Positions 1-64,000 of a DNA stretch of 64,000 bases are shown piece by piece. The translations under genes were made by a program, and so were the position numbers. Source of the DNA: Methanofollis aquaemaris. Its GTDB lineage: Archaea > Halobacteriota > Methanomicrobia > Methanomicrobiales > Methanofollaceae. Under the pieces are notes generated by a model. That model was not told where the DNA came from. It was given only the letters and a program-made list of their open reading frames with translations, and did no database searches. Position 1 is the first letter of the stretch; every line of letters starts with the position of its first letter. The DNA lies in NCBI RefSeq assembly GCF_017357525.1, contig NZ_CP036172.1:682001-746000 (forward strand), given 5' to 3'.

Positions 1-1
1 C

Positions 2-658
2 ATGACCTTCTCGCGGGCCGACTTCCTCTACGGCCCGCAGGACTGGCGCCCGTACCTCACCCCCCTCTCCCTCAACACGCTCCCCGCCACCGGCGAGGAC
101 GAGCAGTGGTATTTCATGCTCGTCAGACTCAACGAGACGCCGCAGGGCGGCAACCCGGCCCTGTATACTCTACGCTCGGTCGCCGTCGACTATGACTTCA
201 AAGACCTCTCCGGGACTGCCGCCTTCTATCTGTACGGCAAAAGGGCCGGGAGCGGGAGGACATGGACCAGCAGACAGGAGGGATATGGAGCCTCCGGGCT
301 CCTGGTCACGGGGACGGCCGCACCCGGCCGCGGGATGCCGCAGGCCTCCCCGTTCAAGCACACCGGCGAGTGGGTGGAGATGAGACTTGCCAACACCCAC
401 GGCCTCGGCCCCGACGAAATCCCCACGGCGACCGTCGCCTTCTGGTTCCCGCAGAACAAAGTCGGGCAGGACGCCCTCCATATCACCACCGACCCAGCCC
501 AACGCAAAGGCCAGGTCACCACCGACGCCGCCCCTTCGGGACGTTTCTTCATCACCCATACCGGGGGAAGCCAGGTCGGCGCTGTGTACCTCCTCGTCGC
601 CGTGGACCGACCCCAACCCGACACCTTCTCACTCAGGCTCATGACGGAGGCGGTATGA
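2..658 (+). CDS. Accessory protein of an ECF transporter locus, 5' end cut by window
   Basis: I do not recognise a named family. The reading frame is open from the first full codon, and the visible 218 residues look like a folded, mostly beta, extracytoplasmic domain (many aromatic, Gly and Thr residues, no membrane segment). The ATG at the very start is probably internal: a protein of this kind would need an N-terminal signal peptide, which would lie outside the window. Its stop codon overlaps the start of the ECF S-component gene (ATGA), so the two are translationally coupled and the protein is probably a surface or substrate-capture partner of the transporter. The function is inference from context only. 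Confidence 0.6.
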   Translation: MTFSRADFLYGPQDWRPYLTPLSLNTLPATGEDEQWYFMLVRLNETPQGGNPALYTLRSVAVDYDFKDLSGTAAFYLYGKRAGSGRTWTSRQEGYGASGLLVTGTAAPGRGMPQASPFKHTGEWVEMRLANTHGLGPDEIPTATVAFWFPQNKVGQDALHITTDPAQRKGQVTTDAAPSGRFFITHTGGSQVGAVYLLVAVDRPQPDTFSLRLMTEAV

Positions 659-1209
659 TGACCAGAAAAGAACCCTATTTCTCCCCCTATGAGATCGCCG
701 TCCTCTCGCTCTGCGGCGCACTCATCTTTGTCTCGAAGGTGCTGATCAAAGTCCCGCTCCACTCGCCCGGCCACTCCAGTCTCTTTGTGGTGATCCCCTT
801 CCTCGTCGGCTGCGGCGTGGTACGGAAACCCGGAGCCGCGACCTATATCGGCCTGATCACCGGACTGCTCGCCTCCTTCTTCGGACTCGAAGCCCTCCAT
901 CTCTTCGACGTCTTCAAGTACCTCGCCATGGGCCTGGTCATCGACGCCACCGCCCTGGTCTTCAACTTCAGGATGGACAACCCCGCCGTGGGCTTCATCG
1001 CCGGCGCCGCAGGGAGCATCGCAAAGATGGGGGTGAACTACAGCATCCACCTCCTCCTCGGCGTCCCGGCCACCTTCATCGTCCTCGGGGTCGGCGTGGC
1101 CTCGGTGACCCATCTCGTCTTTGGCGGGATCGGCGGGGTGATCGGCGCCCTTGTCATCGCCCGTCTCATCAGAGCAGGAGTGATCGCGGGTGCGCCCTCC
1201 TCATCCTGA
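655..1209 (+). CDS. ECF transporter substrate-binding membrane (S) component
   Basis: The protein has 184 residues and about five to six hydrophobic segments, as in S components of energy-coupling factor transporters, which bind a vitamin or metal in the membrane. It starts at ATG 655 overlapping the upstream stop, and its end overlaps the ATPase gene by 20 nt, so it sits in a four-gene operon with the fused EcfA ATPase and EcfT. The sequence ends in a run of small residues. The substrate cannot be read from the sequence: no CbiM-type N-terminal metal site or recognisable BioY/ThiT signature was seen. Assignment as an S component rests mainly on topology and context. Confidence 0.75.
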   Translation: MMTRKEPYFSPYEIAVLSLCGALIFVSKVLIKVPLHSPGHSSLFVVIPFLVGCGVVRKPGAATYIGLITGLLASFFGLEALHLFDVFKYLAMGLVIDATALVFNFRMDNPAVGFIAGAAGSIAKMGVNYSIHLLLGVPATFIVLGVGVASVTHLVFGGIGGVIGALVIARLIRAGVIAGAPSSS

Positions 1210-2638
1210 CCCCATCATCGATATCCATAGCCTCTCATGCACCTACCGGGACCGGGGCACGGTCCTGAAAGACCTCGACCTCTCCATCAGAGAGGGAGAG
1301 TTCGTCCTCCTTACCGGCCCTTCGGGTGCAGGGAAGTCCACGCTTCTCAGGTGCATCAACGGACTCTTTCAGCACGACGGGATACAGGGCACGGCCAGCG
1401 GCGAGGTGCGGATCTGCGGGATGGACCCGGCCGACACCCGCGTCTGTGACCTTGCACGCCTGGTCGGCACCGTATTCCAGGATCCCGACCACCAACTCTT
1501 CTCCAGCGATGTCGAGAGTGAGATCGCCTTCGGCCTCGAGCAACTCGGAGTGGACCCCGCAAAGATGAGGGGGCGGATCGAGGAAGCGGCCGGAGTTGTC
1601 GGGATCGAGCACCTCATCCAGAGAGAGGTGAACGCCCTCTCCTGGGGAGAACGGCAGCGGGTCGCCATCGCATCGGTCATCGCGATGCACCCAAAAATTC
1701 TCCTCCTGGACGAACCGACCTCGGGGATCGACCAGAGCGGCGCCGGACACCTCGTCTCGGTTCTGAAGAGGTTGAACGAGGAGATCGGGCTGACGATCGT
1801 CGTCGCCGAACACCGGTACGAACATTTTTCCAGGGTATGTTCCAGGCTCGTTTCAATCCAGGACGGCACGGTTTGCTATGATGGTCTGCCGGTGAGACCG
1901 GACCTGCAGGTATCGGAGCGCGACCAGGGCTCAGCGACCGGAGCAGATGTGCCCGACCGACCGCCCCTCCTCTCCTTTGAAGGGATCGTCTACACCTATC
2001 CCGGGGCCGCACGCCCGGCCCTCAACGGCGCCACGCTCTTGGTTCACGCCGGGGAGGTGGTCGTCCTCGCCGGCCCGAACGGGTCAGGGAAGAGCACGCT
2101 GCTCCGCCATGCCAACGGTCTCCTCACGCCTGACCGGGGTACGGTCAAGGTCGGTAAAGAGGAGATCAGAGGAAAGTCAGTGGCCGAGATCGCCTCTTCG
2201 GTCGGATTCCTGGCGCAGCATGCCGACACTCAACTTTTTGCCGAGACGATCGGGGACGAGATCTCCTTCGCACCGGAGAACCTTGGCTTCTCCCCGGAAA
2301 AAAAGGAGGCGTCGGTCAGTCGGGTGATGGGCGCCCTGGGCCTGGACCGGATCGGCCGTTTTGCCCATCCCCTCAACCTCTCGGTCGGCGAGAAACAGCG
2401 GGTGGCTATTGCGGGCATCCTTGCCATGGAGACACCGGTGCTTGTTCTCGACGAACCCACCCTCGGCCTCGACCCTGCCCGCAAGGCCGGACTCGCGGAA
2501 GGGTTGCGCCGCTTCGCGAGGGAAGGTAAAGCAGTGCTGGTCACCACCCATGACCACGAGTTCGCCACCCTCCTCGACGGGCGTGAGGTCAAGATGCAGG
2601 ATGGGCGGGTCGTTCCAATGGGAGGAGAGCAGGGATGA
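1190..2638 (+). CDS. ECF transporter ATPase, two ABC domains fused
   Basis: A 482-residue cytoplasmic ATPase made of two complete ABC nucleotide-binding domains in tandem. Domain 1 has Walker A GPSGAGKST (residues about 43-51), signature LSWGERQRV and Walker B LLLDEPTSG; domain 2 has GPNGSGKST (about 294-302), LSVGEKQRV and VLDEPTLGLDP. Both sites look catalytically intact. In many ECF systems EcfA1 and EcfA2 are separate genes; here they are one chain, which powers uptake through EcfT and the S component. The start is GTG 1190, inside the end of the S-component gene; the 3' end overlaps ecfT as ATGA. The linker (about residues 235-260) is acidic and variable. Confidence 0.92.
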   Translation: MRPPHPDPIIDIHSLSCTYRDRGTVLKDLDLSIREGEFVLLTGPSGAGKSTLLRCINGLFQHDGIQGTASGEVRICGMDPADTRVCDLARLVGTVFQDPDHQLFSSDVESEIAFGLEQLGVDPAKMRGRIEEAAGVVGIEHLIQREVNALSWGERQRVAIASVIAMHPKILLLDEPTSGIDQSGAGHLVSVLKRLNEEIGLTIVVAEHRYEHFSRVCSRLVSIQDGTVCYDGLPVRPDLQVSERDQGSATGADVPDRPPLLSFEGIVYTYPGAARPALNGATLLVHAGEVVVLAGPNGSGKSTLLRHANGLLTPDRGTVKVGKEEIRGKSVAEIASSVGFLAQHADTQLFAETIGDEISFAPENLGFSPEKKEASVSRVMGALGLDRIGRFAHPLNLSVGEKQRVAIAGILAMETPVLVLDEPTLGLDPARKAGLAEGLRRFAREGKAVLVTTHDHEFATLLDGREVKMQDGRVVPMGGEQG

Positions 2639-3414
2639 AGCGTCAGAGAGGGGTGCATTATATCAAGGAGAGCACCTGGCTCCACCGCCTCGACCCGAGA
2701 ACAAAACTGGTCGCCCTCGTCCTGCTCAGCATGGCGGCGATGGCGACCGAAGAGCCCCTCCCCCTTCTTCTCATCTTCGGGACCGTGCTCATCACCGCCG
2801 CACTCTCGCACATGACCCGTCCCTTCCTCGGGTCGCTGCGCCTCCTCATGCCGGTCCTCCTCTGTATCCTCATCATCGACGCCTTCTTCCCGCGGGCCGC
2901 CTGGGGGACGGTCTACTACTCAGCCGAATTCTGGATCTTCCACCCGGTCCTCTCCACCGGCGGACTCCTCTTCTCGGCGGCGATGTGTCTGCGCCTCCTC
3001 GCGGTCGGAGGATTTTCTTTTCTTTTCATCATGACGACCGCCTTCTCGGACTTCGTCAGGAGCCTACGAGCCTCAGGTCTCCCAAACACCCTGGCCTTCT
3101 CCCTGGGTTACGCCCTCAGGTCGGTTTCGGCCCTCACCGAGGATATCGGAAACATCATGGATGCCCAGCGGTCGAGGGCCCTTGAGTTCGACAGAGGAAA
3201 TCTCGTCAAAAATCGGCATAAGATCCTGGCCCTTGCCGTGCCGGCGACTGTCTCGGTCCTCTCCAGGGCACGACAGGTCTCCGAAGCGATGCAGTGCCGG
3301 GGCTTCGGGGCCGCCGCACACCCGACCTGTTATCAGGTGCAGGGGGGAGGGTGGGAGGACGTCGCTCTGGTCGGGTGTGTCCTCCTTGGTGCCGCAGTCT
3401 CCTTCCTCTTATGA
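2635..3414 (+). CDS. ECF transporter transmembrane coupling protein EcfT
   Basis: This 259-residue membrane protein has the family's usual layout: hydrophobic segments near residues 25-60, 75-95, 105-140 and at the extreme C-terminus, with two cytoplasmic coupling helices carrying Arg-Gly motifs (QRSRALEFDRG near 180 and QCRGFG near 220) that dock onto the two ATPase domains. It transmits ATP hydrolysis to the S component. It is last in the operon; its stop overlaps by 6 nt the end of the convergent nitrogenase-like gene, so there is no intergenic terminator between the two operons. Confidence 0.9.
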   Translation: MKRQRGVHYIKESTWLHRLDPRTKLVALVLLSMAAMATEEPLPLLLIFGTVLITAALSHMTRPFLGSLRLLMPVLLCILIIDAFFPRAAWGTVYYSAEFWIFHPVLSTGGLLFSAAMCLRLLAVGGFSFLFIMTTAFSDFVRSLRASGLPNTLAFSLGYALRSVSALTEDIGNIMDAQRSRALEFDRGNLVKNRHKILALAVPATVSVLSRARQVSEAMQCRGFGAAAHPTCYQVQGGGWEDVALVGCVLLGAAVSFLL

Positions 3415-4506
3415 TTGTCCGCAGACATTGAGCACTGCCTCCATCAGGGCCAGGGTACCCTCGACCCCGACGATCGGCCTGGCATGGAGGCGTACCCGCC
3501 CGCGCTGCGGGAAGGTGAGCCCGACGTACGGCACCCCGGGGGCGGCGGCATGTTCATATGAAGAGCCCAGGATGAGGTCGGGATCGGCCGCGGCGATGAG
3601 ATCCTGCACTCCCTCCAGAGAGACGGCCGCCCCCTCGCCATTGCGCGGGGCAAGGCAGACGATCTCCGCATCGAGATAACGCCGCAGAGCGCGGGCGGCA
3701 AAGTCGGCATATGCCCGGCCCCCAAAGACCGCCACCGCAGGTGGGTCGTGACGGGAGAGGAACTTGTCGCAGAGATGATCGATCCGCTCCTCCGCGGCGT
3801 GCGCCTCCCCAACCACCGGCGTGGGATCAAGGTCCCACCGATCGGCGGCCGCCGAGATCGCGGCGACCGTCGCCTCCAGGCCGAGGAGCGAACCGGCGGC
3901 CCTGCCAACCCCGGAGGCAAGGTCGGGATTGGTCTGGAGGGTCACCGCGCCGCATCGCTTCACCTGTTCAAGGGGTCCGGCGGCGAGGGCCGCGGCCACC
4001 CGCCCCCCGACCAGGGTCACGAGCCGCTGTGTCTCATGGAGGTTGCCCAGGTAGAAAGGGTCGACCGGATTGAGCCCGTCGATGGTGAGCCCTTCCTCCT
4101 CAGCCCCCACCTCGGGGGCGACGGCCGCGAGCGCCCGCATATACCCTTCTTCCATCCTCCCGGCAAAGCCCGGACTGTCGACGACGAAGACGTCCATGCC
4201 GTCGAGCGCACCCCTGATGTCCTCGCCGATCACCGCCGGGACACAGGAGAGGACGACTGCCACCGGAAGGCCGGAGGAAGCCACTTCAGAGACGACCGAA
4301 CGGAGGCGTTCCTCCGAGCCCATGATCACCTCGTCCTCGACAAGGAGGGTGGCATGCACGGGGCGCTTGAGAAGGGAGGCCGGGTAGAAGTAACAGCCCG
4401 ACGAGCCGTGGATCACCACCTCCAGCCCGGTAAATCCCGAGAGGCAGGCGACCGCCCCGGTCATCGCGCACGGCCAGAGGGGATCGGGGCATGGGCACTC
4501 AGGCAT
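3409..4506 (-). CDS. Nitrogenase-like component 1 subunit (NifD/NifK superfamily), second subunit
   Basis: A 365-residue protein of the nitrogenase component-1 superfamily, much shorter than NifD or NifK (about 480-520). Three cysteines sit where P-cluster or [4Fe-4S] ligands are found: Cys13, Cys38 in HGSSGC and Cys88 in LSCVPAVIGED (spacing 25 and 50). A longer reading frame exists, but ATG 4506 has a good ribosome site (GGAGG) and overlaps the upstream gene's stop by 8 nt. It is the last gene of a reductase-subunit-subunit operon, so it most likely forms a heterodimer with the adjacent homologue and receives electrons from the NifH-like protein. The substrate is unknown. The sequence does not carry the N-terminal HGPSGCCFRTARL-type motif I associate with CfbD (from memory). 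Confidence 0.82.
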   Translation of the reverse strand: MPECPCPDPLWPCAMTGAVACLSGFTGLEVVIHGSSGCYFYPASLLKRPVHATLLVEDEVIMGSEERLRSVVSEVASSGLPVAVVLSCVPAVIGEDIRGALDGMDVFVVDSPGFAGRMEEGYMRALAAVAPEVGAEEEGLTIDGLNPVDPFYLGNLHETQRLVTLVGGRVAAALAAGPLEQVKRCGAVTLQTNPDLASGVGRAAGSLLGLEATVAAISAAADRWDLDPTPVVGEAHAAEERIDHLCDKFLSRHDPPAVAVFGGRAYADFAARALRRYLDAEIVCLAPRNGEGAAVSLEGVQDLIAAADPDLILGSSYEHAAAPGVPYVGLTFPQRGRVRLHARPIVGVEGTLALMEAVLNVCGQS

Positions 4507-5542
4507 GGACACGCCTCCTCCACCGGTGGAGCAGACGCCTGATCCCGGCCGTCCCGACCGGCGGGCTGTACGGAAGACTGACCCCTGCGCCGTCAGAATC
4601 GACCTGAAGATCAAGCGCTTCCATCACCCGCCGCACCGGTGTGCACTCCAGGGCCCTGAAAGTCATGGGATCGATGGAGAAGACCGAGCCGCGCAGATCT
4701 GCAAACGAGTCCAGCATCGCGCTCTGCCGCTCCTCTTCCCGGCGCACCGCCCCGTCGGTCCGCAGGCCCAGGAGCGTGCCAACCTCCTCCAGGAAGGCGA
4801 TGCTCCCGTCAAGACCGATCGGAAACGAGGAAATGTACGGCGTGCCGAAACGCTCCTTCAGCGCCTCGCCCACCGGGGCCAGGGACGGTTCCCTGAGGAC
4901 GTTGAGCCGACCAGTTCCGACCTGTTTGAGATCGGCATAGCGCACGTCCCGCACAAAGCGCAGCCCGACCTCAAGACCGAGGGACGCAAGCAACCGTTCC
5001 ACCTCGGCGAAGTTCTCCTCCACCTCGTACTCCAGGTTCTTCTCCCCGATGATGGTGACCGTCTCCCCGGCCCCCTCGACCGGGTCGGCCTTTGCGGCCA
5101 TGGTCGTGAGGGCCGCGTTCAGCCCATCGGAAAAGCAACCGCCAAGAAATCCGGCGGTCGGAAGCAGGACCACCGGGACACCGTAATCCTCGCTGCAGAC
5201 CGAGGCGGCATCGTCCCCGATCGTTTCGGTGATGCAGGTGGTCAAGACGAAGATGACGCCCGGCCTCCTATCTGCCATCGCCCGGAGAGTTGCCGCCAGG
5301 TCTTCCTCGCCGCCGAAGATCACGCCCTGCTCGGAGAGCCTGGTCGGGACGATCTTCGGAATTGCGGGGTGCCCCTGCTCGGCCATGGCTGCATGAAGGA
5401 GAGAGACATTGTGGTGGGCGCAGCCCTCAGGGCCGTGTACCACCGTCACCGCGTCCTCTACCTGTGTCGTGATCGAGAGAGCACCGGTGAGGGTGCACCC
5501 CTCATATCTCTGCGAACTGGAGTGCGAGGTCTTCGAGTTCAT
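4499..5542 (-). CDS. Nitrogenase-like component 1 subunit (NifD/NifK superfamily), first subunit
   Basis: A 347-residue paralogue of the following gene. Conserved superfamily cysteines are Cys16 ([10 protein letters not shown]), Cys41 (VHGPEGC) and Cys103 ([11 protein letters not shown]); the 25 and 62 spacing is close to that of P-cluster ligands in NifK and NifD. With the other subunit, six cysteines would be available at the interface, as in nitrogenase or in dark-operative reductases. ATG 5542 is preferred because the conserved region begins right after it; the frame could extend to 5599. It overlaps the NifH-like gene by 41 nt and the next gene by 8 nt, indicating strict co-translation. 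It is not complete NifD, K, E or N by length; the reaction is unknown. Confidence 0.85.
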
Positions 5543-6320
5543 CCATCTCAATAGGGGTGGGTATTGAAGTCCGATCGTTGGTGAGGACACGTCCGGCAAG
5601 TTCCTGGTACACCGCCGCCTGCTCGGAGTCGGGGGCGTATTCCATCACGGTCTGCTTGTGGACCTCGGCAAGTTGCACGGTGCGTGAACGTGGGATGTAG
5701 GCCACCATCTCGGAATTGATCCGCCGGGCAAACTCGCGGACCAGTTCTTCCTCGCCTGCCATGTTCTTTGCGTTGCAGATGACGCCGGCAAGACTGCAGG
5801 TCTGCTTCGAGCGCTTTGCAAGGCGTGCCACTGCCTTGGCGATGTTGTTTGCCGCATAGAGGGACATCAGTTCGCCTGAGGTGACCAGGTAGACCTCCTC
5901 GGCATAGCCTTCCCGCATCGGCATCGCAAACCCCCCGCAGACGACATCGCCAAGGACGTCGTAAACGATGACATCGCCCTGGAGCGCTCCGAGCCGTTCC
6001 AGAAGTCTGAAAGTGGCGATGATCCCACGGCCGGCACACCCGATCCCGGGCTCGGGACCGCCGGCCTCGACGCACCTCACGCCGGCAAAACCCTTACGGA
6101 CCACTTCGTCGGTCGAGACGCTGTCCTCACCCTTCTCCCGTATGAGGTCAAGAACAGTCGGGATCCATACCCCCTGCATCAGCATCCTAGTGCTGTCTCT
6201 CTTCGGGTCGCACCCGATCTGGAGCACATCGAGTCCTTTTGCTCCCAGTGCTGCGGAGAGGTTTGCGGAAGTGGTGGATTTCCCGATACCCCCCTTCCCG
6301 TAGAGGGCGATCTGTTTCAT
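5502..6320 (-). CDS. NifH-like ATP-dependent reductase of a nitrogenase-like system
   Basis: A 272-residue homodimeric-type iron protein. It keeps the P-loop GKGGIGKST at the N-terminus, the switch motif CDPKRDST, and both [4Fe-4S] cysteines in the nitrogenase contexts [13 protein letters not shown] and [11 protein letters not shown]. It should therefore be a working ATP-dependent electron donor to the two downstream component-1 subunits. Length matches NifH, BchL and CfbC. Because the operon has two different component-1 subunits rather than the single CfbD, a role in F430 synthesis is unlikely; a nitrogenase-like enzyme of unassigned substrate is the better reading. A TATA-like box 26-34 bp upstream implies an almost leaderless transcript. 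Confidence 0.9.
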
Positions 6321-6790
6321 ATCCCGGTACTATAGGGATGCATCCGATATATAGTCGGTTGGTTTTAACACAAGAAATGTAGTTCACTCAGATCTGGAGA
6401 ATCGGGCGGTATAATGGCTAATTACTATGATAATGATCTATTGGATTTATTCCATAGTGATGAATGAATACTTGGGCACCCCTGACCCTCTCGGAACTGA
6501 TACACAGAGGGCAGATACACCTTCATAACGATCAGCCCTCTGCCTTCCCCGCCCACGCAATCCCCGAGGTTCCGGAGGCATCGCCCCGGCGCGAGCGTGG
6601 GGGAAGGCAAACCTTCAGACAGGCCGACCCACCAGAAGGATTCTCAACTGCCGTCTCACGCCGGGGGAAAAACCCGGATCCCTCATGGCGAGAATTGACA
6701 GGGCGGCGATTGAGCGGTGTTCCCACTCGCGGCCCTCTCACGACTGAAGGGATCGAGAGGTCCATCAGAGCCAGAAGATCCTCCGTCTCC
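6321..6790. other. Gene-free region with inverted repeat and degenerate dispersed repeat
   Basis: This gap separates the end of trkH from the nitrogenase-like operon, both on the minus strand. The half near the operon is AT-rich. An inverted repeat ATTACTATG (6421-6429) / CATAGTGAT (6453-6461), with one mismatched pair, lies 100-140 bp upstream of the NifH-like start and could be a regulator site. The half near trkH (about 6590-6780) is GC-rich and shares short blocks (ggcggcgattga, gccgtctcacgccggg) with other intergenic repeats in the window. No coding frame here looks real. Confidence 0.5.
6344..6358 (-). promoter_or_regulatory. TATA box of the nitrogenase-like operon
   Basis: The sequence ccgatatatagtcgg lies 24-38 bp upstream of the NifH-like ATG (6320). 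On the minus strand it reads as an AT core flanked by CCGA/TCGG arms, so it is both a TATA box and a short inverted repeat. Placement predicts a transcript with only a few leader bases. Confidence 0.55.
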
Positions 6791-8251
6791 TCACTCAAAA
6801 CCCTTGACAAGGCCGACGAAGAGAACCAGGATCGGCACAAGTTCCAGACGGCCAAACCACATCAGGAAGATAAAGAGCCACTTGGAGCCCAGGCTCATAT
6901 CAGGTGTGACAAAGCCGGTGCTGATCCCGTTGTTGCAGAAGGCCGAAACGATCTCGAAGATCACATTCGAGGACTCGAAGGGGGCGCCGTGCTCGAGGTG
7001 GAAAACGGCGATGGTGCAGATGAAGACGGTGAGGAAGTAGAGGATGATGATCAGCATGTTCTTCGAGACCTCGACTTCGGCGATGTTCTTCTGCACGGTC
7101 TTGCCCCCGTGCCTGAAGGGAACGACAACCTTGCCGGAGACGAAGATCCGCTTGAACCACCATGCAAGACTTTCGAGCCCGATAATCACCCTGGAGATCT
7201 TCATACCTCCGGCGGTCGACCCGGAAGAACCACCGATGAGCATGAAAATCACCAGGAAGAGAACCGTGACCGACGGCCAGGTATAGGGAGAGGTGTTCTG
7301 GAAACCGGTACTCGTGATCGCCGCGGTCGCCATGAAGAGACCCTGACGGACGGCGTCCATAGTCTCTGCGCCGGTGAGGTACACGAGATCGAGGGCGACG
7401 ACCAGAAATCCGACACCGGTAAGAGCAAGGAGGGCGATGGCCTGACGGTCCCCGAAGAAACCGAACTTCCGGTTGTGATACATCAGGTAGTAGAGTTTGA
7501 AGGGCATCGCACCTGCGATCATCACCGGGATGAGAAGGAACTCGAGGTTCGCGTTCTGATAGAAGGGGATCCCCTCCGAGTGGACAGTGAATCCGCCGGT
7601 GGCGATGGCGGTCATTGCAAGGTTCGTGGCATCCCAGAGCGTGACACCGGAGAGGAGGACGAGTCCGATGGAGAGGAGCGTGATGATGATATAGATCCGC
7701 CACATCGCAAACCCGGTTGCGACGACACTCGGCATGAAGGCCTCGGTCCTGGCCTCTGAGCGGTACAGGCCCCGCTGGACAAGCCCCGAGCGGCTCGCCA
7801 GGGCGATGGTGAAGGCGACGATCCCGATCCCGCCGAGCCACTGCATGAAGGTCCGCCAGAAGAGGATGGTTTTGGGAGTGGCGTCGATGTCAGGGAGGAG
7901 GGTCATGCCGGTGTCGGTCCACCCTGACATCGCTTCAAAGATGCTGTCGGTGATCGGCATCCCGAGGCCGACGATGAAGGGGACCGAACCGATGGCGGCC
8001 GAGATGAGCCAGATAAGAGCGACGGCTGCAAGAGCCGCCGAGAGTTTGGCCTCGCGCGCAGGACGAGGCACCTGCATCAACAGTGAGCCAAGGACGACAT
8101 AGATGATGGGGACAAGCCCCATAGGCAGGAGCATCTCCCATTCCCGATAGATGAGGGCGACAATGAGGGGGAGGCAGGTGACGACCCCCATAAACCTGAG
8201 GATCCTCCCGATATCAGGAGCGATAGCGGAGATATACTCTGACCTGTCCAT
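6791..8251 (-). CDS. trkH: Trk-type potassium transporter, membrane subunit TrkH
   Basis: A 486-residue membrane protein of the TrkH/KtrB superfamily, which conducts K+ (or Na+) across the cytoplasmic membrane. Repeated hairpin pore motifs are visible: AMSGWTDTGM near residue 107, TAIATGGFTVHS near 215-225, AAITSTGFQNTS near 310 and CNNGISTGF near 450, each with the selectivity-filter glycine. The GGIGIVAFTIA segment near 140-150 is also typical. The protein would normally work with a cytoplasmic NAD-binding TrkA subunit, not encoded next to it. The upstream neighbour on the same strand is phosphoribulokinase, with a 26-bp gap, so the two may share a transcript although the functions are unrelated. 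Confidence 0.93.
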   Translation of the reverse strand: MDRSEYISAIAPDIGRILRFMGVVTCLPLIVALIYREWEMLLPMGLVPIIYVVLGSLLMQVPRPAREAKLSAALAAVALIWLISAAIGSVPFIVGLGMPITDSIFEAMSGWTDTGMTLLPDIDATPKTILFWRTFMQWLGGIGIVAFTIALASRSGLVQRGLYRSEARTEAFMPSVVATGFAMWRIYIIITLLSIGLVLLSGVTLWDATNLAMTAIATGGFTVHSEGIPFYQNANLEFLLIPVMIAGAMPFKLYYLMYHNRKFGFFGDRQAIALLALTGVGFLVVALDLVYLTGAETMDAVRQGLFMATAAITSTGFQNTSPYTWPSVTVLFLVIFMLIGGSSGSTAGGMKISRVIIGLESLAWWFKRIFVSGKVVVPFRHGGKTVQKNIAEVEVSKNMLIIILYFLTVFICTIAVFHLEHGAPFESSNVIFEIVSAFCNNGISTGFVTPDMSLGSKWLFIFLMWFGRLELVPILVLFVGLVKGFE

Positions 8252-8277
8252 CCAGACAAGGTTCTGCTCGTGACCTC

Positions 8278-9282
8278 TTATCCTTTTTCTTCTCTCTGGT
8301 TCATGGGGGGGTCTCTCCGCTCTTCGCCGGCGAGCACAAACCAGCGGTTGATGATCCGCCAGGCGAGAATGAGTTCTGCGACCTCGCCGGCCGGGAGATA
8401 GTGACGGTTCCGATAGACATCCACCCCCTCGGCACTGGTCTGTCGACCGATGGTCCTGGCAAGTTTTCTGATGGCCGAGTGGTTCAGTTCGCCGTCAAGG
8501 GTGATCGCGCTCATCTCCCTGCCGTCGAGGGAGGCGACCCTGTACCCAAGGCTGAACGGGCGGTCGGAGAGCATCAGGATCTCGCCGAGGTCGATGGAAA
8601 GACCGATCTCCATCGTTTGCCGAACCAGTGGTTTTTGATAGAGCGTGACCTGGTAGATGTCTTGCTCCAGACTCGCCTCGCGTCCGTAGCCCGAGCAGGC
8701 GATCCCGATCACCACATCGGCATATCTCCGTTGCGGGGCGATGTAGCGTTCGTAGTCAGGGAGGCGACCCTCCATCTCGGCGAGCACCTCTTCTCTCCGG
8801 TAGCCGCGCCGTTCCATATCGCGCCGCAGTTTCCAGAGCCTCTTGACTGCGGGGTCGGGGTCGACAAAGAGTGAAAAGTCAAGGAGGTCGCGCAGGGCCG
8901 GGGTGAAGAGAGTGTGGAGGCCCTCCAGGATGAGTACCCGCGCCGGGGAGAAGGGGACCGGTTCGGCAAAGGTGCCGATGGTGTGGTCGTAGACTGGTTT
9001 CTCGACCGACTCCCCGTCTCTCAAGCGCCTGACATGATCTGCCAGGAGGTCGAGGTCGTTTGCTTCAGGGACGAGGGGGGTGATCCCGAGTTTCCTGCGT
9101 TCCTCGCGATCGTAGCGGTGGTAGTCGTCGAGGGTGATGGTGGTGACAAGGTCGGGGCCGAAGATCGCCCTGATCGCACGGGTAAAGGTTGTCTTCCCTG
9201 ACCCGCTGTCGCCCGCCACCCCGATGGTGAAGACTCGATCCGAACGGGCGAGTTGTTCCCTGAAGTTGGACGGTTTCATCAT
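8278..9282 (-). CDS. prk: Archaeal phosphoribulokinase (uridine kinase-like family)
   Basis: A 334-residue P-loop kinase with GDSGSGKTTF near residues 24-33, a DDYHRYDREER segment (about 52-62) matching the PRK/uridine kinase substrate loop, and the PVYDHTIG motif near 98. The domain after residue 210 distinguishes it from short uridine kinases. Known biology: the Methanospirillum homologue phosphorylates ribulose 5-phosphate and, with type III RubisCO, forms the reductive hexulose-phosphate pathway of Methanomicrobiales. That role is likely here, although the RubisCO gene is not in the window. Start: the first of two tandem ATG codons, with a TATA-like cttattcat about 25 bp upstream, hence nearly leaderless. 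A general uridine kinase is the alternative. Confidence 0.82.
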   Translation of the reverse strand: MMKPSNFREQLARSDRVFTIGVAGDSGSGKTTFTRAIRAIFGPDLVTTITLDDYHRYDREERRKLGITPLVPEANDLDLLADHVRRLRDGESVEKPVYDHTIGTFAEPVPFSPARVLILEGLHTLFTPALRDLLDFSLFVDPDPAVKRLWKLRRDMERRGYRREEVLAEMEGRLPDYERYIAPQRRYADVVIGIACSGYGREASLEQDIYQVTLYQKPLVRQTMEIGLSIDLGEILMLSDRPFSLGYRVASLDGREMSAITLDGELNHSAIRKLARTIGRQTSAEGVDVYRNRHYLPAGEVAELILAWRIINRWFVLAGEERRDPPMNQREEKG

Positions 9283-9643
9283 CCGAAATTATGAGCCCAG
9301 ATGAATAAGAGTTGCGCGCACTTTTCTCCGAGGAGGATGAAATACGACCTGCCGAAATTCGAGAAGGGGTCTTCAGGCCAGGGGGTAGGTCTGCGGAGCG
9401 AACTCCCGAACCTTCGAATCAGCCCGGCATTCCAGCATATAGTCCAAATTTGATGGTTTTCCAACCATAAACATCTGATATTTCCCCAGAATCGCGCCGA
9501 TTTCCGGTCAGACTCCCGGCACATACATCGGCGGAACACAATGGAAGATAGCCGAGGGGCGGCGATTGAACCGTATCCCCCCGGGTGCCCTGTCGCAATT
9601 GAGAGGGATCCATCCACACCTCGAAACAACAGAGCAAAAAAAA
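9283..9643. repeat. Gene-free region with weak copy of the dispersed repeat
   Basis: Between phosphoribulokinase and desulfoferrodoxin. Bases about 9540-9640 resemble the 6690-6770 gap (gggcggcgattga followed by a pyrimidine/C-rich block and a purine-rich agggatc block), so both appear to be diverged copies of one element. The rest is AT-rich without a convincing frame. Confidence 0.4.
9636..9643 (-). terminator. Oligo-T terminator after desulfoferrodoxin
   Basis: A run of eight A on the plus strand (T on the transcribed sense strand) directly abuts the stop codon of the desulfoferrodoxin gene, as expected for archaeal oligo-U termination of the detoxification operon. Confidence 0.6.
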
Positions 9644-10027
9644 TTATTTCCTATTCGTCCAGAGCCCGTGGATATTGCAGTAGATGCGGGTCTTCGCGTT
9701 GGTGTCGTCCAGCAGGAACTCAGCCTCAGGGGTATCGCCGGGTTTGAGTTTGTAGACACAGAGTTTGCGCCCCTTCCGCACCTCGACCCACTCGATGTGG
9801 TGCTTCTCCTCCATCGGGTGGGGGACACTTCCGATTCTGACCTTTATGCCGCCCGCAACCTTCTCAAGGACAGGCACATGCTTTTCCTTCCCGGCCTCCT
9901 CCCACTGCTCCTCCATTCTGACCATCGGCTGGCCGCAACAGACCAGTTCGCCGTCCCCGGCATGGGCGATCTTCACGACATTCCCGCATTTCTCACATTT
10001 ATAGACGTCCAGGAGCTCGGTCATCAT
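9644..10027 (-). CDS. Desulfoferrodoxin (superoxide reductase)
   Basis: A 127-residue cytoplasmic iron protein that reduces superoxide to peroxide. The N-terminal desulforedoxin-like domain has YKCEKCGN (about residues 9-16) and the CC pair in LVCCGQPM (about 30-35) that bind the FeCys4 centre. The C-terminal catalytic domain shows the histidines of the Fe(His)4Cys site (PHPMEEKHHIEW) and the final RIYCNIHGLW motif. It is therefore a 2Fe-type enzyme. It is the last gene of the operon with F420H2 oxidase (16-bp gap) and rubredoxin, which can supply its electrons. A GGAGG sequence precedes the two tandem ATG codons. Confidence 0.93.
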   Translation of the reverse strand: MMTELLDVYKCEKCGNVVKIAHAGDGELVCCGQPMVRMEEQWEEAGKEKHVPVLEKVAGGIKVRIGSVPHPMEEKHHIEWVEVRKGRKLCVYKLKPGDTPEAEFLLDDTNAKTRIYCNIHGLWTNRK

Positions 10028-10043
10028 ACATGCCTCCCTATGA

Positions 10044-11225
10044 TCAGGGGACTACATCTTCATGCTTTTTAACGATTGTGTCGGCAAGTTCGACCAGCGC
10101 CGCAAGATCCTCGCCGCCCGGATAGCCCCGCACATAGACCGGTTCGATCATCTCGGCATCCAGGTGGGAGAGCGTCTCCGTGAGATGTTGCACCGTCTTC
10201 CCGCCCCAGCCGTACGAACCGATAACCGAGATGAATTTCGTCTTCGGCCTGAGAATCGAGAGGAGGTACGAGGCATGGACCGCCGCCGGGTGCGGGCCGA
10301 AGAGCACGGTCGGCGCCGCAAAGACGATCGTCGCGGCGTCGACGGCCGTCATCGCTACCTCACCGAGGTCGGCCCTGGTGAGGTCGTAGGGTTGCACCTC
10401 GACACCCCGCTCGATGAGGGCGTCGGTGAAGAAGGAGACCATCTTCGCGGTGCTCCCATGCATCGAAACATAGGGGATGAGGACCAGGTTCTTGACCGCA
10501 TCAGAGGTCCACTCCGCATAGGAATCGAGGATGGGTATGGGATCGCGGTGCAGGGGTCCGTGGCTCGGGGCGATGACCTGCAGGTCAAGAGCGCTCACCC
10601 GTTCGAGGGCCGCCCTGACACTTGCCCTGAAGGGCATCATGATCTCGGCATAGTAGCGTTTTGCCGCCGGGAGGATCCGCATGAAGTCGTCGGCATAGAG
10701 TTCGCTGGTGGCGAGGTGAGAGCCGAAGAGGTCGCAGGAGAAGAGGATCCCGTCCTCGCGCTCATAAGTGAGCATCGTCTCAGGCCAGTGGACCCAGGGC
10801 GTGACCATGAACTCAAGAGTCTTGCCCCCGAGGTCGAGGCTCTCCCCGTCCTTGACGATCCGGATACGATCTTCTGGCACGAGGAGCAGGCGCACCAGGA
10901 GATCCCGGCACTTCTCGTCGGCGATGACCGTCGCCGAAGGGAACATCTCCAGGAGGAGCGGGAGTGTTCCCGAGTGGTCCTGCTCGGCATGGTTGATCAC
11001 GATGTAGTCAAGGGAACCGAGCCCAAGCCGCATCAGGTTCTTGAGGATCTCCTCCTCGAACTTCGGGTCGACGGTGTCGATGAGCGCCGTCTTCTCGCTC
11101 CCCTTCACCACAAAGGCATTGTAACTCGTCCCCTGCGGGGTGCCGATCAGGGCGTCGAAGAGGCGCAGGTTCCAGTCGACGGCCCCAACAGCGTGGACGC
11201 CGGGCGCGATCTCACGTACCGCCAT
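10044..11225 (-). CDS. fprA: F420H2 oxidase (FprA-type flavodiiron protein)
   Basis: A 393-residue soluble flavodiiron protein that reduces O2 to water using reduced F420 in methanogens. The metallo-beta-lactamase-like domain has the diiron ligands in NHAEQDHSG (about residues 79-87), the later D in FSCDLFGSH and the H in PSHGPLH; the flavodoxin domain begins near residue 255 (IPYVSMHGSTAKM) and binds FMN. It is placed 2 bp after a rubredoxin gene and before desulfoferrodoxin. F420H2 specificity is assigned from the known methanogen family; rubredoxin:oxygen oxidoreductase is the alternative because of the adjacent rubredoxin. Confidence 0.92.
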   Translation of the reverse strand: MAVREIAPGVHAVGAVDWNLRLFDALIGTPQGTSYNAFVVKGSEKTALIDTVDPKFEEEILKNLMRLGLGSLDYIVINHAEQDHSGTLPLLLEMFPSATVIADEKCRDLLVRLLLVPEDRIRIVKDGESLDLGGKTLEFMVTPWVHWPETMLTYEREDGILFSCDLFGSHLATSELYADDFMRILPAAKRYYAEIMMPFRASVRAALERVSALDLQVIAPSHGPLHRDPIPILDSYAEWTSDAVKNLVLIPYVSMHGSTAKMVSFFTDALIERGVEVQPYDLTRADLGEVAMTAVDAATIVFAAPTVLFGPHPAAVHASYLLSILRPKTKFISVIGSYGWGGKTVQHLTETLSHLDAEMIEPVYVRGYPGGEDLAALVELADTIVKKHEDVVP

Positions 11226-11227
11226 GC

Positions 11228-11389
11228 TCAGTCCACCGGCCTGAACTTATCCTTCACCGCCCCGCAGACCGGGCACATCCAATCATCGGGCAGGTCTGCA
11301 AACTCGGTTCCCGCAACGACACCTTGGCCGGGTTCTCCTTTCGCCAGGTCATAGAGATGACCACATATCGAGCACTTGTATTTTGTCAT
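11228..11389 (-). CDS. Rubredoxin
   Basis: A 53-residue one-iron electron carrier. Both metal-binding loops are complete ([11 protein letters not shown] and WMCPVCGA). ATG 11389 is chosen because it is preceded by a strong ribosome site (GGAGGTGAT, 5-7 nt away) and matches the family length; the reading frame upstream is spurious. Its stop is 2 bp from fprA, so it is the first gene of the rubredoxin-fprA-desulfoferrodoxin operon and probably donates electrons to one or both enzymes. A TTATAG element about 30 bp upstream may be its promoter. Confidence 0.95.
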
Positions 11390-11498
11390 AGTATCACCTC
11401 CACAGTCGTCATTTTCTGCTATAAGTCTTCGTATCAGGAGAGATCCGAACATGCAGGAAAGGGAGGCCCTTCCCGCCGCCGGATGATTTCGTATCGGC

Positions 11499-11660
11499 TC
11501 AGTTCATCTTCACAAAATCACTCTTCGCCGCCCCGCAGACAGGACACGCCCAGTCGTCGGGGAGGTCTTCAAAGGGGGTACCCGGCTCGACAGCACCGTC
11601 GGGGTCTCCTTTCTCAGGGTCGTAGATATACCCACAGATTGTGCATTGATAACGGTCCAT
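11499..11660 (-). CDS. Second rubredoxin
   Basis: A 53-residue rubredoxin encoded 109 bp upstream of the first one on the same strand. It starts [19 protein letters not shown] and ends with the second loop [14 protein letters not shown], so all four iron-ligand cysteines are present. It is about as divergent from its neighbour as two separate rubredoxin types usually are, so it is not a fresh duplication. A TATA-like aaaaatatatgag (about 11692-11703, minus strand) and a GAGGTGA sequence lie upstream of the ATG, so it can be expressed on its own. Confidence 0.94.
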
Positions 11661-11722
11661 GGTTCACCGTTCTTCACCTCGCACCTTTTCTCATATATTT
11701 TTTCCGAAACGGCCCCGGACCG

Positions 11723-12979
11723 TCAGATCATCAGGAGCCAGGCCGCATATACCGCCCCCTGCACAAGACTCAACGGGACACCAAGCCGCACGAACGCACC
11801 AAAGCCCAGGATGACCCCGCGACGTTCGGCACCCTGTACGATGATGACATTGCTCGCCGCCCCGAGGAGGGTCAGGTTTCCGGCGATAGTACTCCCGGCG
11901 GCAAGGGCAAGCAGGTGTTCGGGGCCTGCACCGGCCTGCTCAAGGAGAGGGAGGGCGAGGGCGACAAAGGGGACGTTGGAGATGATCTGACTGGCGATCA
12001 TCCCGGTTGCGATGATGGCCGGGACTCCGAGAGTTGCAGGATCCCCCCACCCAAATACCTCCTCAAGGGCGCCGCTCTCCCGCACTCCCTCCATCACGAC
12101 GAACATGGCAGCGAAGAAGACGAGCGTCGGCCAGTCCACTCTGTGGAGAAGAGCGGTTCGCCACCTGGAGAGAAGGAAGGGGATGGAGGCCGATGCGGCG
12201 ACGGCAGCGAGAGGGATCGCGACCCCCAAAAATACATGAGAGATGAAGGCCCTGACCGTCAGGATGAGCACGACGGTCAGGAGGGAGAGGCGGAGCAGGC
12301 CGACAAGAGCATGGTCTCCGGCAGGTGACACCGGGGCACGCCCGCACGGCCGCCCCCATTCGTCCCTGGCGGCACCGTAGAGCACGGCACAGACAACAAC
12401 GAGAGCGATTGCGGTCGGAGGGGCAAGCACGATGAAGAACTGAACGAAGGGTTCGGAAAAACCACCGTGTGCCGCCACCAGCAGATTCTGCGGGTTGCCG
12501 ACCGGACTGGCGACACTCCCGGTGGTCACCCCGAAGGCGAGAGCGGTCAGGAGGAGGTGAGGTTTGATCCCGGCATGCCTGGCATAACTCAGAAGGAGCG
12601 GGGTGCCGATGACGGCGATCGTATCGTTGGTGAGAAGCGCGGCGCCGACCGCGGCCAGGACGACGACAAGCGTCACCAGTGTTCCGGTCGTCCCGGCCCT
12701 GCCGAGAAGTTTCCCGGCGAAGGCGGCAAGCCACCCGCTCTCCTCAAGGGCGGCGCCCAGGAGCAGGACAGAGAAGAGAAAGATCATCACCTCCGGGTCG
12801 ACGGCCATGACCGCGGCGGCAGGGGTCACGGCACCGGAGAGGAGCATGGCAACGGCTCCTCCAAGCATGATCTGCCAGATCGCCGGAGGCGGGGTGAGCA
12901 CCTGCCTGAAGGCAATGAGGAGAAAGACCACCAGGGCGATGACGAGAGAAATATGCGTGCCAGCAAAGTATGTTCTCAA
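11723..12979 (-). CDS. ArsB/NhaD-type ion transporter
   Basis: A 418-residue membrane protein with about eleven to twelve hydrophobic segments from the ion transporter superfamily that includes ArsB, NhaD and the citrate/sulfate carriers. Typical motifs are the GAALEESGW helix (about residues 73-81), LLTNDTIAVIGTPLLL (about 115-130), TGSVASPVGNPQN (about 153-165) and SNVPFVALALPLL in the second half. These two inverted half-repeats are characteristic. The substrate is uncertain: arsenite, Na+/H+ exchange, or a small anion are all possible. No arsR or arsenate reductase is nearby. It ends downstream of the TauE/SafE gene with a 27-bp gap, so they could be co-transcribed. Confidence 0.85.
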   Translation of the reverse strand: MRTYFAGTHISLVIALVVFLLIAFRQVLTPPPAIWQIMLGGAVAMLLSGAVTPAAAVMAVDPEVMIFLFSVLLLGAALEESGWLAAFAGKLLGRAGTTGTLVTLVVVLAAVGAALLTNDTIAVIGTPLLLSYARHAGIKPHLLLTALAFGVTTGSVASPVGNPQNLLVAAHGGFSEPFVQFFIVLAPPTAIALVVVCAVLYGAARDEWGRPCGRAPVSPAGDHALVGLLRLSLLTVVLILTVRAFISHVFLGVAIPLAAVAASASIPFLLSRWRTALLHRVDWPTLVFFAAMFVVMEGVRESGALEEVFGWGDPATLGVPAIIATGMIASQIISNVPFVALALPLLEQAGAGPEHLLALAAGSTIAGNLTLLGAASNVIIVQGAERRGVILGFGAFVRLGVPLSLVQGAVYAAWLLMI

Positions 12980-13006
12980 AAGAGATCTCTTTTCCCATGA
13001 ACTCCC

Positions 13007-13837
13007 TCAGATCGGGATACCAATGAGGGAGAAGAGACCGATCATTCTCAGCCCGATGAAGATGGTGAGCGCGACGAACGCGTATTTCAAGAACTGTCGG
13101 GGTAAGCGGTAGGCCATGAAGGCCCCAACCTGTGCGGCGGGAATGCTCGCCGCCGCAAGGAGCGCCGCCTGGAGAAGGTCGACATAACCGATGGCGGTAG
13201 GCGGCAGGCCCGGCGTCCCGAGGCCGTTGAGCATGTATGAGGCAATCCCCCCCGTCGCGGTGAAGAGCATCACGACCATGGAGGTGGCGACGGCATGGCG
13301 CATCCCGAAGTGCATGACCACCACGAGGATCGGAACAAGGAGAACGCCTCCCCCGATCCCGGTAAGCCCTGAGACTAAACCGATCGGGAGGCCCCATAGC
13401 AAGCAGGCTCGGGTGCTAACCTGCGGGGCCCCTCCTGCCTCTCCTTCAGGGGGAGAGAAGAAGGTGCGGGCCCCGGCGGCAAGGACAACCAGCCCGAAAA
13501 AGATCTCAAGGGGTGCGGCCGGAACATGCGTCGCAATGAACGCACCGGAGACCACGCCAACCAGACTGGAGATGCCGAGGAGGACTCCGGCACGCCATAC
13601 GACCGCCCCCTTCCGGTGGTGGCCGAGGGCTCCGCTCACCACGGTGGGGAGGATGACGGCAAGACTGGTCCCAAACGAGAGTCTGAGTGCGAGATCCTCA
13701 GGGATCCCGAGCGATGAGAAGAGGTTGAACTGTATCGGGACCATGATGAAACCGCCACCGACGCCGAGGAGTCCGGAGAGTACTCCGACAAGGAGGCCGG
13801 TGACGACAAGGGCAAGGAGGTAGACAAGATCAGTCAT
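13007..13837 (-). CDS. TauE/SafE family anion exporter
   Basis: A 276-residue membrane protein with eight predicted helices and the duplicated TauE/SafE motif: LSGLLGVGGGFIMVP near residues 20-34 and VSGLTGIGGGVLLVP near 155-170. Members export or import sulfite, sulfonates or other sulfur-containing organic anions; the substrate here is not determinable. It is the upstream gene of a possible pair with the ArsB/NhaD-type transporter. A near-perfect 16-bp palindrome lies 59-74 bp before the start codon and is a candidate operator. Confidence 0.9.
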   Translation of the reverse strand: MTDLVYLLALVVTGLLVGVLSGLLGVGGGFIMVPIQFNLFSSLGIPEDLALRLSFGTSLAVILPTVVSGALGHHRKGAVVWRAGVLLGISSLVGVVSGAFIATHVPAAPLEIFFGLVVLAAGARTFFSPPEGEAGGAPQVSTRACLLWGLPIGLVSGLTGIGGGVLLVPILVVVMHFGMRHAVATSMVVMLFTATGGIASYMLNGLGTPGLPPTAIGYVDLLQAALLAAASIPAAQVGAFMAYRLPRQFLKYAFVALTIFIGLRMIGLFSLIGIPI

Positions 13838-13895
13838 GGTCAGGGTCTATGCGCGTTCAAGAGGGGCCGACATTTCATCATTTCAGGGAATTCCA

Positions 13896-13911
13896 TCACG
13901 TGGCCAGGTGA
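13896..13911. promoter_or_regulatory. Near-palindrome upstream of the TauE/SafE gene
   Basis: TCACGTGGCCAGGTGA is symmetrical except for one base pair (position 5 versus 12) and lies 59-74 bp upstream of the transporter start. The size and position suit a dimeric repressor site; no regulator is encoded beside it. Confidence 0.35.
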
Positions 13912-14252
13912 TAGGTTTTGCTGATCTGTAGTAGGTTCATAGAAGAGATGAGATCTTTTGCGGGGCGAAAAATCTGACGATCCTGCCGAAGGCGATCCCG
14001 ATGCCCTGAAACCGGGCCGACAGAGTGTTGAGTCGAGAATCTGCAGAAATTCTCTGTTAACTCCGATTTGATATATATAGATTGCGCATGATCTGTATGC
14101 GCGGTCCCGGGCAAGGAGATCCAGGAGTCATAACCTAAACTTGAGATCGACCTTTTCATCAATTAAAGATCCCCAGAGATTTTGATCCCATTCTCGACCC
14201 CTGAAAAGAGAGATCGCGCAGCCCTCACCCCACGGTCTGGGAGGGATCAGGA

Positions 14253-14264
14253 ATATTTAAATAT
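14253..14264 (+). promoter_or_regulatory. TATA-like box before a candidate RNA gene
   Basis: ATATTTAAATAT is a perfect 12-bp palindrome and a strong archaeal TATA match. If used rightward, transcription would begin near 14285-14290, just before the stable hairpins of the candidate RNA. Confidence 0.45.
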
Positions 14265-14282
14265 CAGATCCCCGAAGGAGTC

Positions 14283-14639
14283 CTTTGCCCCAGAGACACT
14301 ATGAAGTGCGTAAGTGGGGGGACACACTTCATCTCAATGACGGGGTGTCGGAAAGTAAGGAGAAGTACAGGCTTGCCGGCCTGCCAGGCCGTCCCAACCC
14401 GGGGACGGTATGGACATGACTCCATCGTACATTCGTGCGCGCTGGCGGACGGCACCATGCTGGTTGCCGGAGTTCATCACAGCACGACCACACAGGTGTG
14501 CAGGATATATCAGGCAGAGGCCCTTTTCACTATACCTCTGTCCTGTTGGCAGGAAGGGCTGCGGTCCATTTCTGGGGGGGCGTGGACCCGCCCATCTCCT
14601 GCCGTCTCTGCCCAACCTCACCTGACTTCAACTTTTTTT
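14283..14639 (+). ncRNA. Candidate structured noncoding RNA
   Basis: The stretch between a strong TATA box and an oligo-T run has several exact hairpins: ATGAAGTG (14301-14308) with CACTTCAT (14325-14332); CCGTCCC (14389-14395) with GGGACGG (14402-14408); TCCTG/CAGGA (14541-14554); GGTCCA (14563-14568) with TGGACC (14583-14588), extendable across one bulge. The possible reading frames are Cys/Arg-rich and resemble no protein I know. I looked for RNase P RNA and SRP RNA signatures and did not find them. The RNA call is inference from structure and signals; it could instead be a diverged intergenic repeat. Confidence 0.35.
14633..14639 (+). terminator. Oligo-T run ending the candidate RNA
   Basis: Seven T on the plus strand, 2 bp from the convergent moaD-like stop codon. 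It is on the wrong strand to serve moaD, which supports a rightward transcript ending here. Confidence 0.45.
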
Positions 14640-14640
14640 C

Positions 14641-14919
14641 TCATCCACCGCCGACCGGCGGGAAGAGCGAGATTACGTCGTTGTTGGTGATACGAGTATC
14701 GAGACCATCCTCAAAATGGATGTTTCTGCCGTTCCGAAGGATGTTAACATGGTCCTGGAGGACACCTGGCGCCTCGAACATCGCCTCCCTGAGAGCCGGA
14801 CGCTCCTGAATCAGCAGGTCAAGAAGGGCTGCGACAGTCGTACCTTCGGCCACTTCCATCTCGCGCTCGTTCTCAAGGATATTTCTAAATGTTGCAAATG
14901 ATTTTACCTTGATTCTCAT
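14641..14919 (-). CDS. MoaD/ThiS-family ubiquitin-like sulfur carrier
   Basis: A 92-residue beta-grasp protein ending in Gly-Gly (VGGG), the C-terminus that is adenylated and thiocarboxylated in MoaD and ThiS. The conserved FPPVGGG end and the spacing of hydrophobic strands fit MoaD-type carriers, which donate sulfur for molybdopterin; a SAMP-like protein-modifier role is also known in archaea. It overlaps the DUF1894 gene by 4 nt and is last in that operon. Together with fdhD upstream it suggests a link to W/Mo-pterin formate dehydrogenase maturation, which is inference. Confidence 0.85.
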   Translation of the reverse strand: MRIKVKSFATFRNILENEREMEVAEGTTVAALLDLLIQERPALREAMFEAPGVLQDHVNILRNGRNIHFEDGLDTRITNNDVISLFPPVGGG

Positions 14920-15188
14920 TTTCTGGACCTCAGTTTTTCTATCTCTTCTTTTCCCTCAACCTTCAGGACAAAGGTGCCGTGGCACGGCTTGGTATACGGG
15001 AAGATTACAGAGTCCCCATCCACGCCGATGGGTATCGGCGGCACCCCGATGAGAGCCAGGTCAAAAATCTTGTAACCCGGCTGAACCTCATAGGTTTCTC
15101 GGTAATGCTTCTTGATAAATGCTCGGTACTCCTTGAACGAGCAATGCCGGAGGAGCACCTCATAGTTGAGAGCCTCTACACATCCCAT
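14916..15188 (-). CDS. DUF1894-like small protein
   Basis: A 90-residue protein restricted, as far as I recall, to methanogens and related archaea (DUF1894); the family assignment is from memory. It starts MGCVEALNYEVLLRHCSF and has a conserved-looking core PGYKIFDLALIGVPPIPIG and a late FPYTKPCHGTF; three cysteines are present but there is no known metal motif. No signal or membrane segment is seen. It overlaps the genes on both sides (13 nt and 4 nt), so it is made together with the DUF1890-like and MoaD-like proteins and may act with them. The biochemical function is unknown. Confidence 0.75.
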   Translation of the reverse strand: MGCVEALNYEVLLRHCSFKEYRAFIKKHYRETYEVQPGYKIFDLALIGVPPIPIGVDGDSVIFPYTKPCHGTFVLKVEGKEEIEKLRSRK

Positions 15189-15655
15189 TTCATCACCCTG
15201 TCGATCGCCTTCTTCAGCGGCAAGGGGTTGTGGCCCCCTGGTGCGACCACCGTCTCACAGTCGAAGTCGATAAGCGATGCGAGAGTTTCAGCCTCTTTGC
15301 CAAAGACCACAGCCACCACACGCCCGGCCGAGACCACACTCATCGTGCCGGCATAACTGACCCCGCTCTCACGGTGCACCAGCACAAAGGAGAGGTCGTA
15401 GTCATGTTCTCCCGCAGCGATCTCTTCGATACATCCGTCGAGGTCGAGCATCTCACCGACATAGTGGTGTTCGGGGTCGGCCATCGCGAGAAGATGTCTC
15501 GCAGAAGGGTTTCCGGCGACCACCGGCAGATAACCCGACCGCCTGAGGCTGTACGCCAGGTGGACGGCAAGGCTCACCTGCGCCGGCGCCTCCGGACATC
15601 CCAGGATAATCAGACCCTTCTTTCTCTCTTTATCCGATATTTCCATTTTATGCAC
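15176..15655 (-). CDS. DUF1890-like protein
   Basis: A 159-residue protein with an alternating beta/alpha, Rossmann-like pattern: LIILGCPEAPAQ near residue 16, then VVAGNPSARHLL, and a C-terminal FDCETVVAPGGHNPLPLKKAIDRV. It resembles the DUF1890 family whose Methanothermobacter member has a solved structure but no assigned reaction (from memory). The start at 15655 is the first ATG; ATG 15646 is an alternative. It overlaps the DUF1894 gene by 13 nt. The fdhD gene lies 85 bp upstream on the same strand and could head the same transcript. Confidence 0.75.
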   Translation of the reverse strand: MHKMEISDKERKKGLIILGCPEAPAQVSLAVHLAYSLRRSGYLPVVAGNPSARHLLAMADPEHHYVGEMLDLDGCIEEIAAGEHDYDLSFVLVHRESGVSYAGTMSVVSAGRVVAVVFGKEAETLASLIDFDCETVVAPGGHNPLPLKKAIDRVMKWDV

Positions 15656-15740
15656 TCCATCTACCCTGCAACCATCACACAGACAGCGTTGATCCTCTCA
15701 TGCGCGTCCTCCCGATGCCATACATATCAACTTCGCAGAC

Positions 15741-16475
15741 TCACTCTGCCCCCACTCCTGCAACCCGCCCGGGGTGGGTGTAGACCGTGAAACGATCCCC
15801 CCTGGAGAAGCAGATGAGAGTGATCCCGGCCTCTTCTGCGGCCGCGATCCCGCGGTCGGTCGAGGCCGCCCGCGAGATGACGATCGGGATCCCGGCATGC
15901 GCGGCCTTGGCCACCATCCCGACCGGTTGCCGGCCCGTGCACCCGATGACACAGCGCGACCGGTCGAAGCCGCCGAGCACGGCATGACCGATCACCTTGT
16001 CGACGGTGTTGTGCCGGCCGACGTCGCAGGCCTTCGCAACAAGTTCGCCGTCACAAAAGAGGACCGAACAGTGAAGACCACCGGTCCGGCGCCAGTCGTC
16101 CGACTCGATGGCGGCGGTCATCCGGTAGATGTCGTCGATGCCGACCTGCAGGTCGGAGGTGATGCGAGGCAGCGGGCGGAGAAAGGAGGCACCCCCCGAT
16201 GACCCGATGACCTCTTCGCCGCGGGGCCGGAGATCGGCCCGAACCCTGATCTCCTCACCCTCTACTCCGACTCCCTCGACATCCCCGGCAAGCCCCTCAG
16301 AGACGACAAAACCCGCCCCCAATTCTTCGAGTTGCTCGGCCGAAGCGACCATCTCGGTGACCGGCATACCGTTCACCAGGAGGCGGTACCGCCGTTCGGC
16401 ACAGATCTCGTCAATGATCTCATTCGCCTCTCCACCCCTGACCTGGATGCACCGCCATTTATAGAGATCCATCAT
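15741..16475 (-). CDS. fdhD: FdhD family formate dehydrogenase sulfur-transfer protein
   Basis: A 244-residue FdhD homologue. In bacteria FdhD carries sulfur from IscS to the molybdenum cofactor of formate dehydrogenase. Family motifs are clear: DVGRHNTVDKVIGHA (about residues 151-165), GCTGRQPVGMVAKAA (about 179-193) and SRAASTDRGIAAAEEAG. The loop that normally carries the CxxC pair (GxCG.CG) reads here GSSGGASF (about residues 91-98), so the catalytic cysteine of the bacterial enzyme is absent; other cysteines (HCSVLFCDG, KACDVGRH) are present. It may use a different sulfur-transfer chemistry or a persulfide on another cysteine. The promoter region is shared with the divergent HTH regulator. 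Confidence 0.88.
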   Translation of the reverse strand: MMDLYKWRCIQVRGGEANEIIDEICAERRYRLLVNGMPVTEMVASAEQLEELGAGFVVSEGLAGDVEGVGVEGEEIRVRADLRPRGEEVIGSSGGASFLRPLPRITSDLQVGIDDIYRMTAAIESDDWRRTGGLHCSVLFCDGELVAKACDVGRHNTVDKVIGHAVLGGFDRSRCVIGCTGRQPVGMVAKAAHAGIPIVISRAASTDRGIAAAEEAGITLICFSRGDRFTVYTHPGRVAGVGAE

Positions 16476-16544
16476 ATCTTTCCTGCATGGATGATTTCAA
16501 GGATCCGGGCGTTGGCACGTTCCCAACCCTTATATGATATCCCC

Positions 16545-16560
16545 ATTAACAATTGTTAAT
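16545..16560. promoter_or_regulatory. Perfect 16-bp palindromic operator candidate
   Basis: ATTAACAATTGTTAAT is an uninterrupted perfect palindrome between fdhD and the divergent HTH gene. A TATA-like TTATATGATAT (16530-16540) precedes it, placing the palindrome at or near the transcription start of the HTH gene. This is a typical position for an autoregulatory repressor site and it may also control fdhD. Confidence 0.55.
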
Positions 16561-16577
16561 CATAACTCTCCGAATTT

Positions 16578-16967
16578 ATGGATTGTGATTCTATGAAGCT
16601 CCCATGTGAGACTGGCGTCTGGCTGATCCTCCCGTGCATCCGGGCATGCCTTGTACAGGAATTGATCATAAAAGGGCTGCCCCAGAAGCAGGTCGCCCAG
16701 ATGCTTGAGATCACACCGGCATCGGTCTCCCAGTACGCCTCAAAAAAGCGCGGCTGCAAGATCGAACTCGACACCGAGGTGATCGGTTCGATCCGGGAAC
16801 TTGCCGACGACATGGTGGCCGAGCGGGTCGGGCACATGGGCCTGCGTATGTGCGACATCTGCATGCAAGTGCGCTCAGGGGGGTTGATCGAAGATGACGG
16901 AGGGCCCTGTGCCCGCACCATGTTCTGCAATATTTCCCCACAGCACGACACCGAAGAACAAATCTGA
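16578..16967 (+). CDS. Cys-rich HTH transcriptional regulator
   Basis: A 129-residue protein. The N-terminal part carries a helix-turn-helix (LPQKQVAQMLEITPASVSQY, about residues 35-54) preceded by Cys-rich LPCETGVWLILPCIRAC; the C-terminal part has CDICMQVR and a later C, so seven to eight cysteines could bind zinc or an iron-sulfur cluster. The family (COG2522-like, from memory) is common in methanogens with no assigned target. ATG 16578 is used; ATG 16593 begins the conserved part and is equally possible. The palindrome 18 bp upstream and the divergent fdhD suggest autoregulation and control of formate dehydrogenase maturation, both inferred. Confidence 0.8.
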   Translation: MDCDSMKLPCETGVWLILPCIRACLVQELIIKGLPQKQVAQMLEITPASVSQYASKKRGCKIELDTEVIGSIRELADDMVAERVGHMGLRMCDICMQVRSGGLIEDDGGPCARTMFCNISPQHDTEEQI

Positions 16968-17061
16968 ATAATCCTGTTTTCCCCCGTCTCCAGGCTGTCG
17001 ATCCCTCACGCCGGGGAAGGGGTGCGAACTTAATTATCCTTGCCACGCGATAAGTAGAACG

Positions 17062-18210
17062 ATGTATTCGCAGAGACTGGATAACCTTCCACCATACCTC
17101 TTTGCCAGAATCGACGCACTCAAAGCCCAGAAAAGGAGCGAAGGCGTTGACGTCATCGACCTGGGCGTCGGCGACCCCGACCTCCCGACGCCGGATCATA
17201 TCGTCGAGGCGATGGTCAGGGCAGTCCAGAACCCTGAGAACCACCATTATCCCGCCTACGACGGGATGCTCGCCTACAAGGAGGCGGTCGCGACGTGGTA
17301 TCGGAACCGCTTCTCGGTATCCCTCGATCCGGGCAACGAAGTCGTCGCCCTGATGGGTTCAAAGGACGGGATCGCCCATATCCCTGAGGCGTTCGTCAAT
17401 CCAGGCGACTATGTCCTGGCCACCGATCCGGGCTACCCGGTCTACAAGACCTCGACGCTCTTTGCCGAGGGGAAGACCCACTTGCTGCCACTCCATGCAG
17501 AGAACAACTTCCTCCCGGTCCTCGATGATATTCCGGCCGACGTACTGAAGCGGGCAAAGCTCCTCTTCTTCAACTACCCGAACAACCCGACGGCCGCAAC
17601 CGCACCCATATCCTTCTTCAACGAGGTCGTGGAGTTCGCCCGTGAGCACGACCTCGTCGTCGTCCACGACAACGCCTACTCTGAGATCACCTTTGACGGC
17701 TACAAAGCCCCCTCCTTCCAGGAGGCGGACGGGGCAAAGGAGGTGGGTGTCGAGATGCACTCCCTCTCCAAGACCTACAACATGACCGGATGGCGGATCG
17801 GGATGGCGGTCGGCAGCCCCGAGGTGCTCTCCGGCCTGACGCGGGTCAAGTCCAATGTCGACTCGGGGGTCTTCGACGCCGTGCAGCACGCCGGGATCGC
17901 CGCGCTCACCGGTTCCCAGCAGTGCGTCGCCGACGCCTGCGCCGTGTACCAGGAGCGGCGGGACGCCCTGGTGAAGGGACTGCGCGAGGTCGGCTTCGAT
18001 GTTCCGGCCCCGAAGGCGACCTTCTATGTCTGGATGCCGGTCGAGGACTGCATGAAGACGGCGGCAACATTCCTGAACGAAGCCGGGATCGTCGTCACGC
18101 CTGGAGTCGGGTTTGGCGAGAGCGGCGAAGGTTACGTGCGCTTCGCCATCACCAGGTCGGTGGAGCGGATCGAGGAAGCCGTAGAGCGGATCGGGAGGGT
18201 GGCCCTGTGA
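17062..18210 (+). CDS. dapL: LL-diaminopimelate aminotransferase
   Basis: A 382-residue PLP-dependent class I aminotransferase. It converts tetrahydrodipicolinate directly to LL-diaminopimelate in lysine synthesis, a pathway found in methanogens. Evidence is the N-terminal LDNLPPYLFARIDALK, NYPNNPTAA (about 172-180), HDNAYSEITFDGY, and the PLP lysine in SLSKTYNMTGWRIG (about 233-246). The next gene, diaminopimelate decarboxylase, overlaps its stop by 4 nt (GTGA), which strongly supports the lysine role over a generic aspartate or alanine aminotransferase. Confidence 0.92.
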   Translation: MYSQRLDNLPPYLFARIDALKAQKRSEGVDVIDLGVGDPDLPTPDHIVEAMVRAVQNPENHHYPAYDGMLAYKEAVATWYRNRFSVSLDPGNEVVALMGSKDGIAHIPEAFVNPGDYVLATDPGYPVYKTSTLFAEGKTHLLPLHAENNFLPVLDDIPADVLKRAKLLFFNYPNNPTAATAPISFFNEVVEFAREHDLVVVHDNAYSEITFDGYKAPSFQEADGAKEVGVEMHSLSKTYNMTGWRIGMAVGSPEVLSGLTRVKSNVDSGVFDAVQHAGIAALTGSQQCVADACAVYQERRDALVKGLREVGFDVPAPKATFYVWMPVEDCMKTAATFLNEAGIVVTPGVGFGESGEGYVRFAITRSVERIEEAVERIGRVAL

Positions 18211-19499
18211 AACTCCCGTCTCACCTCACCGTCGAAGGTGGTCACCTCTATCTCGGCGGCCGCGATATCGTCGACCTTGCGAGGACCTACGGCACGCCGC
18301 TGTACGTCACCGACCTCGACCGCATCGTCGGAAATTTTAAACGGTTCACCTCGGCACTCACCGCCCACTACCCCGCGGTCCAGGTGCTCTTTGCGGCCAA
18401 GGCGAACGGCAACCTCGCGGTGATGCGGGCGCTTGCCGAACAGGGGGCAGGCGCCGACGTCTTCTCGTCAGGCGAACTCGAACTTGCCCTGCAGGCCGGG
18501 ATGCTGCCCGAACGTCTCCTCTTCAACGGGAGTTCCAAGAGCCCAGGCGACCTCGCCCTCGCCGTCGAGAAGGGCGTGCGGGTCTCGGTCGACTCGGTCG
18601 ACGAACTCCGTCAACTCGAGGCGGCCGCCGCCGAGGCCGGAAAGAGCGTCGAGATCGCCTTCAGGGTCAACCCGGCCCTCGAGGTGCCGACCCATCCGAA
18701 GATCGCCACCGGGCTGAAGACGAGCAAGTTCGGGATCCCGGCAGAAGAGATCGTCGGGGCCTATGCCGAGGCGCTAGCCTGCGAGCATATCGACCCGGTC
18801 GGGATCCACTGCCACATCGGCTCCCAGATCCTGGAGGTCGAACCCTTTGCGCGGGCGGCCGGCGTGATGGTCGAGGTCGCAAAGGAGGTCACCGACCTCG
18901 GCGCCCACCTCAAGTTTCTGGACGTGGGCGGGGGCCTCGGGATCCCGTACCACCACGACACCGACTCGGCCCCGACCCCCGAGGAGTACGCCGCCGCCGT
19001 GATGCCGGTCTTCCTGCAGGGGATCAGGGACGCGGGGATCGACCCGGCCCTTTGGGTCGAGCCCGGCCGCTGGCTTGTCGGCGATTCCTCGATCCTTGTT
19101 GCCCGGGTCAACTCGGTGAAACGGGCGCACCGCACCTTCGTGAACGTCGACGCGGGCTTCAACCTCCTGGTCAGGCCGGCGATGTACGACTCGTACCACG
19201 AGGTCGTCGTCGCCAACAAAGCGGACCAACCGGCCGACGGCACCTACACGATCGCCGGCCCGATCTGCGAGACCGGCGACCTGCTGGCCCAGGACCGCGA
19301 CCTCCCCGCGCCCGAGGCCGGGGACCTCGTCGCCGTCCTGGACGCCGGGGCCTACGGGTTTGCGATGTCCTCGCAGTACAACAGCCGGCCGCGCTGCGCC
19401 GAGGTGGCGGTGCGCGGCGGGAAGCACGCCCTGATGCGCCGCGCCGAGAACCTCGACGACGTCACTGCCGCAATGCAGGAGCCTGGCTGGCAGGACTGA
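18207..19499 (+). CDS. lysA: Diaminopimelate decarboxylase
   Basis: A 430-residue fold-type III PLP enzyme that makes L-lysine from meso-diaminopimelate. The PLP lysine lies in VLFAAKANGN (about residue 62); other motifs are the HCHIGSQI segment, GGGLGIPYH near 240, EPGRWLVGDS near 290, CETGDLLAQDR (about 345-355) and the terminal GAYGFAMSSQYNSRPR. The start is GTG 18207 overlapping the dapL stop, so the two genes are translationally coupled. A different frame is open upstream inside dapL and is not used. Confidence 0.94.
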   Translation: MKLPSHLTVEGGHLYLGGRDIVDLARTYGTPLYVTDLDRIVGNFKRFTSALTAHYPAVQVLFAAKANGNLAVMRALAEQGAGADVFSSGELELALQAGMLPERLLFNGSSKSPGDLALAVEKGVRVSVDSVDELRQLEAAAAEAGKSVEIAFRVNPALEVPTHPKIATGLKTSKFGIPAEEIVGAYAEALACEHIDPVGIHCHIGSQILEVEPFARAAGVMVEVAKEVTDLGAHLKFLDVGGGLGIPYHHDTDSAPTPEEYAAAVMPVFLQGIRDAGIDPALWVEPGRWLVGDSSILVARVNSVKRAHRTFVNVDAGFNLLVRPAMYDSYHEVVVANKADQPADGTYTIAGPICETGDLLAQDRDLPAPEAGDLVAVLDAGAYGFAMSSQYNSRPRCAEVAVRGGKHALMRRAENLDDVTAAMQEPGWQD

Positions 19500-19511
19500 G
19501 GAGCGACGGGA

Positions 19512-20822
19512 GTGCACTTTCACTACGCCCTCGTCGACGACCTCATCAGCCGGGAGGAATTTGAACAACGGGTTCGGGACCGGATGAAAGATTCCGGGGG
19601 GCTGCTTGATGAGAACGCCGCAGCCCTCCTGGTCGTCGGCGACTGCGGGAGGCAACACCTGCGGATTGCAGAGATCCGTGCCGGCCCTTCGCTCTTCTCT
19701 TTTTTTGGCAAGGTGCTCAGGGTCGGTGAGCCAGAGGAGTTTACGCGTGCCGACGGCGACCAGGGTGTGCGCGCCACCCTCCTCCTCGGCGACGCCACGG
19801 GCAGGATCGAGGTCGTGCTCTGGGACGAGAAGGCCGGGGCGGTGGCCGAGGTCGAGGAAGGAGAGGTGATCGAGGTGATCGGTCGGCTCTCGGGCAGGAA
19901 CGGGTGGAGCCTCTCGGCCATGGCCCTCCGAAAGTCCAGCGTCTCCATCGAATGCCCCCTCGACACCGAGCGGAATTGCGCCTCGCCGGTCGGGACCGGT
20001 GACCTGGTGGTGAGGGTGCTGGCCATCGAGGAGCAGAAGACCTTCTCCAGGCGGGACGGTTCGGTGGGGGCGATGGTCCCGGCGATGATCGGCGACGAGA
20101 CCGGGACGGCCAGGCTCGTATGCTGGGAACCAGAGATGTTTGCCGGAATCTCTCCCGGCGACTCGGTCAGAATCATCGGCACACGGCCAGGCGGCCGGAG
20201 CCAGGAGTCAGGAACCGAGTTCAGCCTCGGCGAGGGGGGGAGCATCGAACCGGTCGCCGAGGCTATGGAAGTCCTGATCACCAGGGCGGAGGATGTGCGG
20301 CCTGGCCAGACAGTCTCAGTGGCAGGAAAGGTCACGACAGTGCAGGCGCCGCACGGGTTTGTGACCCGGAGCGGGAAGCGGTCGTGGGTGCGGAACCTTG
20401 AGGTTGCCGACGCGTCAGGAACGATACGCCTTGTCCTCTGGGGCGACCAGGCCCTCGAAGAACTCGCTCCTGGCGACGAGGTGAAGGTCTATCATGCCCG
20501 CGCCCAGGAGGGACGGTACGGTGGGGTCGAGGTCTCGGTCGGGCGCGGGAGCCTGCTCATACTCCCGCACGTGCGGGAGAACGAAGTCTCTTTTGAAGGG
20601 ACCGTCGTCCCCTCTCCCCTCGGGATGACCCTCGACAACGGGCACGATAGTTTTCTCCTCTCCTGCAACCTCCTCCCCGGCCAGGAGGTGCGGGTGGACG
20701 GCGTCCTGAAGGGGCGGTTGATCACCCCCTTCACTATCGAACCTGCCGTGATCAGACGCATGTCCCTGGAGCACCGTCTGGATGCTCTCTCTGTACAAAT
20801 CGGTGAGAGGAAGGGACGCTGA
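19512..20822 (+). CDS. RPA-like single-stranded DNA-binding protein with several OB folds
   Basis: A 436-residue protein with repeated OB-fold units, visible as G(K/R)V..V..P..F...DG..G and ATGRIEVVLWDEKA (about 95-110), TGTARLVCWEPEMF (about 196-209) and SGTIRLVLWGDQA (about 297-309). Archaeal RPA of this type coats single-stranded DNA in replication and repair; Euryarchaeal forms may have a C-terminal zinc finger, which I do not see here. The start is GTG 19512, 12 bp after lysA, preceded by a purine-rich GGAG. radA follows 172 bp downstream, which fits a recombination role although radA seems to have its own promoter. Confidence 0.85.
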   Translation: MHFHYALVDDLISREEFEQRVRDRMKDSGGLLDENAAALLVVGDCGRQHLRIAEIRAGPSLFSFFGKVLRVGEPEEFTRADGDQGVRATLLLGDATGRIEVVLWDEKAGAVAEVEEGEVIEVIGRLSGRNGWSLSAMALRKSSVSIECPLDTERNCASPVGTGDLVVRVLAIEEQKTFSRRDGSVGAMVPAMIGDETGTARLVCWEPEMFAGISPGDSVRIIGTRPGGRSQESGTEFSLGEGGSIEPVAEAMEVLITRAEDVRPGQTVSVAGKVTTVQAPHGFVTRSGKRSWVRNLEVADASGTIRLVLWGDQALEELAPGDEVKVYHARAQEGRYGGVEVSVGRGSLLILPHVRENEVSFEGTVVPSPLGMTLDNGHDSFLLSCNLLPGQEVRVDGVLKGRLITPFTIEPAVIRRMSLEHRLDALSVQIGERKGR

Positions 20823-20994
20823 CCTCCCTCTCACCCGGACGTTCACTTTCACACCGCACACGGGAAGGAGACTATAGGGGGTGGTGCGAAAATGATATGT
20901 GTGCCCGGAGACCACCATCTCGCGTGTATTTTCCCGGCTTTCCGCACCTCTTCTGCGGGTGTGAGACCACATATCAAATGGAGTGAAATAAATC

Positions 20995-21981
20995 ATGTCC
21001 TCTGGTTCGCTGGATCTTGAAGACCTCCCTGGCGTCGGCCCGACCACGGCCGACAAACTCAGGGAAGCAGGTTATGCAACAGTTGAGAGCATCGCAACGG
21101 CCTCACCCGCCGACCTCGCCGAAGCGGCGGAGATAGGGGAGTCAAGCGCGAAGAAAGTTATCAAGGCCGCCCGCGAACTCGCCGACATCGGCGGGTTCAA
21201 GACCGGGATTGCCGTCCTTGAAGAGAGAAAAGAGGTCAAAAAACTCAAGACCTTCGTCCCTGAGTTCGACGATCTCCTCGGCGGCGGATTTGAGACCAAG
21301 TCCATCTCCGAAGTCTACGGCGAGTTCGGATCAGGCAAGAGCCAGATCGCCCACCAGATGGCGGTCAACGCCTATCTCCCCGAGGAGTTAGGGGGGTTGG
21401 GCGGTTCGTGTGTCTATATCGATACCGAGAACACCTTCCGTCCCGAACGTGTCGAGCAGATGGTGAAGGGCCTCGAACTTGAGGACGAGGAGTACGAGGT
21501 ACCCCCTCTTGAGGAGTTCCTCGAACACATCCATGTGGCCAAGGGCTACACCTCAGACCACCAGATGCTCTTGGTCGAGAGTGCGCGCGACCTCGCAAAT
21601 GAACTGAAAGAGTCCGAGTACCCGGTCAGGCTCATCGTCGTCGACTCCCTCACCGCCCACTTCAGGGCCGAGTACGCGGGCAGGGGCACCCTCTCGGTGC
21701 GGCAACAGAAGTTGAACCGGCACATGTACGACCTGGCCAAGTTGGCTGAGGAACACAACGCCGTGGTCCTGGTGACCAACCAGGTGCAGTCCAACCCTGG
21801 TGTCTTCTTCGGCGACCCGACCAAGCCGATCGGGGGGAACATCGTCGGTCACGCCGCCAAGTTCAGGTTGTATCTCCGCAAGAGCAAGGGCGGTCGTCGG
21901 ATCGCAAAACTGGTGGACAGCCCGAACCTGCCCGAGGGCGAGGCGGCGTTCGTCGTCGAAGAAGGCGGGCTCAAAATCTGA
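20995..21981 (+). CDS. radA: DNA repair and recombination protein RadA
   Basis: A 328-residue archaeal RecA/Rad51 recombinase that forms filaments on ssDNA and catalyses strand exchange. The N-terminal helix-hairpin-helix domain ([19 protein letters not shown], residues 5-23) is followed by the ATPase core with Walker [10 protein letters not shown] (about 108-116) and Walker [13 protein letters not shown] (about 207-218), then the L2 region [22 protein letters not shown]. Length and architecture are typical, with no intein. A TATA-like catatcaaatgg lies about 25-35 bp upstream of the ATG. Confidence 0.97.
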
Positions 21982-21993
21982 AGGTGGTCAGGA

Positions 21994-22692
21994 GTGTTCA
22001 AGGCGGTCGTCACCGATCTGGACGGAACCCTTACCGACCGGAGGCGACGGATCTCCACCGCCGCCATCGAGGCTATCCGTGACCTGGTGGACGCCGGCAT
22101 TCCGGTGGTGCTTGCAAGCGGCAACACCACCTGTTCCCTGGACATCCTCTGCAAGATGATCGGGACCGACGGGAGCATCATCGGTGAGAACGGTGGGGTA
22201 TACCGTCACCGGTTCGACGGCAAACTCCAGGTCGCCGGCCGCCAGGATATCTGCCGGGAGGCGTACCGCCGTATCGAGGAACACTTTGCGGAAGAGGGCA
22301 AAACTCTCACCCTTTATTCCCCGGAAAACCGTTTCGCCGACATAGCCTTCGCCCGCACGGTCAGCCCGGCGGAGACCGCAGCGATCATCGCCGATATGCC
22401 GGTCAGGACCATCGACACAGGCTTTGCGATCCACCTTCAGTACAACGGAGTCTCGAAGGGGACGGCCCTTTCAGAACTCGCAGCCCTGATGGGTCTCGTA
22501 CCCGACGACTTCCTGGCGGTAGGGGACTCGGAGAACGATACCGAGATGATCAGGCGCGCAGGCGTCGGGGCCGTCGTGGGCAACGCCGTGCCGGGTCCGA
22601 TGGCTGCTGCCGAATATGTTGCAGAAAAAAAGTATGGGGAAGGCTTTGTCGAGATCGTCAGAAAATATCGCCCTTACTTTCGGGAGAGATAA
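21994..22692 (+). CDS. Phosphoglycolate phosphatase, archaeal type (HAD family)
   Basis: A 232-residue HAD hydrolase of the Thermoplasma TA0175-like group (Cof-type cap). The nucleophile motif is VVTDLDGTLTD (residues 4-14); motif II is LASGN, and the C-terminal VGDSENDTEMI holds the Mg2+ aspartates. It removes phosphate from 2-phosphoglycolate, formed for example by DNA repair or RubisCO oxygenation; other sugar phosphates are possible substrates. The start is GTG 21994, 12 bp after radA, so it may be co-transcribed. Its 3' end overlaps the convergent PRC-barrel gene by 19 nt. Confidence 0.88.
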   Translation: MFKAVVTDLDGTLTDRRRRISTAAIEAIRDLVDAGIPVVLASGNTTCSLDILCKMIGTDGSIIGENGGVYRHRFDGKLQVAGRQDICREAYRRIEEHFAEEGKTLTLYSPENRFADIAFARTVSPAETAAIIADMPVRTIDTGFAIHLQYNGVSKGTALSELAALMGLVPDDFLAVGDSENDTEMIRRAGVGAVVGNAVPGPMAAAEYVAEKKYGEGFVEIVRKYRPYFRER

Positions 22693-22925
22693 CGGTCGAC
22701 GACGATATAGTCGCGAGCGTCCTTGACAGCTTCGAAGGGTATAAGCATCATCTCACCGTCCATCCGGTACCCGGAGGGGTCAAAGGTCTGGTCCGGCTTG
22801 ACGATCAGGTCGATCACCTCACCGCTGTCGAGGTCGACCAGCAGGTTTTTGATCTGGCCGACGAGCATACCATCGCTGCTCATCACCTGCTTGCGCGCAA
22901 GACTCCGTGAGAAGATTTTATTCAT
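22674..22925 (-). CDS. PRC-barrel domain protein
   Basis: An 83-residue single-domain protein with the PRC-barrel pattern: SLARKQVMSSDGMLVGQIKNLLVDLDSGEVIDLIV and a C-terminal IPFEAVKDARDYIVVDRYL. Archaeal stand-alone PRC barrels are small beta proteins; some are proposed to act in RNA processing or cell division (CdpB-like), and this one cannot be placed more exactly. ATG 22925 is selected because a TATA-like ggctatatatattt lies about 21-35 bp upstream, giving an almost leaderless mRNA; the longer frame is implausible. Confidence 0.85.
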   Translation of the reverse strand: MNKIFSRSLARKQVMSSDGMLVGQIKNLLVDLDSGEVIDLIVKPDQTFDPSGYRMDGEMMLIPFEAVKDARDYIVVDRYLSRK

Positions 22926-23005
22926 GGTTTTTCGGTGCGTTTCGTAAATATATATAGCCTTTGAAAAGAAGGGAGATTTGCTTTTCCGCAGAATTCTGCG
23001 GGCCT

Positions 23006-23215
23006 TCACCTGAGAATCTCAGATGCCATCTTGATGTCGACCGCCTTCACAGTCTTGCGGCCGGCATGCCTGGTGAGTTTGATCGCTTCCCTCGCCATCT
23101 GAGTTCCATATTCTTCCATGAGCGCAGCAAGCGCCTCACTCCCATCGGCGCTGACGCGCTCAGCACCGGCGTTCTTGATAATCCTGCCAACCGGGGCAAT
23201 AGGTAGTTCACTCAT
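23006..23215 (-). CDS. Archaeal histone
   Basis: A 69-residue HMf-type histone that wraps DNA as dimers and higher oligomers. It begins MSELPIAPVGRIIKNAGAER, with the histone-fold helices following (ALAALMEEYGTQMAREAIKLTRHAGRKTVKAVDIKMAS), and lacks tails. The RKTV loop and the basic pattern are typical DNA-contact features. A TATA box (TATAAATAG, about 23295-23303 minus) lies about 80 bp upstream, so the leader is unusually long for this window, and GAGGAGATGAAGAAGA just before the ATG provides a ribosome site. Confidence 0.96.
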   Translation of the reverse strand: MSELPIAPVGRIIKNAGAERVSADGSEALAALMEEYGTQMAREAIKLTRHAGRKTVKAVDIKMASEILR

Positions 23216-23294
23216 TCTTCTTCATCTCCTCGGTCAACCCTGCCTCATTGCATTTAGGAGAGTTGAAATAACACATCCATTGATGTGAATACCC

Positions 23295-23303
23295 CTATTT
23301 ATA
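23295..23303 (-). promoter_or_regulatory. TATA box of the histone gene
   Basis: The minus-strand sequence TATAAATAG followed by GGG is a strong archaeal TATA element. Its distance to the ATG predicts a leader of roughly 55 nt. Confidence 0.55.
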
Positions 23304-23559
23304 CTTGCGGGTGTCTGAATCAGGTGACGACCCTTTCATGCCACCCATCTGGATGTTCATGGGTCGCGGTCAGGGTCTTCAGGCAGGACATACTCATCAG
23401 CCGGGTGGTTGGTGGAGAGGACCGACCGCACCGGTCAGGGGCAGAGAGGGCAGAAATAAAAATAGATTATATCAATCCTTTACTGATTTTAAGCCCCCTC
23501 AGACCATACCCAGATATCACCGACATCACGCGAAAGAAGGGACATCTGGATCAGACCGG

Positions 23560-23860
23560 ACCCACAACCCTCAGACCCCCGGCACCAGGGAGAAGTCAGG
23601 GCCACCATCCCGGGGGGGTCTGGTGGGATGGTGCGCCGTTCAACATCTCCCGCGGGAAGGCGTTGCCCCTACCCCCCGCATTGTGATCGGCAGAGAGCAT
23701 ATCCCCAAACCCTCTCCTGGGAAGATCATTTTCATAGTTATCAGGCATGAGGCGTGCTCTCGCTTCATGAGCGATTCTACACGACCTACAGAACCAAAAT
23801 TCCTGGAAAACTACGCTTCAATCCAGACAGGTGTTCAAGCCCGGATGCTTCCGGATACGT
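23560..23860 (-). repeat. Dispersed repeat copy, inverse orientation
   Basis: The gap 23216-23875 has no real gene. Read on the minus strand, bases about 23860-23690 align with 48305-48390: a TTTTGG(C/T)TCTGTAG block, a GCxTCATGAAGCGAGAGCACGCCTC-like hairpin block and then an ATGAAAAT block. The remaining part holds the G-rich/C-rich CCCGGGGGGGT segment typical of the family. The 23300-23560 stretch shows nothing else recognisable. Confidence 0.55.
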
Positions 23861-23866
23861 TCCGGC

Positions 23867-23873
23867 AAAAAAA
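23867..23873 (-). terminator. Oligo-T terminator after the HTH-CBS gene
   Basis: Seven A on the plus strand, 2 bp beyond the stop codon of the HTH-CBS gene, reading as a T run in its direction of transcription. Confidence 0.5.
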
Positions 23874-23875
23874 GA

Positions 23876-24751
23876 TCAGAGGAGAAAGACCCTGATGATA
23901 TCAGTCTGGGTGATGATCCCGATCGGCTTACCGCCCTCGACGACGACCAGTCTCCCGATCTCCTTCTCCTTAAAGCGCCGGATCACCTCGTAGAGTTTGA
24001 TATCTGCTTCAGCCTTGACCACGTCGGAGGTCATCGCCCTCGTCACCAGGGACGAGGGTTCGAACCCCTGCTCGACGCCCTTGGCGAGGTCGCTGAGCGT
24101 GACAATCCCGAGGAGTTCGTCCCCGTCCATCACCGGGGCGCCGTGGATATGGCGTCTGGCAAAGATCGAGGCCGCGTCCTTGAGCGTGTCAGTGGGAGCA
24201 AGGGAAATGAGTGGCGAACTCATATAGTGCCTGACCGATTTTTTGGGCAGGGAGATCATCTCGCCGATCGAGATGAGCAGGGAACTCTGTGCCTCATCTT
24301 TGCCAAATACTTCTCCTTTGATGAGCATCTTGTTCACCGGCGTCGGACCGACGGTGATCTCGTCGCCGATATCAAAGATCTTGACGCTTCCGAGGAGTTT
24401 GATCAGGGCATGACAGATATCCGGATGACAGAGTGTCGTAAAATCTATCTCAGATACGCTGACACTCTCGACTTCAATGCCGCCCCTGGAGATCGGCACT
24501 ATGTACTCGCGCTCGTACTCGCCAATGTTGAGCTCCGCGTAGGCCTGTGCCGAGGGGTTGTACCCTCCCTTCGGCCCGGGAACTCCGTCGACCAGTCCAA
24601 GTGCCTTGAGGGACTGCATCTGATTCCTGACCGTACCGGGATTGCGTTTGAGAACCTCAGCGATCTCTTCGCCCTTGATCGCGCGCGAGTGCTGATGGTA
24701 TAGGGTGATGAGAGTGATGAGTATCTCTTTCTGGATAAGGGACAAATCCAT
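23876..24751 (-). CDS. HTH regulator with two CBS domains
   Basis: A 291-residue cytoplasmic protein: an N-terminal winged helix-turn-helix (residues about 5-60, AIKGEEIAEVLKRNPGTVRNQMQSLKALGLV), a middle ligand-domain (about 75-165) and a C-terminal CBS pair beginning RHYMSSPLISLAPTDTLKDAA (about 175) and TRAMTSDVVKAEADIKL (about 236). CBS pairs bind adenosyl nucleotides such as AMP, ATP or SAM, so this is likely an energy- or SAM-responsive transcription regulator (COG2524-like, from memory). It is transcribed divergently from the NOG1-type GTPase with only about 30-45 bp between starts, implying overlapping promoters. Confidence 0.88.
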   Translation of the reverse strand: MDLSLIQKEILITLITLYHQHSRAIKGEEIAEVLKRNPGTVRNQMQSLKALGLVDGVPGPKGGYNPSAQAYAELNIGEYEREYIVPISRGGIEVESVSVSEIDFTTLCHPDICHALIKLLGSVKIFDIGDEITVGPTPVNKMLIKGEVFGKDEAQSSLLISIGEMISLPKKSVRHYMSSPLISLAPTDTLKDAASIFARRHIHGAPVMDGDELLGIVTLSDLAKGVEQGFEPSSLVTRAMTSDVVKAEADIKLYEVIRRFKEKEIGRLVVVEGGKPIGIITQTDIIRVFLL

Positions 24752-24780
24752 AATAGAATTAGAGACTCTTCATAAATATC

Positions 24781-25830
24781 TTGGTTGTGGATACTGTGGA
24801 TTTTGAAAGAATACCAACTGTTCCGACTGCAGACGAGGTACTGGACCGCAGTTTCCGGCGTGCTGCGAAAAAAATGCAGATGAAGACGAACAAAGATCGT
24901 GCGAACGAGGATTTTGTCAGGGCTGTCTCAAGTGCGGTCCACGACCGCCTCGTCCACATCATCCAGTCGTTCCCGATCTTCGAGGAGCAGCCACCCTTCT
25001 ACGTGGACACCGTCGAGGCGCTCTTCGGGATTGAACGGCTGAAGATGGCGCTCGGGAATGTAGGCTGGGCGGCGATGCATACCAAGCGGATGGGTTGGGA
25101 GCACGGAGGGCCGCGGATCCGGAAGGCAGAGGACACCGCAACGATCAGGAGGCGGGCGGTGGCCAGGATCGCCTCGATCGTCCACCAGATCGACGACGAC
25201 CTGCACTTCCTCAACGAGGCCAGGAATGTCCTCCGCAAACTCCCCGAAATCAAGGAAGACGAGTTTACGGTGGTCATCGCCGGCTACCCGAACGTGGGCA
25301 AGTCCTCGTTCATCACCCGCGTTTCCTCAGCCGAACCTGAGGTGGCCTCATATCCGTTCACGACCAAAGGGGTGATTGTCGGCCACCGGTACGAGGGGCG
25401 CCGGCGGATTCAGTTCGTTGACACACCCGGACTGCTCAACCGTCCGGAAGAGGAGCGAAACCCCATCGAGGAGCAGGCGATATCGGCGATCATCCATACC
25501 GCAGACCTGATCGTCTTCATCCTCGACCCGAGCGAGTATTGCGGTTACCCCATGGAAGACCAGCGCCGTCTCCTTGAAGCCATCAGGGCCAGGGTGAGGG
25601 TGGAGGTGCCGATGCTCATCGTCGCCAACAAGGCCGACCTCGGTGCAGAAAGCGAGGCTGAATATTCCATGTCGGCCCAGACCGGTAAGGGAGTAAAAGA
25701 AGTGCTCGAGGTTGTCCTTTCACATTATCGGGAGCCAACCCCACGCCCCGACGAGGACGCACCCGAGGAGGAAACCGAGGACAGTCCCACCGTTCAGGGG
25801 TGGGAGCCCTGCCTGCGGCCGTCCAGATAA
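24781..25830 (+). CDS. NOG1-type GTPase
   Basis: A 349-residue GTP-binding protein related to eukaryotic nucleolar NOG1, needed for large ribosomal subunit assembly. The N-terminal helical NOG1 region (FERIPTVPTADEVLDRSFRRAAKK) precedes a G domain with G1 GYPNVGKSS (about 167-175), G2 Thr in YPFTTKGV, G3 DTPGLL and G4 NKAD. TTG 24781 is the first start, but GTG 24787 or GTG 24796, immediately before DFERIPTVP, fits the family better. The last 37 residues are acidic, low in complexity and overlap by 111 bp the convergent presenilin-like gene, so the C-terminus is unusual. Confidence 0.9.
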   Translation: MVVDTVDFERIPTVPTADEVLDRSFRRAAKKMQMKTNKDRANEDFVRAVSSAVHDRLVHIIQSFPIFEEQPPFYVDTVEALFGIERLKMALGNVGWAAMHTKRMGWEHGGPRIRKAEDTATIRRRAVARIASIVHQIDDDLHFLNEARNVLRKLPEIKEDEFTVVIAGYPNVGKSSFITRVSSAEPEVASYPFTTKGVIVGHRYEGRRRIQFVDTPGLLNRPEEERNPIEEQAISAIIHTADLIVFILDPSEYCGYPMEDQRRLLEAIRARVRVEVPMLIVANKADLGAESEAEYSMSAQTGKGVKEVLEVVLSHYREPTPRPDEDAPEEETEDSPTVQGWEPCLRPSR

Positions 25831-26628
25831 AACAAAGTGGAGAAGCACGGCCATCCCTGCGACCGAACCGACCATGGCCCCGAGCGCAGGGACCGAGAGG
25901 CCCAGCACCGTCACTTCAGAGAGGAACACCTGGGCCGAGACGACGAGGATCGAGGGCATGATCAGATCCCCCATACCCATGATGAAGGCCCCACGTTCGT
26001 CTTTCTTTTTTCCAAGGTCCATTCCCTCGCGCCGGAACGAGAAACTCCGCCGTTTGGGAATTACAAAGAGGATAGGGGTCTTGAGTTCGATGATCCCCTC
26101 GGCAAGGGCAAGCATGTGTCTGGTCTTGTAGACCGAGATGGCATCATAGACCGCCAACAGGATGAGGAGGAGGATCACCGGCAGAATGGCGAGGGAGACC
26201 CCGAAGATCGCGGCGACGCCCGCGGCGATGAGGATGCCGAGGGTGTCGATGACGTACCACTCAGGGTACAGGAAGAGGAGGGCGGTCCCGAGCGCCGCAC
26301 CTGCAAGGGCGAAAGGAAGCCCAAGTGCCGAAAGGCTGAGCGCAGTAACCCCAATGCTCCAGAATACAAAATAAAGCGTGAGGAAAACCGAGAGGGCGAC
26401 GAGCCCGAGGATCACCCGCTTGCCCCCGAGTTTGATGAGGACGAGCATGAGCAGGGTGAAACCGAGGAGGAGGGCGATGAAGATGAAGGGGTTTGCGACC
26501 GATGAGGGATCTTCGAAGGCGACAACACCGGCCGCCTGCATAGGGAGGGCGAGAACGATACCGACAGCCTCCACAAGGAGGAGCATGATCGGCATCACCA
26601 ACAGAGGGATGTTATTCCTGATATCCAT
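25720..26628 (-). CDS. Presenilin/signal peptide peptidase homologue (A22/PSH type)
   Basis: A 302-residue nine-helix-type intramembrane aspartyl protease. The two catalytic aspartates are in LAVYDAIS (Asp162) and GMGD (Asp221), separated by the usual loop, and PQAGLPPLN (271-279) occupies the place of the PAL motif, here altered to GLPPL. Such archaeal presenilin homologues cleave transmembrane helices; the natural substrates are unknown. The C-terminal helix overlaps by 111 bp the end of the opposing NOG1-type gene. The PAL variation might reduce activity, which is inference. Confidence 0.88.
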   Translation of the reverse strand: MDIRNNIPLLVMPIMLLLVEAVGIVLALPMQAAGVVAFEDPSSVANPFIFIALLLGFTLLMLVLIKLGGKRVILGLVALSVFLTLYFVFWSIGVTALSLSALGLPFALAGAALGTALLFLYPEWYVIDTLGILIAAGVAAIFGVSLAILPVILLLILLAVYDAISVYKTRHMLALAEGIIELKTPILFVIPKRRSFSFRREGMDLGKKKDERGAFIMGMGDLIMPSILVVSAQVFLSEVTVLGLSVPALGAMVGSVAGMAVLLHFVLSGRPQAGLPPLNGGTVLGFLLGCVLVGAWGWLPIM

Positions 26629-26684
26629 TGCAGACCTCTTCTAATATCGTTAGGTTAATTAATGGTATTCTATTATCTAAAAGC

Positions 26685-26999
26685 ATGGAGATCAGAGAAG
26701 TCCTCGTCGACATCGTTCTCACCATCATCCTTGTGGTCTCCACCCTCACGCTGGTCTGGCGGGTCTGGCAGGATCTGACCATGGCCGTGGCAACGACGCT
26801 GATGATGCTCTCTCTCGGCGGACTCTTTCTCTCCCTTGGTTATAAGGTCTGGCGGCTTGAGGAGAGTGTCATTGCGCGCGAGCGGACGATGAGGGTGAAC
26901 ATGGAGGAACTTTCCCATACCATGGCACAGAAATATGATAACACTGTCCAGCATATCGATACGACAGTGAGCGAGATCACTCGCAGGATGTACCGATAA
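26685..26999 (+). CDS. Small membrane protein with coiled-coil tail
   Basis: A 104-residue protein that I do not recognise. Two hydrophobic segments (about residues 7-25 and 36-54) are followed by a helical, heptad-like tail (VIARERTMRVNMEELSHTMAQKYDNTVQHIDTTV). ATG 26685 is chosen over the upstream ATG in the same frame because the region before it is promoter-like (ttctattatctaaaa). It is divergent from the presenilin homologue (57 bp) and ends 30 bp before fen, so it may share the fen transcript. A signalling or scaffold role is only a guess. Confidence 0.65.
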   Translation: MEIREVLVDIVLTIILVVSTLTLVWRVWQDLTMAVATTLMMLSLGGLFLSLGYKVWRLEESVIARERTMRVNMEELSHTMAQKYDNTVQHIDTTVSEITRRMYR

Positions 27000-27029
27000 A
27001 AGACCACACAATGTTTTTGTGATCCTTCC

Positions 27030-28031
27030 ATGGGCGTTGCACTCAGAGATATCATCAAGGACTACCGACAGGAGACCGACCTCGAAGAGATGCGGGGGGT
27101 CGTGGCAGTCGATGCCTTCAATGCACTCTACCAGTTCCTCTCCATTATCAGGCAGCCTGACGGCACCCCGCTGATGGACAGGGACGGCCGGGTCACCTCC
27201 CATCTATCGGGGCTTTTCTTCAGGAACGTCAACTTTCTGGAGAAAGGGGTCAGGCCGGTCTATGTCTTCGACGGCGCGCCGCCGGAGTTGAAGAGCACGA
27301 CGGTCGAGAAGCGGCGGGAAGTACGGGACGCCGCAGGCGAGGCGTGGAAAGAGGCGCTTGCGCGCGGCGACCGGGAGGAGGCCTACAAACAGGCAAGGGC
27401 CTCGGCAAAGATCGACGAGGCGATGATCTCGTCGGCCAAACGGTTGCTCTCGCTGATGGGTATCCCCTGTGTCCAGGCGCCGAGCGAGGGCGAGGCCCAG
27501 GCGGCGTTCATGGCACAGCGGGGCGATGTCAACGCAGCGGCCTCGCAGGACTACGACTCCCTCCTCTTTGGAGCGCCGCATCTGGTCAGGAACCTCACGG
27601 TCTCAGGCAAACGAAAGATGCGCGGCCGGACGGTGACGGTGCGGCCCGAGACTTACGACCTCCAGAGTGTTCTGGAGGGACTCTCGGTCACTCGCGAGGG
27701 GCTTGTCGAGATCGGGATCCTGGTCGGGACCGACTTCAACCCCGGCATCAGGGGGATCGGGCCGAAGACAGCCCTGAAGATCGTGCAGAAGGGGAAGTTC
27801 GTCGGGACGATTCGGGAGAAGGCCCCTGAGTTCGACCCCGAGCCTATCCGCAATTTCTTCCTTGACCCGCCGGTCACCGAAGACTACCGTCTCTCCTGGG
27901 AGAGTCCGGCGCCCGATGGGGTGGTGGAGATGCTCTGCGAGGAGTACGCATTCTCGGAAGCGAGAGTCGAGAGCGCGCTTGAGCGTTTGGGGATGAAGGC
28001 CGGGCAGAAGACGCTGGACGCGTGGTTCTGA
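27030..28031 (+). CDS. fen: Flap endonuclease FEN1
   Basis: A 333-residue structure-specific 5' nuclease that removes flaps during lagging-strand maturation and repair. The N domain (MGVALRDII, VAVDAFNALYQFL, YVFDGAPPELK) and I domain (APSEGEAQAAFMA, ASQDYDSLLFG, LVGTDFNPGIRGIGPKTALKI) hold the acidic metal ligands and the helix-hairpin-helix. The C-terminus QKTLDAWF is a PCNA-interacting (PIP) box. Family length is about 330-345. Start at ATG 27030, the usual MGV; a T run follows the stop. Confidence 0.97.
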   Translation: MGVALRDIIKDYRQETDLEEMRGVVAVDAFNALYQFLSIIRQPDGTPLMDRDGRVTSHLSGLFFRNVNFLEKGVRPVYVFDGAPPELKSTTVEKRREVRDAAGEAWKEALARGDREEAYKQARASAKIDEAMISSAKRLLSLMGIPCVQAPSEGEAQAAFMAQRGDVNAAASQDYDSLLFGAPHLVRNLTVSGKRKMRGRTVTVRPETYDLQSVLEGLSVTREGLVEIGILVGTDFNPGIRGIGPKTALKIVQKGKFVGTIREKAPEFDPEPIRNFFLDPPVTEDYRLSWESPAPDGVVEMLCEEYAFSEARVESALERLGMKAGQKTLDAWF

Positions 28032-28041
28032 GGGTCTGAAC

Positions 28042-28067
28042 TTTTTTGGTCCCGGTGAATTTTTTTT
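28042..28067 (+). terminator. Tandem oligo-T terminator after fen
   Basis: Two T runs, six bases at 28042-28047 and eight at 28060-28067, immediately follow the fen stop. Confidence 0.5.
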
Positions 28068-28074
28068 CCGGGGG

Positions 28075-28430
28075 GATGGAGGATCTCGGACGCAGCCTTC
28101 CCGCCCCAATCTTCGCGGATCAGGGGGTGGAGGGAGAAGGCGTGATGATCATACCGGCACCCCCATCACAGAACCTTCACCTCCGTCTCGCGCCTGGAGG
28201 CGAATACCCCCCGGACTCGAAGGCCCTACGGGCCTTCTCGAACTCGCTAACGCTTGTCCCCCCCCACGATGAGGGGATGGGTGGGGGCGGCAATGAGGCG
28301 GCGGTTCCACAGCGGTTTTCACGCTCATCACACCATCACAAGGGAGAGGATCAAGGACTCTTCCACACCCAGAAGATCTCCTCAGAAAAATTTTCTCCCC
28401 GTATGCTTGAGATTCTTCAAAGCCCTAAAT
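28075..28430 (-). repeat. Dispersed repeat copy, inverse orientation, nearly full length
   Basis: Fills the gene-free 28032-28449 gap. On the minus strand it shows the family's ordered blocks: CTCAAGCATACGGGG (from 28412), GAGGAGATCTTCTGG, GTCCTTGATCCTCTCCCTTGTGA, CCTCATCGTGGGGGG, GGCGCGAGACGGAGGTGAAGG and finally GATTGGGGCGGGAAGGC near 28095. It also contains a private inverted repeat (gaaggccctacgggccttc). No coding frame seems real. Confidence 0.6.
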
Positions 28431-28449
28431 ATATCAAGTCATACATCAG

Positions 28450-29631
28450 ATGATTTCTATGCGTCTGATCGCTTCATTCGTCCTTCTGACACTTATTCTC
28501 ACATCTATCAGCCCCACGGCCAGCGCGTCACCCTCTTTGCCGGATTCTGCCCCAAAATTCATGGAAAGGGCACCGATGAGTTCCGTCGACCTCATCCCGG
28601 TCGCCCTCCTTTCGGCAGAGGACGGTGGCTACCTCCAGGTCGTCAACGCGGTCACCTACCTGCCGGAGGATGATCCGACCTCCGCAACCATCCTCACCCG
28701 GGCCGGAGCGGACGGTTCAACCTGCTGGACTACCTCTATGGACGGCAGACCCCGTGCCGCCGTTTCAGCCCCTGACGGCGGGTGGGTCGTCGCCGGCAGC
28801 AACCAGAGGAAAGCCTGGGTCACAAAATTTGTCGATGACGGCACGCTCCAGTGGGAGCGTGTGAACACGTGGGAAGATGACTCAGAAATCCTGGCGATCG
28901 CCTGCACCGCTGACGGCGGATTCGTCTTTTCAGGTAATCTGGACAACCAGAGCATTGAAGAGAACCAGAAGAGCGAGATCTATCTCAGTCATCTCGACGC
29001 CGACGGCGTCCCAGTCCTTGAGACCTCCTGTGTCGTTTCCCGGGGTGATATCTGGGACTGTGTGACCGGTATCGCAGACGCAGATGACACGCTCTTCATC
29101 ATCACCACATCTTCGCGTATCACGACCGACCCGAATGGCACCGTGCTCTCTGTAGAGAGATGGCCACATGACTTCTCAGCCGCGTTCCCTGTGCAAGACG
29201 GTTTTGTCGTTGCCGGCAGCGTGCTCCACAACCATAGGTGGGTCCAGACCCTGATAAAAATGGATCCTGACGGCTCCATCATCTGGGAGCGGCAGTATGA
29301 AGAGCTGGAACCGGCAACGATCGATGGGTTAGTCGAGGGCTCGCACGGCGAGATCGTCGCCTTCGGGACATGCTCGTACAATCGCACGTGCCCCCCCTTC
29401 ACTGAATCTGTCACCGACTCCCTTGTCATGGTCTTCGGTCCTGACGGAGAACTCCGTGGGCAGAAGACCAGCGGCTATCCCGGGATAGACATGGGCAGAG
29501 GAATCGTCACGACAGACGATGGTTATCTTCTCCTGGCTGAATATGTCACTCCCCTTGAAAAAATTGATGAGTATAATCTACGGTTTCTTGCCTCCGGCAC
29601 CGCCCTCTTCCCGGTCTCCGGGCGTCGGTGA
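28450..29631 (+). CDS. Secreted propeller-like repeat protein
   Basis: A 393-residue exported protein. The first 26 residues form a signal peptide (basic MRL start, hydrophobic IASFVLLTLILTSI, then a small-residue ASA cleavage site). The mature part consists of repeats of about 45-50 residues built on DGGW/YVVAGS, WVTKFVDDGTLQWER and (D)GS.IWER motifs, typical of beta-propeller proteins found in archaeal surface proteomes. There is no C-terminal anchor, so it is secreted or loosely attached. TATA-like taaatatatc 15-26 bp upstream suggests a leaderless start at ATG 28450 (or ATG 28459). The ligand is unknown. Confidence 0.8.
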   Translation: MISMRLIASFVLLTLILTSISPTASASPSLPDSAPKFMERAPMSSVDLIPVALLSAEDGGYLQVVNAVTYLPEDDPTSATILTRAGADGSTCWTTSMDGRPRAAVSAPDGGWVVAGSNQRKAWVTKFVDDGTLQWERVNTWEDDSEILAIACTADGGFVFSGNLDNQSIEENQKSEIYLSHLDADGVPVLETSCVVSRGDIWDCVTGIADADDTLFIITTSSRITTDPNGTVLSVERWPHDFSAAFPVQDGFVVAGSVLHNHRWVQTLIKMDPDGSIIWERQYEELEPATIDGLVEGSHGEIVAFGTCSYNRTCPPFTESVTDSLVMVFGPDGELRGQKTSGYPGIDMGRGIVTTDDGYLLLAEYVTPLEKIDEYNLRFLASGTALFPVSGRR

Positions 29632-29699
29632 TCCATAGGGGAGAGGGCTCAGTGACAGGAGGTTCCGACTCCTATCTCCTAAACAGAGTACTCCCCTGA

Positions 29700-30070
29700 A
29701 TCATTTTTTCGGCTCTAATAAATCGGGCACGAGTCTAGTGCCCGCCTTAAGCATCCCGGATGAAAATCGTTCAGAGCAGATCTCCAGGGCGTGGAAGGAT
29801 CGATCCTTGATCCTTCTCCTTGTGACTGAGGAACGAACAGATATCAAGTATCGTGCCGCCTCCGCCTATATCATCCATGGGGGGACGACCGGAGGGAGTC
29901 GAGAAAGCCGTAGACTTTCGCTGACGAGCGTGAGCGTGAGCGAGATCGAGACGACGGTGAAGAGTCTGCGATTGTGGGCGGCACGTCGGATCATCATCTC
30001 TCCCCTGATCGATCGCGCCGGTGCGGAGCACGGTCCGCGCCAGATGTACACACCAGAACAGAAATTCAAC
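29700..30070 (+). repeat. Dispersed repeat copy, forward orientation
   Basis: In the gene-free 29632-30092 gap. It has the ordered blocks TTTTCGGCTCTAATAA, GGGCAC/GTGCCC hairpin (29725-29743), CTTAAGCATCCCGGATGAAAATCG (from 29746), AGCAGATCTCC, GATCCTTGATCCTTCTCCTTGTGA, CGCCTATATCATCCATGGGGGG and GAGACGACGGTGAAGAGTCTGCGA (29948-29971); the last is 23 of 24 identical to 48487-48510. No gene is supported. Confidence 0.6.
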
Positions 30071-30075
30071 ACAAC

Positions 30076-30082
30076 AAAAAAA
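30076..30082 (-). terminator. Oligo-T terminator after the phosphatidyltransferase gene
   Basis: Seven A on the plus strand, 10 bp past the stop codon of the leftward archaetidylinositol-phosphate synthase gene. Confidence 0.45.
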
Positions 30083-30092
30083 GAAGGGTGGA

Positions 30093-30686
30093 TCAGAGTC
30101 GCTTCCAGATATAGACGATCCGCTGCAGGGCGGTGTAATGCCCGAGCACCCCGAAGATGACGAGGAGCCATCCGAGGTACGGCATCCCGTACACCGGCGC
30201 CGCAAAGACGAGGTCAAGGACACCGGCGATGATGAGGAGCACCAGACGGTCGGCCCTGCCCAGGATCCCGCCATAGTACCTTCCCACCCCGAGGGCCTGG
30301 GCCTGGGTGCCCATGTACGAGGACATCAGCACACCCGTGAGGGCAAAGACGCCAACCTGCCATGAGGCCGCACCGCCCGCAAAGATCCCGGTGATGATGA
30401 CGATATCGGCGTACCGGTCAGAGACATGATCGATGAAATCACCGCGCAGACTCGCGATCTCAAGCTCGCGGGCGAGCGCTCCGTCGAGGGCGTCGAAGAC
30501 GGCGTTGACCGCTACCAGCAGGACACCCCAGGCGACCTCGCCGTAGTAAAAGGCGACGCCCGCCGCGAAGGCCGCGACCAGCGCACCGACCGAGAAGAAG
30601 TTCGGCGTAAGCCCGAGACGTTTTGACCCGGCGATCGCGGGGTTGAGGAGACCGGCGACATAGGGGCGGAGGCGGTCGAGGGTCAT
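30093..30686 (-). CDS. Archaetidylinositol phosphate synthase (CDP-alcohol phosphatidyltransferase)
   Basis: A 197-residue membrane enzyme with about five to six helices. The catalytic motif D-x2-D-G-x2-A-R-x8-G-x3-D-x3-D is complete (DALDGALAR...GDFIDHVSD, from residue 65), which binds CDP-archaeol and Mg2+. The archaeal family member joins CDP-archaeol and inositol 1-phosphate in polar lipid synthesis; a different head group cannot be ruled out. It overlaps the AK6-type kinase gene by 4 nt at the start. Confidence 0.87.
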   Translation of the reverse strand: MTLDRLRPYVAGLLNPAIAGSKRLGLTPNFFSVGALVAAFAAGVAFYYGEVAWGVLLVAVNAVFDALDGALARELEIASLRGDFIDHVSDRYADIVIITGIFAGGAASWQVGVFALTGVLMSSYMGTQAQALGVGRYYGGILGRADRLVLLIIAGVLDLVFAAPVYGMPYLGWLLVIFGVLGHYTALQRIVYIWKRL

Positions 30687-31195
30687 AGCCCCTCCATGAG
30701 ATAGGAGGACCAGTCGACCGTTCCGAAAGACGGGGCAACCGTGCCGTCCATGAAGCCCTCGATGAGGTCGGCGACTTCCTCAGGGCCGAGGGCGGTGACG
30801 TCCACCTCAAGCACCCGCTCTGCGGGAAAGAGATCCAGCGTCTCGATCAGGATGACGTCCAGGGCCTCGGCTTCCGCGTTTTCCCGCACCTTTTCCCGTG
30901 CATAACCGCGCGCTGCCAGTCTCTCCTCCAGGAGATCGGGGCGGCAGCGGAGCACCACGATCCGATCACAGGGGAGGAGGTGGGCGAGATGGCCCTCCAC
31001 CACCCCGTCGACCGGTTCAAAGGCCGCCGCCCATGCCTCGGCGTCTACGACCATAGTGTCTCGCTCAGGGTCATCACCGAGGACGAACGGCCCGACCGTC
31101 TCGGTGGCATGCACCACCCGGCGGCCGCGGTCGGCAAGCACCTCTGCGACCGTGCTCTTTCCTGTGCCCGGCGTCCCGGTGATCCCGACCATCAT
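30683..31195 (-). CDS. AK6/Fap7-type adenylate kinase family protein
   Basis: A 170-residue P-loop nucleotide kinase with Walker A GTPGTGKST (residues 6-14) and the short lid arginines near LRCRPDLLEERLAARGY (about 83-99). The family contains eukaryotic AK6/Fap7, which has adenylate kinase/ATPase activity and helps small ribosomal subunit maturation. It overlaps hisC by 4 nt upstream and the lipid synthase downstream, making a tight minus-strand operon argD-hisC-AK6-AIP synthase, although the functions are mixed. Confidence 0.88.
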   Translation of the reverse strand: MMVGITGTPGTGKSTVAEVLADRGRRVVHATETVGPFVLGDDPERDTMVVDAEAWAAAFEPVDGVVEGHLAHLLPCDRIVVLRCRPDLLEERLAARGYAREKVRENAEAEALDVILIETLDLFPAERVLEVDVTALGPEEVADLIEGFMDGTVAPSFGTVDWSSYLMEGL

Positions 31196-32256
31196 AACAG
31201 ATCCCCGACCTTCTCAAGAAAGAGTTCGTTCTCCCAGTCCGCACCGATGCTGACCCTGATATACCGATCTTCAAGCCCGGGGAAACTCCGGCACGACCTG
31301 ACGACGACGCCTCCCTCTGCAAGTCGCTCCATCGCCTCGTCCCCCTTCTGGGGCGCCACGTCGATGAGGACGAAGTTCGCCTCAGAGGGCGTCACCGGCA
31401 GGGGGATCTCGGCCATAAAGCGTTCTCTCCATCTCTGAACATGCGCCACGACCTCATGAATGTGTGCCTGGTCTGCAAGCGCCGCCTCCGCCGCAGCAAG
31501 GGCGACGCTGTTCACCGCAAAAGGCGTGGCCGCCTGCTCCAGATGGGGCGCAAGCCATGCGGGGACGAAGGCATACCCAAAGCGCAGACCGGCAAGTGAG
31601 TAGGCCTTGGACATCGTCCGCCCCTCGATGAGGTTGTCGTATTCCCGCATCAGCGGACGGTAGTTCACGTCAGAGAACTCGATATACGCATTATCCAGGA
31701 AGAGGAGACAGTCGGTCCCGTCCAGGATCTCCCTGACCACATCAACGGGAACAATGTTCCCGGTCGGGTTGTTTGGCGTGCAGAGAAAGGCGAGTTTTGC
31801 CCCCTGGCAGGCCTCGACAAACCGCTCCGGATCGACCGAGAAGTCGGGTTCCCGCGGAACCTCGACGACCTCCGCACCCTGCGCGGCGGCGGTAAGTTTG
31901 TAGAAGGAAAAGGTCGGGGTGGAGATGACGACCCGGTCGCCGGGTTCAACCACGGTGCGCACGACCGTCTCGATCACCCCATCCATGCCATTGCCGAGGA
32001 GGAAGGCATGGTCGCCGTGAAGCCTTCGGAGGGCATCCGTCGCCGCCGCGGGCCGGGCCGCCGGGTAACGGTTCCCTTCCTTCAGAGCCGAAAGCCCCGC
32101 GGCGACCACCGCGTCAGAAGGGGGGGCAGGGTTTTCGTTGCTGGCAAGCCGCGCCACCCTGGAGAGCCCCTGCTCGCGCGCGATCTCCTCCGCGCTCTTT
32201 GCAAAGACGTAACCGCCTGCTGTAGCGTAACACCGCCTAACGACCGAGCGCCTCAT
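31192..32256 (-). CDS. hisC: Histidinol-phosphate aminotransferase
   Basis: A 354-residue class I/II PLP aminotransferase for histidine biosynthesis. Motifs are ARLASNENPAPPS (about 35-47), CTPNNPTGN (about 158-166), DNAYIEFSD and the PLP lysine in TMSKAYSLAGLRFG (about 213-226), with a final VRSCRSFPG...IRVSIG. Length is typical. The first ATG overlaps the argD stop by 20 nt; a start slightly downstream (GTG at about 32241) is possible. hisD lies 16 kb away, so the his genes are scattered. Confidence 0.93.
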   Translation of the reverse strand: MRRSVVRRCYATAGGYVFAKSAEEIAREQGLSRVARLASNENPAPPSDAVVAAGLSALKEGNRYPAARPAAATDALRRLHGDHAFLLGNGMDGVIETVVRTVVEPGDRVVISTPTFSFYKLTAAAQGAEVVEVPREPDFSVDPERFVEACQGAKLAFLCTPNNPTGNIVPVDVVREILDGTDCLLFLDNAYIEFSDVNYRPLMREYDNLIEGRTMSKAYSLAGLRFGYAFVPAWLAPHLEQAATPFAVNSVALAAAEAALADQAHIHEVVAHVQRWRERFMAEIPLPVTPSEANFVLIDVAPQKGDEAMERLAEGGVVVRSCRSFPGLEDRYIRVSIGADWENELFLEKVGDLL

Positions 32257-33376
32257 TGATCACACCGACGGCCGCGTCGATCTCCTCGTCGGTGATGACA
32301 AGGGGCGGCACGAGCCTGATGTTCCCATCGGCCGCACAGTTGATCAGCACGCCGTGCTCAGCACAGTACTGCTGCATCTCGGCACAGCGCTCGCCGACCG
32401 TGAACCCGATCATCAGTCCCACCTGCCTGGGCTTCCAGGCGGCAAGGCCCTCGGCGAAGCGTGCGCCCTTCTCCGGGATAGATGGGAGAAGTTCCTCGAT
32501 CACGCTGATCGTCGCCCGTGCAGCGGCGCAGGCAAGTGGCCCGCCGGCAAAGGTGCTCCCATGCTCGCCCCCCTTGAACTCAAGACCCTTGCGGGCGACG
32601 AGCGCCCCCATGGGGAAACCGCTTGCGATCCCCTTGGCCATCGTGAGAATGTCGGGTTGCGCCTGCGTGTGCTGGAAGGAGAACCACTTTCCGGTTCTTC
32701 CCATCCCGGTCTGGACCTCGTCGATGATCATCAGGGCGCCGTGGCGGTCACAGCACTCCCTGATCCCTTCGAGGAAACCTTCTGGCGCTGGGATGACACC
32801 CGACTCTCCCTGGATGCTCTCAACGATCACGCCGGCAACATCGTCGTCGAACGCCTGCTCAAGGGCGTCGAGATTGCCGTACTCGACAAAGGTGCATGCA
32901 GGCTCAAGAGGCTCGAAAGGTTCCCGGATCGCCGGTTTGTGGGTGACGGCAAGCGCCCCCATTGTCCGGCCGTGGAAACTGTGCGTGAAAGAGATGAACT
33001 TCTTCCTGCCGGTGGCGAGACGGGCGAGTTTGATCGCCCCTTCGTTCGCCTCGGCACCCGAGTTGGAGAAGAAGGCCTTCCCCCCGACAAGACCTGAGAT
33101 CTCCACGATCTTCTCGGCAAGTTCTGCCTGGTGCGGCACATAGAAGAGGTTCGAGCAGTGGATCAGTTCGTGCGCTTGCTTGCAGATCGCCTCCACCACC
33201 TTCGGGTGGCAGTGGCCGGTGCTGCAGACCGCGATCCCCGCGACACAGTCGATATATTCGCGCCCCTCCGCGTCCCAGAGGCGGGCCCCCTGCCCGCGCA
33301 CGATCTCGGTCGTGCGCGAGAAGGCGGGCATATAGTACCGGGCGTCCAGTTCCCGGTAGTTCTCTGCTAACTCCAT
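32237..33376 (-). CDS. argD: Acetylornithine aminotransferase
   Basis: A 379-residue class III PLP aminotransferase that makes N-acetylornithine in arginine synthesis. Recognisable are CVAGIAVCSTGHCHPKV (about 44-60), FFSNSGAEANEGAIKLAR (about 100-117), the IDEVQTGMGRTG segment and the PLP lysine in TMAKGIASGFPMGA (about 247-260), then HGSTFAGGPLAC. Related ornithine or N-succinyl-DAP aminotransferases are less likely in a genome using dapL. Expressed upstream of hisC. Confidence 0.9.
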   Translation of the reverse strand: MELAENYRELDARYYMPAFSRTTEIVRGQGARLWDAEGREYIDCVAGIAVCSTGHCHPKVVEAICKQAHELIHCSNLFYVPHQAELAEKIVEISGLVGGKAFFSNSGAEANEGAIKLARLATGRKKFISFTHSFHGRTMGALAVTHKPAIREPFEPLEPACTFVEYGNLDALEQAFDDDVAGVIVESIQGESGVIPAPEGFLEGIRECCDRHGALMIIDEVQTGMGRTGKWFSFQHTQAQPDILTMAKGIASGFPMGALVARKGLEFKGGEHGSTFAGGPLACAAARATISVIEELLPSIPEKGARFAEGLAAWKPRQVGLMIGFTVGERCAEMQQYCAEHGVLINCAADGNIRLVPPLVITDEEIDAAVGVINEALGR

Positions 33377-33388
33377 ACTGTCATCATC

Positions 33389-34306
33389 TCATTCGTATTC
33401 GATAGTCGCAGGGGGCTTGGGGGTGATATCGTAGACCACCCTCGAAACCTCGGCGATCTCGGAGGCGATCCGCCCGGCGATCCTGACCAGGTCGTCGAAG
33501 GGCACCTCCATCGGGTCGGCGGTCATGCCGTCGCGCGAGTTCACCGCCCTCACGGCGACGACCCAGCCGAAGCACCTGATGTCGCCCTTGACGCCGGTTC
33601 CCCGGCCGAGGAGCGCTGCAAAGCACTGCCAGGGCTGGTAGCGTTCGACGAGTTCGTCCTCCACGATGGCGTTCGCCTCACGAACGACCGCGATCTTGTC
33701 GGGGGTCACCTCGCCGAGCACCCGCACCGCAAGTCCAGGGCCAGGGAAGGGCATCCTGTGCTGGATCTCGGCCGGCAGGTCCAGACCACCGGCGACGTCA
33801 CGCACCTCGTCCTTGTACAGGTCGCGCAGGGGCTCGATCACCTGCTCGAACATCATGTCCAGGGGCATGCCGCCGACATTGTGGTGGCTCTTGATCCCGC
33901 CCTCGCTCTCGATCCGGTCAGGATAGATCGTCCCCTGGAGGAGGTACTTCGCTCCCGTGGCCTTCGCCTCACGCTCGAAGATCCTGATGAACCGCTCGCC
34001 GATGACCTTTCTCTTCTCCTCAGGATCGGTGATCCCCTTCAGCGCCGCAAAGAATTCATCGGCGGCATTGACTCTCTTCACGCCCAGGTCACAGAAGACC
34101 TCACAGATCCGTTCGCTTTCGCCCTTGCGCATCAGGCCGGTGTCCACATAGATGGGGATCAGGTTCTCCCCGATCGCCCGCGCCGCAAGCATCGCACAGA
34201 CCGAGGAATCCACACCGCCGGAGAGGGCGACGACGACCTTCTCGTCCCCTGCCTTCTGTTTGATCTCCTCGACTGCGCGCTCGATAAACTGCTCTACCTT
34301 GACCAT
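33389..34306 (-). CDS. guaAB: GMP synthase, ATP pyrophosphatase subunit
   Basis: A 305-residue subunit B of the archaeal two-subunit GMP synthase. It aminates XMP using ammonia from the separate glutaminase subunit, which is not in the window. The PP-loop SGGVDSS (about residues 29-35) binds ATP; the dimerisation and XMP-binding part has [26 protein letters not shown] and the C-terminal KPPATIEYE typical of the family. It starts 14 bp after pyrG, so the two nucleotide genes form one transcript. Confidence 0.95.
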
Positions 34307-34320
34307 TGCTCAACCTCTTT

Positions 34321-35907
34321 TTACTGGTGTTTCTGGTTCTTGTATTCCATGCACGCCTTCACAAACCCGACATACGGCGGAGACGGCCTTGTCGGCCTGG
34401 ACCTGAACTCAGGGTGGAACTGGGTTGCAAAGAAGAACGGGTGGGAGGGGAGTTCGAGGATCTCCATCCTGTTCCCGTTCGTCCCTGAAAAGACCAGCCC
34501 CCCCTCTTTCAGTTCCTCGATATACTCGGGGTTCACCTCATAGCGGTGACGGTGCCGTTCGGTGATATCCTTCTTCTGGTAGAGGCTCCAGGCCCTGGTC
34601 CCCTGCGCCACGTCGACCGGATAGTTCCCAAGACGCATCGTCCCCCCGAGGTCGGTCACATCCTCCTGCTCGGGGAGAATAGCGATTACCTGGGTGCCCT
34701 CGCCGAACTCCTCTGAGATCGCGTCCTCATAGCCAAGGGCATCACGCGCGAACTCCACGACTGCCATCTGGAAACCCAGACAGATCCCGAGGAAGGGAAT
34801 CTGGTTCTCTCTGGCATATCGGATCGCGGAGATCTTTCCTGATACCCCCCGCTGGCCAAAGCCGCCGGGGATCAGGATCCCGTCCACTTCAGCGAGTTCT
34901 GCAGGTTCATAACTCTCCGCATCCAGCCACTTGATCAACACCTCGGCAGAGATTGAGCGGCCGGCGTGCTTGAGAGCCTCCTTGATCGAGAGATAGACAT
35001 CCTCGATCCCGTACTTGCTGACAATCCCTATGGTCACCCGATTGGTGTAGTCCTCGGTGACGGTGCGATACCACTCGGCGTCCACACCACGCTTTTCCAG
35101 ATCAAGGAGGTCGAGGACGACGTTGGCAGCCCCTTCCTTCTCAAGTTCCATCGGGACATGATAGATATCAGGGGCATCGGCCGCACTGACGACCGCGTTG
35201 AGCGGGACGTCACAGAAGTCGGAGATCTTGCGGCGCGAGTGCATGGGAAGAACCCGGTCGCTCCGGCAGACGATCATGTCTGGGCGCAGCCCGAGTTCAC
35301 GCAGCGCCTTGACCGAGTGCTGCGTCGGTTTGGTCTTGAGGTCGCCCATCGTGTCGGCAGGCACCAGGGTCACATGCACGAGGGCCGTGTCGTGCGCCGG
35401 GAGATCGCCGCGCATCTGGCGCACCGCTTCGAGGAAGGGCATCGACTCGATGTCGCCGACCGTACCGCCGACCTCGACGAGGCACACTTCTGCCCGGTGG
35501 CCGTTGTTCTCGAACTCCTCGGCCGTCCTGGTAATGCAGGCCTTGATCTCGTCGGTGATGTGCGGGATGATCTGAACGGTCCCGCCCAGGAAGTCGCCCC
35601 GCCGTTCCTTCTCGATGACACTCTTGTAGATCTTGCCGGTGGTGATGTTGTGGTTGCTCGTCAACTCGATGTCAAGAAAACGCTCGTAGTTGCCGAGATC
35701 AAGGTCCACCTCGCCACCGTCGCTGAGCACGAAGACCTCACCGTGCTGTGCAGGGTTCATGGTGCCCGCATCGATGTTCAGATAGGGATCGATCTTGATT
35801 GCCGTGACCTGATAGCCACGGTTCTTCAGGATCCTCCCGATCGATGCCGCCGTTATGCCTTTGCCAAGGCCACTCATTACGCCGCCAGTAACGAATATAT
35901 ACTTCAA
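34321..35907 (-). CDS. pyrG: CTP synthase
   Basis: A 528-residue enzyme that converts UTP to CTP with glutamine and ATP. The N-terminal synthase domain starts [24 protein letters not shown] and contains the [11 protein letters not shown] motif; the C-terminal class I glutaminase has GGFGQRG, the nucleophile in [17 protein letters not shown] and the His/Glu pair in ATQFHPEF. Length is full. It is the first gene of the pyrG-guaAB pair. Confidence 0.97.
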
Positions 35908-36035
35908 AACAAATTCCCCGCGGATATCGTCGTACCCATATCTATCTCATCATGGGATTATAGTTGTAGTGGAGAGAGGCCTTCTGGCCGAAGGAATATC
36001 GATGTATCTCTCATTTGACCCGGATATCAGGGTTC

Positions 36036-36485
36036 TCAATCCGCTCTCCCCCTCGGTCCCATCACCGCGAACGATGCGGTGGTCCTGGCAAGCACCCTCC
36101 CTTCCGGATCTGAGACCTCTGCCTCGGCGAAGGCGATGCGCCGTCCTTTTCTCACTACCTCGCCTCTGGCCCTGAGTGTCCCGTCCCGCACGCCCGCAAA
36201 GAAACTTGTCGTCTCGGAGATGGTGGCGATCCGTTCGTCTTCCTGGAGGAGGGTGATGATGGCCAGGGCCATCGCCTCGTCTGCCAGGGCAGTGTAGACG
36301 CCGCCCTGCAGCCAGCCAGCCCCGTTCTGCATCTCCGGCCTGACGGTCATCGAGAGTTCGGCCCGACCGTCCCCATACGAGACAGGGTCGATACCCATCA
36401 GGCCAAAGAATGGATTGGCCTCCCTACCCCTGGCCTTGATCTCTTCAAGGTAACCCATGCCTCTGTTTACACCGCTGGCCCGCAT
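36036..36485 (-). CDS. PaaI-type hotdog-fold thioesterase
   Basis: A 149-residue hotdog thioesterase that hydrolyses acyl-CoA or other thioesters. NPFFGLMGIDPVSYGDGRAELSM (near residues 24-46), the loop NGAGWLQGGVYTALADEAMALA (about 57-78; the usual H-GG is replaced by LQGG) and the late ISETTSFFAGVRDGTLRA are typical. ATG 36485 is chosen because TATA-like tatttttcc and a GGTGGGAAG element lie upstream; ATG 36458 is an alternative. The physiological substrate is unknown. Confidence 0.83.
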   Translation of the reverse strand: MRASGVNRGMGYLEEIKARGREANPFFGLMGIDPVSYGDGRAELSMTVRPEMQNGAGWLQGGVYTALADEAMALAIITLLQEDERIATISETTSFFAGVRDGTLRARGEVVRKGRRIAFAEAEVSDPEGRVLARTTASFAVMGPRGRAD

Positions 36486-36538
36486 AACTCTTCCCACCGG
36501 GGAAAAATACCATATGGGAGGACTTCCTTCTCTTCAAC

Positions 36539-36766
36539 ATGGACAGCGAAGAGAAGGAAATGCTCAGAGACCTGTTGTGGCTCAATGCCGTCATCGCAAC
36601 CGAACTGATCCAGATCACCGAGAACACCTCCCAGATCCTCAGAAAACAGCCCCCACCGGACTCATGTCTCAGCGAGCACGGCGAACTGCGCGAGACCGCC
36701 CTTGCAATCGCGGAGAATTACCGCTCCGGCACGGCCCTCGGACCCCACCTGCGCGGCCACCAGTGA
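36539..36766 (+). CDS. Small uncharacterised helical protein
   Basis: A 75-residue soluble protein that I do not recognise. It is acidic and helical at the N-terminus (SEEKEMLRDLLWLNAVIATELIQITENTSQIL), with a heptad-like leucine/isoleucine pattern, followed by a loose C-terminal half. It is divergent from the thioesterase gene with only 53 bp between starts, which contain shared promoter-like AT tracts (aaaaataccatatgggagg). Codon use resembles coding DNA. The function is unknown. Confidence 0.5.
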   Translation: MDSEEKEMLRDLLWLNAVIATELIQITENTSQILRKQPPPDSCLSEHGELRETALAIAENYRSGTALGPHLRGHQ

Positions 36767-36779
36767 ACGGTGATGCTCT

Positions 36780-37030
36780 CGTCAGGATCTCCAACGTTGC
36801 CTTCCCGTCCCAATCACAATCCCGGGGATCCAGGGGAGACACCCCCACGGCGAGGATAGTTGAGGGGCGGCAAAGGTTGGCGTTTGCGTTCGCTGTTTTG
36901 TCGTGAGTGATCAAGGATATGTCTTGAGAGATGTTCTCATTGGGATCTCAAGCGTGGCTTTCCCACCTCAATCTTCGCGCGGGGATCCGGGGCCGCGACC
37001 CCGGCGAGAACATGGGGAGGGTAATTGATT
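36780..37030 (-). repeat. Dispersed repeat copies, 3' modules in tandem
   Basis: The 36767-37167 gap has no gene. Two related segments, about 36798-36865 (TTGCCTTCCCGTCCCAATC, then CCCGGGGATCCAGGGG) and 36955-37015 (GTGGCTTTCCCACCTCAATC, then GCGGGGATCCGGGG), match the reverse complement of the family's end block (GATTGGGGCGGGAAGGC). It appears as two diverged end modules in the same orientation. The stretch up to 37140 shows nothing else. Confidence 0.45.
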
Positions 37031-37167
37031 CATGTTTGCGCCAGGTCATGAAGAGTATCCGCCCCCCTCCCTCCAGAGCATTCAGGACGAACTCATGAGC
37101 AGACCTGCGCGTCCCGTCCCCTCATTACAAGAATAAAGTTATGAGATACGCTCCCCCAACTACTGCT

Positions 37168-37683
37168 ATGAAACTCGTACTCGCAATTGCACCTGACAAG
37201 TTCCGCGACGAAGAATTCGAGGTGCCGCAGAAGATCTTCTCTGAGGCAGGAGTCGAGACGGTGGTCGCCTCCACCAGGGTCGGCACCTGCCAGGGGATGG
37301 TCGGTGCGATGGCAGAGGCGACGGCCGCCTTCGCCGACCTGAACCCCGAGGAGTACGACGGCATCGTGGTCGTTGGGGGCATCGGGTCGCAGGACTATCT
37401 CTGGACCGATGCCGACCTGAAAAAACTCGTGCAGGGATGTGCAAAGGCCGGGAAGGTTGTCGCTGCGATCTGTCTCTCTCCGGCCGTCCTGGCACGCGCC
37501 GGTGTCCTTGACGGGAAGAATGCAACGGTCTTCAGGAGCCCCGCCTCCATATATGAGATGGAACGGGGCGGGGCCAGACTCGTGGAAGAGAGCGTCGTCA
37601 CCGACGGAATGGTCGTAACGGCCAACGGACCTTCGGTCGCGGGGTCGTTCGCAGAGGCCGTTCTCTCGGCCCTCTCCAGATAA
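37168..37683 (+). CDS. DJ-1/PfpI family protein
   Basis: A 171-residue class I glutaminase-like fold protein. ATG 37168 begins the conserved MKLVLAIAPDKFRDEEF; the family's Glu is in the first helix region, GGIGSQDYLW is the loop near residue 78, and the nucleophilic cysteine is in AAICLSPAVLARAGVL (about residue 103). Members include glyoxalases, deglycases and chaperones such as Pfp1/YhbO; the exact role here is unknown. No operon partner is next to it; it is followed after about 180 bp by the large sensor kinase. Confidence 0.85.
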   Translation: MKLVLAIAPDKFRDEEFEVPQKIFSEAGVETVVASTRVGTCQGMVGAMAEATAAFADLNPEEYDGIVVVGGIGSQDYLWTDADLKKLVQGCAKAGKVVAAICLSPAVLARAGVLDGKNATVFRSPASIYEMERGGARLVEESVVTDGMVVTANGPSVAGSFAEAVLSALSR

Positions 37684-37861
37684 ATAAATCGGCAGACCCC
37701 ATACATGGGGGAACCGGGCCCAAAATTTTTATCCAATTGAGAATATAATTCGCTGTTGGCATGCCGTCCTGATTCACAACATCTCTGGACTTGCATATTA
37801 CAGAAGGCATATATGTCTTGCTGGTCATCAAAACCTATCTGGACGCGGGAGCTGGTATACA

Positions 37862-40800
37862 TTGGAAAGTTCAAAGTCAAACTCCCCGGATTCTGAAATC
37901 TCTCTCTTCTCCCTGGCCATGGATCAGGCAGGCGACGGCGTCCTGCTCATCGACCAGGAAGGCTCGATCATCTATGCCAACGAAGTCTTCGGCACACTCT
38001 TCGGGCTTGCAGCAGAGGGACTCGCAGGGCGCAGCGCCCTTGAGGTATTGGAGTCGGACCTCTCGCCTCTCTTCGAGGATCAGACTGGTTTTCTGAATCT
38101 GGTCGGGTCGATGTATCGCAAGGACCGGGAGATCAACGGGGGTGAATGGACACTCACAGGACCGGGGGCCCACGGGGTGGCATATTCCAGTCACCTGGTC
38201 AGGAGCGGGCCGCTCAAAGGGATGCGGGTCGACCTCTTCCGAGATATCTCCGAGCGGAAAATGGCTGAGAAACGTATTAAAATCGGCGAAAAAAAACATC
38301 ACGCACTGGTCTCGTCATCCGCAGCCCCCTGCTGCACGACCGACACGACCCTCAGAATAATCTCCGCCAACAAGGCCTTCTACGACTATTTCAGTACAGA
38401 AAAGAAAGAGAGTCGTTCTCTCCCTGACCTTCTCCCACCTGAGAGCGCCGCACGGGCCACAGGTGCGCTCCATAACCTCACACCACAGGAGCCACGGCTC
38501 TCGATAGAGAATGGAGATAGCGAGTGGATCGTTCACGGCATCTTCACAGACGAGGGCACGCTCGCCGAAGTTCTCTGGGTATGGCATGAGGACTGGTTCA
38601 AGGCCGGCGAACGGGCAAAAAAGATGCGGTGCCTGTACAAATTCGTGCACCTCCTCCACAACGAGGAACTCCCGGAGGAGGAGACACTCCTGCGAGGGGC
38701 GGAGATGATCGAGAGGTCGGTCCCCTGGATCCACGCAGTCGATATTTCAGTGCCCGGTCGTCTCTCCGTGTCGGCAGGAGAAACAGAGAAAGGGACACGA
38801 ACTTCACTTCCAATAGATACCGGCGACGGCCGGTGTGGTGAGGTGACGGTCTGGCACCATGAAGGAGAACAGAACCCCTCAGCTCCATCCTTCTTCCTCC
38901 TCACCATAGCCGACGAGATCACCCTCTATCTCAGAAACAGGACGGCTCAGGAATCTGCCGAACGCTCCCAGGTCACATACCAGACCCTCTTCGAGACGAC
39001 CGGCACCGCCTCCTTCCTCCTCGGCCCCATGATGGAGATTCTCATGGTCAACAGGGAATTCCTCCGGATGTTTGGATATACCGAGGCCGAGATCAGGGGC
39101 GGCATGTGCTGGCTCTCGTGCGCGGACGAAGACGACCAGGACATGGTCAGACACTTCCACCAGGCGCGGCTGAGTGATCCCGAGAACACCCCCACGACCT
39201 ATGAATGCCGCGCCTATGCGAAAGACGGTTCTCCGAGGGATCTCATCGTCAATGTCTCCCTCATACCAGGGACCGACCTCTCGATCATCTCTCTGGTGGA
39301 TATCACGACAAAGAAAGAGACCGATCATGAACTCAGGGTGAGCGAACACCGCTACCGGCTCATCACTGAGAACGCAACCGATGTGATCTTCACCCTCGAT
39401 CCTGACCTCAGTTTCACCTATGTGAGTCCCTCAGTCGGGAGGATCACCGGGATCCCGCCAGCAAACGTAATATCAAGGCCTATAGCAGACCTGCTCACCC
39501 CGGGCTCGTTTGCACGGTTCCGTGACGCCGCCATTGAAGTTCTGGCGCCGGGCGGGGGGCCCGGGCCGGAGACCGGTCGTTCAAAAGCGCTTGAGATCGA
39601 AGCACTCCGTGCTGACGGCAGTCCACTCTGGGCGGAGGTGCGGATCAACTCCCTATGCGACGCCGAGGAGGATGCAACAGTCGGCGTTATGGGGGTGATG
39701 CGGGACATCAGCGATCGCAAACTGGCTGAAGAGCGGGAGACTCAGTACGTCAGGGAACTCTCCTTCCTCTCCAATGCAGCGGTGGGCTTCGTCGACCTCC
39801 CGCCTGAAGACGAGATCTACCGGTTCATCGGCGAACATCTCTGCAGTTTCTTCGACGAGGCACTGGTCTTTGTTGCGCAGTACGACAGCCTCGAACAGAA
39901 AATCATCGTCAGGGCTGTCTCGGGAATCGATGAGGACAGAGATCCCCGCCTGTACTCCATGGCACGCGGCAGCATGGGGATGACCCTGCCCCTTCCCGAG
40001 GAACTCTACGAAGATCTGCTTGCCGGCGTACTCACACCTCTTGAGCGCGGTACCACTTCGCCACTCTTCATCGGGCAGGTAAAGAGCGCTGCCGAGACAT
40101 ACATGAACGGAACCGCCGGTTCGGTGCACGTGGTCGGGATCGCACGCAGTGACAATCTCTTCGGATGTGCGATCGTGGTCCGGCGAGACGACGACTATAT
40201 GGAGGCCATATCAACAATCGAGACCTTTGTACACCTCTCTTCGGTGGCTCTCCAGAGGAGGCTCCTTGAGATGGAAATCGAGTCGACCAGATCCCGCCTC
40301 CAGCATATCCTCTCCTCCAGCCCGGTCACGATCTTCTCGCTGGAGCCACCCAGAGAGCGGGGCGGAGGCATGGGCCTGATCACCTATGTGACTGAGAACA
40401 TCATCTCACTCCTCGGCTACGAACCCGAGGAGGTGATCTATGACTCGACATTCTGGACGACCACCCTCCACCCTTCGGACCGTCGCCGGATCCAGGACGA
40501 AGAATTCCCTGAACTCCTTGAAGAGGGACACAAAATTCTCGAATTCCGGATGCGTCACAAGGACGGGAAATATCGGTGGCTCCACTTCGAAATGCGCGTG
40601 ACCAGGGACGAAGAGGGAAACCATGTGGAGGTGATCGGTTCTGCAATCAACATCTCCGAGCGCAAGCGGATCGAGGAGGCCCTCAGGGTGATGGACAGCG
40701 CGATCACCTCATCGATCAACGCGATCACCATCACCGATCTGGAAGGAGACCTGGTCTTTGCAAACAACTCGACACTCAAACTCTGGGGATATGACGAGGT

Positions 40801-43048
40801 CAAGCAAGTGGCGGGCAAGCCCCTTGAGAGGTTCTGGCAGCCGAAGAAGAAGGTCGGGAAGATCCTCGAACGGATCGAGAAAGACGGCGGCTGGATGGGC
40901 GAACTTGTCGGGAAGAAGAAAGGGGGCAAGAAGTTCCATGCCAGTGTCTCGGCAAGCATGGTCACCGACGAGGAGGAAGACCCGCTCTGCATGATGTTCT
41001 CCTTTATGGACATCACCGAGCGGACTGAGATCGAGGATGAACTGGCAAGATACCGCTCGCACCTGGAAGAGATCGTCTTCGAGCGGACGAAGAAACTGAC
41101 TGAGACGAACGAGCGGCTCAGTGCCGAAATAATCGAACGAAAACGGGCTGAGGAGGAGATCAGGGCGCTCAGCACCTTCAGGGAAAGCATCATCGAGAAC
41201 GCCACGATGCTTCTCACTGTCACGGATACCGGGGGGCGGGTCACGGTCTGGAACCAGGCGGCCGAGGAGGTCACCGGGTATGCCAGAGACGAAGTCGTCG
41301 GTGGTGCAGAGATCTGGGATCGTCTTGTCCCGGATTCAAGGCTCAGGGCAAAGGTTCTGGAGGTGGTGCGGGGCGAGTGTACCAGATATGACACTTTCAG
41401 GAATCTGGAGGTGACGGTCCGCGCCAGGGACGGAGAGGAGAAGATCCTTCTCTGGAATGCACGTACCCTCAGGGACGGGGAGGGACATCCCCAGGGGATC
41501 GTCACCCTTGCCAAGGACATCACCACACGCAAGAGGATGGAAGAAGAGATTAGAACAAGCGAGGCACGGTACCGCGCTGTGGTCGAGGACCAGACCGAAT
41601 GGATCTGCCGCTTCAAGCCGGATATGGATCTGACCTTTGTCAACGAGGCATGTTGCAGATCATTTGGTCTCTCCAGAGACGAACTCCTCTCCACAACCCT
41701 CGACACCATTCTCCCCACATGGTTCGCCGACCTTCTCCCCTCGCTGGAGGAGCAACTGCGCGCCGGACGGCAGAGTGTCACCCTCGACGGGAGGGTTAAG
41801 TGCAGCAACCAGGAGGAGCGGTGGCACCAGTGGACGGTCAGGGCCATCTTCGCCCCGGACGGTTCGGTCACCGAGTATCAGGTGGTGGGCAGGGACATCA
41901 CCCTGGTGAAGAAGGCTGAGGAGGAGTTTGTCAGAACCGAGAAACTCCTCTCTCTCTCAGAACTTGCAGGCGGAATTGCCCACGACTTCAACAACATCCT
42001 CACCTCGGTGATGGGCAACATCAACCTGGCCAAGATGAAACTCGCACCCGACGACTTTGTCTACCAGCGACTGACCGAGGCGGAGACGGCGACGATGAAG
42101 GCAGGCGACATCACCCGCCAGCTCTTCAGTTTCTCTGACCTCTCCGAACCTGAGAAGGATACGGTCGATCTCTCCGACCTGGCGCGCGAGGCCGCGAGTT
42201 ATGCCCTGCGCGGCTCGAAGTGCAAGTGCCGGTTCGCTCTTGAACCGCTGCCGATGCCAGTGATGGGCGACGCCGCCCAGCTTCTTCAGGTTCTCCACGC
42301 CCTCATCATCAACGCAGACCAGGCAATGCCCGAGGGAGGGACGGTGACCATCGGCGCCGGCCCTGTGGAGGTCTCGGGGAGCGACCCCATCCCGATCCCG
42401 AAGGGGCGCTACGTCAGGGTCACGGTGGAGGACAGCGGCGTGGGGATCCTGCCAGAGCACATGGGCCGTATCTTCGACCCATACTTCACCACCAAGAAGC
42501 ACGGGTCAGGGATCGGACTGGCGATGGCTCTCCCGATCATCAAGAACCACGGCGGATGGATGGACGTCGCGTCCGAGCCGGGGATCGGGACGACGTTCTC
42601 ACTTTATCTTCCTGCAACGGCAACGGATGCGTGTGAGCAGATGAAACCCGCAGTCATTGCGCAGGGCGGGTCCGGCTCTCTCCTCCTGATGGACGACGAG
42701 GTCGGGATCCTGGAAACGACAAGTGACATTCTCAGGCACCTCGGCTACACAGTCGCAACGGCCCATGACGGAGAGGAGGCGGTGGCCAGGTTCGCCGGAG
42801 CCCAGGAGGCAAACACCCCCTTCGACGGAGTCATCCTCGACTTGACGGTACCCGGGAAGATGGGGGGCCTCGAAACCCTGAAACAACTGAAGCACCTTGA
42901 CCCCGAGGTGCGGGTCCTGGTCTCAAGCGGTTATCTCAATGACCCGATCATCAAAAATCCCGGCAATTACGGGTTCTATGGGAGTATCGGGAAACCCTAC
43001 ATGTTCGAAGAACTGAGCCGTTCCCTTCAAGAACTCCTCGGCCATTAA
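37862..43048 (+). CDS. Multi-PAS hybrid sensor histidine kinase with receiver domain
   Basis: A 1728-residue cytoplasmic signalling protein with no clear membrane segment. It contains at least seven PAS-like domains: residues about 18-125, 150-245, 375-490, 500-625, 820-940, 950-1070 and 1105-1375, in part recognised by Y(V/T)SPSVGRITGI, ITDLEGDLVFANN and ITDxE-like cores. A GAF-like segment lies at about 635-810. The kinase core has the phospho-His in ELAGGIAHDFNNILTSVMGN (about 1373), an HATPase domain with NADQAMPEGG, DSGVGILPEHMGRIFDPYFTTK and GSGIGLAMALPI, and the C-terminal receiver has the acceptor Asp in VILDLTVPGKMGG (about 1657). The H-D-F-N-N form is typical of methanogen kinases. 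TTG 37862 is the start. Ligands and target are unknown. Confidence 0.9.
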   Translation: MESSKSNSPDSEISLFSLAMDQAGDGVLLIDQEGSIIYANEVFGTLFGLAAEGLAGRSALEVLESDLSPLFEDQTGFLNLVGSMYRKDREINGGEWTLTGPGAHGVAYSSHLVRSGPLKGMRVDLFRDISERKMAEKRIKIGEKKHHALVSSSAAPCCTTDTTLRIISANKAFYDYFSTEKKESRSLPDLLPPESAARATGALHNLTPQEPRLSIENGDSEWIVHGIFTDEGTLAEVLWVWHEDWFKAGERAKKMRCLYKFVHLLHNEELPEEETLLRGAEMIERSVPWIHAVDISVPGRLSVSAGETEKGTRTSLPIDTGDGRCGEVTVWHHEGEQNPSAPSFFLLTIADEITLYLRNRTAQESAERSQVTYQTLFETTGTASFLLGPMMEILMVNREFLRMFGYTEAEIRGGMCWLSCADEDDQDMVRHFHQARLSDPENTPTTYECRAYAKDGSPRDLIVNVSLIPGTDLSIISLVDITTKKETDHELRVSEHRYRLITENATDVIFTLDPDLSFTYVSPSVGRITGIPPANVISRPIADLLTPGSFARFRDAAIEVLAPGGGPGPETGRSKALEIEALRADGSPLWAEVRINSLCDAEEDATVGVMGVMRDISDRKLAEERETQYVRELSFLSNAAVGFVDLPPEDEIYRFIGEHLCSFFDEALVFVAQYDSLEQKIIVRAVSGIDEDRDPRLYSMARGSMGMTLPLPEELYEDLLAGVLTPLERGTTSPLFIGQVKSAAETYMNGTAGSVHVVGIARSDNLFGCAIVVRRDDDYMEAISTIETFVHLSSVALQRRLLEMEIESTRSRLQHILSSSPVTIFSLEPPRERGGGMGLITYVTENIISLLGYEPEEVIYDSTFWTTTLHPSDRRRIQDEEFPELLEEGHKILEFRMRHKDGKYRWLHFEMRVTRDEEGNHVEVIGSAINISERKRIEEALRVMDSAITSSINAITITDLEGDLVFANNSTLKLWGYDEVKQVAGKPLERFWQPKKKVGKILERIEKDGGWMGELVGKKKGGKKFHASVSASMVTDEEEDPLCMMFSFMDITERTEIEDELARYRSHLEEIVFERTKKLTETNERLSAEIIERKRAEEEIRALSTFRESIIENATMLLTVTDTGGRVTVWNQAAEEVTGYARDEVVGGAEIWDRLVPDSRLRAKVLEVVRGECTRYDTFRNLEVTVRARDGEEKILLWNARTLRDGEGHPQGIVTLAKDITTRKRMEEEIRTSEARYRAVVEDQTEWICRFKPDMDLTFVNEACCRSFGLSRDELLSTTLDTILPTWFADLLPSLEEQLRAGRQSVTLDGRVKCSNQEERWHQWTVRAIFAPDGSVTEYQVVGRDITLVKKAEEEFVRTEKLLSLSELAGGIAHDFNNILTSVMGNINLAKMKLAPDDFVYQRLTEAETATMKAGDITRQLFSFSDLSEPEKDTVDLSDLAREAASYALRGSKCKCRFALEPLPMPVMGDAAQLLQVLHALIINADQAMPEGGTVTIGAGPVEVSGSDPIPIPKGRYVRVTVEDSGVGILPEHMGRIFDPYFTTKKHGSGIGLAMALPIIKNHGGWMDVASEPGIGTTFSLYLPATATDACEQMKPAVIAQGGSGSLLLMDDEVGILETTSDILRHLGYTVATAHDGEEAVARFAGAQEANTPFDGVILDLTVPGKMGGLETLKQLKHLDPEVRVLVSSGYLNDPIIKNPGNYGFYGSIGKPYMFEELSRSLQELLGH

Positions 43049-43059
43049 GGCAACAACCA

Positions 43060-43067
43060 TTTTTTTT
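43060..43067 (+). terminator. Oligo-T terminator after the sensor kinase
   Basis: Eight T begin 12 bp downstream of the sensor kinase stop. Confidence 0.5.
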
Positions 43068-43089
43068 CTTTGTTGAATCAGACATGAAC

Positions 43090-43215
43090 CCTTGGCTCAA
43101 GCATACGCGATTGAAAATTGTTCAAGAGATCTTCTGATCGACATGCCTTCCCGCATGCTTGCACCGGGGGCGCTGCCCCAGGACCCCCGGGATTGTGATG
43201 GGACCGGTAAGGCAG
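43090..43215 (+). repeat. Dispersed repeat copy, forward orientation, shortened
   Basis: In the gene-free 43049-43400 gap. CTCAAGCATACGCGATTGAAAA (from 43096) joins directly through AAGAGATCTTCTGATCGACATG (43126-) to CCTTCCCGCATGCTTGCACCGGGGGCGCTGCCCC, then GGACCCCC and a GATTGTGATGGG end. Compared with the copies at 29.7 and 48.3 kb the central G-rich part is missing. The match to 56301-56350 is especially good. The rest of the gap has nothing recognisable. Confidence 0.6.
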
Positions 43216-43400
43216 AGAGATGATCGTTCAAAGGTTCGTGCTGTCCTCCGCCGGTCAGGCCCATGTATAGGGGTGGTCCCCCTTATTCACACGCCAGAAG
43301 AGGAATTCTACGGAGCCCTTTTTTCGGTTCTCTCTGGTGGCCCTCCCCATGGAGATGATTCAGTATGCTTATTGGGCCGCACCCCCCAGTACACCTTGTT

Positions 43401-45200
43401 ATGACCGAGGGATCACCCGCCGACAGCAGGGAAGAGGCGTTCGCCCTCTATGAGGCCGGAAAGTACAGGGAGTCGATCGAGCGTTGCAACTCTCTCCCGG
43501 GCGGGAAGGATGATCCTTCGGTCGCTGTCCTCGTTGTGACCAACTATTTTGCCCTCAAGGAGTACGACGAAGCCGAAGTGCGGCTGCGCGACCTGATCAC
43601 GCACTCGCCCGACTCATCGTATTACCACAGTTTCCTCGGAAAGGTGCTTGAGGCCGCTGGCAAGGAAGGGGGGATCGCCGCATACGCCCAGGCAGTCCAG
43701 CTCGATCCCGGAAACGAGGAGGCGCTGCGGGCCTATGCCGTGCACTTCATCGGAATGGGCGACCACCGCACTGCCCTTCCCCTTCTCTCGGCCCTCGTGT
43801 CCATCTCAGGGAAACGAGATGACACTATCGCCCTGATGCGTAGCCTCATCGAGACAGGAGATGGTGAAGGGGCGCTGAAGGTTCATGCGTCGCTCTCCGG
43901 CGGCGAGGGGGCGAAGACCGAGTACATCGATGCCCTGATGACCGCTGGAAGGTACCAGGAGGCGGCAAAGGCCGCCCTTGCGGCATACCGATCATGCCGT
44001 GACCCCGGGTTCCTGCGCCAGCACCTCGCGGCCCTGGCGGTCTTCGACCGCCCCGCCGCCCTGCACCTCTTCCCGGCCTTCCTCCAGGAATGCCCGGACG
44101 ACGACCTGGCCCTCGACTATGTGCTTCTCCTCAAATCAGAAAAACGGTACCGAGAGGCGCTTGAGGCCTGCAAACGGCTCATTGAGCAAAGACCGGATCC
44201 GATTCACCAGCTTGTCGCCTGCGAACTCGTCGCAGGGACAGGTGAGAACGACCTGGCGCAGCAGGGATATGAAGAACTGATCAGAGAGGAGATCTGTCAG
44301 GGCAACGACCTCGAAACCCTCTCGATGATCGTCGGGGCGTACGAGGTTTTTCTCAAGAAGGCGTACGCCCTGACGACTGTGCCAGAGTGTTATCTCTCAG
44401 TTGTCTCAGGCGATCCGAACGTGATCAGTATGGCACGGACCGGATGGTTCTATGCCTCCTTCGGGGAGGCGAAAGAGGCACGCGAGTGGCTGTATCGAGC
44501 CTATCGACTCGACTACCTCAACGGCGGGGTCGAGTATGCCAGGTTCCTGGCACAGGAGGGTGACCTGCGCGAATGCGAGAAGGTGCTCCTCTATGTCCTC
44601 ACCCACCTCAAAAAAACCGGCGACCTGGTGCGGGTAACGAAGACGGTCCTCGAAGCGGAGAACAGGTGGCAGAGAATGCAGCGCCTGGTCGACGCACTCC
44701 TCGCCCGGTTCTCGGCAGAGATCAATACCCTCGGACCCGAGGGGGTGGAGGTCTTTGCCAGGGTCTATCTCTGCGCCGCCGAGGGGGCGCTTGAGGCCGG
44801 GGATTACGTGCGGTGCAAGGAGTGCTGTCTGTATGGATTTGATCTGACCAGAGAACATACCCGAGAGTTCTTCGAGATTATCACCCGCTGCAAGAAGGCG
44901 ACGGTGGCCGAACGACCGGTCCTCCCCTTCGGCGTCACCGGACCGACCGGGAATAGCAAGGACAGGGAGAGCAACGATCTCCCGGACCTCGGGCTTGATG
45001 AGCGTGAAGAAGCGCTCGTCGCATTTTTAAAACAGCACAGAGAGAGCAATGAAGAAGAACTCCGCAAAGTGCTCGGGACACGGCGGGTGAGCGGTGCGGT
45101 CAACCGGCTCATCAAGAAAGCGGCAGACGCCGGGGTCTCCCTCATCGAGAAACAGGGGATGGGCGAGCACGGCGAGATCTATGTCTACTGCGGGAAGTGA
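43401..45200 (+). CDS. TPR-repeat protein with C-terminal winged helix
   Basis: A 599-residue soluble protein. Residues about 8-500 are helical repeats of tetratricopeptide type (for example EEAFALYEAGKYRESIERC, YDEAEVRLRDLITHSPDSSYYHSFLG, KRYREALEACKRLIEQRPD). The last 75 residues look like a winged helix (DEREEALVAFLKQHRESNEEELRKVLGTRRVSGAVNRLIKKA), followed by a hairpin GEHGEIYVYCGK. ATG 43401 is used because the upstream frame is not conserved-looking. The next gene, a BrxD/DUF2791-like ATPase, starts 5 bp after its stop. A DNA-recruiting scaffold for that ATPase is a reasonable inference; no published role is known to me. Confidence 0.8.
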   Translation: MTEGSPADSREEAFALYEAGKYRESIERCNSLPGGKDDPSVAVLVVTNYFALKEYDEAEVRLRDLITHSPDSSYYHSFLGKVLEAAGKEGGIAAYAQAVQLDPGNEEALRAYAVHFIGMGDHRTALPLLSALVSISGKRDDTIALMRSLIETGDGEGALKVHASLSGGEGAKTEYIDALMTAGRYQEAAKAALAAYRSCRDPGFLRQHLAALAVFDRPAALHLFPAFLQECPDDDLALDYVLLLKSEKRYREALEACKRLIEQRPDPIHQLVACELVAGTGENDLAQQGYEELIREEICQGNDLETLSMIVGAYEVFLKKAYALTTVPECYLSVVSGDPNVISMARTGWFYASFGEAKEAREWLYRAYRLDYLNGGVEYARFLAQEGDLRECEKVLLYVLTHLKKTGDLVRVTKTVLEAENRWQRMQRLVDALLARFSAEINTLGPEGVEVFARVYLCAAEGALEAGDYVRCKECCLYGFDLTREHTREFFEIITRCKKATVAERPVLPFGVTGPTGNSKDRESNDLPDLGLDEREEALVAFLKQHRESNEEELRKVLGTRRVSGAVNRLIKKAADAGVSLIEKQGMGEHGEIYVYCGK

Positions 45201-45205
45201 AGGGG

Positions 45206-46480
45206 ATGAACGAGAAAAAGACTGAGAGCATCGGGATCATCAACGCCCTCAGGCGCGGCACGGTGCCGGCCGCAGGGCTCGAACGACTTGCAGTCGGACT
45301 TGAGGTTGAAGGACGCGTGATCGGTGGGCAGCTCGATTACATCGCCTCGGGAGGGGCGGATATCAAGTTTGTGCGGGGGGACTATGGGAGCGGGAAGACC
45401 TTCCTGGTGGCGCGGGCGCTTGAGATCGCACGGGAGAAAGGGTTTGCGACCGCCCATGTGATGATCTCGGCCGACACTCCGCTCCACAAGTTGAGCGCCC
45501 TCTATTACCGGATCCTCTCCTCGATGCGCACGGCCGAGCACGAGAACGCCCTCAAAGAAATCATCGACAACTGGACCTTCTCGATCGAGGAGCGGATCAT
45601 CGATGTGGAGAAGACTGAGGAGGACGAAGCTCTGGAAGCCGGGACAGTGGCGCGGATCGAGGAGGCGCTCACCGACATCTCGACGGTGAACCCGGCGCTG
45701 GCCGCGGCGTTGCGGGTCTACTACACCGCCAACAACGCAGGAGATTTCCATCTCGCCCAGGCGGCGCTCGGCTGGCTCTCCGGCGAGCCTCATATCGGTC
45801 GCGACTTTCGCCGGGCGGCGGGGGTAAAAGGCGAGGTGGACGAGGTCTCGGCACTGGTCTTTCTCCAGGGGATCGTCCGGGTGATCAGAGGGGCCGGGTA
45901 CCGCGGTCTTGCCGTGGCCGTCGATGAGGTCGAGACGGTTCAGGCCCTTTCTTCCAACCTGCGGCAGCGGGGTTACAACAACCTCCGCCAGATCGTCGAC
46001 GCCGCAGACCGCGGCCAGATGCCAGGTTGCTACTTCCTCTTCACCGGTACGCCGGCCTTCTTCGAGGGTTCGAAGGGGATCAGGTCGCTCCCGCCGTTGT
46101 ACGACCGGCTGAAGGTTGTTGGGGATGACGGGTATACCAATCCTCTCCAGGCCCAGATCGAACTCTCCCCCTTTGACAGGCAGAAACTTGAGGCGGCCGC
46201 CCAGAAGGTCTGCGAGATCTACTCAGACGCGTCCGGCCCGGTGGACCGGGAGCGGGTCTCCCACCGTTTTGTCAGGGGAATGATCGATGGAGTTACCTCA
46301 CGGTTCGGCGGGCGGGTGGACGTCATCCCGCGGGTCTTCCTGCGCGAGTTCGTGGATGTCCTGGACAAGTGCGAGCTCTACCCCGACTACGACCCAACAA
46401 AGGCCTATGCTTTTGATGCCGGGAAAGTGAAGCAGGAACTGAACGAGGAGGAAGAGGCCTTCTTTGAGGTCGAGTTCTGA
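45206..46480 (+). CDS. BrxD/DUF2791-like P-loop ATPase
   Basis: A 424-residue STAND/AAA-like ATPase resembling the DUF2791 family that includes BREX protein BrxD. Walker A is RGDYGSGKTFL (about residues 55-65), Walker B VAVDEVET (about 235-242), a sensor-like LFTGTPAFFEG lies near 281-291, and the C-terminal helical part continues to VFLREFVDVLDKCELYPDYDPTKAY. ATG 45206 follows AAGGGG; a GTG 9 bp upstream is possible. It sits between the TPR/winged-helix gene (5-bp gap) and the OB-HD gene (12-bp gap). No BREX methylase, PglZ or BrxL gene is near, so this is a solitary ATPase module, perhaps in DNA protection or repair. The family assignment is from memory. Confidence 0.8.
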   Translation: MNEKKTESIGIINALRRGTVPAAGLERLAVGLEVEGRVIGGQLDYIASGGADIKFVRGDYGSGKTFLVARALEIAREKGFATAHVMISADTPLHKLSALYYRILSSMRTAEHENALKEIIDNWTFSIEERIIDVEKTEEDEALEAGTVARIEEALTDISTVNPALAAALRVYYTANNAGDFHLAQAALGWLSGEPHIGRDFRRAAGVKGEVDEVSALVFLQGIVRVIRGAGYRGLAVAVDEVETVQALSSNLRQRGYNNLRQIVDAADRGQMPGCYFLFTGTPAFFEGSKGIRSLPPLYDRLKVVGDDGYTNPLQAQIELSPFDRQKLEAAAQKVCEIYSDASGPVDRERVSHRFVRGMIDGVTSRFGGRVDVIPRVFLREFVDVLDKCELYPDYDPTKAYAFDAGKVKQELNEEEEAFFEVEF

Positions 46481-46492
46481 GGAGTGAATGAG

Positions 46493-47461
46493 ATGGGTGA
46501 GAGATCCGGGAAACAGAAATATGCAGCAGAGGCCTCTGATGGCGAGGAGGTGGACGACCTCTTCCTCCTCAAGACCTTCGAGGTGAAGCAGAAGAAGGAC
46601 GGGAGCCCGTACATCTGGGCCGAGATCGCCGATGTCACCGGTACGCTCTCCTGCTTTATCTGGGGTGTGCAGGGGTGTGGGGACACGGTCATGGAGACCG
46701 CCTCCTCCCTGCGACCTGGCGAGGTGTACCGGGTGAGGGGATTTGCAAAGACCTACAATGGCTCGGTCCAGATCTCGGTGAACGATGGAATCTCCAACCT
46801 TGCCGAACCGGTCCCCCCCACCGATGTCGATCCAGATGACTATGTCTCGTCGCCGGTCAAAGACCTGGACCTGAAGGGCGGGGTGCTCAGGATGGCCGGC
46901 GAGATCTCAGATCAGGTGCTCGGCCAGATGGTGCTGGAGGTGATCTCGTCGGTCGATGGGTTCTTCATCAAACCTGCAGCAAAGGGAAGGCACCACGAAT
47001 ACCGGGGGGGACTTGCAGAGCACACGCTTGAGACGGCCAGGATCGCCCTGGCGGCCTGCGATGCCACACGGACCGATGCCGACCGCGACCTGGTCATCGC
47101 CGGTGCCCTCCTTCACGACATCGGGAAGGCCTTCTGTTTCGAGGAGCAGGGGCTTGGCTTCGCGGCGCGGCCCGAGTACGACCTCGTCGGCCACGTCACC
47201 ATGGGGGTCTCCTATATCGCTCCATTCGCAAAGAAGCGTCTGCCGGCAGAGAAGGCCGCCCACCTCCTCCATATCCTCCAGTCCCACCACGGGCCGCACG
47301 GCGAGGTGTCCTGCCAGACGCCCGAAGCCTGGACAGTCCACCTCGCCGACCTGACCAGCGCCACCCTCAGGGAGGCCGCAGACGACCAGGCCGATCTCGT
47401 CCCGGGAAGCGGGAAGAGAAATGGCTGGCGGTCAGGGGGACCGGTCTGGCGTTTCGGCTGA
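46493..47461 (+). CDS. OB-fold/HD-domain protein, YhaM 3'-5' exoribonuclease-like
   Basis: A 322-residue protein with an N-terminal OB fold (about residues 20-95: LLKTFEVKQKKDGSPYIWAEIADVTG, then VYRVRGFAKTYNGSVQISV) and a C-terminal HD domain with RGGLAEHTLETARIA (the first His), LLHDIGKA (HD pair, about 205-212), GHVTMG and HHGPHGE. The combination is that of YhaM-type exonucleases, which trim RNA and DNA 3' ends. ATG 46493 with GGAG 8 nt upstream is chosen; GTG 46484 is also in frame. It is the last gene of the TPR-ATPase-HD operon, so its nuclease activity may be governed by the ATPase. Confidence 0.85.
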   Translation: MGERSGKQKYAAEASDGEEVDDLFLLKTFEVKQKKDGSPYIWAEIADVTGTLSCFIWGVQGCGDTVMETASSLRPGEVYRVRGFAKTYNGSVQISVNDGISNLAEPVPPTDVDPDDYVSSPVKDLDLKGGVLRMAGEISDQVLGQMVLEVISSVDGFFIKPAAKGRHHEYRGGLAEHTLETARIALAACDATRTDADRDLVIAGALLHDIGKAFCFEEQGLGFAARPEYDLVGHVTMGVSYIAPFAKKRLPAEKAAHLLHILQSHHGPHGEVSCQTPEAWTVHLADLTSATLREAADDQADLVPGSGKRNGWRSGGPVWRFG

Positions 47462-47489
47462 CAGGCACCCTGAAAATATTTTATTCGAT

Positions 47490-47660
47490 GGGCTCGCTGA
47501 TGCTCGGCTCCCGAGAATAATTCTTTTGGCTTTGTAGAAATCGTCTTTATAGTTCTCTTCGATGGGGGGCTTGCCGCCCCCCGAACCCCCCGCCGAAGAT
47601 AGGCAGTGGGAGCCCCCGGCATAAGCATGAGGGAAGGCGATGGATTCAGTTCACAGGGGG
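47490..47660 (+). repeat. Dispersed repeat copy, weak, forward orientation
   Basis: In the 47462-47890 gap, which has no gene. Blocks CTTTTGGCTTTGTAGAAATCG (47522-) and GGGGGGCTTGCCGCCCCCCGAACCCCC (47563-; read as two short parts) correspond to the TTTTGGCTCTGTAG and GGGGGCGCTGCCCCxGGACCCCC parts of the family. The rest up to 47890 shows a further G/C-rich stretch near 47770-47800 but nothing else. Confidence 0.45.
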
Positions 47661-47890
47661 TTGAGGTGATGAAAAGAGGATGTTTTCTACAGAGCCCTTA
47701 TTTTATTGTCAGAGGGCCGCTCTGACAAAAGGGAGAGGGTTTACCATGAAAAAGACCGGAGGTCCACTGGGGCGGCGGCCCCCCGGCAGAGAGACCTCCT
47801 CGGAGGATTTGCTATGAAATAGTTTTCAGGTGTATGCCTGAGGCGAGTTCTCTCGGTTCTATACATGCAGAGAGTAAGACAACACCATCC

Positions 47891-48130
47891 TTACACAATC
47901 CCGAACATCCCCAGAAATGGCACCCCCATCCTGCATTGCGCATTCTCCACCACCCTCGTCCCGGCATCCCGGGTTCTCCTACCGAGGACGACTGTCCTTG
48001 TCCGGGCGGGGACGGCATGGACTTCGGCAGAGTACCCGATCCGTTCCCGCAAGATGGTACATGCCTCTTCCAGATCGGAGGTGATGCAGAGGGTCTCACC
48101 TGCTGCCCGGTCGACCACGATATACCGCAT
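47891..48130 (-). CDS. Small uncharacterised protein
   Basis: A 79-residue protein that I do not recognise. It starts MRYIVVDRAAGETLCITSDLE and continues with a regular alpha/beta pattern (LEEACTILRERIGYSAEVHAVPARTRTVVLGR), ending hydrophobic (RMGVPFLGMFGIV). ATG 48130 has a GGAAGTG element 8-13 nt upstream; ATG 48154 in the same frame, after GGTTGGG, would add eight residues. A TATA-like cattaataatg lies 40-55 bp before the start. It is flanked by repeats, so it may be recently acquired or a relic. Confidence 0.45.
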   Translation of the reverse strand: MRYIVVDRAAGETLCITSDLEEACTILRERIGYSAEVHAVPARTRTVVLGRRTRDAGTRVVENAQCRMGVPFLGMFGIV

Positions 48131-48304
48131 GGCCGGCACTTCCTGATAGTTCATCCCAACCAGTGTACTTTGGATCATTATTAATGATGACCTTTTAATC
48201 AGTGACCGCATCCTCCGGACTTCCCGCACATGAAAACTGTGGAGGAGGAGGGATGAAGGAGAAGCCATATTAGAGAACCCATCTCCAGGATCCAGGTATT
48301 ATTG

Positions 48305-48620
48305 TGTAGTTTTTTGGCTCTGTAGTATTCTGCATGAGGCGAGAGGACGCCTCAAGCATACGGAATGAAAATTTCTCGTCGTTAGATCACCCATATTAAG
48401 ACAGGAGAATCGGTGGAGACCTTAATCCGTCGCCGCCCCCGCCTATCTCATCGTGGGGGTGTCCGGGAGGCAACGCCCCCCGGCGCGAGACGACGGTGAA
48501 GATTCTGCGACGAGGATGGCCGTTCTGATCGACGTGCCTTCCCCTATCATATACGCGGGGGGCACTGCCCCCGGACTCCCTGGATAAAGATAGGGGCGGG
48601 AAGGCGAAACGATGGACATA
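48305..48620 (+). repeat. Dispersed repeat copy, forward orientation, nearly full length
   Basis: In the gene-free 48131-48737 gap. It carries all family blocks in order: TTTTTTGGCTCTGTAG (48310-), a GAGGCG/CGCCTC hairpin (48336-48353), CTCAAGCATACGGAATGAAAA (48351-), CGCCTATCTCATCGTGGGGG (48440-), CCCCGGCGCGAGACGACGG (from 48478), TGATCGACGTGCCTTCCC (48526-), GGGGGGCACTGCCCCCGGACTCCC and GATAGGGGCGGGAAGGCG. It is the best reference copy in the window. Confidence 0.65.
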
Positions 48621-48725
48621 AAGAGAGGATTGCGTCCTCAGTGCTATCTTCGGGTGGGGGCGGCTGGGCGACCAGCCTCGCGCAATGAGAACCACCCAGA
48701 GGGTTTCAAAAGAACCCCAAAAACA

Positions 48726-48733
48726 AAAAAAAA
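48726..48733 (-). terminator. Oligo-T terminator after hisD
   Basis: An A run on the plus strand about 4 bp beyond the hisD stop, reading as T in the hisD direction. Confidence 0.5.
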
Positions 48734-48737
48734 GAAT

Positions 48738-49994
48738 TCACTCCCGCCGCTGCCGGCGGAGCCGCACCGAGTTGGCATGAGCATGGAGACCCTCGGCGGT
48801 GGCGAGCGACTCGACGATATCGCCGAGCGCCTCGGCACCCTCCCTGCTGAGCATCTGGACCGACGAGGTCTTGCAGAAGTGGTGGATGTCCAGGCCAGAG
48901 TACGTCCTCGCATATCCTGCGGTCGGGAGGACGTGGTTGGTCCCTGAGGCATAGTCCCCGAAGGCGACTGCCGTGTACGGTCCGACGAAGATGGAGCCCG
49001 CATGGTGGACGGCGTTGAGGGCGGCCATCGGATCTGTGACCTGGATGGAGAGATGTTCGGGGGCGACCTCGTCCATCGCTGCGACAGCCTCGTCGAAGTC
49101 GGCGGCGACAACATAGCCGGAGTTCTCAAGGGCGGCCTCGATGATCTCACGGCGTTCGGCTGTCTCGAGTTGCCGCCTGATCTCGGCGCCGACGCGCGCA
49201 GGGAGCGCAGGATCGGTGGTGACCAGGACGCACCCGGCATGGGGGTCGTGCTCGGCCTGGGCAAGGACGTCGGCGGCGACGAAGACCGGATCCGCGCTCT
49301 CGTCGGCGAGCACTCCGATCTCAGAGGGGCCGGCCGGAAAGTCGATCTCTGCGTGGTCTCTCAGCATCATCTTGGCCGCGGTCACAAAGACATTCCCTGG
49401 CCCGACGATCTTCTGGACCGGGTCGATGGTCTCGGTCCCCAGGGCCATCGCAGCGATGGCCTGCGCCCCGCCGATGCGGTAGCACTCGTCCACCCCGGCA
49501 AGATCGAGGGCGACAAGGGTGAGAGGGTGGATGGGAGGCGGCGAGCAGACGCAGACCTCTGCAACCCCGGCCACCTGCGCGGGGACCGTGGTCATCAGCG
49601 CCGTAGAGGGGTACGCCGCACGGCCGCCCGGGACATAGGCCCCGATCCGGTCGAGGGGCGTCGTCTTTACGCCCAGCACCACGCCGGGTTCTACCTCCTC
49701 AAGCCAGAGAGAACGGTTGCGCTGCAGTTCGTGGAACCGCCTGATATTGGCCTCAGCATCGGCGAGGGCGTCGATCAGGGCGTCGTCCACCTCGTCGTAC
49801 GCCGCCTCGAACTCCTCAGGAGCGACCGCGAGATCTTCAAGGTCGATATGGTCAAACTTCCTGGTGAGGGCATAGAGTGCCTCGTCCCCATCCTGTTCCA
49901 CCGCCCCTACAATCCCGGCAACAGCCTCCCGCACCCCGGCGAGGTCGGCCCGCCGCTGTTCCTTCCATGCAGCAACATCCAGCGCCTTCCACAT
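48738..49994 (-). CDS. hisD: Histidinol dehydrogenase
   Basis: A 418-residue zinc enzyme for the last two steps of histidine synthesis (histidinol to histidine, NAD+). Recognisable motifs are [23 protein letters not shown] (about 121-143), [16 protein letters not shown] (near 175-190), DKIVGPGN-like [29 protein letters not shown] and the catalytic Glu-His region [11 protein letters not shown] (about 325-335). ATG 49994 is used; an in-frame upstream ATG lies in AT-rich promoter-like DNA. It is alone on its strand, divergent from wtpA. Confidence 0.95.
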
Positions 49995-50108
49995 AGTGCG
50001 AAAAGATTCGACACATGAAGGCATTAAGACTTGCTGTAATTCTGGAGAATAGTTGATCAAAAAATATGAATTCAGAAGAATTATTTGAGAGTGATACCAA
50101 TTTAGAAT

Positions 50109-51209
50109 ATGATGAATTCAAAATCCCTGCTGATGACTGCAGTGCTGCTCCTTTGCGCCGCAGTCTTCCTCTGCGGGTGCACCGGCACCCAGACAACCGA
50201 CGCCACCGACGGAGCCACCACCCCGGCGGCCGGCGACGAAAATGCCACTGTAACAGCCACAGAGACCGTTGCCCAGGCAGAAGAAAGCGTCCTGAACGTC
50301 TACCATGCCGGCAGCCTGGCCAAACCCTTCGAGGAACTCGAACAGACATTCGAGGTCGCGCACCCCGGTGTCGACGTCAGGCTCTATGCAGGCGGCTCGA
50401 CCAAGCTCGCCCGCGAGATCACCGAACTCGGCAAGAGCGCCGACGTCTATGCGACGGCCGACTACTCGCTCATCCCCGACCTGATGGTCCCGGCAGAGAA
50501 GGCCGACTGGTACCTCACCTTCGCCAAGAACCGTCTTGTCCTCTGCTACACCAACGAGAGCAAGTACGCCGACGAACTGAACGACGCCAACTGGTACACG
50601 ATCCTTGCAAAGGACGACGTCAACTGGGCCTTCTCCGACCCGAACCAGGACCCCTGTGGGTACCGCTCACCGATGGTCATTCAGCTCGCAGAACTGCACT
50701 ATGGCGACGACCAGATCTTTGAGAACACCGTCAGCGCCCACAGCAACATCAAGGTGACCGAGGAGAACGGCACCTACACCATCCACGCCACCGAGCCCGC
50801 ACCCGAACTCCCGCTCCAGATCCGCCCCAAGAGCGTCGAACTCGTTCAGATGCTCCAGGCCGGCGGACTTGACTACGCCTGGGAGTACAGGAGCGTCGCT
50901 GTCCAGAACGGCCTGAACTTCCTCGAACTCCCCGAGGCCGTCGACCTCTCGTCCGTCGAGTATGCCGACACCTACAAGAAGGTGCAGATCGACTGCACCG
51001 GCGGCATGAAGGTCGCGACACCGGTCGTCTACGGCGTGACCGTCCCGACGAACGCCGAGCACTCTGCAATGGGCCTTGAGTTCGTGAAGATGCTCATCGG
51101 CGAGGAGGGCCAGGCCATCATGAACGGCCAGGGCCAGCCCCCGATCGTTCCGGCCAACGGTTTTGGCGATGTCCCCGCCGAACTCGCGGACCTCACCGCC
51201 ACCCCCTAA
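50109..51209 (+). CDS. wtpA: Tungstate/molybdate ABC transporter substrate-binding lipoprotein
   Basis: A 366-residue extracytoplasmic binding protein of the WtpA/ModA type. A lipoprotein-like signal sequence ends in FLCGCTG (Cys24), followed by a Thr/Ala-rich linker to about residue 58. The mature domain begins VLNVYHAGSLAKPFEELE, the hallmark of WtpA, and contains YAGGSTKLAREI, TADYSLIP, NRLVLCYTNES, DPNQDPCGYRSPMVIQLAE and LPEAVDLSS. It delivers tungstate, essential for the W/Mo-pterin formate dehydrogenases of methanogens, to WtpB. Start ATG 50109 or ATG 50112. Confidence 0.95.
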   Translation: MMNSKSLLMTAVLLLCAAVFLCGCTGTQTTDATDGATTPAAGDENATVTATETVAQAEESVLNVYHAGSLAKPFEELEQTFEVAHPGVDVRLYAGGSTKLAREITELGKSADVYATADYSLIPDLMVPAEKADWYLTFAKNRLVLCYTNESKYADELNDANWYTILAKDDVNWAFSDPNQDPCGYRSPMVIQLAELHYGDDQIFENTVSAHSNIKVTEENGTYTIHATEPAPELPLQIRPKSVELVQMLQAGGLDYAWEYRSVAVQNGLNFLELPEAVDLSSVEYADTYKKVQIDCTGGMKVATPVVYGVTVPTNAEHSAMGLEFVKMLIGEEGQAIMNGQGQPPIVPANGFGDVPAELADLTATP

Positions 51210-51213
51210 CTTC

Positions 51214-51220
51214 TTTTTTT
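51214..51220 (+). terminator. Oligo-T run between wtpA and wtpB
   Basis: Seven T begin just after the wtpA stop and 82 bp before wtpB. A partial terminator could make the binding protein more abundant than the permease, as in many ABC operons. Confidence 0.4.
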
Positions 51221-51301
51221 CCGTGCCGATATTGTCTCCAGATCAAAACGCTCTTTTCCAGATAAAGAACAAAAGAACAAACTGTTTGTAAGGTTCAGAA
51301 T

Positions 51302-52120
51302 ATGATCATGGGAAGAAGACGCCCCCTCCCTGACCGCTGTCTCCTCTCCTTCGCCGTCATCGGGAGCCTGCTCGTTCTCTACACGCTCCTTGCACTCCTC
51401 AACATGGCGGCCGGAGAACTCTCCGACATCCCGCACCTCCTGCGGGTGGCGGCCGAAGAGAAGGTCATCGGCACCATCCTCACCACCATGGAAGCAGGCC
51501 TGGCCACCGTCATCATACTCCTCTTCCTCGGTATCCCATTGGCATATGTCCTGGCCAGGACTGACTTCTGGGGGAAGGGGATCGTGGAAGCGCTCATCGA
51601 CATGCCCCTGATGCTCCCGCACACGGTCGCGGGGATCATGGTATATATTCTCTTTATGCGGCGGGGACTCATCGGTGCCCCTCTTTATGAGGTCGGGATC
51701 GTCTTCGAGGAGGCGTTCGCGGGGATCGTCGTCGCGATGCTCTTTGTCTCGGCGCCATACTTCGTCGACGCTGTCAGGGAAGGGTTCGAGAAGGTGCCGG
51801 TTCACCTCGAAAATGTGGCCCGCACCCTGGGGGCCACCAGGTTCCAGGCATTCACCAGGGTGGTGATCCCCCTGAGCGTGCGCCACATCTTCAACGGTTC
51901 GATCCTGGCGTGGGGCCGGGCGATCGGAGAGTTCGCCGCAGTTGTCTTCATCGCCTATTATCCGTTCGTCATCTCGACGCTCATCTACAACACCTTCACG
52001 ACCGATGGGATCAAGGAGAGCACGTCAGTGGCATTTGTAATGATCGTGGTCTGTTTCGCCGTCTTTGCGGCGCTCAGGATCATCATGAAGCATGTGGGGA
52101 GGTACGATGATCGAATTTGA
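51302..52120 (+). CDS. wtpB: Tungstate/molybdate ABC transporter permease
   Basis: A 272-residue membrane permease with about six helices. The EAA coupling loop ENVARTLGATRFQAFTRVVIPL (about residues 170-191) contacts the ATPase WtpC, and the helix after it has GRAIGEFAAVVFIAYYP. The second part shows the typical MPLMLPHTVAGIMVY. It moves oxyanion from WtpA across the membrane. ATG 51302 and ATG 51308 are both possible starts. The 3' end overlaps wtpC by 14 nt. Confidence 0.93.
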   Translation: MIMGRRRPLPDRCLLSFAVIGSLLVLYTLLALLNMAAGELSDIPHLLRVAAEEKVIGTILTTMEAGLATVIILLFLGIPLAYVLARTDFWGKGIVEALIDMPLMLPHTVAGIMVYILFMRRGLIGAPLYEVGIVFEEAFAGIVVAMLFVSAPYFVDAVREGFEKVPVHLENVARTLGATRFQAFTRVVIPLSVRHIFNGSILAWGRAIGEFAAVVFIAYYPFVISTLIYNTFTTDGIKESTSVAFVMIVVCFAVFAALRIIMKHVGRYDDRI

Positions 52121-53189
52121 GCATGTATCACTGGAACTTGGAGATTTCGCCCTGAAAGACGTGAGTCTCTCGATTCGACGGGGGGACCACTATTGTATCC
52201 TCGGGCCGTCGGGGGCCGGGAAGACCGTGGTCCTTGAGGCGGTCGCCGGCCTTCACATTCCACGGGAGGGACGCGTCCTCCTGCGGGGCGAGGACGTCGG
52301 CGACATCCCGCCTGAACGACGGGGAGTGGCGCTGGTCTACCAGGACTACTCGCTCTTTCCCCACATGACGGTCAGGAAGAACATCGGCTTTGGCCTGCGC
52401 CTCAAAAAGATTCCCGGAGACGAGATCGAAAGAAGGGTGGACAGACTGCTGGAGCGCTTCTCCATCACCCACCTGGCCGACCGCCACCCCCTTACGATGA
52501 GCGGGGGCGAGCAGCAGCGGGTGGCGATCGCAAGGGCACTCGCGACAGAACCAGACATCCTCCTCCTTGACGAACCCTTCGCCGCCCTCGACCCGGTCAC
52601 AAAAGAGACGTTGATGGACGAGCTCGCGAGGGTGAGGAAGGAGACCGGGCTGACGGTGGTCCAGGTGACGCACGCACGCGAGGAGGCGCTGCGGCTTGCG
52701 ACGCGGATCGCCGTCATCATCGATGGTTGTCTTGTCCAGGAGGACTCCAGGGAAGGAGTCTTCGACGCCCCGCGTACGGTGGAGGTGGCGCGTTTTGTGG
52801 GGATGGAAAATATCGTCGACGGCATCGTGGCCGAAAACCAGGACGGGCTTGCATCGGTCAGGGTCGGAGACCGGACTCTCTTCGCCCTCTCAGATGTCCA
52901 ACCGGGTGTCAGGGTCTCGGTCGCCTTCAGAGCGGCTGATGTGGTCCTTGCTCGCCCTGGAACAGACGGGAGCACGGCGCGCAACCACTTCAAAGGAGTG
53001 GTCACCGAGGTCATCCCAAGAGGTGGTCCCCTGGTCATGGTCAGGGTCAACTGCGGTTTCCCGCTTGTCGCCATGATCACCCGCCAGTCGGCGGAAGAAA
53101 GCAGTATCTCGGCTGGCGACGAGGTCCTGGTCAGGTTCAAAGCGAGCGCCGCCCTCGCCATCCCGGCAGAACGACCGACACCCCCTTAA
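52107..53189 (+). CDS. wtpC: Tungstate/molybdate ABC transporter ATPase
   Basis: A 360-residue ABC ATPase with a C-terminal oxyanion-sensing TOBE-like domain. Walker A GPSGAGKT (about residues 33-40), Q-loop VYQDYS, signature LTMSGGEQQRV (about 130-140) and Walker B LLLDEPFAALDP are intact; the region after residue 235 (MENIVDGIV and VTEVIPRGGPLVMVRVNCGFPL) resembles the ModC-type regulatory part that can inhibit transport when tungstate is plentiful. ATG 52107 follows GGGGAGG and overlaps wtpB. Confidence 0.94.
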   Translation: MIEFEHVSLELGDFALKDVSLSIRRGDHYCILGPSGAGKTVVLEAVAGLHIPREGRVLLRGEDVGDIPPERRGVALVYQDYSLFPHMTVRKNIGFGLRLKKIPGDEIERRVDRLLERFSITHLADRHPLTMSGGEQQRVAIARALATEPDILLLDEPFAALDPVTKETLMDELARVRKETGLTVVQVTHAREEALRLATRIAVIIDGCLVQEDSREGVFDAPRTVEVARFVGMENIVDGIVAENQDGLASVRVGDRTLFALSDVQPGVRVSVAFRAADVVLARPGTDGSTARNHFKGVVTEVIPRGGPLVMVRVNCGFPLVAMITRQSAEESSISAGDEVLVRFKASAALAIPAERPTPP

Positions 53190-53214
53190 ACCCCACCAGA
53201 CCATACGTTCTTCA

Positions 53215-53673
53215 ATGCAGGAGAACGAAAACCCCCTCTCTTCCATGACCGGCGTTCACCGCATTGAGATGGGTGTGAACGGCCGGGTGCAGGGCGTGGG
53301 CTACCGGAGTTTTGTGGCAGGATGTGCCGCACGAACCGGCGTATCGGGATATGTCCGAAACCTCCCTGACGGCACTGTCGAGATCGTTGCCGAAGGGGAT
53401 GCTGCAGACCTCGCCACCTTCCTCGATGCCGTCGAGGCGCAGGACGAACCGGTGATCTCGGTCGAGGGGATCACGATCTCCCTCACAGAACCCACCGGCG
53501 AATTTACCGGGTTTGACGCGAGGTTCGGAGACCGGAAAGAAGAGATCTTCAAGCGGAGCATGCTCGCCCTCGACCTGATGAAGGAGGTCCTCAAGACCGA
53601 AGAGAACCTGCTGGCTGAGCAGAAGAAGACGAACAAACTGCTCGAAGAGATCCTGAAGATACGACAGCAGTGA
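53215..53673 (+). CDS. Acylphosphatase with C-terminal coiled coil
   Basis: A 152-residue protein. The acylphosphatase domain (residues about 14-105) has the phosphate-binding GRVQGVGYRSF with the catalytic Arg and the catalytic Asn in GYVRNLPDG. It hydrolyses acyl phosphates. Unusually for this roughly 95-residue family, about 45 extra residues form a charged helix (KRSMLALDLMKEVLKTEENLLAEQKKTNKLLEEILKI) predicted to coil, perhaps for oligomerisation or partner binding. It is 25 bp after wtpC but has no known link to tungstate uptake. Confidence 0.9.
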   Translation: MQENENPLSSMTGVHRIEMGVNGRVQGVGYRSFVAGCAARTGVSGYVRNLPDGTVEIVAEGDAADLATFLDAVEAQDEPVISVEGITISLTEPTGEFTGFDARFGDRKEEIFKRSMLALDLMKEVLKTEENLLAEQKKTNKLLEEILKIRQQ

Positions 53674-53710
53674 ATGTCGTTCGGGTCGAAGCCATATGAG
53701 AGTCCCCTCT

Positions 53711-53965
53711 TTATCCTGAACGCATTTTTGTCGCCCCGATCACGGCGACCAGGGCGGCGGTGAAGCCGTTGGTGGCGACGATCGCCGCATCGTCCCGCAG
53801 GGCACCGTATACGAACCAGAGGGTGAGGCCGGCGAAGAGGAGGATCAGCATCAGGGCCGAGAAGTCATGGGCCGAACGCGTGCGGAGGGTCCGTATCACC
53901 TGGGGGAGGAAGGAGACGGTGGTGAGCAGGCCGGCACAAAAACCGATGAGCATGGTCGCGTCCAT
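53711..53965 (-). CDS. SemiSWEET-type membrane transporter
   Basis: An 84-residue protein with three hydrophobic segments, the single triple-helix unit of bacterial and archaeal SemiSWEETs (MtN3 family), which work as dimers. The conserved PQ pair is in SFLPQVIRTLRTRSAHDFS (about residues 18-36), followed by LWFVYG. The start ATG 53965 follows GAGGAGAGGAGA; a longer frame is rejected as it would not be conserved. Sugar specificity is unknown. Confidence 0.88.
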   Translation of the reverse strand: MDATMLIGFCAGLLTTVSFLPQVIRTLRTRSAHDFSALMLILLFAGLTLWFVYGALRDDAAIVATNGFTAALVAVIGATKMRSG

Positions 53966-54114
53966 GCATCTCCTCTCCTCCTCTCGGTCATAAACCCATC
54001 TCAGAGAGTGAGAGTTTCTCCCTGGCGCAGAGTTGTTCGTGCAAATCCGGCCCGAAGGGTGATGCCCCACACATTCAGGAAGAGCCGGCACCCCCGAGGA
54101 AAGGAGAAAGGTCT

Positions 54115-54543
54115 ATGTCATCGCGCGGTAGAGGGGGAGGCATGGACCGCTCGGCCTGGTACGCCTCGCTGAAGAAGCCATGGTTCACCCCACCTGCAAG
54201 AGTCTTCGGACCGATCTGGGGGGTGCTCTACCTGCTGATGGCGGTTGCGGCGGTCATCGTGATCATCGAAGACGGCCCCGATGCCCCAGCAGCACTCCTG
54301 GCATTTGCGGTGCAGCTTGTCATCAACCTCCTCTGGCCCTCCGTCTTCTGGGGGCGCCGCTCCCTCTTCGGAAGTTTCGTGGTGATCCTCCTCCTGTGGA
54401 TCGCGGTGCTCGCGACGATAGTCCTCTTCTCCCGGGTCTCAGATCTGGCCGCCGCCCTCCTCCTCCCTTACCTCATCTGGGTGAGCCTGGCCACCCTCCT
54501 CAGCGGTGCGATCTGGCGACTGAACCGCACTCAGTCAGCGTGA
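54115..54543 (+). CDS. TspO/MBR family membrane protein
   Basis: A 142-residue protein with five hydrophobic helices. The family pattern is clear: WYASLKKPWFTPPARVFGPIWGVLYLLM (about 15-42), VQLVINLLWPSVFWGRRS near 66-83 and a final LLPYLIWVSLATLLSGAIWRLN. TspO proteins bind porphyrins and act in stress or tetrapyrrole regulation in bacteria; in a methanogen a link to F430, haem or corrinoid handling is speculative. ATG 54142 is an alternative start. Its stop overlaps a GTG (GTGA) of the next gene. Confidence 0.88.
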   Translation: MSSRGRGGGMDRSAWYASLKKPWFTPPARVFGPIWGVLYLLMAVAAVIVIIEDGPDAPAALLAFAVQLVINLLWPSVFWGRRSLFGSFVVILLLWIAVLATIVLFSRVSDLAAALLLPYLIWVSLATLLSGAIWRLNRTQSA

Positions 54544-55454
54544 ATTTCACGCGTTTTTGTCGGACTGAATATCGAGAAACACCATATTCATTCAGGATAC
54601 AAAAAACAGATCATATAACCGACCTCCTCACAGGCGAGTGCCTCCGTATGCCGGCCGCTGTCTCTTCACCCACCCTTGAAGCCCTCACCGTGAAAGTGGT
54701 CTCCATATTTCCCGAGAACACGAAGAAGGGGATCCCACTCATCCATGCCGGAGTCCTGCTCCTCGATCCCGACTCCAGCCGATCCCTCGCTCTCATCGAA
54801 GGCAGTTCGCTCACAGCCCTCCGGACCGGTGCCGCATCCGGGTTGGCAACTGACCTCCTCGCCAGGTCGGAAAGCCGGGTCGCGGCGGTCATCGGTGCGG
54901 GGGGCCAGGCCCGCACCCAGGTGGCGGCAATCTGCAGCGTCAGACCGATTGAGGAGGTGCGAATTTATGCAAGGCAACCCGGGCACATCGAGGACATTAT
55001 CAGGGAAATGGCAACCCGTTCAGCCAGAGAGGCGGTCAGAGGGGCAGATATCGTCTGCACCGCGACCTACTCGACGAAACCCGTCTTCCCGGACGCCTCT
55101 CTGGAACCCGGAACACACATCAACGCAATTGGGACCTATACACCAGAGATGCATGAGGTTCCGTCCGAGACCGTCCTGCGGGCACAAGTGGTGGTCGACC
55201 AGAGGGACGCCGCCCTCGCGGAGGTCGGGGATCTGTGCGTCCCGATCCGAGCAGGAATCGTCGGCCCCGAGATTTTCAGGGCAGAGAACGGCGAGATGGC
55301 CGCGGGCATCGTTCCATTCGAAAGGTTATCTGACGAAGTCACACTCTTCAAGTCGGTTGGCCTCGGTGTCCAGGACACTTTTGCCGCCGCAAGAGTGTAC
55401 CGGAACGCCCATAAGATGGAATTGGGGACAGAAGCCGTCCGGGACTCCACATGA
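54540..55454 (+). CDS. Ornithine cyclodeaminase/alanine dehydrogenase homologue, N-terminal part divergent
   Basis: A 304-residue (from GTG 54540) or 268-residue (from ATG 54648) homologue of the NAD(P)-binding ornithine cyclodeaminase/mu-crystallin family. The homologous part begins at GECLRMPAAV; LTVKVVSIFPENTKKG (with the catalytic Lys), LTALRTGAASG, VIGAGGQARTQ, the Rossmann loop GADIVCTATY and HINAIGTYTP are present. About 50 N-terminal residues of the family, including the substrate-binding Arg region, are missing and replaced by 36 unrelated residues or absent. It may be catalytically altered, a decayed gene or an imine reductase variant. The GTGA overlap with tspO suggests coupling. 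Confidence 0.75.
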   Translation: MNFTRFCRTEYRETPYSFRIQKTDHITDLLTGECLRMPAAVSSPTLEALTVKVVSIFPENTKKGIPLIHAGVLLLDPDSSRSLALIEGSSLTALRTGAASGLATDLLARSESRVAAVIGAGGQARTQVAAICSVRPIEEVRIYARQPGHIEDIIREMATRSAREAVRGADIVCTATYSTKPVFPDASLEPGTHINAIGTYTPEMHEVPSETVLRAQVVVDQRDAALAEVGDLCVPIRAGIVGPEIFRAENGEMAAGIVPFERLSDEVTLFKSVGLGVQDTFAAARVYRNAHKMELGTEAVRDST

Positions 55455-55539
55455 GGAGAGAGACCACGGTACGCCGGCCCGGACCTACAGGTTCAATACC
55501 TATCATTTATCTTCTGCCCCGGAATATCCTCTATTGGAG

Positions 55540-56064
55540 ATGGAGTTCATGGAGCATAACCTGTCAGAGAGCCAGAAGAGGCTGGAGGTTCTGAAATCTC
55601 ACGTTTCCCGAGACGAAGACTTCGTCACTGCCGCCTCTATCCTCGAGTCCCTTCCTACGCCATTCGTAGCACTCTCGCCATCCGGAGATCTTATCGATCT
55701 CAACCGGGCCGCCGCCGACCTCTTCGAGATTGACCAGGAAAATGCTGTCGGCCAGCCTGCAGAGGAGGTCTTTTCAGCCGGCTGCGCCCACACCCTTAGA
55801 AAGATCACACAACGTTCCACTGATTTCTGCGTCGTCTCCCGCGCCACCCTGAACCATGCAGGCAGGGACTACGCAACCCGCGCCGCCCCACTCATACACG
55901 ACGAGATAGTCCGCGGTGCAGTCATTGTCATCGATCTGTCCACACCCTCGGCCCCGGCCAGAAACCTCGCACCGGTCCGCGCAGCCGACGGCGCGGGTTA
56001 CTGGGTACCGATCTATATCCCGACCACAGGTGAGGGGCCGGACGCCACTTTCCACTTCCGGTGA
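55540..56064 (+). CDS. Short PAS-domain protein
   Basis: A 174-residue soluble protein. After an N-terminal helix (EHNLSESQKRLEVLKSHVSRDEDF) a PAS domain covers about residues 38-140 (LPTPFVALSPSGDLIDLNRAAADLFEIDQENAVGQPAEEVF, then a strand pair ending GAVIVIDLSTP). The tail GYWVPIYIPTTGEGPDATFHF is not kinase-like. There is no output domain, so it is either a sensor partner of another protein or a remnant of a larger sensor. ATG 55540 or ATG 55549. It is 85 bp after the cyclodeaminase homologue, with an AT-rich stretch between. Confidence 0.75.
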   Translation: MEFMEHNLSESQKRLEVLKSHVSRDEDFVTAASILESLPTPFVALSPSGDLIDLNRAAADLFEIDQENAVGQPAEEVFSAGCAHTLRKITQRSTDFCVVSRATLNHAGRDYATRAAPLIHDEIVRGAVIVIDLSTPSAPARNLAPVRAADGAGYWVPIYIPTTGEGPDATFHFR

Positions 56065-56164
56065 GTGGTGCCCGGTCATCACTCAAGTATCTGATACTTT
56101 TTTCGTAACTCTATGGTCCCGCGCCATCTCCTCTTCGCACCGGAATGCACAGTCATAGCAATTG

Positions 56165-56385
56165 CCAGAAAGAGATCGTGAAGCGCGTGGTATGGCGCCG
56201 CCCTCCACCGATCCTCACCGTGGGGGGGGTCGAGAGGGGTTGCCCTCCGGTGCGAGAGAGTGACAAAAATTTCTTTGTTATTCTGTGGGGCGGCCCGTCG
56301 GATCGACATGCCTTCCCGCACGCTCGCACCGGGGGCGCTGCCCACGGACCCCCTTGCGATTGGGGCGGGAAGGCGGAGGGGGATC
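56165..56385 (+). repeat. Dispersed repeat copy, forward orientation
   Basis: In the gene-free 56065-56568 gap. Blocks are CCTCCACCGATCCTCACCG (56203-), TTGCCCTCCGGTGCGAGAG, GATCGACATGCCTTCCCGCA (56301-56320), CGCTCGCACCGGGGGCGCTG (56321-) and GATTGGGGCGGGAAGGCGG. The centre agrees closely with 43136-43190. The remaining 56390-56568 has a promoter-like AT tract before the flavin reductase gene. Confidence 0.6.
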
Positions 56386-56568
56386 ATGAAGAGGATAGTG
56401 TCGTTTCCTATGTTCTCTTCACGCGAGGAGAGAGATATCGTTCAATTGCATCGCGCTGGCGACATTTTGTCCTTGATGTTCCAAAAGGCGGCAGGACCGC
56501 AGGGCCGATCCGAAGGGACATTCATACATTCCAAAAAAGTATTACCATTTTGAAAATAATTATGACCC

Positions 56569-57156
56569 ATGGACCTACCACCCCACAAGAGGGAGAGTGT
56601 TCTCCCGCTCCCGGTCGTCCTCATCTCGACCATCTCCTCTGACGGCACGCTCAATGTCGCACCCTGGGGAAACATCACTCCGATCCTGCGGCCTCTCGAC
56701 GAGATCGTCCTTGCATCATGGCTGAAGCGGGACACCCTCGATAACATCAGGGCGACCGGCGAATTCGTCGTCAATGTCCCAACCGCCGGGATGAGTCGCG
56801 AAGTGATGATCTGCGCACGCCACTACCCCCCCGAGATCGATGAGTTTGTGGAAGCAGATCTCATACCCCATCCCTCGAAAACCGTGCGTCCCCCGGGCAT
56901 CGAGGGGTGCATTGCATGGATGGAGTGCACCCTGGTCGAGGAGATCTGCAGGGAAAAATATGTCCTTGTCATCGGGAAGGTGGAACGACTTGAGGCCGAC
57001 GACCGCTTTTTCACCCCGGACGGAGAGATGGACCCCGCCGTGGCGAAGCCGCTCTGCATGCTCTGCGGGAAGAGCGGGATGCGGTTCACCCACCCGGCCG
57101 GAGACGGGGAGTACCGATCATATGCCGAGATGTTCTCCTGGGAGAAAGGTGCGTGA
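56569..57156 (+). CDS. Flavin reductase-like FMN-binding protein
   Basis: A 195-residue member of the flavin reductase/flavoredoxin split-barrel family that binds FMN. It starts MDLPPHKRESVLPLPVVLISTISSDGTLNVAPWGNITPI, with the SWLKRDTLDNIRATGEFVVNVP segment (about 49-70) and the C-terminal LCMLCGKSGMRF. Archaeal relatives pass electrons between ferredoxin- or F420-type donors and flavin. The partner is unknown. A weak TATA (attttgaaaataattatg) is directly upstream, so the mRNA is almost leaderless. Confidence 0.88.
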   Translation: MDLPPHKRESVLPLPVVLISTISSDGTLNVAPWGNITPILRPLDEIVLASWLKRDTLDNIRATGEFVVNVPTAGMSREVMICARHYPPEIDEFVEADLIPHPSKTVRPPGIEGCIAWMECTLVEEICREKYVLVIGKVERLEADDRFFTPDGEMDPAVAKPLCMLCGKSGMRFTHPAGDGEYRSYAEMFSWEKGA

Positions 57157-57412
57157 AAGGGACTGTCTAGAAGCCCTTGATCGTTCTCCTCACGAAATGG
57201 CAGCGAGCGGGAACAGAGCCCCTCGCCACCCCCCGTCTATCTTCACGCCGGGATTGAGGAGTCACCCCCGGGAGGAGCAAAGATTTCAGGAATCCATCTC
57301 CCGTTGTGCTGGTTTCTGAGAGTTTCGCTCCCGGATAAAACAGAACCTGAAAATATAGAGGGGATTCCCCCTCAAGGGCGGGCAGGAGAATTCAAACAAA
57401 AAAAAAGGAGAT
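57157..57412. other. Gene-free gap with weak repeat similarity and fdh terminator
   Basis: Between the flavin reductase gene and the convergent fdhB. About 57220-57280 has a C-rich block (GCCACCCCCCGTCTATCTTCAC and GGGATTGAGGAGTCACCCCC) like the repeat family, too short to be certain. No gene is seen. Confidence 0.35.
57398..57406 (-). terminator. Oligo-T terminator after fdhB
   Basis: Nine A on the plus strand, 6 bp past the fdhB stop codon, giving a T run at the end of the fdhAB transcript. Confidence 0.65.
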
Positions 57413-58654
57413 TTACTCCTTCTGGAAGATGTTGAAGATCTGGTCGCTGCCGGTGCCGGTAAGCCTGTCCCTCTCTTCGTTCTCCTCGACAAGGGCAAGG
57501 AGCGGGAGGGTCATGTCGACGCCCGGCACGAAACCGAACATCTCCTGGAGGTCGACCTGGAGCGCGTGCATGAACAGCGAGTTCGGGATGTCCATGGCAC
57601 AGAGTTCCTGGCACTGACCGCAGTTGATGCAGGAGTCGGAGATGTGGGCGAACCTGATGAGGTGGAACATGAAGTTCGGCGGTATCTCACCGGGCTTGAC
57701 CAGGTACGGCTTCTTGGTGGAGCACTCGACACAGTAGCAGATCGGACAGTTGTCGATGCACTGGTAGCACTTGATACACCGGGAAGTCTCGTTCAGGATC
57801 TTCTTCAGACGGTCGCTGCCCTCACCGAGAGCTTCGAAGTCCCTGGCACGCCAGGAGTCGCCGAGCTTGAGCATGGCGTTCTCGACCTTGCCGCGGATCT
57901 CGATGCCCTTCGGGTTTGGTGCCTCGGTGGCAAGCTTGCCCGCCTTTGTGGCGGCGTCGAGGAGCTCTGCACCCTTCTCGGAGCAGACTTCGACGAAGGT
58001 GGCCTTGCCGGCCTTGTCGCCGATGACACCCCAGTTCCCGCAGGCGAGGTCTGCCTGGCGCGGAACCTTCATCTTGCACCGGCGGCAGTTGGACCTGCGG
58101 CCGTAGCCTTCCTCTTCGAGCTCGTCGATCTTGATGCCCTTGTGGCCGTCGGCGGTCTCGATGATGAACTGGCCCTTATCGATCTCCTCCTTGAGGACGG
58201 TGTCGGGGTCGGTCTCGAACTTGTCGGCGATCATCTTGCGGGCGGTGACCGGGCTGACCGTACCACCACAGTTGAGACCGATCATCACGACATTGTCGAG
58301 GTTGATCTGCTGCCTCTTGGCAAGTTCGTAGATACCCATTGCATCGCAGCCCTTGACGGTGACCGCGATCTTCATGTCGTTAGCACCGTTGAGGTACTTC
58401 TTGAAGAGCTTGGAGAGGAGGAGCGTCCCGCAGTGGAGGGAGCCCGCAGCCTGCGCAATCTCTTCGGGGTCGGTGATGAGGGTCGGGACAGCGTCGTAGA
58501 TGTCCGCACCCTTCTTCACGGCAAGGACCGCGTCGACCATCTTGCTCTCAAGGGCGTACTTGAGGAGCGAGGAAACGGCACCGCCGCACTCGCCCTTTGC
58601 AAGGAGGTCCGCATCGGTCGACCATGCGTAATACATATCGCCTTTTGCTGACAT
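57413..58654 (-). CDS. fdhB: F420-dependent formate dehydrogenase, beta subunit
   Basis: A 413-residue iron-sulfur flavoprotein that passes electrons from FdhA to coenzyme F420. It has the FrhB/FdhB family N-terminal GECGGAVSSLLKYALE (about 21-36), MKIAVTVKGCDAMGIYEL, the NCRRCKMKVPRQADLACGNWG segment (about 185-210) and two 4Fe-4S clusters in CIKCYQCIDNCPICYCVEC (about 293-311) and CINCGQCQELCAMDIP (about 340-355). It is 2 bp after fdhA in one operon. Confidence 0.96.
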   Translation of the reverse strand: MSAKGDMYYAWSTDADLLAKGECGGAVSSLLKYALESKMVDAVLAVKKGADIYDAVPTLITDPEEIAQAAGSLHCGTLLLSKLFKKYLNGANDMKIAVTVKGCDAMGIYELAKRQQINLDNVVMIGLNCGGTVSPVTARKMIADKFETDPDTVLKEEIDKGQFIIETADGHKGIKIDELEEEGYGRRSNCRRCKMKVPRQADLACGNWGVIGDKAGKATFVEVCSEKGAELLDAATKAGKLATEAPNPKGIEIRGKVENAMLKLGDSWRARDFEALGEGSDRLKKILNETSRCIKCYQCIDNCPICYCVECSTKKPYLVKPGEIPPNFMFHLIRFAHISDSCINCGQCQELCAMDIPNSLFMHALQVDLQEMFGFVPGVDMTLPLLALVEENEERDRLTGTGSDQIFNIFQKE

Positions 58655-58656
58655 TT

Positions 58657-60723
58657 TCAGGCCTCCTGGATCTTTTCAACCTTCACCGCACATGCCTTGA
58701 ACTCCGGGATCTTCGCGATCGGGTCGAGGACGTTGTTGGTGAGAACGTTTGCTGCGCACTCGGCAAAGTGGAACGGCATGAAGGTGACACCCTTCATAAT
58801 GTCCTTCGTGACCTTCGCGGGCACGTTGATAGTACCGCGGCGTGAGGTCGCCTTGACCATCTCGCCATCGACGATACCAAGGGCCTTGGCGTCCTCGGGG
58901 TTGAGCTCGATCCAGCCGGTCGGAACCTCGGCGTCGAGGTGCTCGGAGCGGCGGGTCATGGAGCCGGTGTGCCAGTGCCAGATGCACCTGCCAGTGGTGA
59001 GGACAAGCGGATACTCCTCGTCCGGAACCTCTGCAGGCGGCTTCCACTCGATGGGGTGCATGACACCCATGCCATCAGGGTGGGAGCACTTGCCGATGTG
59101 GAGGATCGGGGTGCCGGGGTGTTCCTCGGTGGGGCATGGCCAGTGAAGGGCCTCGGGCTTCTCGAGCCGCTCGTAGGTCATCCCTCCATAGGACGGGGTG
59201 AGTGAGCGCATCTCGTTGAAGACTTCCTCTGACGTCTGCCAGGGGAACTGGTCGGCATAACCCATCTTCGCAGCGAGTTCGGCGATGATCTGCCAGTCGA
59301 GTTTGGCCTGGCCGGGTGCCTCCTGAGCCTTGTGCCACATCTGGACACGGCGCTCGGTGGAGGTCTGCGTGCCGTCCTTCTCTGCATAGCAGGTGGCCGG
59401 GAGCACGACGTCGGCGAGAGCAGCGGTCTCGGTCATGAAGATATCCTGCACGACCATGAAGTCGAGGCTCTTAAGAGCGTGCTCGACGTGGGTGATGTCA
59501 GGGTCAGAGAGCATCGGGTTCTCGCCCATGATGTACATCGCCTTGAGCTCGCCAGGGTTGTCGGTGAGGACGTCCATCATGACGGTGACTTCGTAGCCGT
59601 TCTTCGACTCGCAGATGCCGTCGGGGAAGCCCCATCCGTCGGCGAACTTCTTGTGGACGGCCGGGTCGATGACCTTCTGGTAGGCGGTGAAGACGACCGG
59701 CAGCGCACCCATGTCGCAGGCGCCCTGCACGTTGTTCTGACCACGGAGTGCGTTCACACCGCCTCCGCGCTTCCCGATGTTGCCGGTGAGCATCTGGAGG
59801 TTTGCGGTGGACTTCACATTGTCGACACCGACGGTGTGCTGGGTGATACCCATTGAGTAGAGAAGGGCAGACGACTCGGCGGTCCCGATCCACTCTGCAG
59901 CGGTCTTGAGCTGCTCTGCCGGGATGCCGGAGATCTTCTCGACATTCTCGGGCAGGTAGTCGTCCTTCAGAACGACAGCTTTCAGCTCTTCATAGCCCTT
60001 TGCACGGTTCTGTACCCATTCCTTGTCTTCCCAGCCATTGCGGATGATCTCACCCATGATACAGTTCAGGATGGCGACATCGGAGCCAGAGCGGAACTGC
60101 ATGTACAGGTCAGCCTGCTTGCCGGTGGCGGTGAGACGCGGGTCGGCGTAGATGATCTTCGCGCCGTTCATCTTGGCCTGGGCGATCTTGCGGCCGATGA
60201 GCGGGTGCTGCTCAAAGGTGTTGGACCCGATGATAAAGACACACCTGGACTCGGCAATGTCGAGAATCGAGTTGGTCATCGCGCCGGAGCCGAAGGAGGC
60301 GGCAAGCCCTGCGACGGTCGAAGCGTGGCAGAGACGGGCGCAGTGGTCGATGTGACGGGTCTTGAGAGCGCCGCGGGCGAACTTCATCAGAGCGTAGTTG
60401 TCCTCGTTGGAGGTACGGGCCGATGAGAGGCAGGCAATTTCGTCGGGCTTGTAGGACTTGAGCTTCTGGGCGATGAGGTCATAGGCCTCGTCCCAGGTCG
60501 CCTCGACAAACTCGCCGTCCTTCTTGATGAGCGGCGTGGTGAGGCGGTCCTCACGGTTCACAAATTCCCATGCATAGGTGCCCTTGGGGCAGACCTTACC
60601 CTCGTTGACCGGAGAGCGGTGGTACGGCTGGACGCCGCAAACCTTTCCGTCCTTGACAACGAGGTTGAAGGAACACCCTGTACCGCAGTACGGGCAGGTC
60701 GTTCGAACATACTTTACGTCCAT
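58657..60723 (-). CDS. fdhA: F420-dependent formate dehydrogenase, alpha subunit
   Basis: A 688-residue molybdopterin oxidoreductase that oxidises formate to CO2 (W or Mo bound to two pterins). The N-terminal 4Fe-4S motif is CPYCGTGC (about 9-16), with KGTYAWEF, the active-site cysteine in HCARLCHASTVAGL (about 125-140, where some enzymes have selenocysteine), SDPDITHVEHAL and the C-terminal LTTGRCIWHWHTGSMT and VPAKVTKDIMKG. ATG 60723 begins the conserved MDVKYVRTTCPYCG; the upstream frame is a leader. It depends on fdhD, MoaD-type proteins and wtpABC, also present in this window. Confidence 0.96.
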   Translation of the reverse strand: MDVKYVRTTCPYCGTGCSFNLVVKDGKVCGVQPYHRSPVNEGKVCPKGTYAWEFVNREDRLTTPLIKKDGEFVEATWDEAYDLIAQKLKSYKPDEIACLSSARTSNEDNYALMKFARGALKTRHIDHCARLCHASTVAGLAASFGSGAMTNSILDIAESRCVFIIGSNTFEQHPLIGRKIAQAKMNGAKIIYADPRLTATGKQADLYMQFRSGSDVAILNCIMGEIIRNGWEDKEWVQNRAKGYEELKAVVLKDDYLPENVEKISGIPAEQLKTAAEWIGTAESSALLYSMGITQHTVGVDNVKSTANLQMLTGNIGKRGGGVNALRGQNNVQGACDMGALPVVFTAYQKVIDPAVHKKFADGWGFPDGICESKNGYEVTVMMDVLTDNPGELKAMYIMGENPMLSDPDITHVEHALKSLDFMVVQDIFMTETAALADVVLPATCYAEKDGTQTSTERRVQMWHKAQEAPGQAKLDWQIIAELAAKMGYADQFPWQTSEEVFNEMRSLTPSYGGMTYERLEKPEALHWPCPTEEHPGTPILHIGKCSHPDGMGVMHPIEWKPPAEVPDEEYPLVLTTGRCIWHWHTGSMTRRSEHLDAEVPTGWIELNPEDAKALGIVDGEMVKATSRRGTINVPAKVTKDIMKGVTFMPFHFAECAANVLTNNVLDPIAKIPEFKACAVKVEKIQEA

Positions 60724-60760
60724 GGAAAAACCTCGGATACAGAAAAATCTCAGAGACGCC

Positions 60761-60767
60761 ATATAAG
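60761..60767 (-). promoter_or_regulatory. TATA box and ribosome site of fdhAB
   Basis: The minus-strand AACCTTATAT lies 38-44 bp before the fdhA ATG, predicting a leader of about 14 nt that includes a GAGG ribosome site 7-10 nt before the start. Confidence 0.55.
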
Positions 60768-60921
60768 GTTACCCCTTCTCGCGGCGGAGTTTGGTGAATA
60801 ATAGTGGACGGGCGCCTCCATACCCTCCGATTCCGGCAACACTTATCATTAACTGGCAATGCTTTTGGTTTACCTACCCCTGCTGATAGATTAAAAAAGT
60901 GGGGGAGCGCAGTTGTAGTAC

Positions 60922-61578
60922 ATGCAGGTGCCTGTGCCACCCATGCTCGCCGACCTTGTTGCGACCTCTTTTTCAGCCCTTGATGGTGCGGAGTTCTCAG
61001 ACCTCACCCGCTGCCCGGAGTGCGGCGGGGTGGTGCGGGGGCACGACATGAAAAAACGGCGGTTTGCGGTGATCAAAACAGCCCGGGGGCGCTCCGAGAT
61101 CACAATCTGGGTACGGCGGTATTACTGTACCCACTGCGGGGCACTCTGTTCGGCCCCGGCTCCATTCTATCCTGACACCAGGGTGGGGGCACCGATCGTC
61201 GACCTCTGCCGGGTGCTTGCCGGGGAGTACTCCTTCAACCAGGCGTCGAAAATCCTTGCTGCAATGGGCATCGTCCTCGACCGCGGCTCGGTCCGCAACT
61301 ATGCCGCCCTCGACATCGGCACGGTCCCGTCCATCGAGCTCTGGGGCCTGTGCCTGCCCGGCTCTCTCCTCTCAATCATCTCCCTGACCATCGGCCGGAG
61401 TCAGTCGACTCCCGTCCCAGGGGCAGAAGTCCTCGCGGCCTGCGGTCTCCCAGCCACAGACCGGACACCGCTTCATCCTCACCGGCCCCCGCCCGAAATA
61501 GGGGAGGAGCGGGATGAAAAGGAAGAGAAAGAAGAACGGGAGCCCCAGGAGATAGCAGACCACCGTGATCAGGAGTGA
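60922..61578 (+). CDS. Zinc-ribbon and HTH protein, transposase-like N-terminal half
   Basis: A 218-residue frame. Residues 28-85 form a zinc ribbon (CPECGGVVRGHDM...RRYYCTHCGALC) and residues about 100-130 a helix-turn-helix (DLCRVLAGEYSFNQASKILAAMGI, then DRGSVRNYAALD). This order is like the N-terminal DNA-binding part of ISL3-type transposases and some regulators. The region after about residue 150 is low complexity, charged (ERDEKEEKEEREPQE) and is the exact antisense of a membrane-protein gene, so the true C-terminus is doubtful. TATA-like gattaaaaaag stands 26-35 bp before ATG 60922. It may be a truncated transposase or a stand-alone regulator. Confidence 0.55.
   Translation: MQVPVPPMLADLVATSFSALDGAEFSDLTRCPECGGVVRGHDMKKRRFAVIKTARGRSEITIWVRRYYCTHCGALCSAPAPFYPDTRVGAPIVDLCRVLAGEYSFNQASKILAAMGIVLDRGSVRNYAALDIGTVPSIELWGLCLPGSLLSIISLTIGRSQSTPVPGAEVLAACGLPATDRTPLHPHRPPPEIGEERDEKEEKEEREPQEIADHRDQE
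61372..61563 (-). CDS. Small membrane protein with C-terminal zinc ribbon
   Basis: A 63-residue (from GTG 61563) protein. The reading frame stays open upstream, adding a hydrophobic helix (LSLLLLAGSLLITVV) just after mfnF, but no standard start was found there, so the start is uncertain. It has one or two membrane segments (VVCYLLGLPFFFLFLFIPLLPYF) and a CPVCG...CPWDG zinc ribbon (about 33-50). It follows mfnF directly on the same strand and is antisense to the 3' part of the zinc-ribbon/HTH gene. Of the two opposing frames this one has a more protein-like composition. The function is unknown. Confidence 0.5.
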   Translation of the reverse strand: MVCYLLGLPFFFLFLFIPLLPYFGRGPVRMKRCPVCGWETAGREDFCPWDGSRLTPADGQGDD

Positions 61579-61598
61579 ACCTGCCAGGAGGAGCAGGC

Positions 61599-62531
61599 TC
61601 AGCGTATACCGTCGCGTCCCGCCACCTCCAGGACGGCGTACGCAGGCAGGGCGTCGGCCAGACCCCTGAGTTCGCGGTTCAGGTCAACGCCGGAGAGCAT
61701 CCCTGCAAAGAGCGACGATCCGATCCCTCCGCAGATGACTGCATTGCACCCACTTGTTCCCATACAGGTGCTGACCGCTCTGACGATCATCCCGGCCTGA
61801 GCCGTCCAGCACTGGGTGGCGATCCCCTGAACCGCCTCTTCGCCGATCTCCTTGAGGTCGGCGCAGACGACCCTGGCGAGTCGGCGCATCGCCGCCTCCA
61901 CCGTGACCGGGCCGCCATCAGGGGTGGCGGCGGTGTAGTCTTCAGGAGCGATCTGACCGAGGACCAGGTGGGCGTCGCCGCTGCACGCAAAGTACTCGGT
62001 CGAGACCGGGGTGAAGATTCCCCCCACCTCGACGGCCCTTACCAGGGTGGCTACGTTTGTCCTGAGCATGCCGGTGTAGACCAGGTAGCCCTGCTGGAGG
62101 CGGAGGAGGTCGGTGAGGCCACGGAGGTCATCGAAGCGGTTGAGCGGGACGATGTCCGCCGTGGTGCTCCCGACATCCAGGAGGACAGTCTCTGGGTAGC
62201 GTCCCCGGAGATAATCCGCAGAAGCCAGCCAGTTGGCGGCGGCAAGCTCCGATACCGGACCATCGTGGAAGGCCCCGTCGGTCCCGTAGAAGAGGGCGTC
62301 AGGGAAGGACTCCTGCACGGCCTCTACGATAAACCGGATCCCTTCATTTTTGGAGGAGAAACTGTCGGCAAGCTCGCCGCTCATCACGACGGCGGCGTTC
62401 TCCCCGTCCTTCGCATAGGGAGCGAGCAGGTCGGCGAGCGGGGCCTCGGTCCAGAGGGGGCAGTAATGGATGTGGGCACCGGTCCGGTCCACCACCTTCA
62501 GGTTCGCCCCGCCGACATCGATGCCGATCAT
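61599..62531 (-). CDS. mfnF: Methanofuran biosynthesis protein MfnF
   Basis: A 310-residue enzyme of the ASKHA/hydantoinase-type fold that joins gamma-glutamyltyramine to the aminomethylfuran phosphate, forming the core of methanofuran. It starts MIGIDVGGANLKVVDRTG, typical of the phosphate-binding loop, and contains LLDVGSTTADIVPL (about 115-128) and CGGIGSSLFAGML near 279-291. It overlaps mfnD upstream by 4 nt, which confirms the pathway. Assignment is from the known methanogen gene order and motifs. Confidence 0.88.
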   Translation of the reverse strand: MIGIDVGGANLKVVDRTGAHIHYCPLWTEAPLADLLAPYAKDGENAAVVMSGELADSFSSKNEGIRFIVEAVQESFPDALFYGTDGAFHDGPVSELAAANWLASADYLRGRYPETVLLDVGSTTADIVPLNRFDDLRGLTDLLRLQQGYLVYTGMLRTNVATLVRAVEVGGIFTPVSTEYFACSGDAHLVLGQIAPEDYTAATPDGGPVTVEAAMRRLARVVCADLKEIGEEAVQGIATQCWTAQAGMIVRAVSTCMGTSGCNAVICGGIGSSLFAGMLSGVDLNRELRGLADALPAYAVLEVAGRDGIR

Positions 62532-63418
62532 AGGAGCATCACCCGGCCTTCGCGGTCGAACTCAACTCTTCCTTTGAGATGCACGCCGTCGGCCGGCACC
62601 TTCCCGCAGGAGGCGTCGACGAGGAGGTCGGCGATCTCTTCTTCCATGCAGGCGGCGATCCCGACCATGCTCGTCGTCATCCTGGGGTTCACCTCCAGCA
62701 CATAGGGGCGGTCGCCGACGACCAGGTCGACGCCCACATATCCCTGGCACCCGAGCACCATCGCCGCCTGCACCGCGGTCCTGACGATCTCATCCTTCAT
62801 CGGGTGGTCGACCGGGGTCTCGCCGCCATGATAAGCAAAGTACCCGTCCTCGCCGAGGGTGATCTTCTGCCGGTTGAGAGAGAGGACGAGCGGCCCTGCC
62901 CCCGAGAAGTAGAGACAGGCCTCGCCGACGATCCGGCTCCCGATAAGGCTGACCGAGAGGGGTTCGCCCTCGATATATTCCTGCCCGATCTCGTCGGGGC
63001 CTGGCGCCGCCTCAGTGAGTCTGGTGTTGTAGGTGTCGCACCCACGGATTGGCTTGACCACCTTGAGCCCATCGGTCTTCTCCGCGGGTACCGGGATGCC
63101 GTGCGCGGCAAGCACCTGGAGAGACCGCTTCTTGTTGGCACAGAGAGCGACATTCATCGATCCACACCCGATGTTATGCGTGCAGTCCTCAAGTTTCTTG
63201 GTGAGAGGGGCGAGGAGGCGGTCGGGGGCGATGACCAGCCCGACATCGCAGTCAGGGGCCATATCCTCGATCTCGGCCATCAGGTCGCCGCCGCGGGGAC
63301 AGACCACCTCGTAGCCGCAGCGTGCAAAACTCTCGGAGAGGATCTTCAGCATGGCCCGCCCTTCCACCGCAAGGTCGGGGTCATGGAAGACGGTATATTC
63401 AGCAAGAAATGCCCTCAT
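62528..63418 (-). CDS. mfnD: Tyramine--L-glutamate ligase MfnD
   Basis: A 296-residue ATP-grasp ligase that joins tyramine and glutamate in methanofuran biosynthesis. The ATP-grasp core shows KVVKPIRGCDTYNTR (about 117-131), IGQEYIEGEPLSVSLIG (about 145-161), and the metal-binding VGVDLVVGDRPYVLEVNPRMTTSMVGI (about 227-253). It is co-directional and overlapping with mfnF and divergent from surE, with 85 bp between the starts. Confidence 0.9.
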   Translation of the reverse strand: MRAFLAEYTVFHDPDLAVEGRAMLKILSESFARCGYEVVCPRGGDLMAEIEDMAPDCDVGLVIAPDRLLAPLTKKLEDCTHNIGCGSMNVALCANKKRSLQVLAAHGIPVPAEKTDGLKVVKPIRGCDTYNTRLTEAAPGPDEIGQEYIEGEPLSVSLIGSRIVGEACLYFSGAGPLVLSLNRQKITLGEDGYFAYHGGETPVDHPMKDEIVRTAVQAAMVLGCQGYVGVDLVVGDRPYVLEVNPRMTTSMVGIAACMEEEIADLLVDASCGKVPADGVHLKGRVEFDREGRVMLL

Positions 63419-63503
63419 TCCCTACTGCGTTGGCATCGACCGGTGATGTAGATATTGATCGCAAACGACTATCAGGGAGGCGGGCATACCCATTCAACCA
63501 ACG

Positions 63504-64000
63504 ATGGACCGAAAGATTCTTCTCACCAATGACGACGGCGTGTACTCCAACGGGATCTGGGCGGCGTACGAGGCGCTCTCAGAGATCGCTGATGTAACCG
63601 TCGTTGCACCTGCCACCCAGCAGAGTGCGGTCGGACGCTCGATCTCGATCTTCGAGCCGATCCGTGCGACGAAGATCTCAGTCAACGGGGTGCCGGCCTA
63701 TGCTGTCGGCGGCAAACCGACCGACGCGGTGATCATCGGGCTCTTCGCCCTGGATCTCAAACCTGACCTCGTGGTGAGCGGGGTCAACATCGGCGAGAAC
63801 CTCAGTTACGAATCGATCATGACCTCGGGCACGGTGGGAGCGGCGCTGGAGGCGGCGAACCACGGGACACCCTCGGTCGCCTTCTCCCTCCAGGTCTGGG
63901 ACCAGGGCGACAAGTTCGACGACCCGCGCCATGTCGGGAGCAATTTTGAGGAGACGAAGACGGTGGTGCGGGACGTCTGCGAACGGATCTTTGCACGCGG
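63504..64000 (+). CDS. surE: 5'-nucleotidase SurE, 3' end cut by window
   Basis: The first 165 residues are visible. SurE removes phosphate from nucleoside 5'-monophosphates and helps survival. The metal-binding NDDG (residues 9-12 of MDRKILLTNDDGVYSNGI), the SA..G segment QQSAVGRSIS and the signature SGVNIGENLSYESIMTSGTVGAALEA, here split by spacing, are all present. ATG 63504 follows AACC...ACG with no strong ribosome site. The gene continues beyond base 64000; the full family length is about 250-265. Confidence 0.93.
   Translation, partial: MDRKILLTNDDGVYSNGIWAAYEALSEIADVTVVAPATQQSAVGRSISIFEPIRATKISVNGVPAYAVGGKPTDAVIIGLFALDLKPDLVVSGVNIGENLSYESIMTSGTVGAALEAANHGTPSVAFSLQVWDQGDKFDDPRHVGSNFEETKTVVRDVCERIFAR

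Follow-up and report, generated by a model that had tools for sequence, protein, structure and literature searches.

We propose that a BrxD-family ATPase and a BrxHI-type SF2 helicase of Methanofollis form a BREX-type helicase loader and motor that is split across the genome, is equipped with a dedicated TPR/winged-helix adaptor, is fixed in the chromosomal core and most likely serves maintenance of the host's own DNA, a reading to which we assign a probability of roughly 0.6. The TPR/winged-helix protein and BrxD are encoded at one locus in the 64,000-nucleotide stretch analyzed here (the window), which belongs to a single-contig chromosome of 2.75 Mb, and the helicase, which would complete this three-part machine, is encoded 1.1 Mb away.

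The locus contains three open reading frames, all on the + strand, encoding the TPR/winged-helix protein (43401-45200; 599 aa), the BrxD-family ATPase of the ORC/Cdc6-type AAA+ class (45206-46480; 424 aa from ATG), and a protein with an OB fold and an HD domain (OB-HD; 46493-47461; 322 aa from ATG). GTG codons provide alternative starts for brxD at 45197 (427 aa, overlapping the stop of the TPR gene) and for the OB-HD gene at 46484 (325 aa), and alignments of relatives favored the ATG starts, with which the TPR gene and brxD are separated by 5 bp, and brxD and the OB-HD gene by 12 bp. An earlier, sequence-only reading of this DNA had given the same coordinates and spacings and had described an operon layout, and the three genes are indeed co-directional and closely set in Methanofollis. 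Profile and structure matches bore out the gene and domain identities that it had proposed. It had known of no function assigned to this combination of genes, and we found none either.

The first protein contains TPR repeats (Pfam TPR_19, E = 6.8e-16), and its AlphaFold2 model (pLDDT 87.8) predicts a long superhelix spanning approximately residues 1-500, followed by a flexible linker and, at the C terminus, a winged helix (residues 534-596; 45000-45188, + strand). The winged helix, modeled with a pLDDT of ~90 and the topology H-E-H-H-E-E, is the most conserved portion of the protein, and when the domain was folded alone the best PDB matches were MarR/ArsR-type regulators (HpaR, TM 0.68, probability 1.0). 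Fold comparison of the whole model returned generic TPR scaffolds only, with low TM, and OGT, LGN, and designed repeats ranked above Ski3; a likeness to Ski3, just one among many such scaffolds, was dropped as evidence.

The second protein matched Pfam PF10923 (BrxC_BrxD) with 436.8 bits (E 1e-130; cut-off 22.2 bits) and NCBIfam BREX_BrxD (NF033438) with 437.7 bits (curated cut-off 350), in keeping with the kinship to BREX ATPases noted earlier, and the PADLOC scores were 441.6 bits for BrxD versus 157.6 bits for SngB. In an alignment of 27 BrxD sequences from three families, the mean column identity was 71%, and the Walker A motif (G..G.GKTF) and the DE residues of Walker B were invariant. 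Scores above the curated cut-offs, together with the intact Walker motifs, identify the protein by sequence as a member of the BrxD ATPase family. A sequence search with the BrxD profile against solved structures returned no meaningful relative.

The prevalence of the locus was examined in 120 Methanomicrobiales genomes and in a phylum-wide sample of 295 genomes. The TPR gene and an orthologous brxD were adjacent and single-copy in 60/60 genomes of three families, namely Methanofollis (f1, 12 genomes), Methanoregula/Methanolinea/Methanospirillum (f5, 24), and Methanocalculus/Methanocorpusculum (f6, 24), and the pair was found in 0/60 genomes of the remaining Methanomicrobiales families. Outside the three pair-bearing families, the TPR protein had no match at E ≤ 1e-30 among the 295 genomes of the phylum. 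The TPR gene and brxD are an obligate adjacent pair, and the TPR protein is a putative dedicated partner of BrxD. Single-gene trees of hisD and pyrG did not resolve the branching order of the families, so the distribution of the module may reflect either gain or loss.

In 42 of the 44 genomes of f1, f5, and Methanocalculus, pyrG is no more than ~12 kb from the pair, a synteny that is mostly lost in Methanocorpusculum. The neighbors in Methanofollis include genes for GMP synthase, CTP synthase (pyrG; 34321-35907, - strand), a thioesterase, a DJ-1/PfpI protein, and a PAS kinase, followed by the trio, histidinol dehydrogenase (hisD; 48738-50060, - strand), and an ABC transporter, with pyrG and hisD serving as syntenic anchors. 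The pair comes after a glycosyltransferase or DJ-1 gene in f5 and f6, and in f2 and some f4 genomes the DJ-1, glycosyltransferase, and OB-HD genes are contiguous and the pair is missing. Between Methanofollis species, dN/dS was 0.06-0.10 for BrxD versus 0.08-0.13 for hisD, 0.13-0.19 for the TPR protein, 0.17-0.25 for the helicase, and 0.13-0.26 for OB-HD; BrxD is under purifying selection like that on hisD. The sequence-only reading had likened the locus to an accessory or mobile island. We rejected a mobile or defense island because the locus is syntenic with pyrG and hisD, is under hisD-like constraint, has no defense genes among the scanned neighbors, and is not patchy; the pair instead shows a housekeeping distribution, which the same reading had named as speaking against its own proposal.

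Since a helicase was encoded next door in every other BrxD-type locus inspected (Shango, a three-gene set from f12, loci with two ATPases, and BREX-2/6 plasmid loci), such a helicase was sought in the pair-bearing genomes, and one SF2 helicase of ~700 aa was found at an unlinked position. In the genome analyzed here it is encoded at 1844299-1846404 (L191:1441-3549), beside genes for a purF-like glutamine amidotransferase/phosphoribosyltransferase, a thioredoxin, and a pterin dehydratase. A point against the proposed machine is that no direct linkage of the helicase gene to the pair occurs: it was unlinked in all complete genomes inspected, and the distance is usually hundreds of kb, with ~18 kb in one Methanocorpusculum contig. 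The PADLOC BrxHI profile matched it with 535.9 bits over 3-683 of 698, and this full-length match, together with its placement among dyad helicases and not Lhr, identifies it by homology as a member of the BrxHI family. With the protein itself as query, each of the 60 pair-bearing genomes and no other gave a match of E < 1e-130, and matches in the other 60 were no better than ~1e-80 and were Lhr- or Shango-type helicases, a 60/60 versus 0/60 pattern that follows family lines and would be matched by any gene confined to these families. The co-occurrence of pair and helicase may thus rest on few evolutionary events, one or two; we place it above lineage coincidence because homologs of the two unlinked genes adjoin in unrelated systems. 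The helicase is likely a third component of the module, out of sight of a reading confined to the locus.

Outside the order, the closest relatives of both BrxD and the helicase in the 295-genome sample of the phylum were encoded by adjacent genes in the same three f12 genomes. The best plasmid matches (~42% identity for BrxD and ~37% for the helicase) were neighboring genes in BREX-2 loci with pglZ/pglX, and the same loci stood high in both match lists. Maximum-likelihood trees were built for each protein; in both, the chromosomal sequences were monophyletic and lay near BREX-2/6 and apart from Shango. The dyad helicases separated from the ordinary Lhr encoded by the same genomes with 100/100 support. 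Around the deepest forks of the BrxD tree support was modest, and the BrxD and helicase trees largely agree. These comparisons indicate that the two proteins and those of type-2 and type-6 BREX come from one common BrxD-BrxHI stock.

The module differs from each of these relatives in its partners and its setting. The type-2 BREX loci on plasmids of Polaromonas, Thiodictyon, and Streptomyces draw on the same two-protein stock, but they have BrxHI beside brxD, whereas the module described here has a distant helicase, a TPR/winged-helix partner instead, and a core chromosomal place. Neither PglZ (PF08665) nor a second PF10923 protein (BrxC/PglY) was found in this genome, the only PF10923 protein being BrxD of the locus itself, and few of the 60 genomes with the pair have PglZ. 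The earlier statement that the locus has no BREX partner accordingly holds for its surroundings and for PglZ and a second PF10923 protein, but not for the BrxHI-type helicase encoded elsewhere. Shango (SngA TerB, SngB ATPase, and SngC helicase) likewise combines an ATPase and an SF2 helicase with a third specific subunit, and shares some genomes with the core pair; however, it is one compact operon of patchy distribution, forms its own clade in both trees, and has TerB in place of the TPR/winged-helix protein, and the neighbors at the locus are the TPR protein and OB-HD, with no TerB SngA beside SngB/SngC. The f12 three-gene set, which is undescribed, contains the nearest BrxD and helicase relatives in the phylum, but its helicase gene is adjacent, its third protein is a different one, and it is confined to one genus of the sample.

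Several loci were recorded in the course of this comparison. Shango (SngABC) loci occur in several Methanomicrobiales, including pair-bearing Methanofollis (L065:6720-12611, L066, L067, L068, and L071). The f12 set (L185:167-4322, L186:113-4281, and L187:349-4517) encodes a 258-aa orphan without a Pfam match, a BrxD-like ATPase, and a BrxHI-like helicase. Four further loci (L069:8205-13530, L070, L188:8866-12882, and L189:6470-10634) encode a pair of PF10923 ATPases and, after them, a short SF2 helicase, and matched no named system.

To our knowledge, all characterized relatives of BrxD and BrxHI are antiviral, which we counted against a role in maintenance. A 2026 analysis placed BrxD in the ORC/Cdc6 AAA+ group and described a tightly linked dyad of BrxD and BrxHI, for which helicase loading was proposed (PMC12839542). 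In the mechanism that we envisage, the TPR protein, through its winged helix, would recognize either a structure in the DNA or a partner protein and recruit a BrxD oligomer, and BrxD, spending ATP, would load or switch on the helicase at that site, comparable to the proposal for BREX (PMC12839542). The TPR/winged-helix protein would thus stand in for the rest of BREX as a targeting subunit, with BrxD as the loader and BrxHI as the motor, and the module would act on the host's own DNA, at stalled forks, damage, or R-loops. A role on host DNA is the most likely because the module has neither a nuclease nor a methyltransferase among its obligate parts and because it is fixed and passed on vertically.

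A rather unlikely alternative, although constitutive defense is a close second to maintenance, is that the module is a fixed antiviral system, in which the TPR/winged-helix protein detects invading DNA, whose replication BrxD and the helicase then block, providing constitutive core immunity. The strong PADLOC matches to BrxD and BrxHI are consistent with this, as is the work of BrxD, SngB, BrxHI, and SngC relatives in anti-phage systems (PMC12839542, PMC10250203), and constitutive immunity would also fit fixation in three families. However, the ten scanned neighbors in the window contained no defense genes, giving only ABC-type ATPase matches from a transporter, and the pair is universal, single-copy, syntenic, and slow-evolving, whereas true Shango loci are patchily distributed within this order. 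Maintenance is favored as the most likely role by fixation, synteny, constraint, and the absence of any obligate effector. The evolutionary statement that a BREX-type dyad became, or always was, a machine for core genome maintenance in Methanomicrobiales, targeted by a TPR/winged-helix subunit and with its helicase uncoupled in the genome, is more tentative, and we rate it somewhat below even odds.

The third gene of the trio bears on a further alternative. Pfam searches identified an OB fold and an HD domain in its product, which is homologous across almost its full length to the solved YhaM/Cbf1 structures (9h3f and 9o7t; profile E 3.6e-40) and shares their OB and HD architecture; the HD metal residues H180, H211, D212, and D289 were invariant in 23 OB-HD sequences. 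It differs from YhaM in scoring 81.1 bits against the NCBIfam YhaM equivalog (NF010007), below the cut-off of 460, and is a YhaM-like, putative 3'-5' exonuclease. The gene was present in f1, f2, f4, and f6 and missing from all 24 f5 genomes. A surveillance operon, in which a TPR scaffold, the ATPase, and the exonuclease form a degradation complex, perhaps Ski-like with a Ski2-like helicase, would accord with the tight operon in Methanofollis, with the homology of OB-HD to the 3'-5' exoribonuclease YhaM, and with the appearance of Ski3 among the many TPR scaffolds matched by the TPR model. Yet the TPR matches are generic, with better-ranked scaffolds ahead of Ski3; the exonuclease gene is missing in 24/24 f5 genomes that have the pair and the helicase and occurs in f2 and f4 genomes that have neither; and other genes often lie between the pair and the OB-HD gene in f6. 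We consider such an operon improbable. The same distribution rules out OB-HD as an obligate third component and does not uphold the three-gene unit of the sequence-only reading: OB-HD is absent where the pair is universal (f5) and present where the pair is missing (f2 and f4). We think that OB-HD is an older neighbor in a common gene string, dispensable to the module, and perhaps co-transcribed with the pair in Methanofollis, where the genes are co-directional. In Methanocalculus/Methanocorpusculum, the inserts between BrxD and OB-HD (L033, L039, and L046) include AAA_14/DUF4143 ATPases and a TPR protein.

Still less probable is a split signal-transduction switch, in which the TPR/winged-helix protein is a transcription regulator under the control of BrxD and the helicase shares their distribution through a lineage effect only: the combination of TPR, winged helix, and NTPase partly resembles STAND-type regulators, and the winged helix resembles those of MarR/ArsR regulators, but BrxD is an ORC/Cdc6-type AAA+ protein and not a STAND protein (PMC12839542), and the nearest outside helicase homologs adjoin the nearest outside BrxD homologs.

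If the BREX-type loader and helicase do maintain host DNA, they would be a non-defense member of the BREX/Shango helicase-loader class and would clearly illustrate that antiviral systems and core genome maintenance exchange parts in archaea. Few parts of type-2 BREX are as poorly understood as BrxD and BrxHI, and a stripped-down system, which each cell has in a single, chromosomally fixed form and which works without the other BREX parts, would allow the ATPase-helicase step to be studied alone. Scans restricted to gene neighborhoods miss partners that are encoded elsewhere.

The window showed further features around the locus. In most of the Methanofollis loci inspected, the gene directly before the TPR gene encodes a hybrid histidine kinase (37862-43048 in the window; 1728 aa) that carries numerous PAS domains together with a receiver domain. 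Searches of the window for Rfam families and tRNAs found none, and a repeat search between the two flanks of the locus alone gave only short, chance-like pairs. The sequence-only reading had placed the trio between dispersed repeats, and the intergenic element on the 3' side (47545-47660; no strand assigned) is indeed repeated, with 43 other, mostly partial, chromosomal copies, but it marks no island: dispersed repeats were rejected as island borders because the copies lie all round the chromosome. They occur on both strands, and the element apparently consists of two halves (~1-65 and 66-116).
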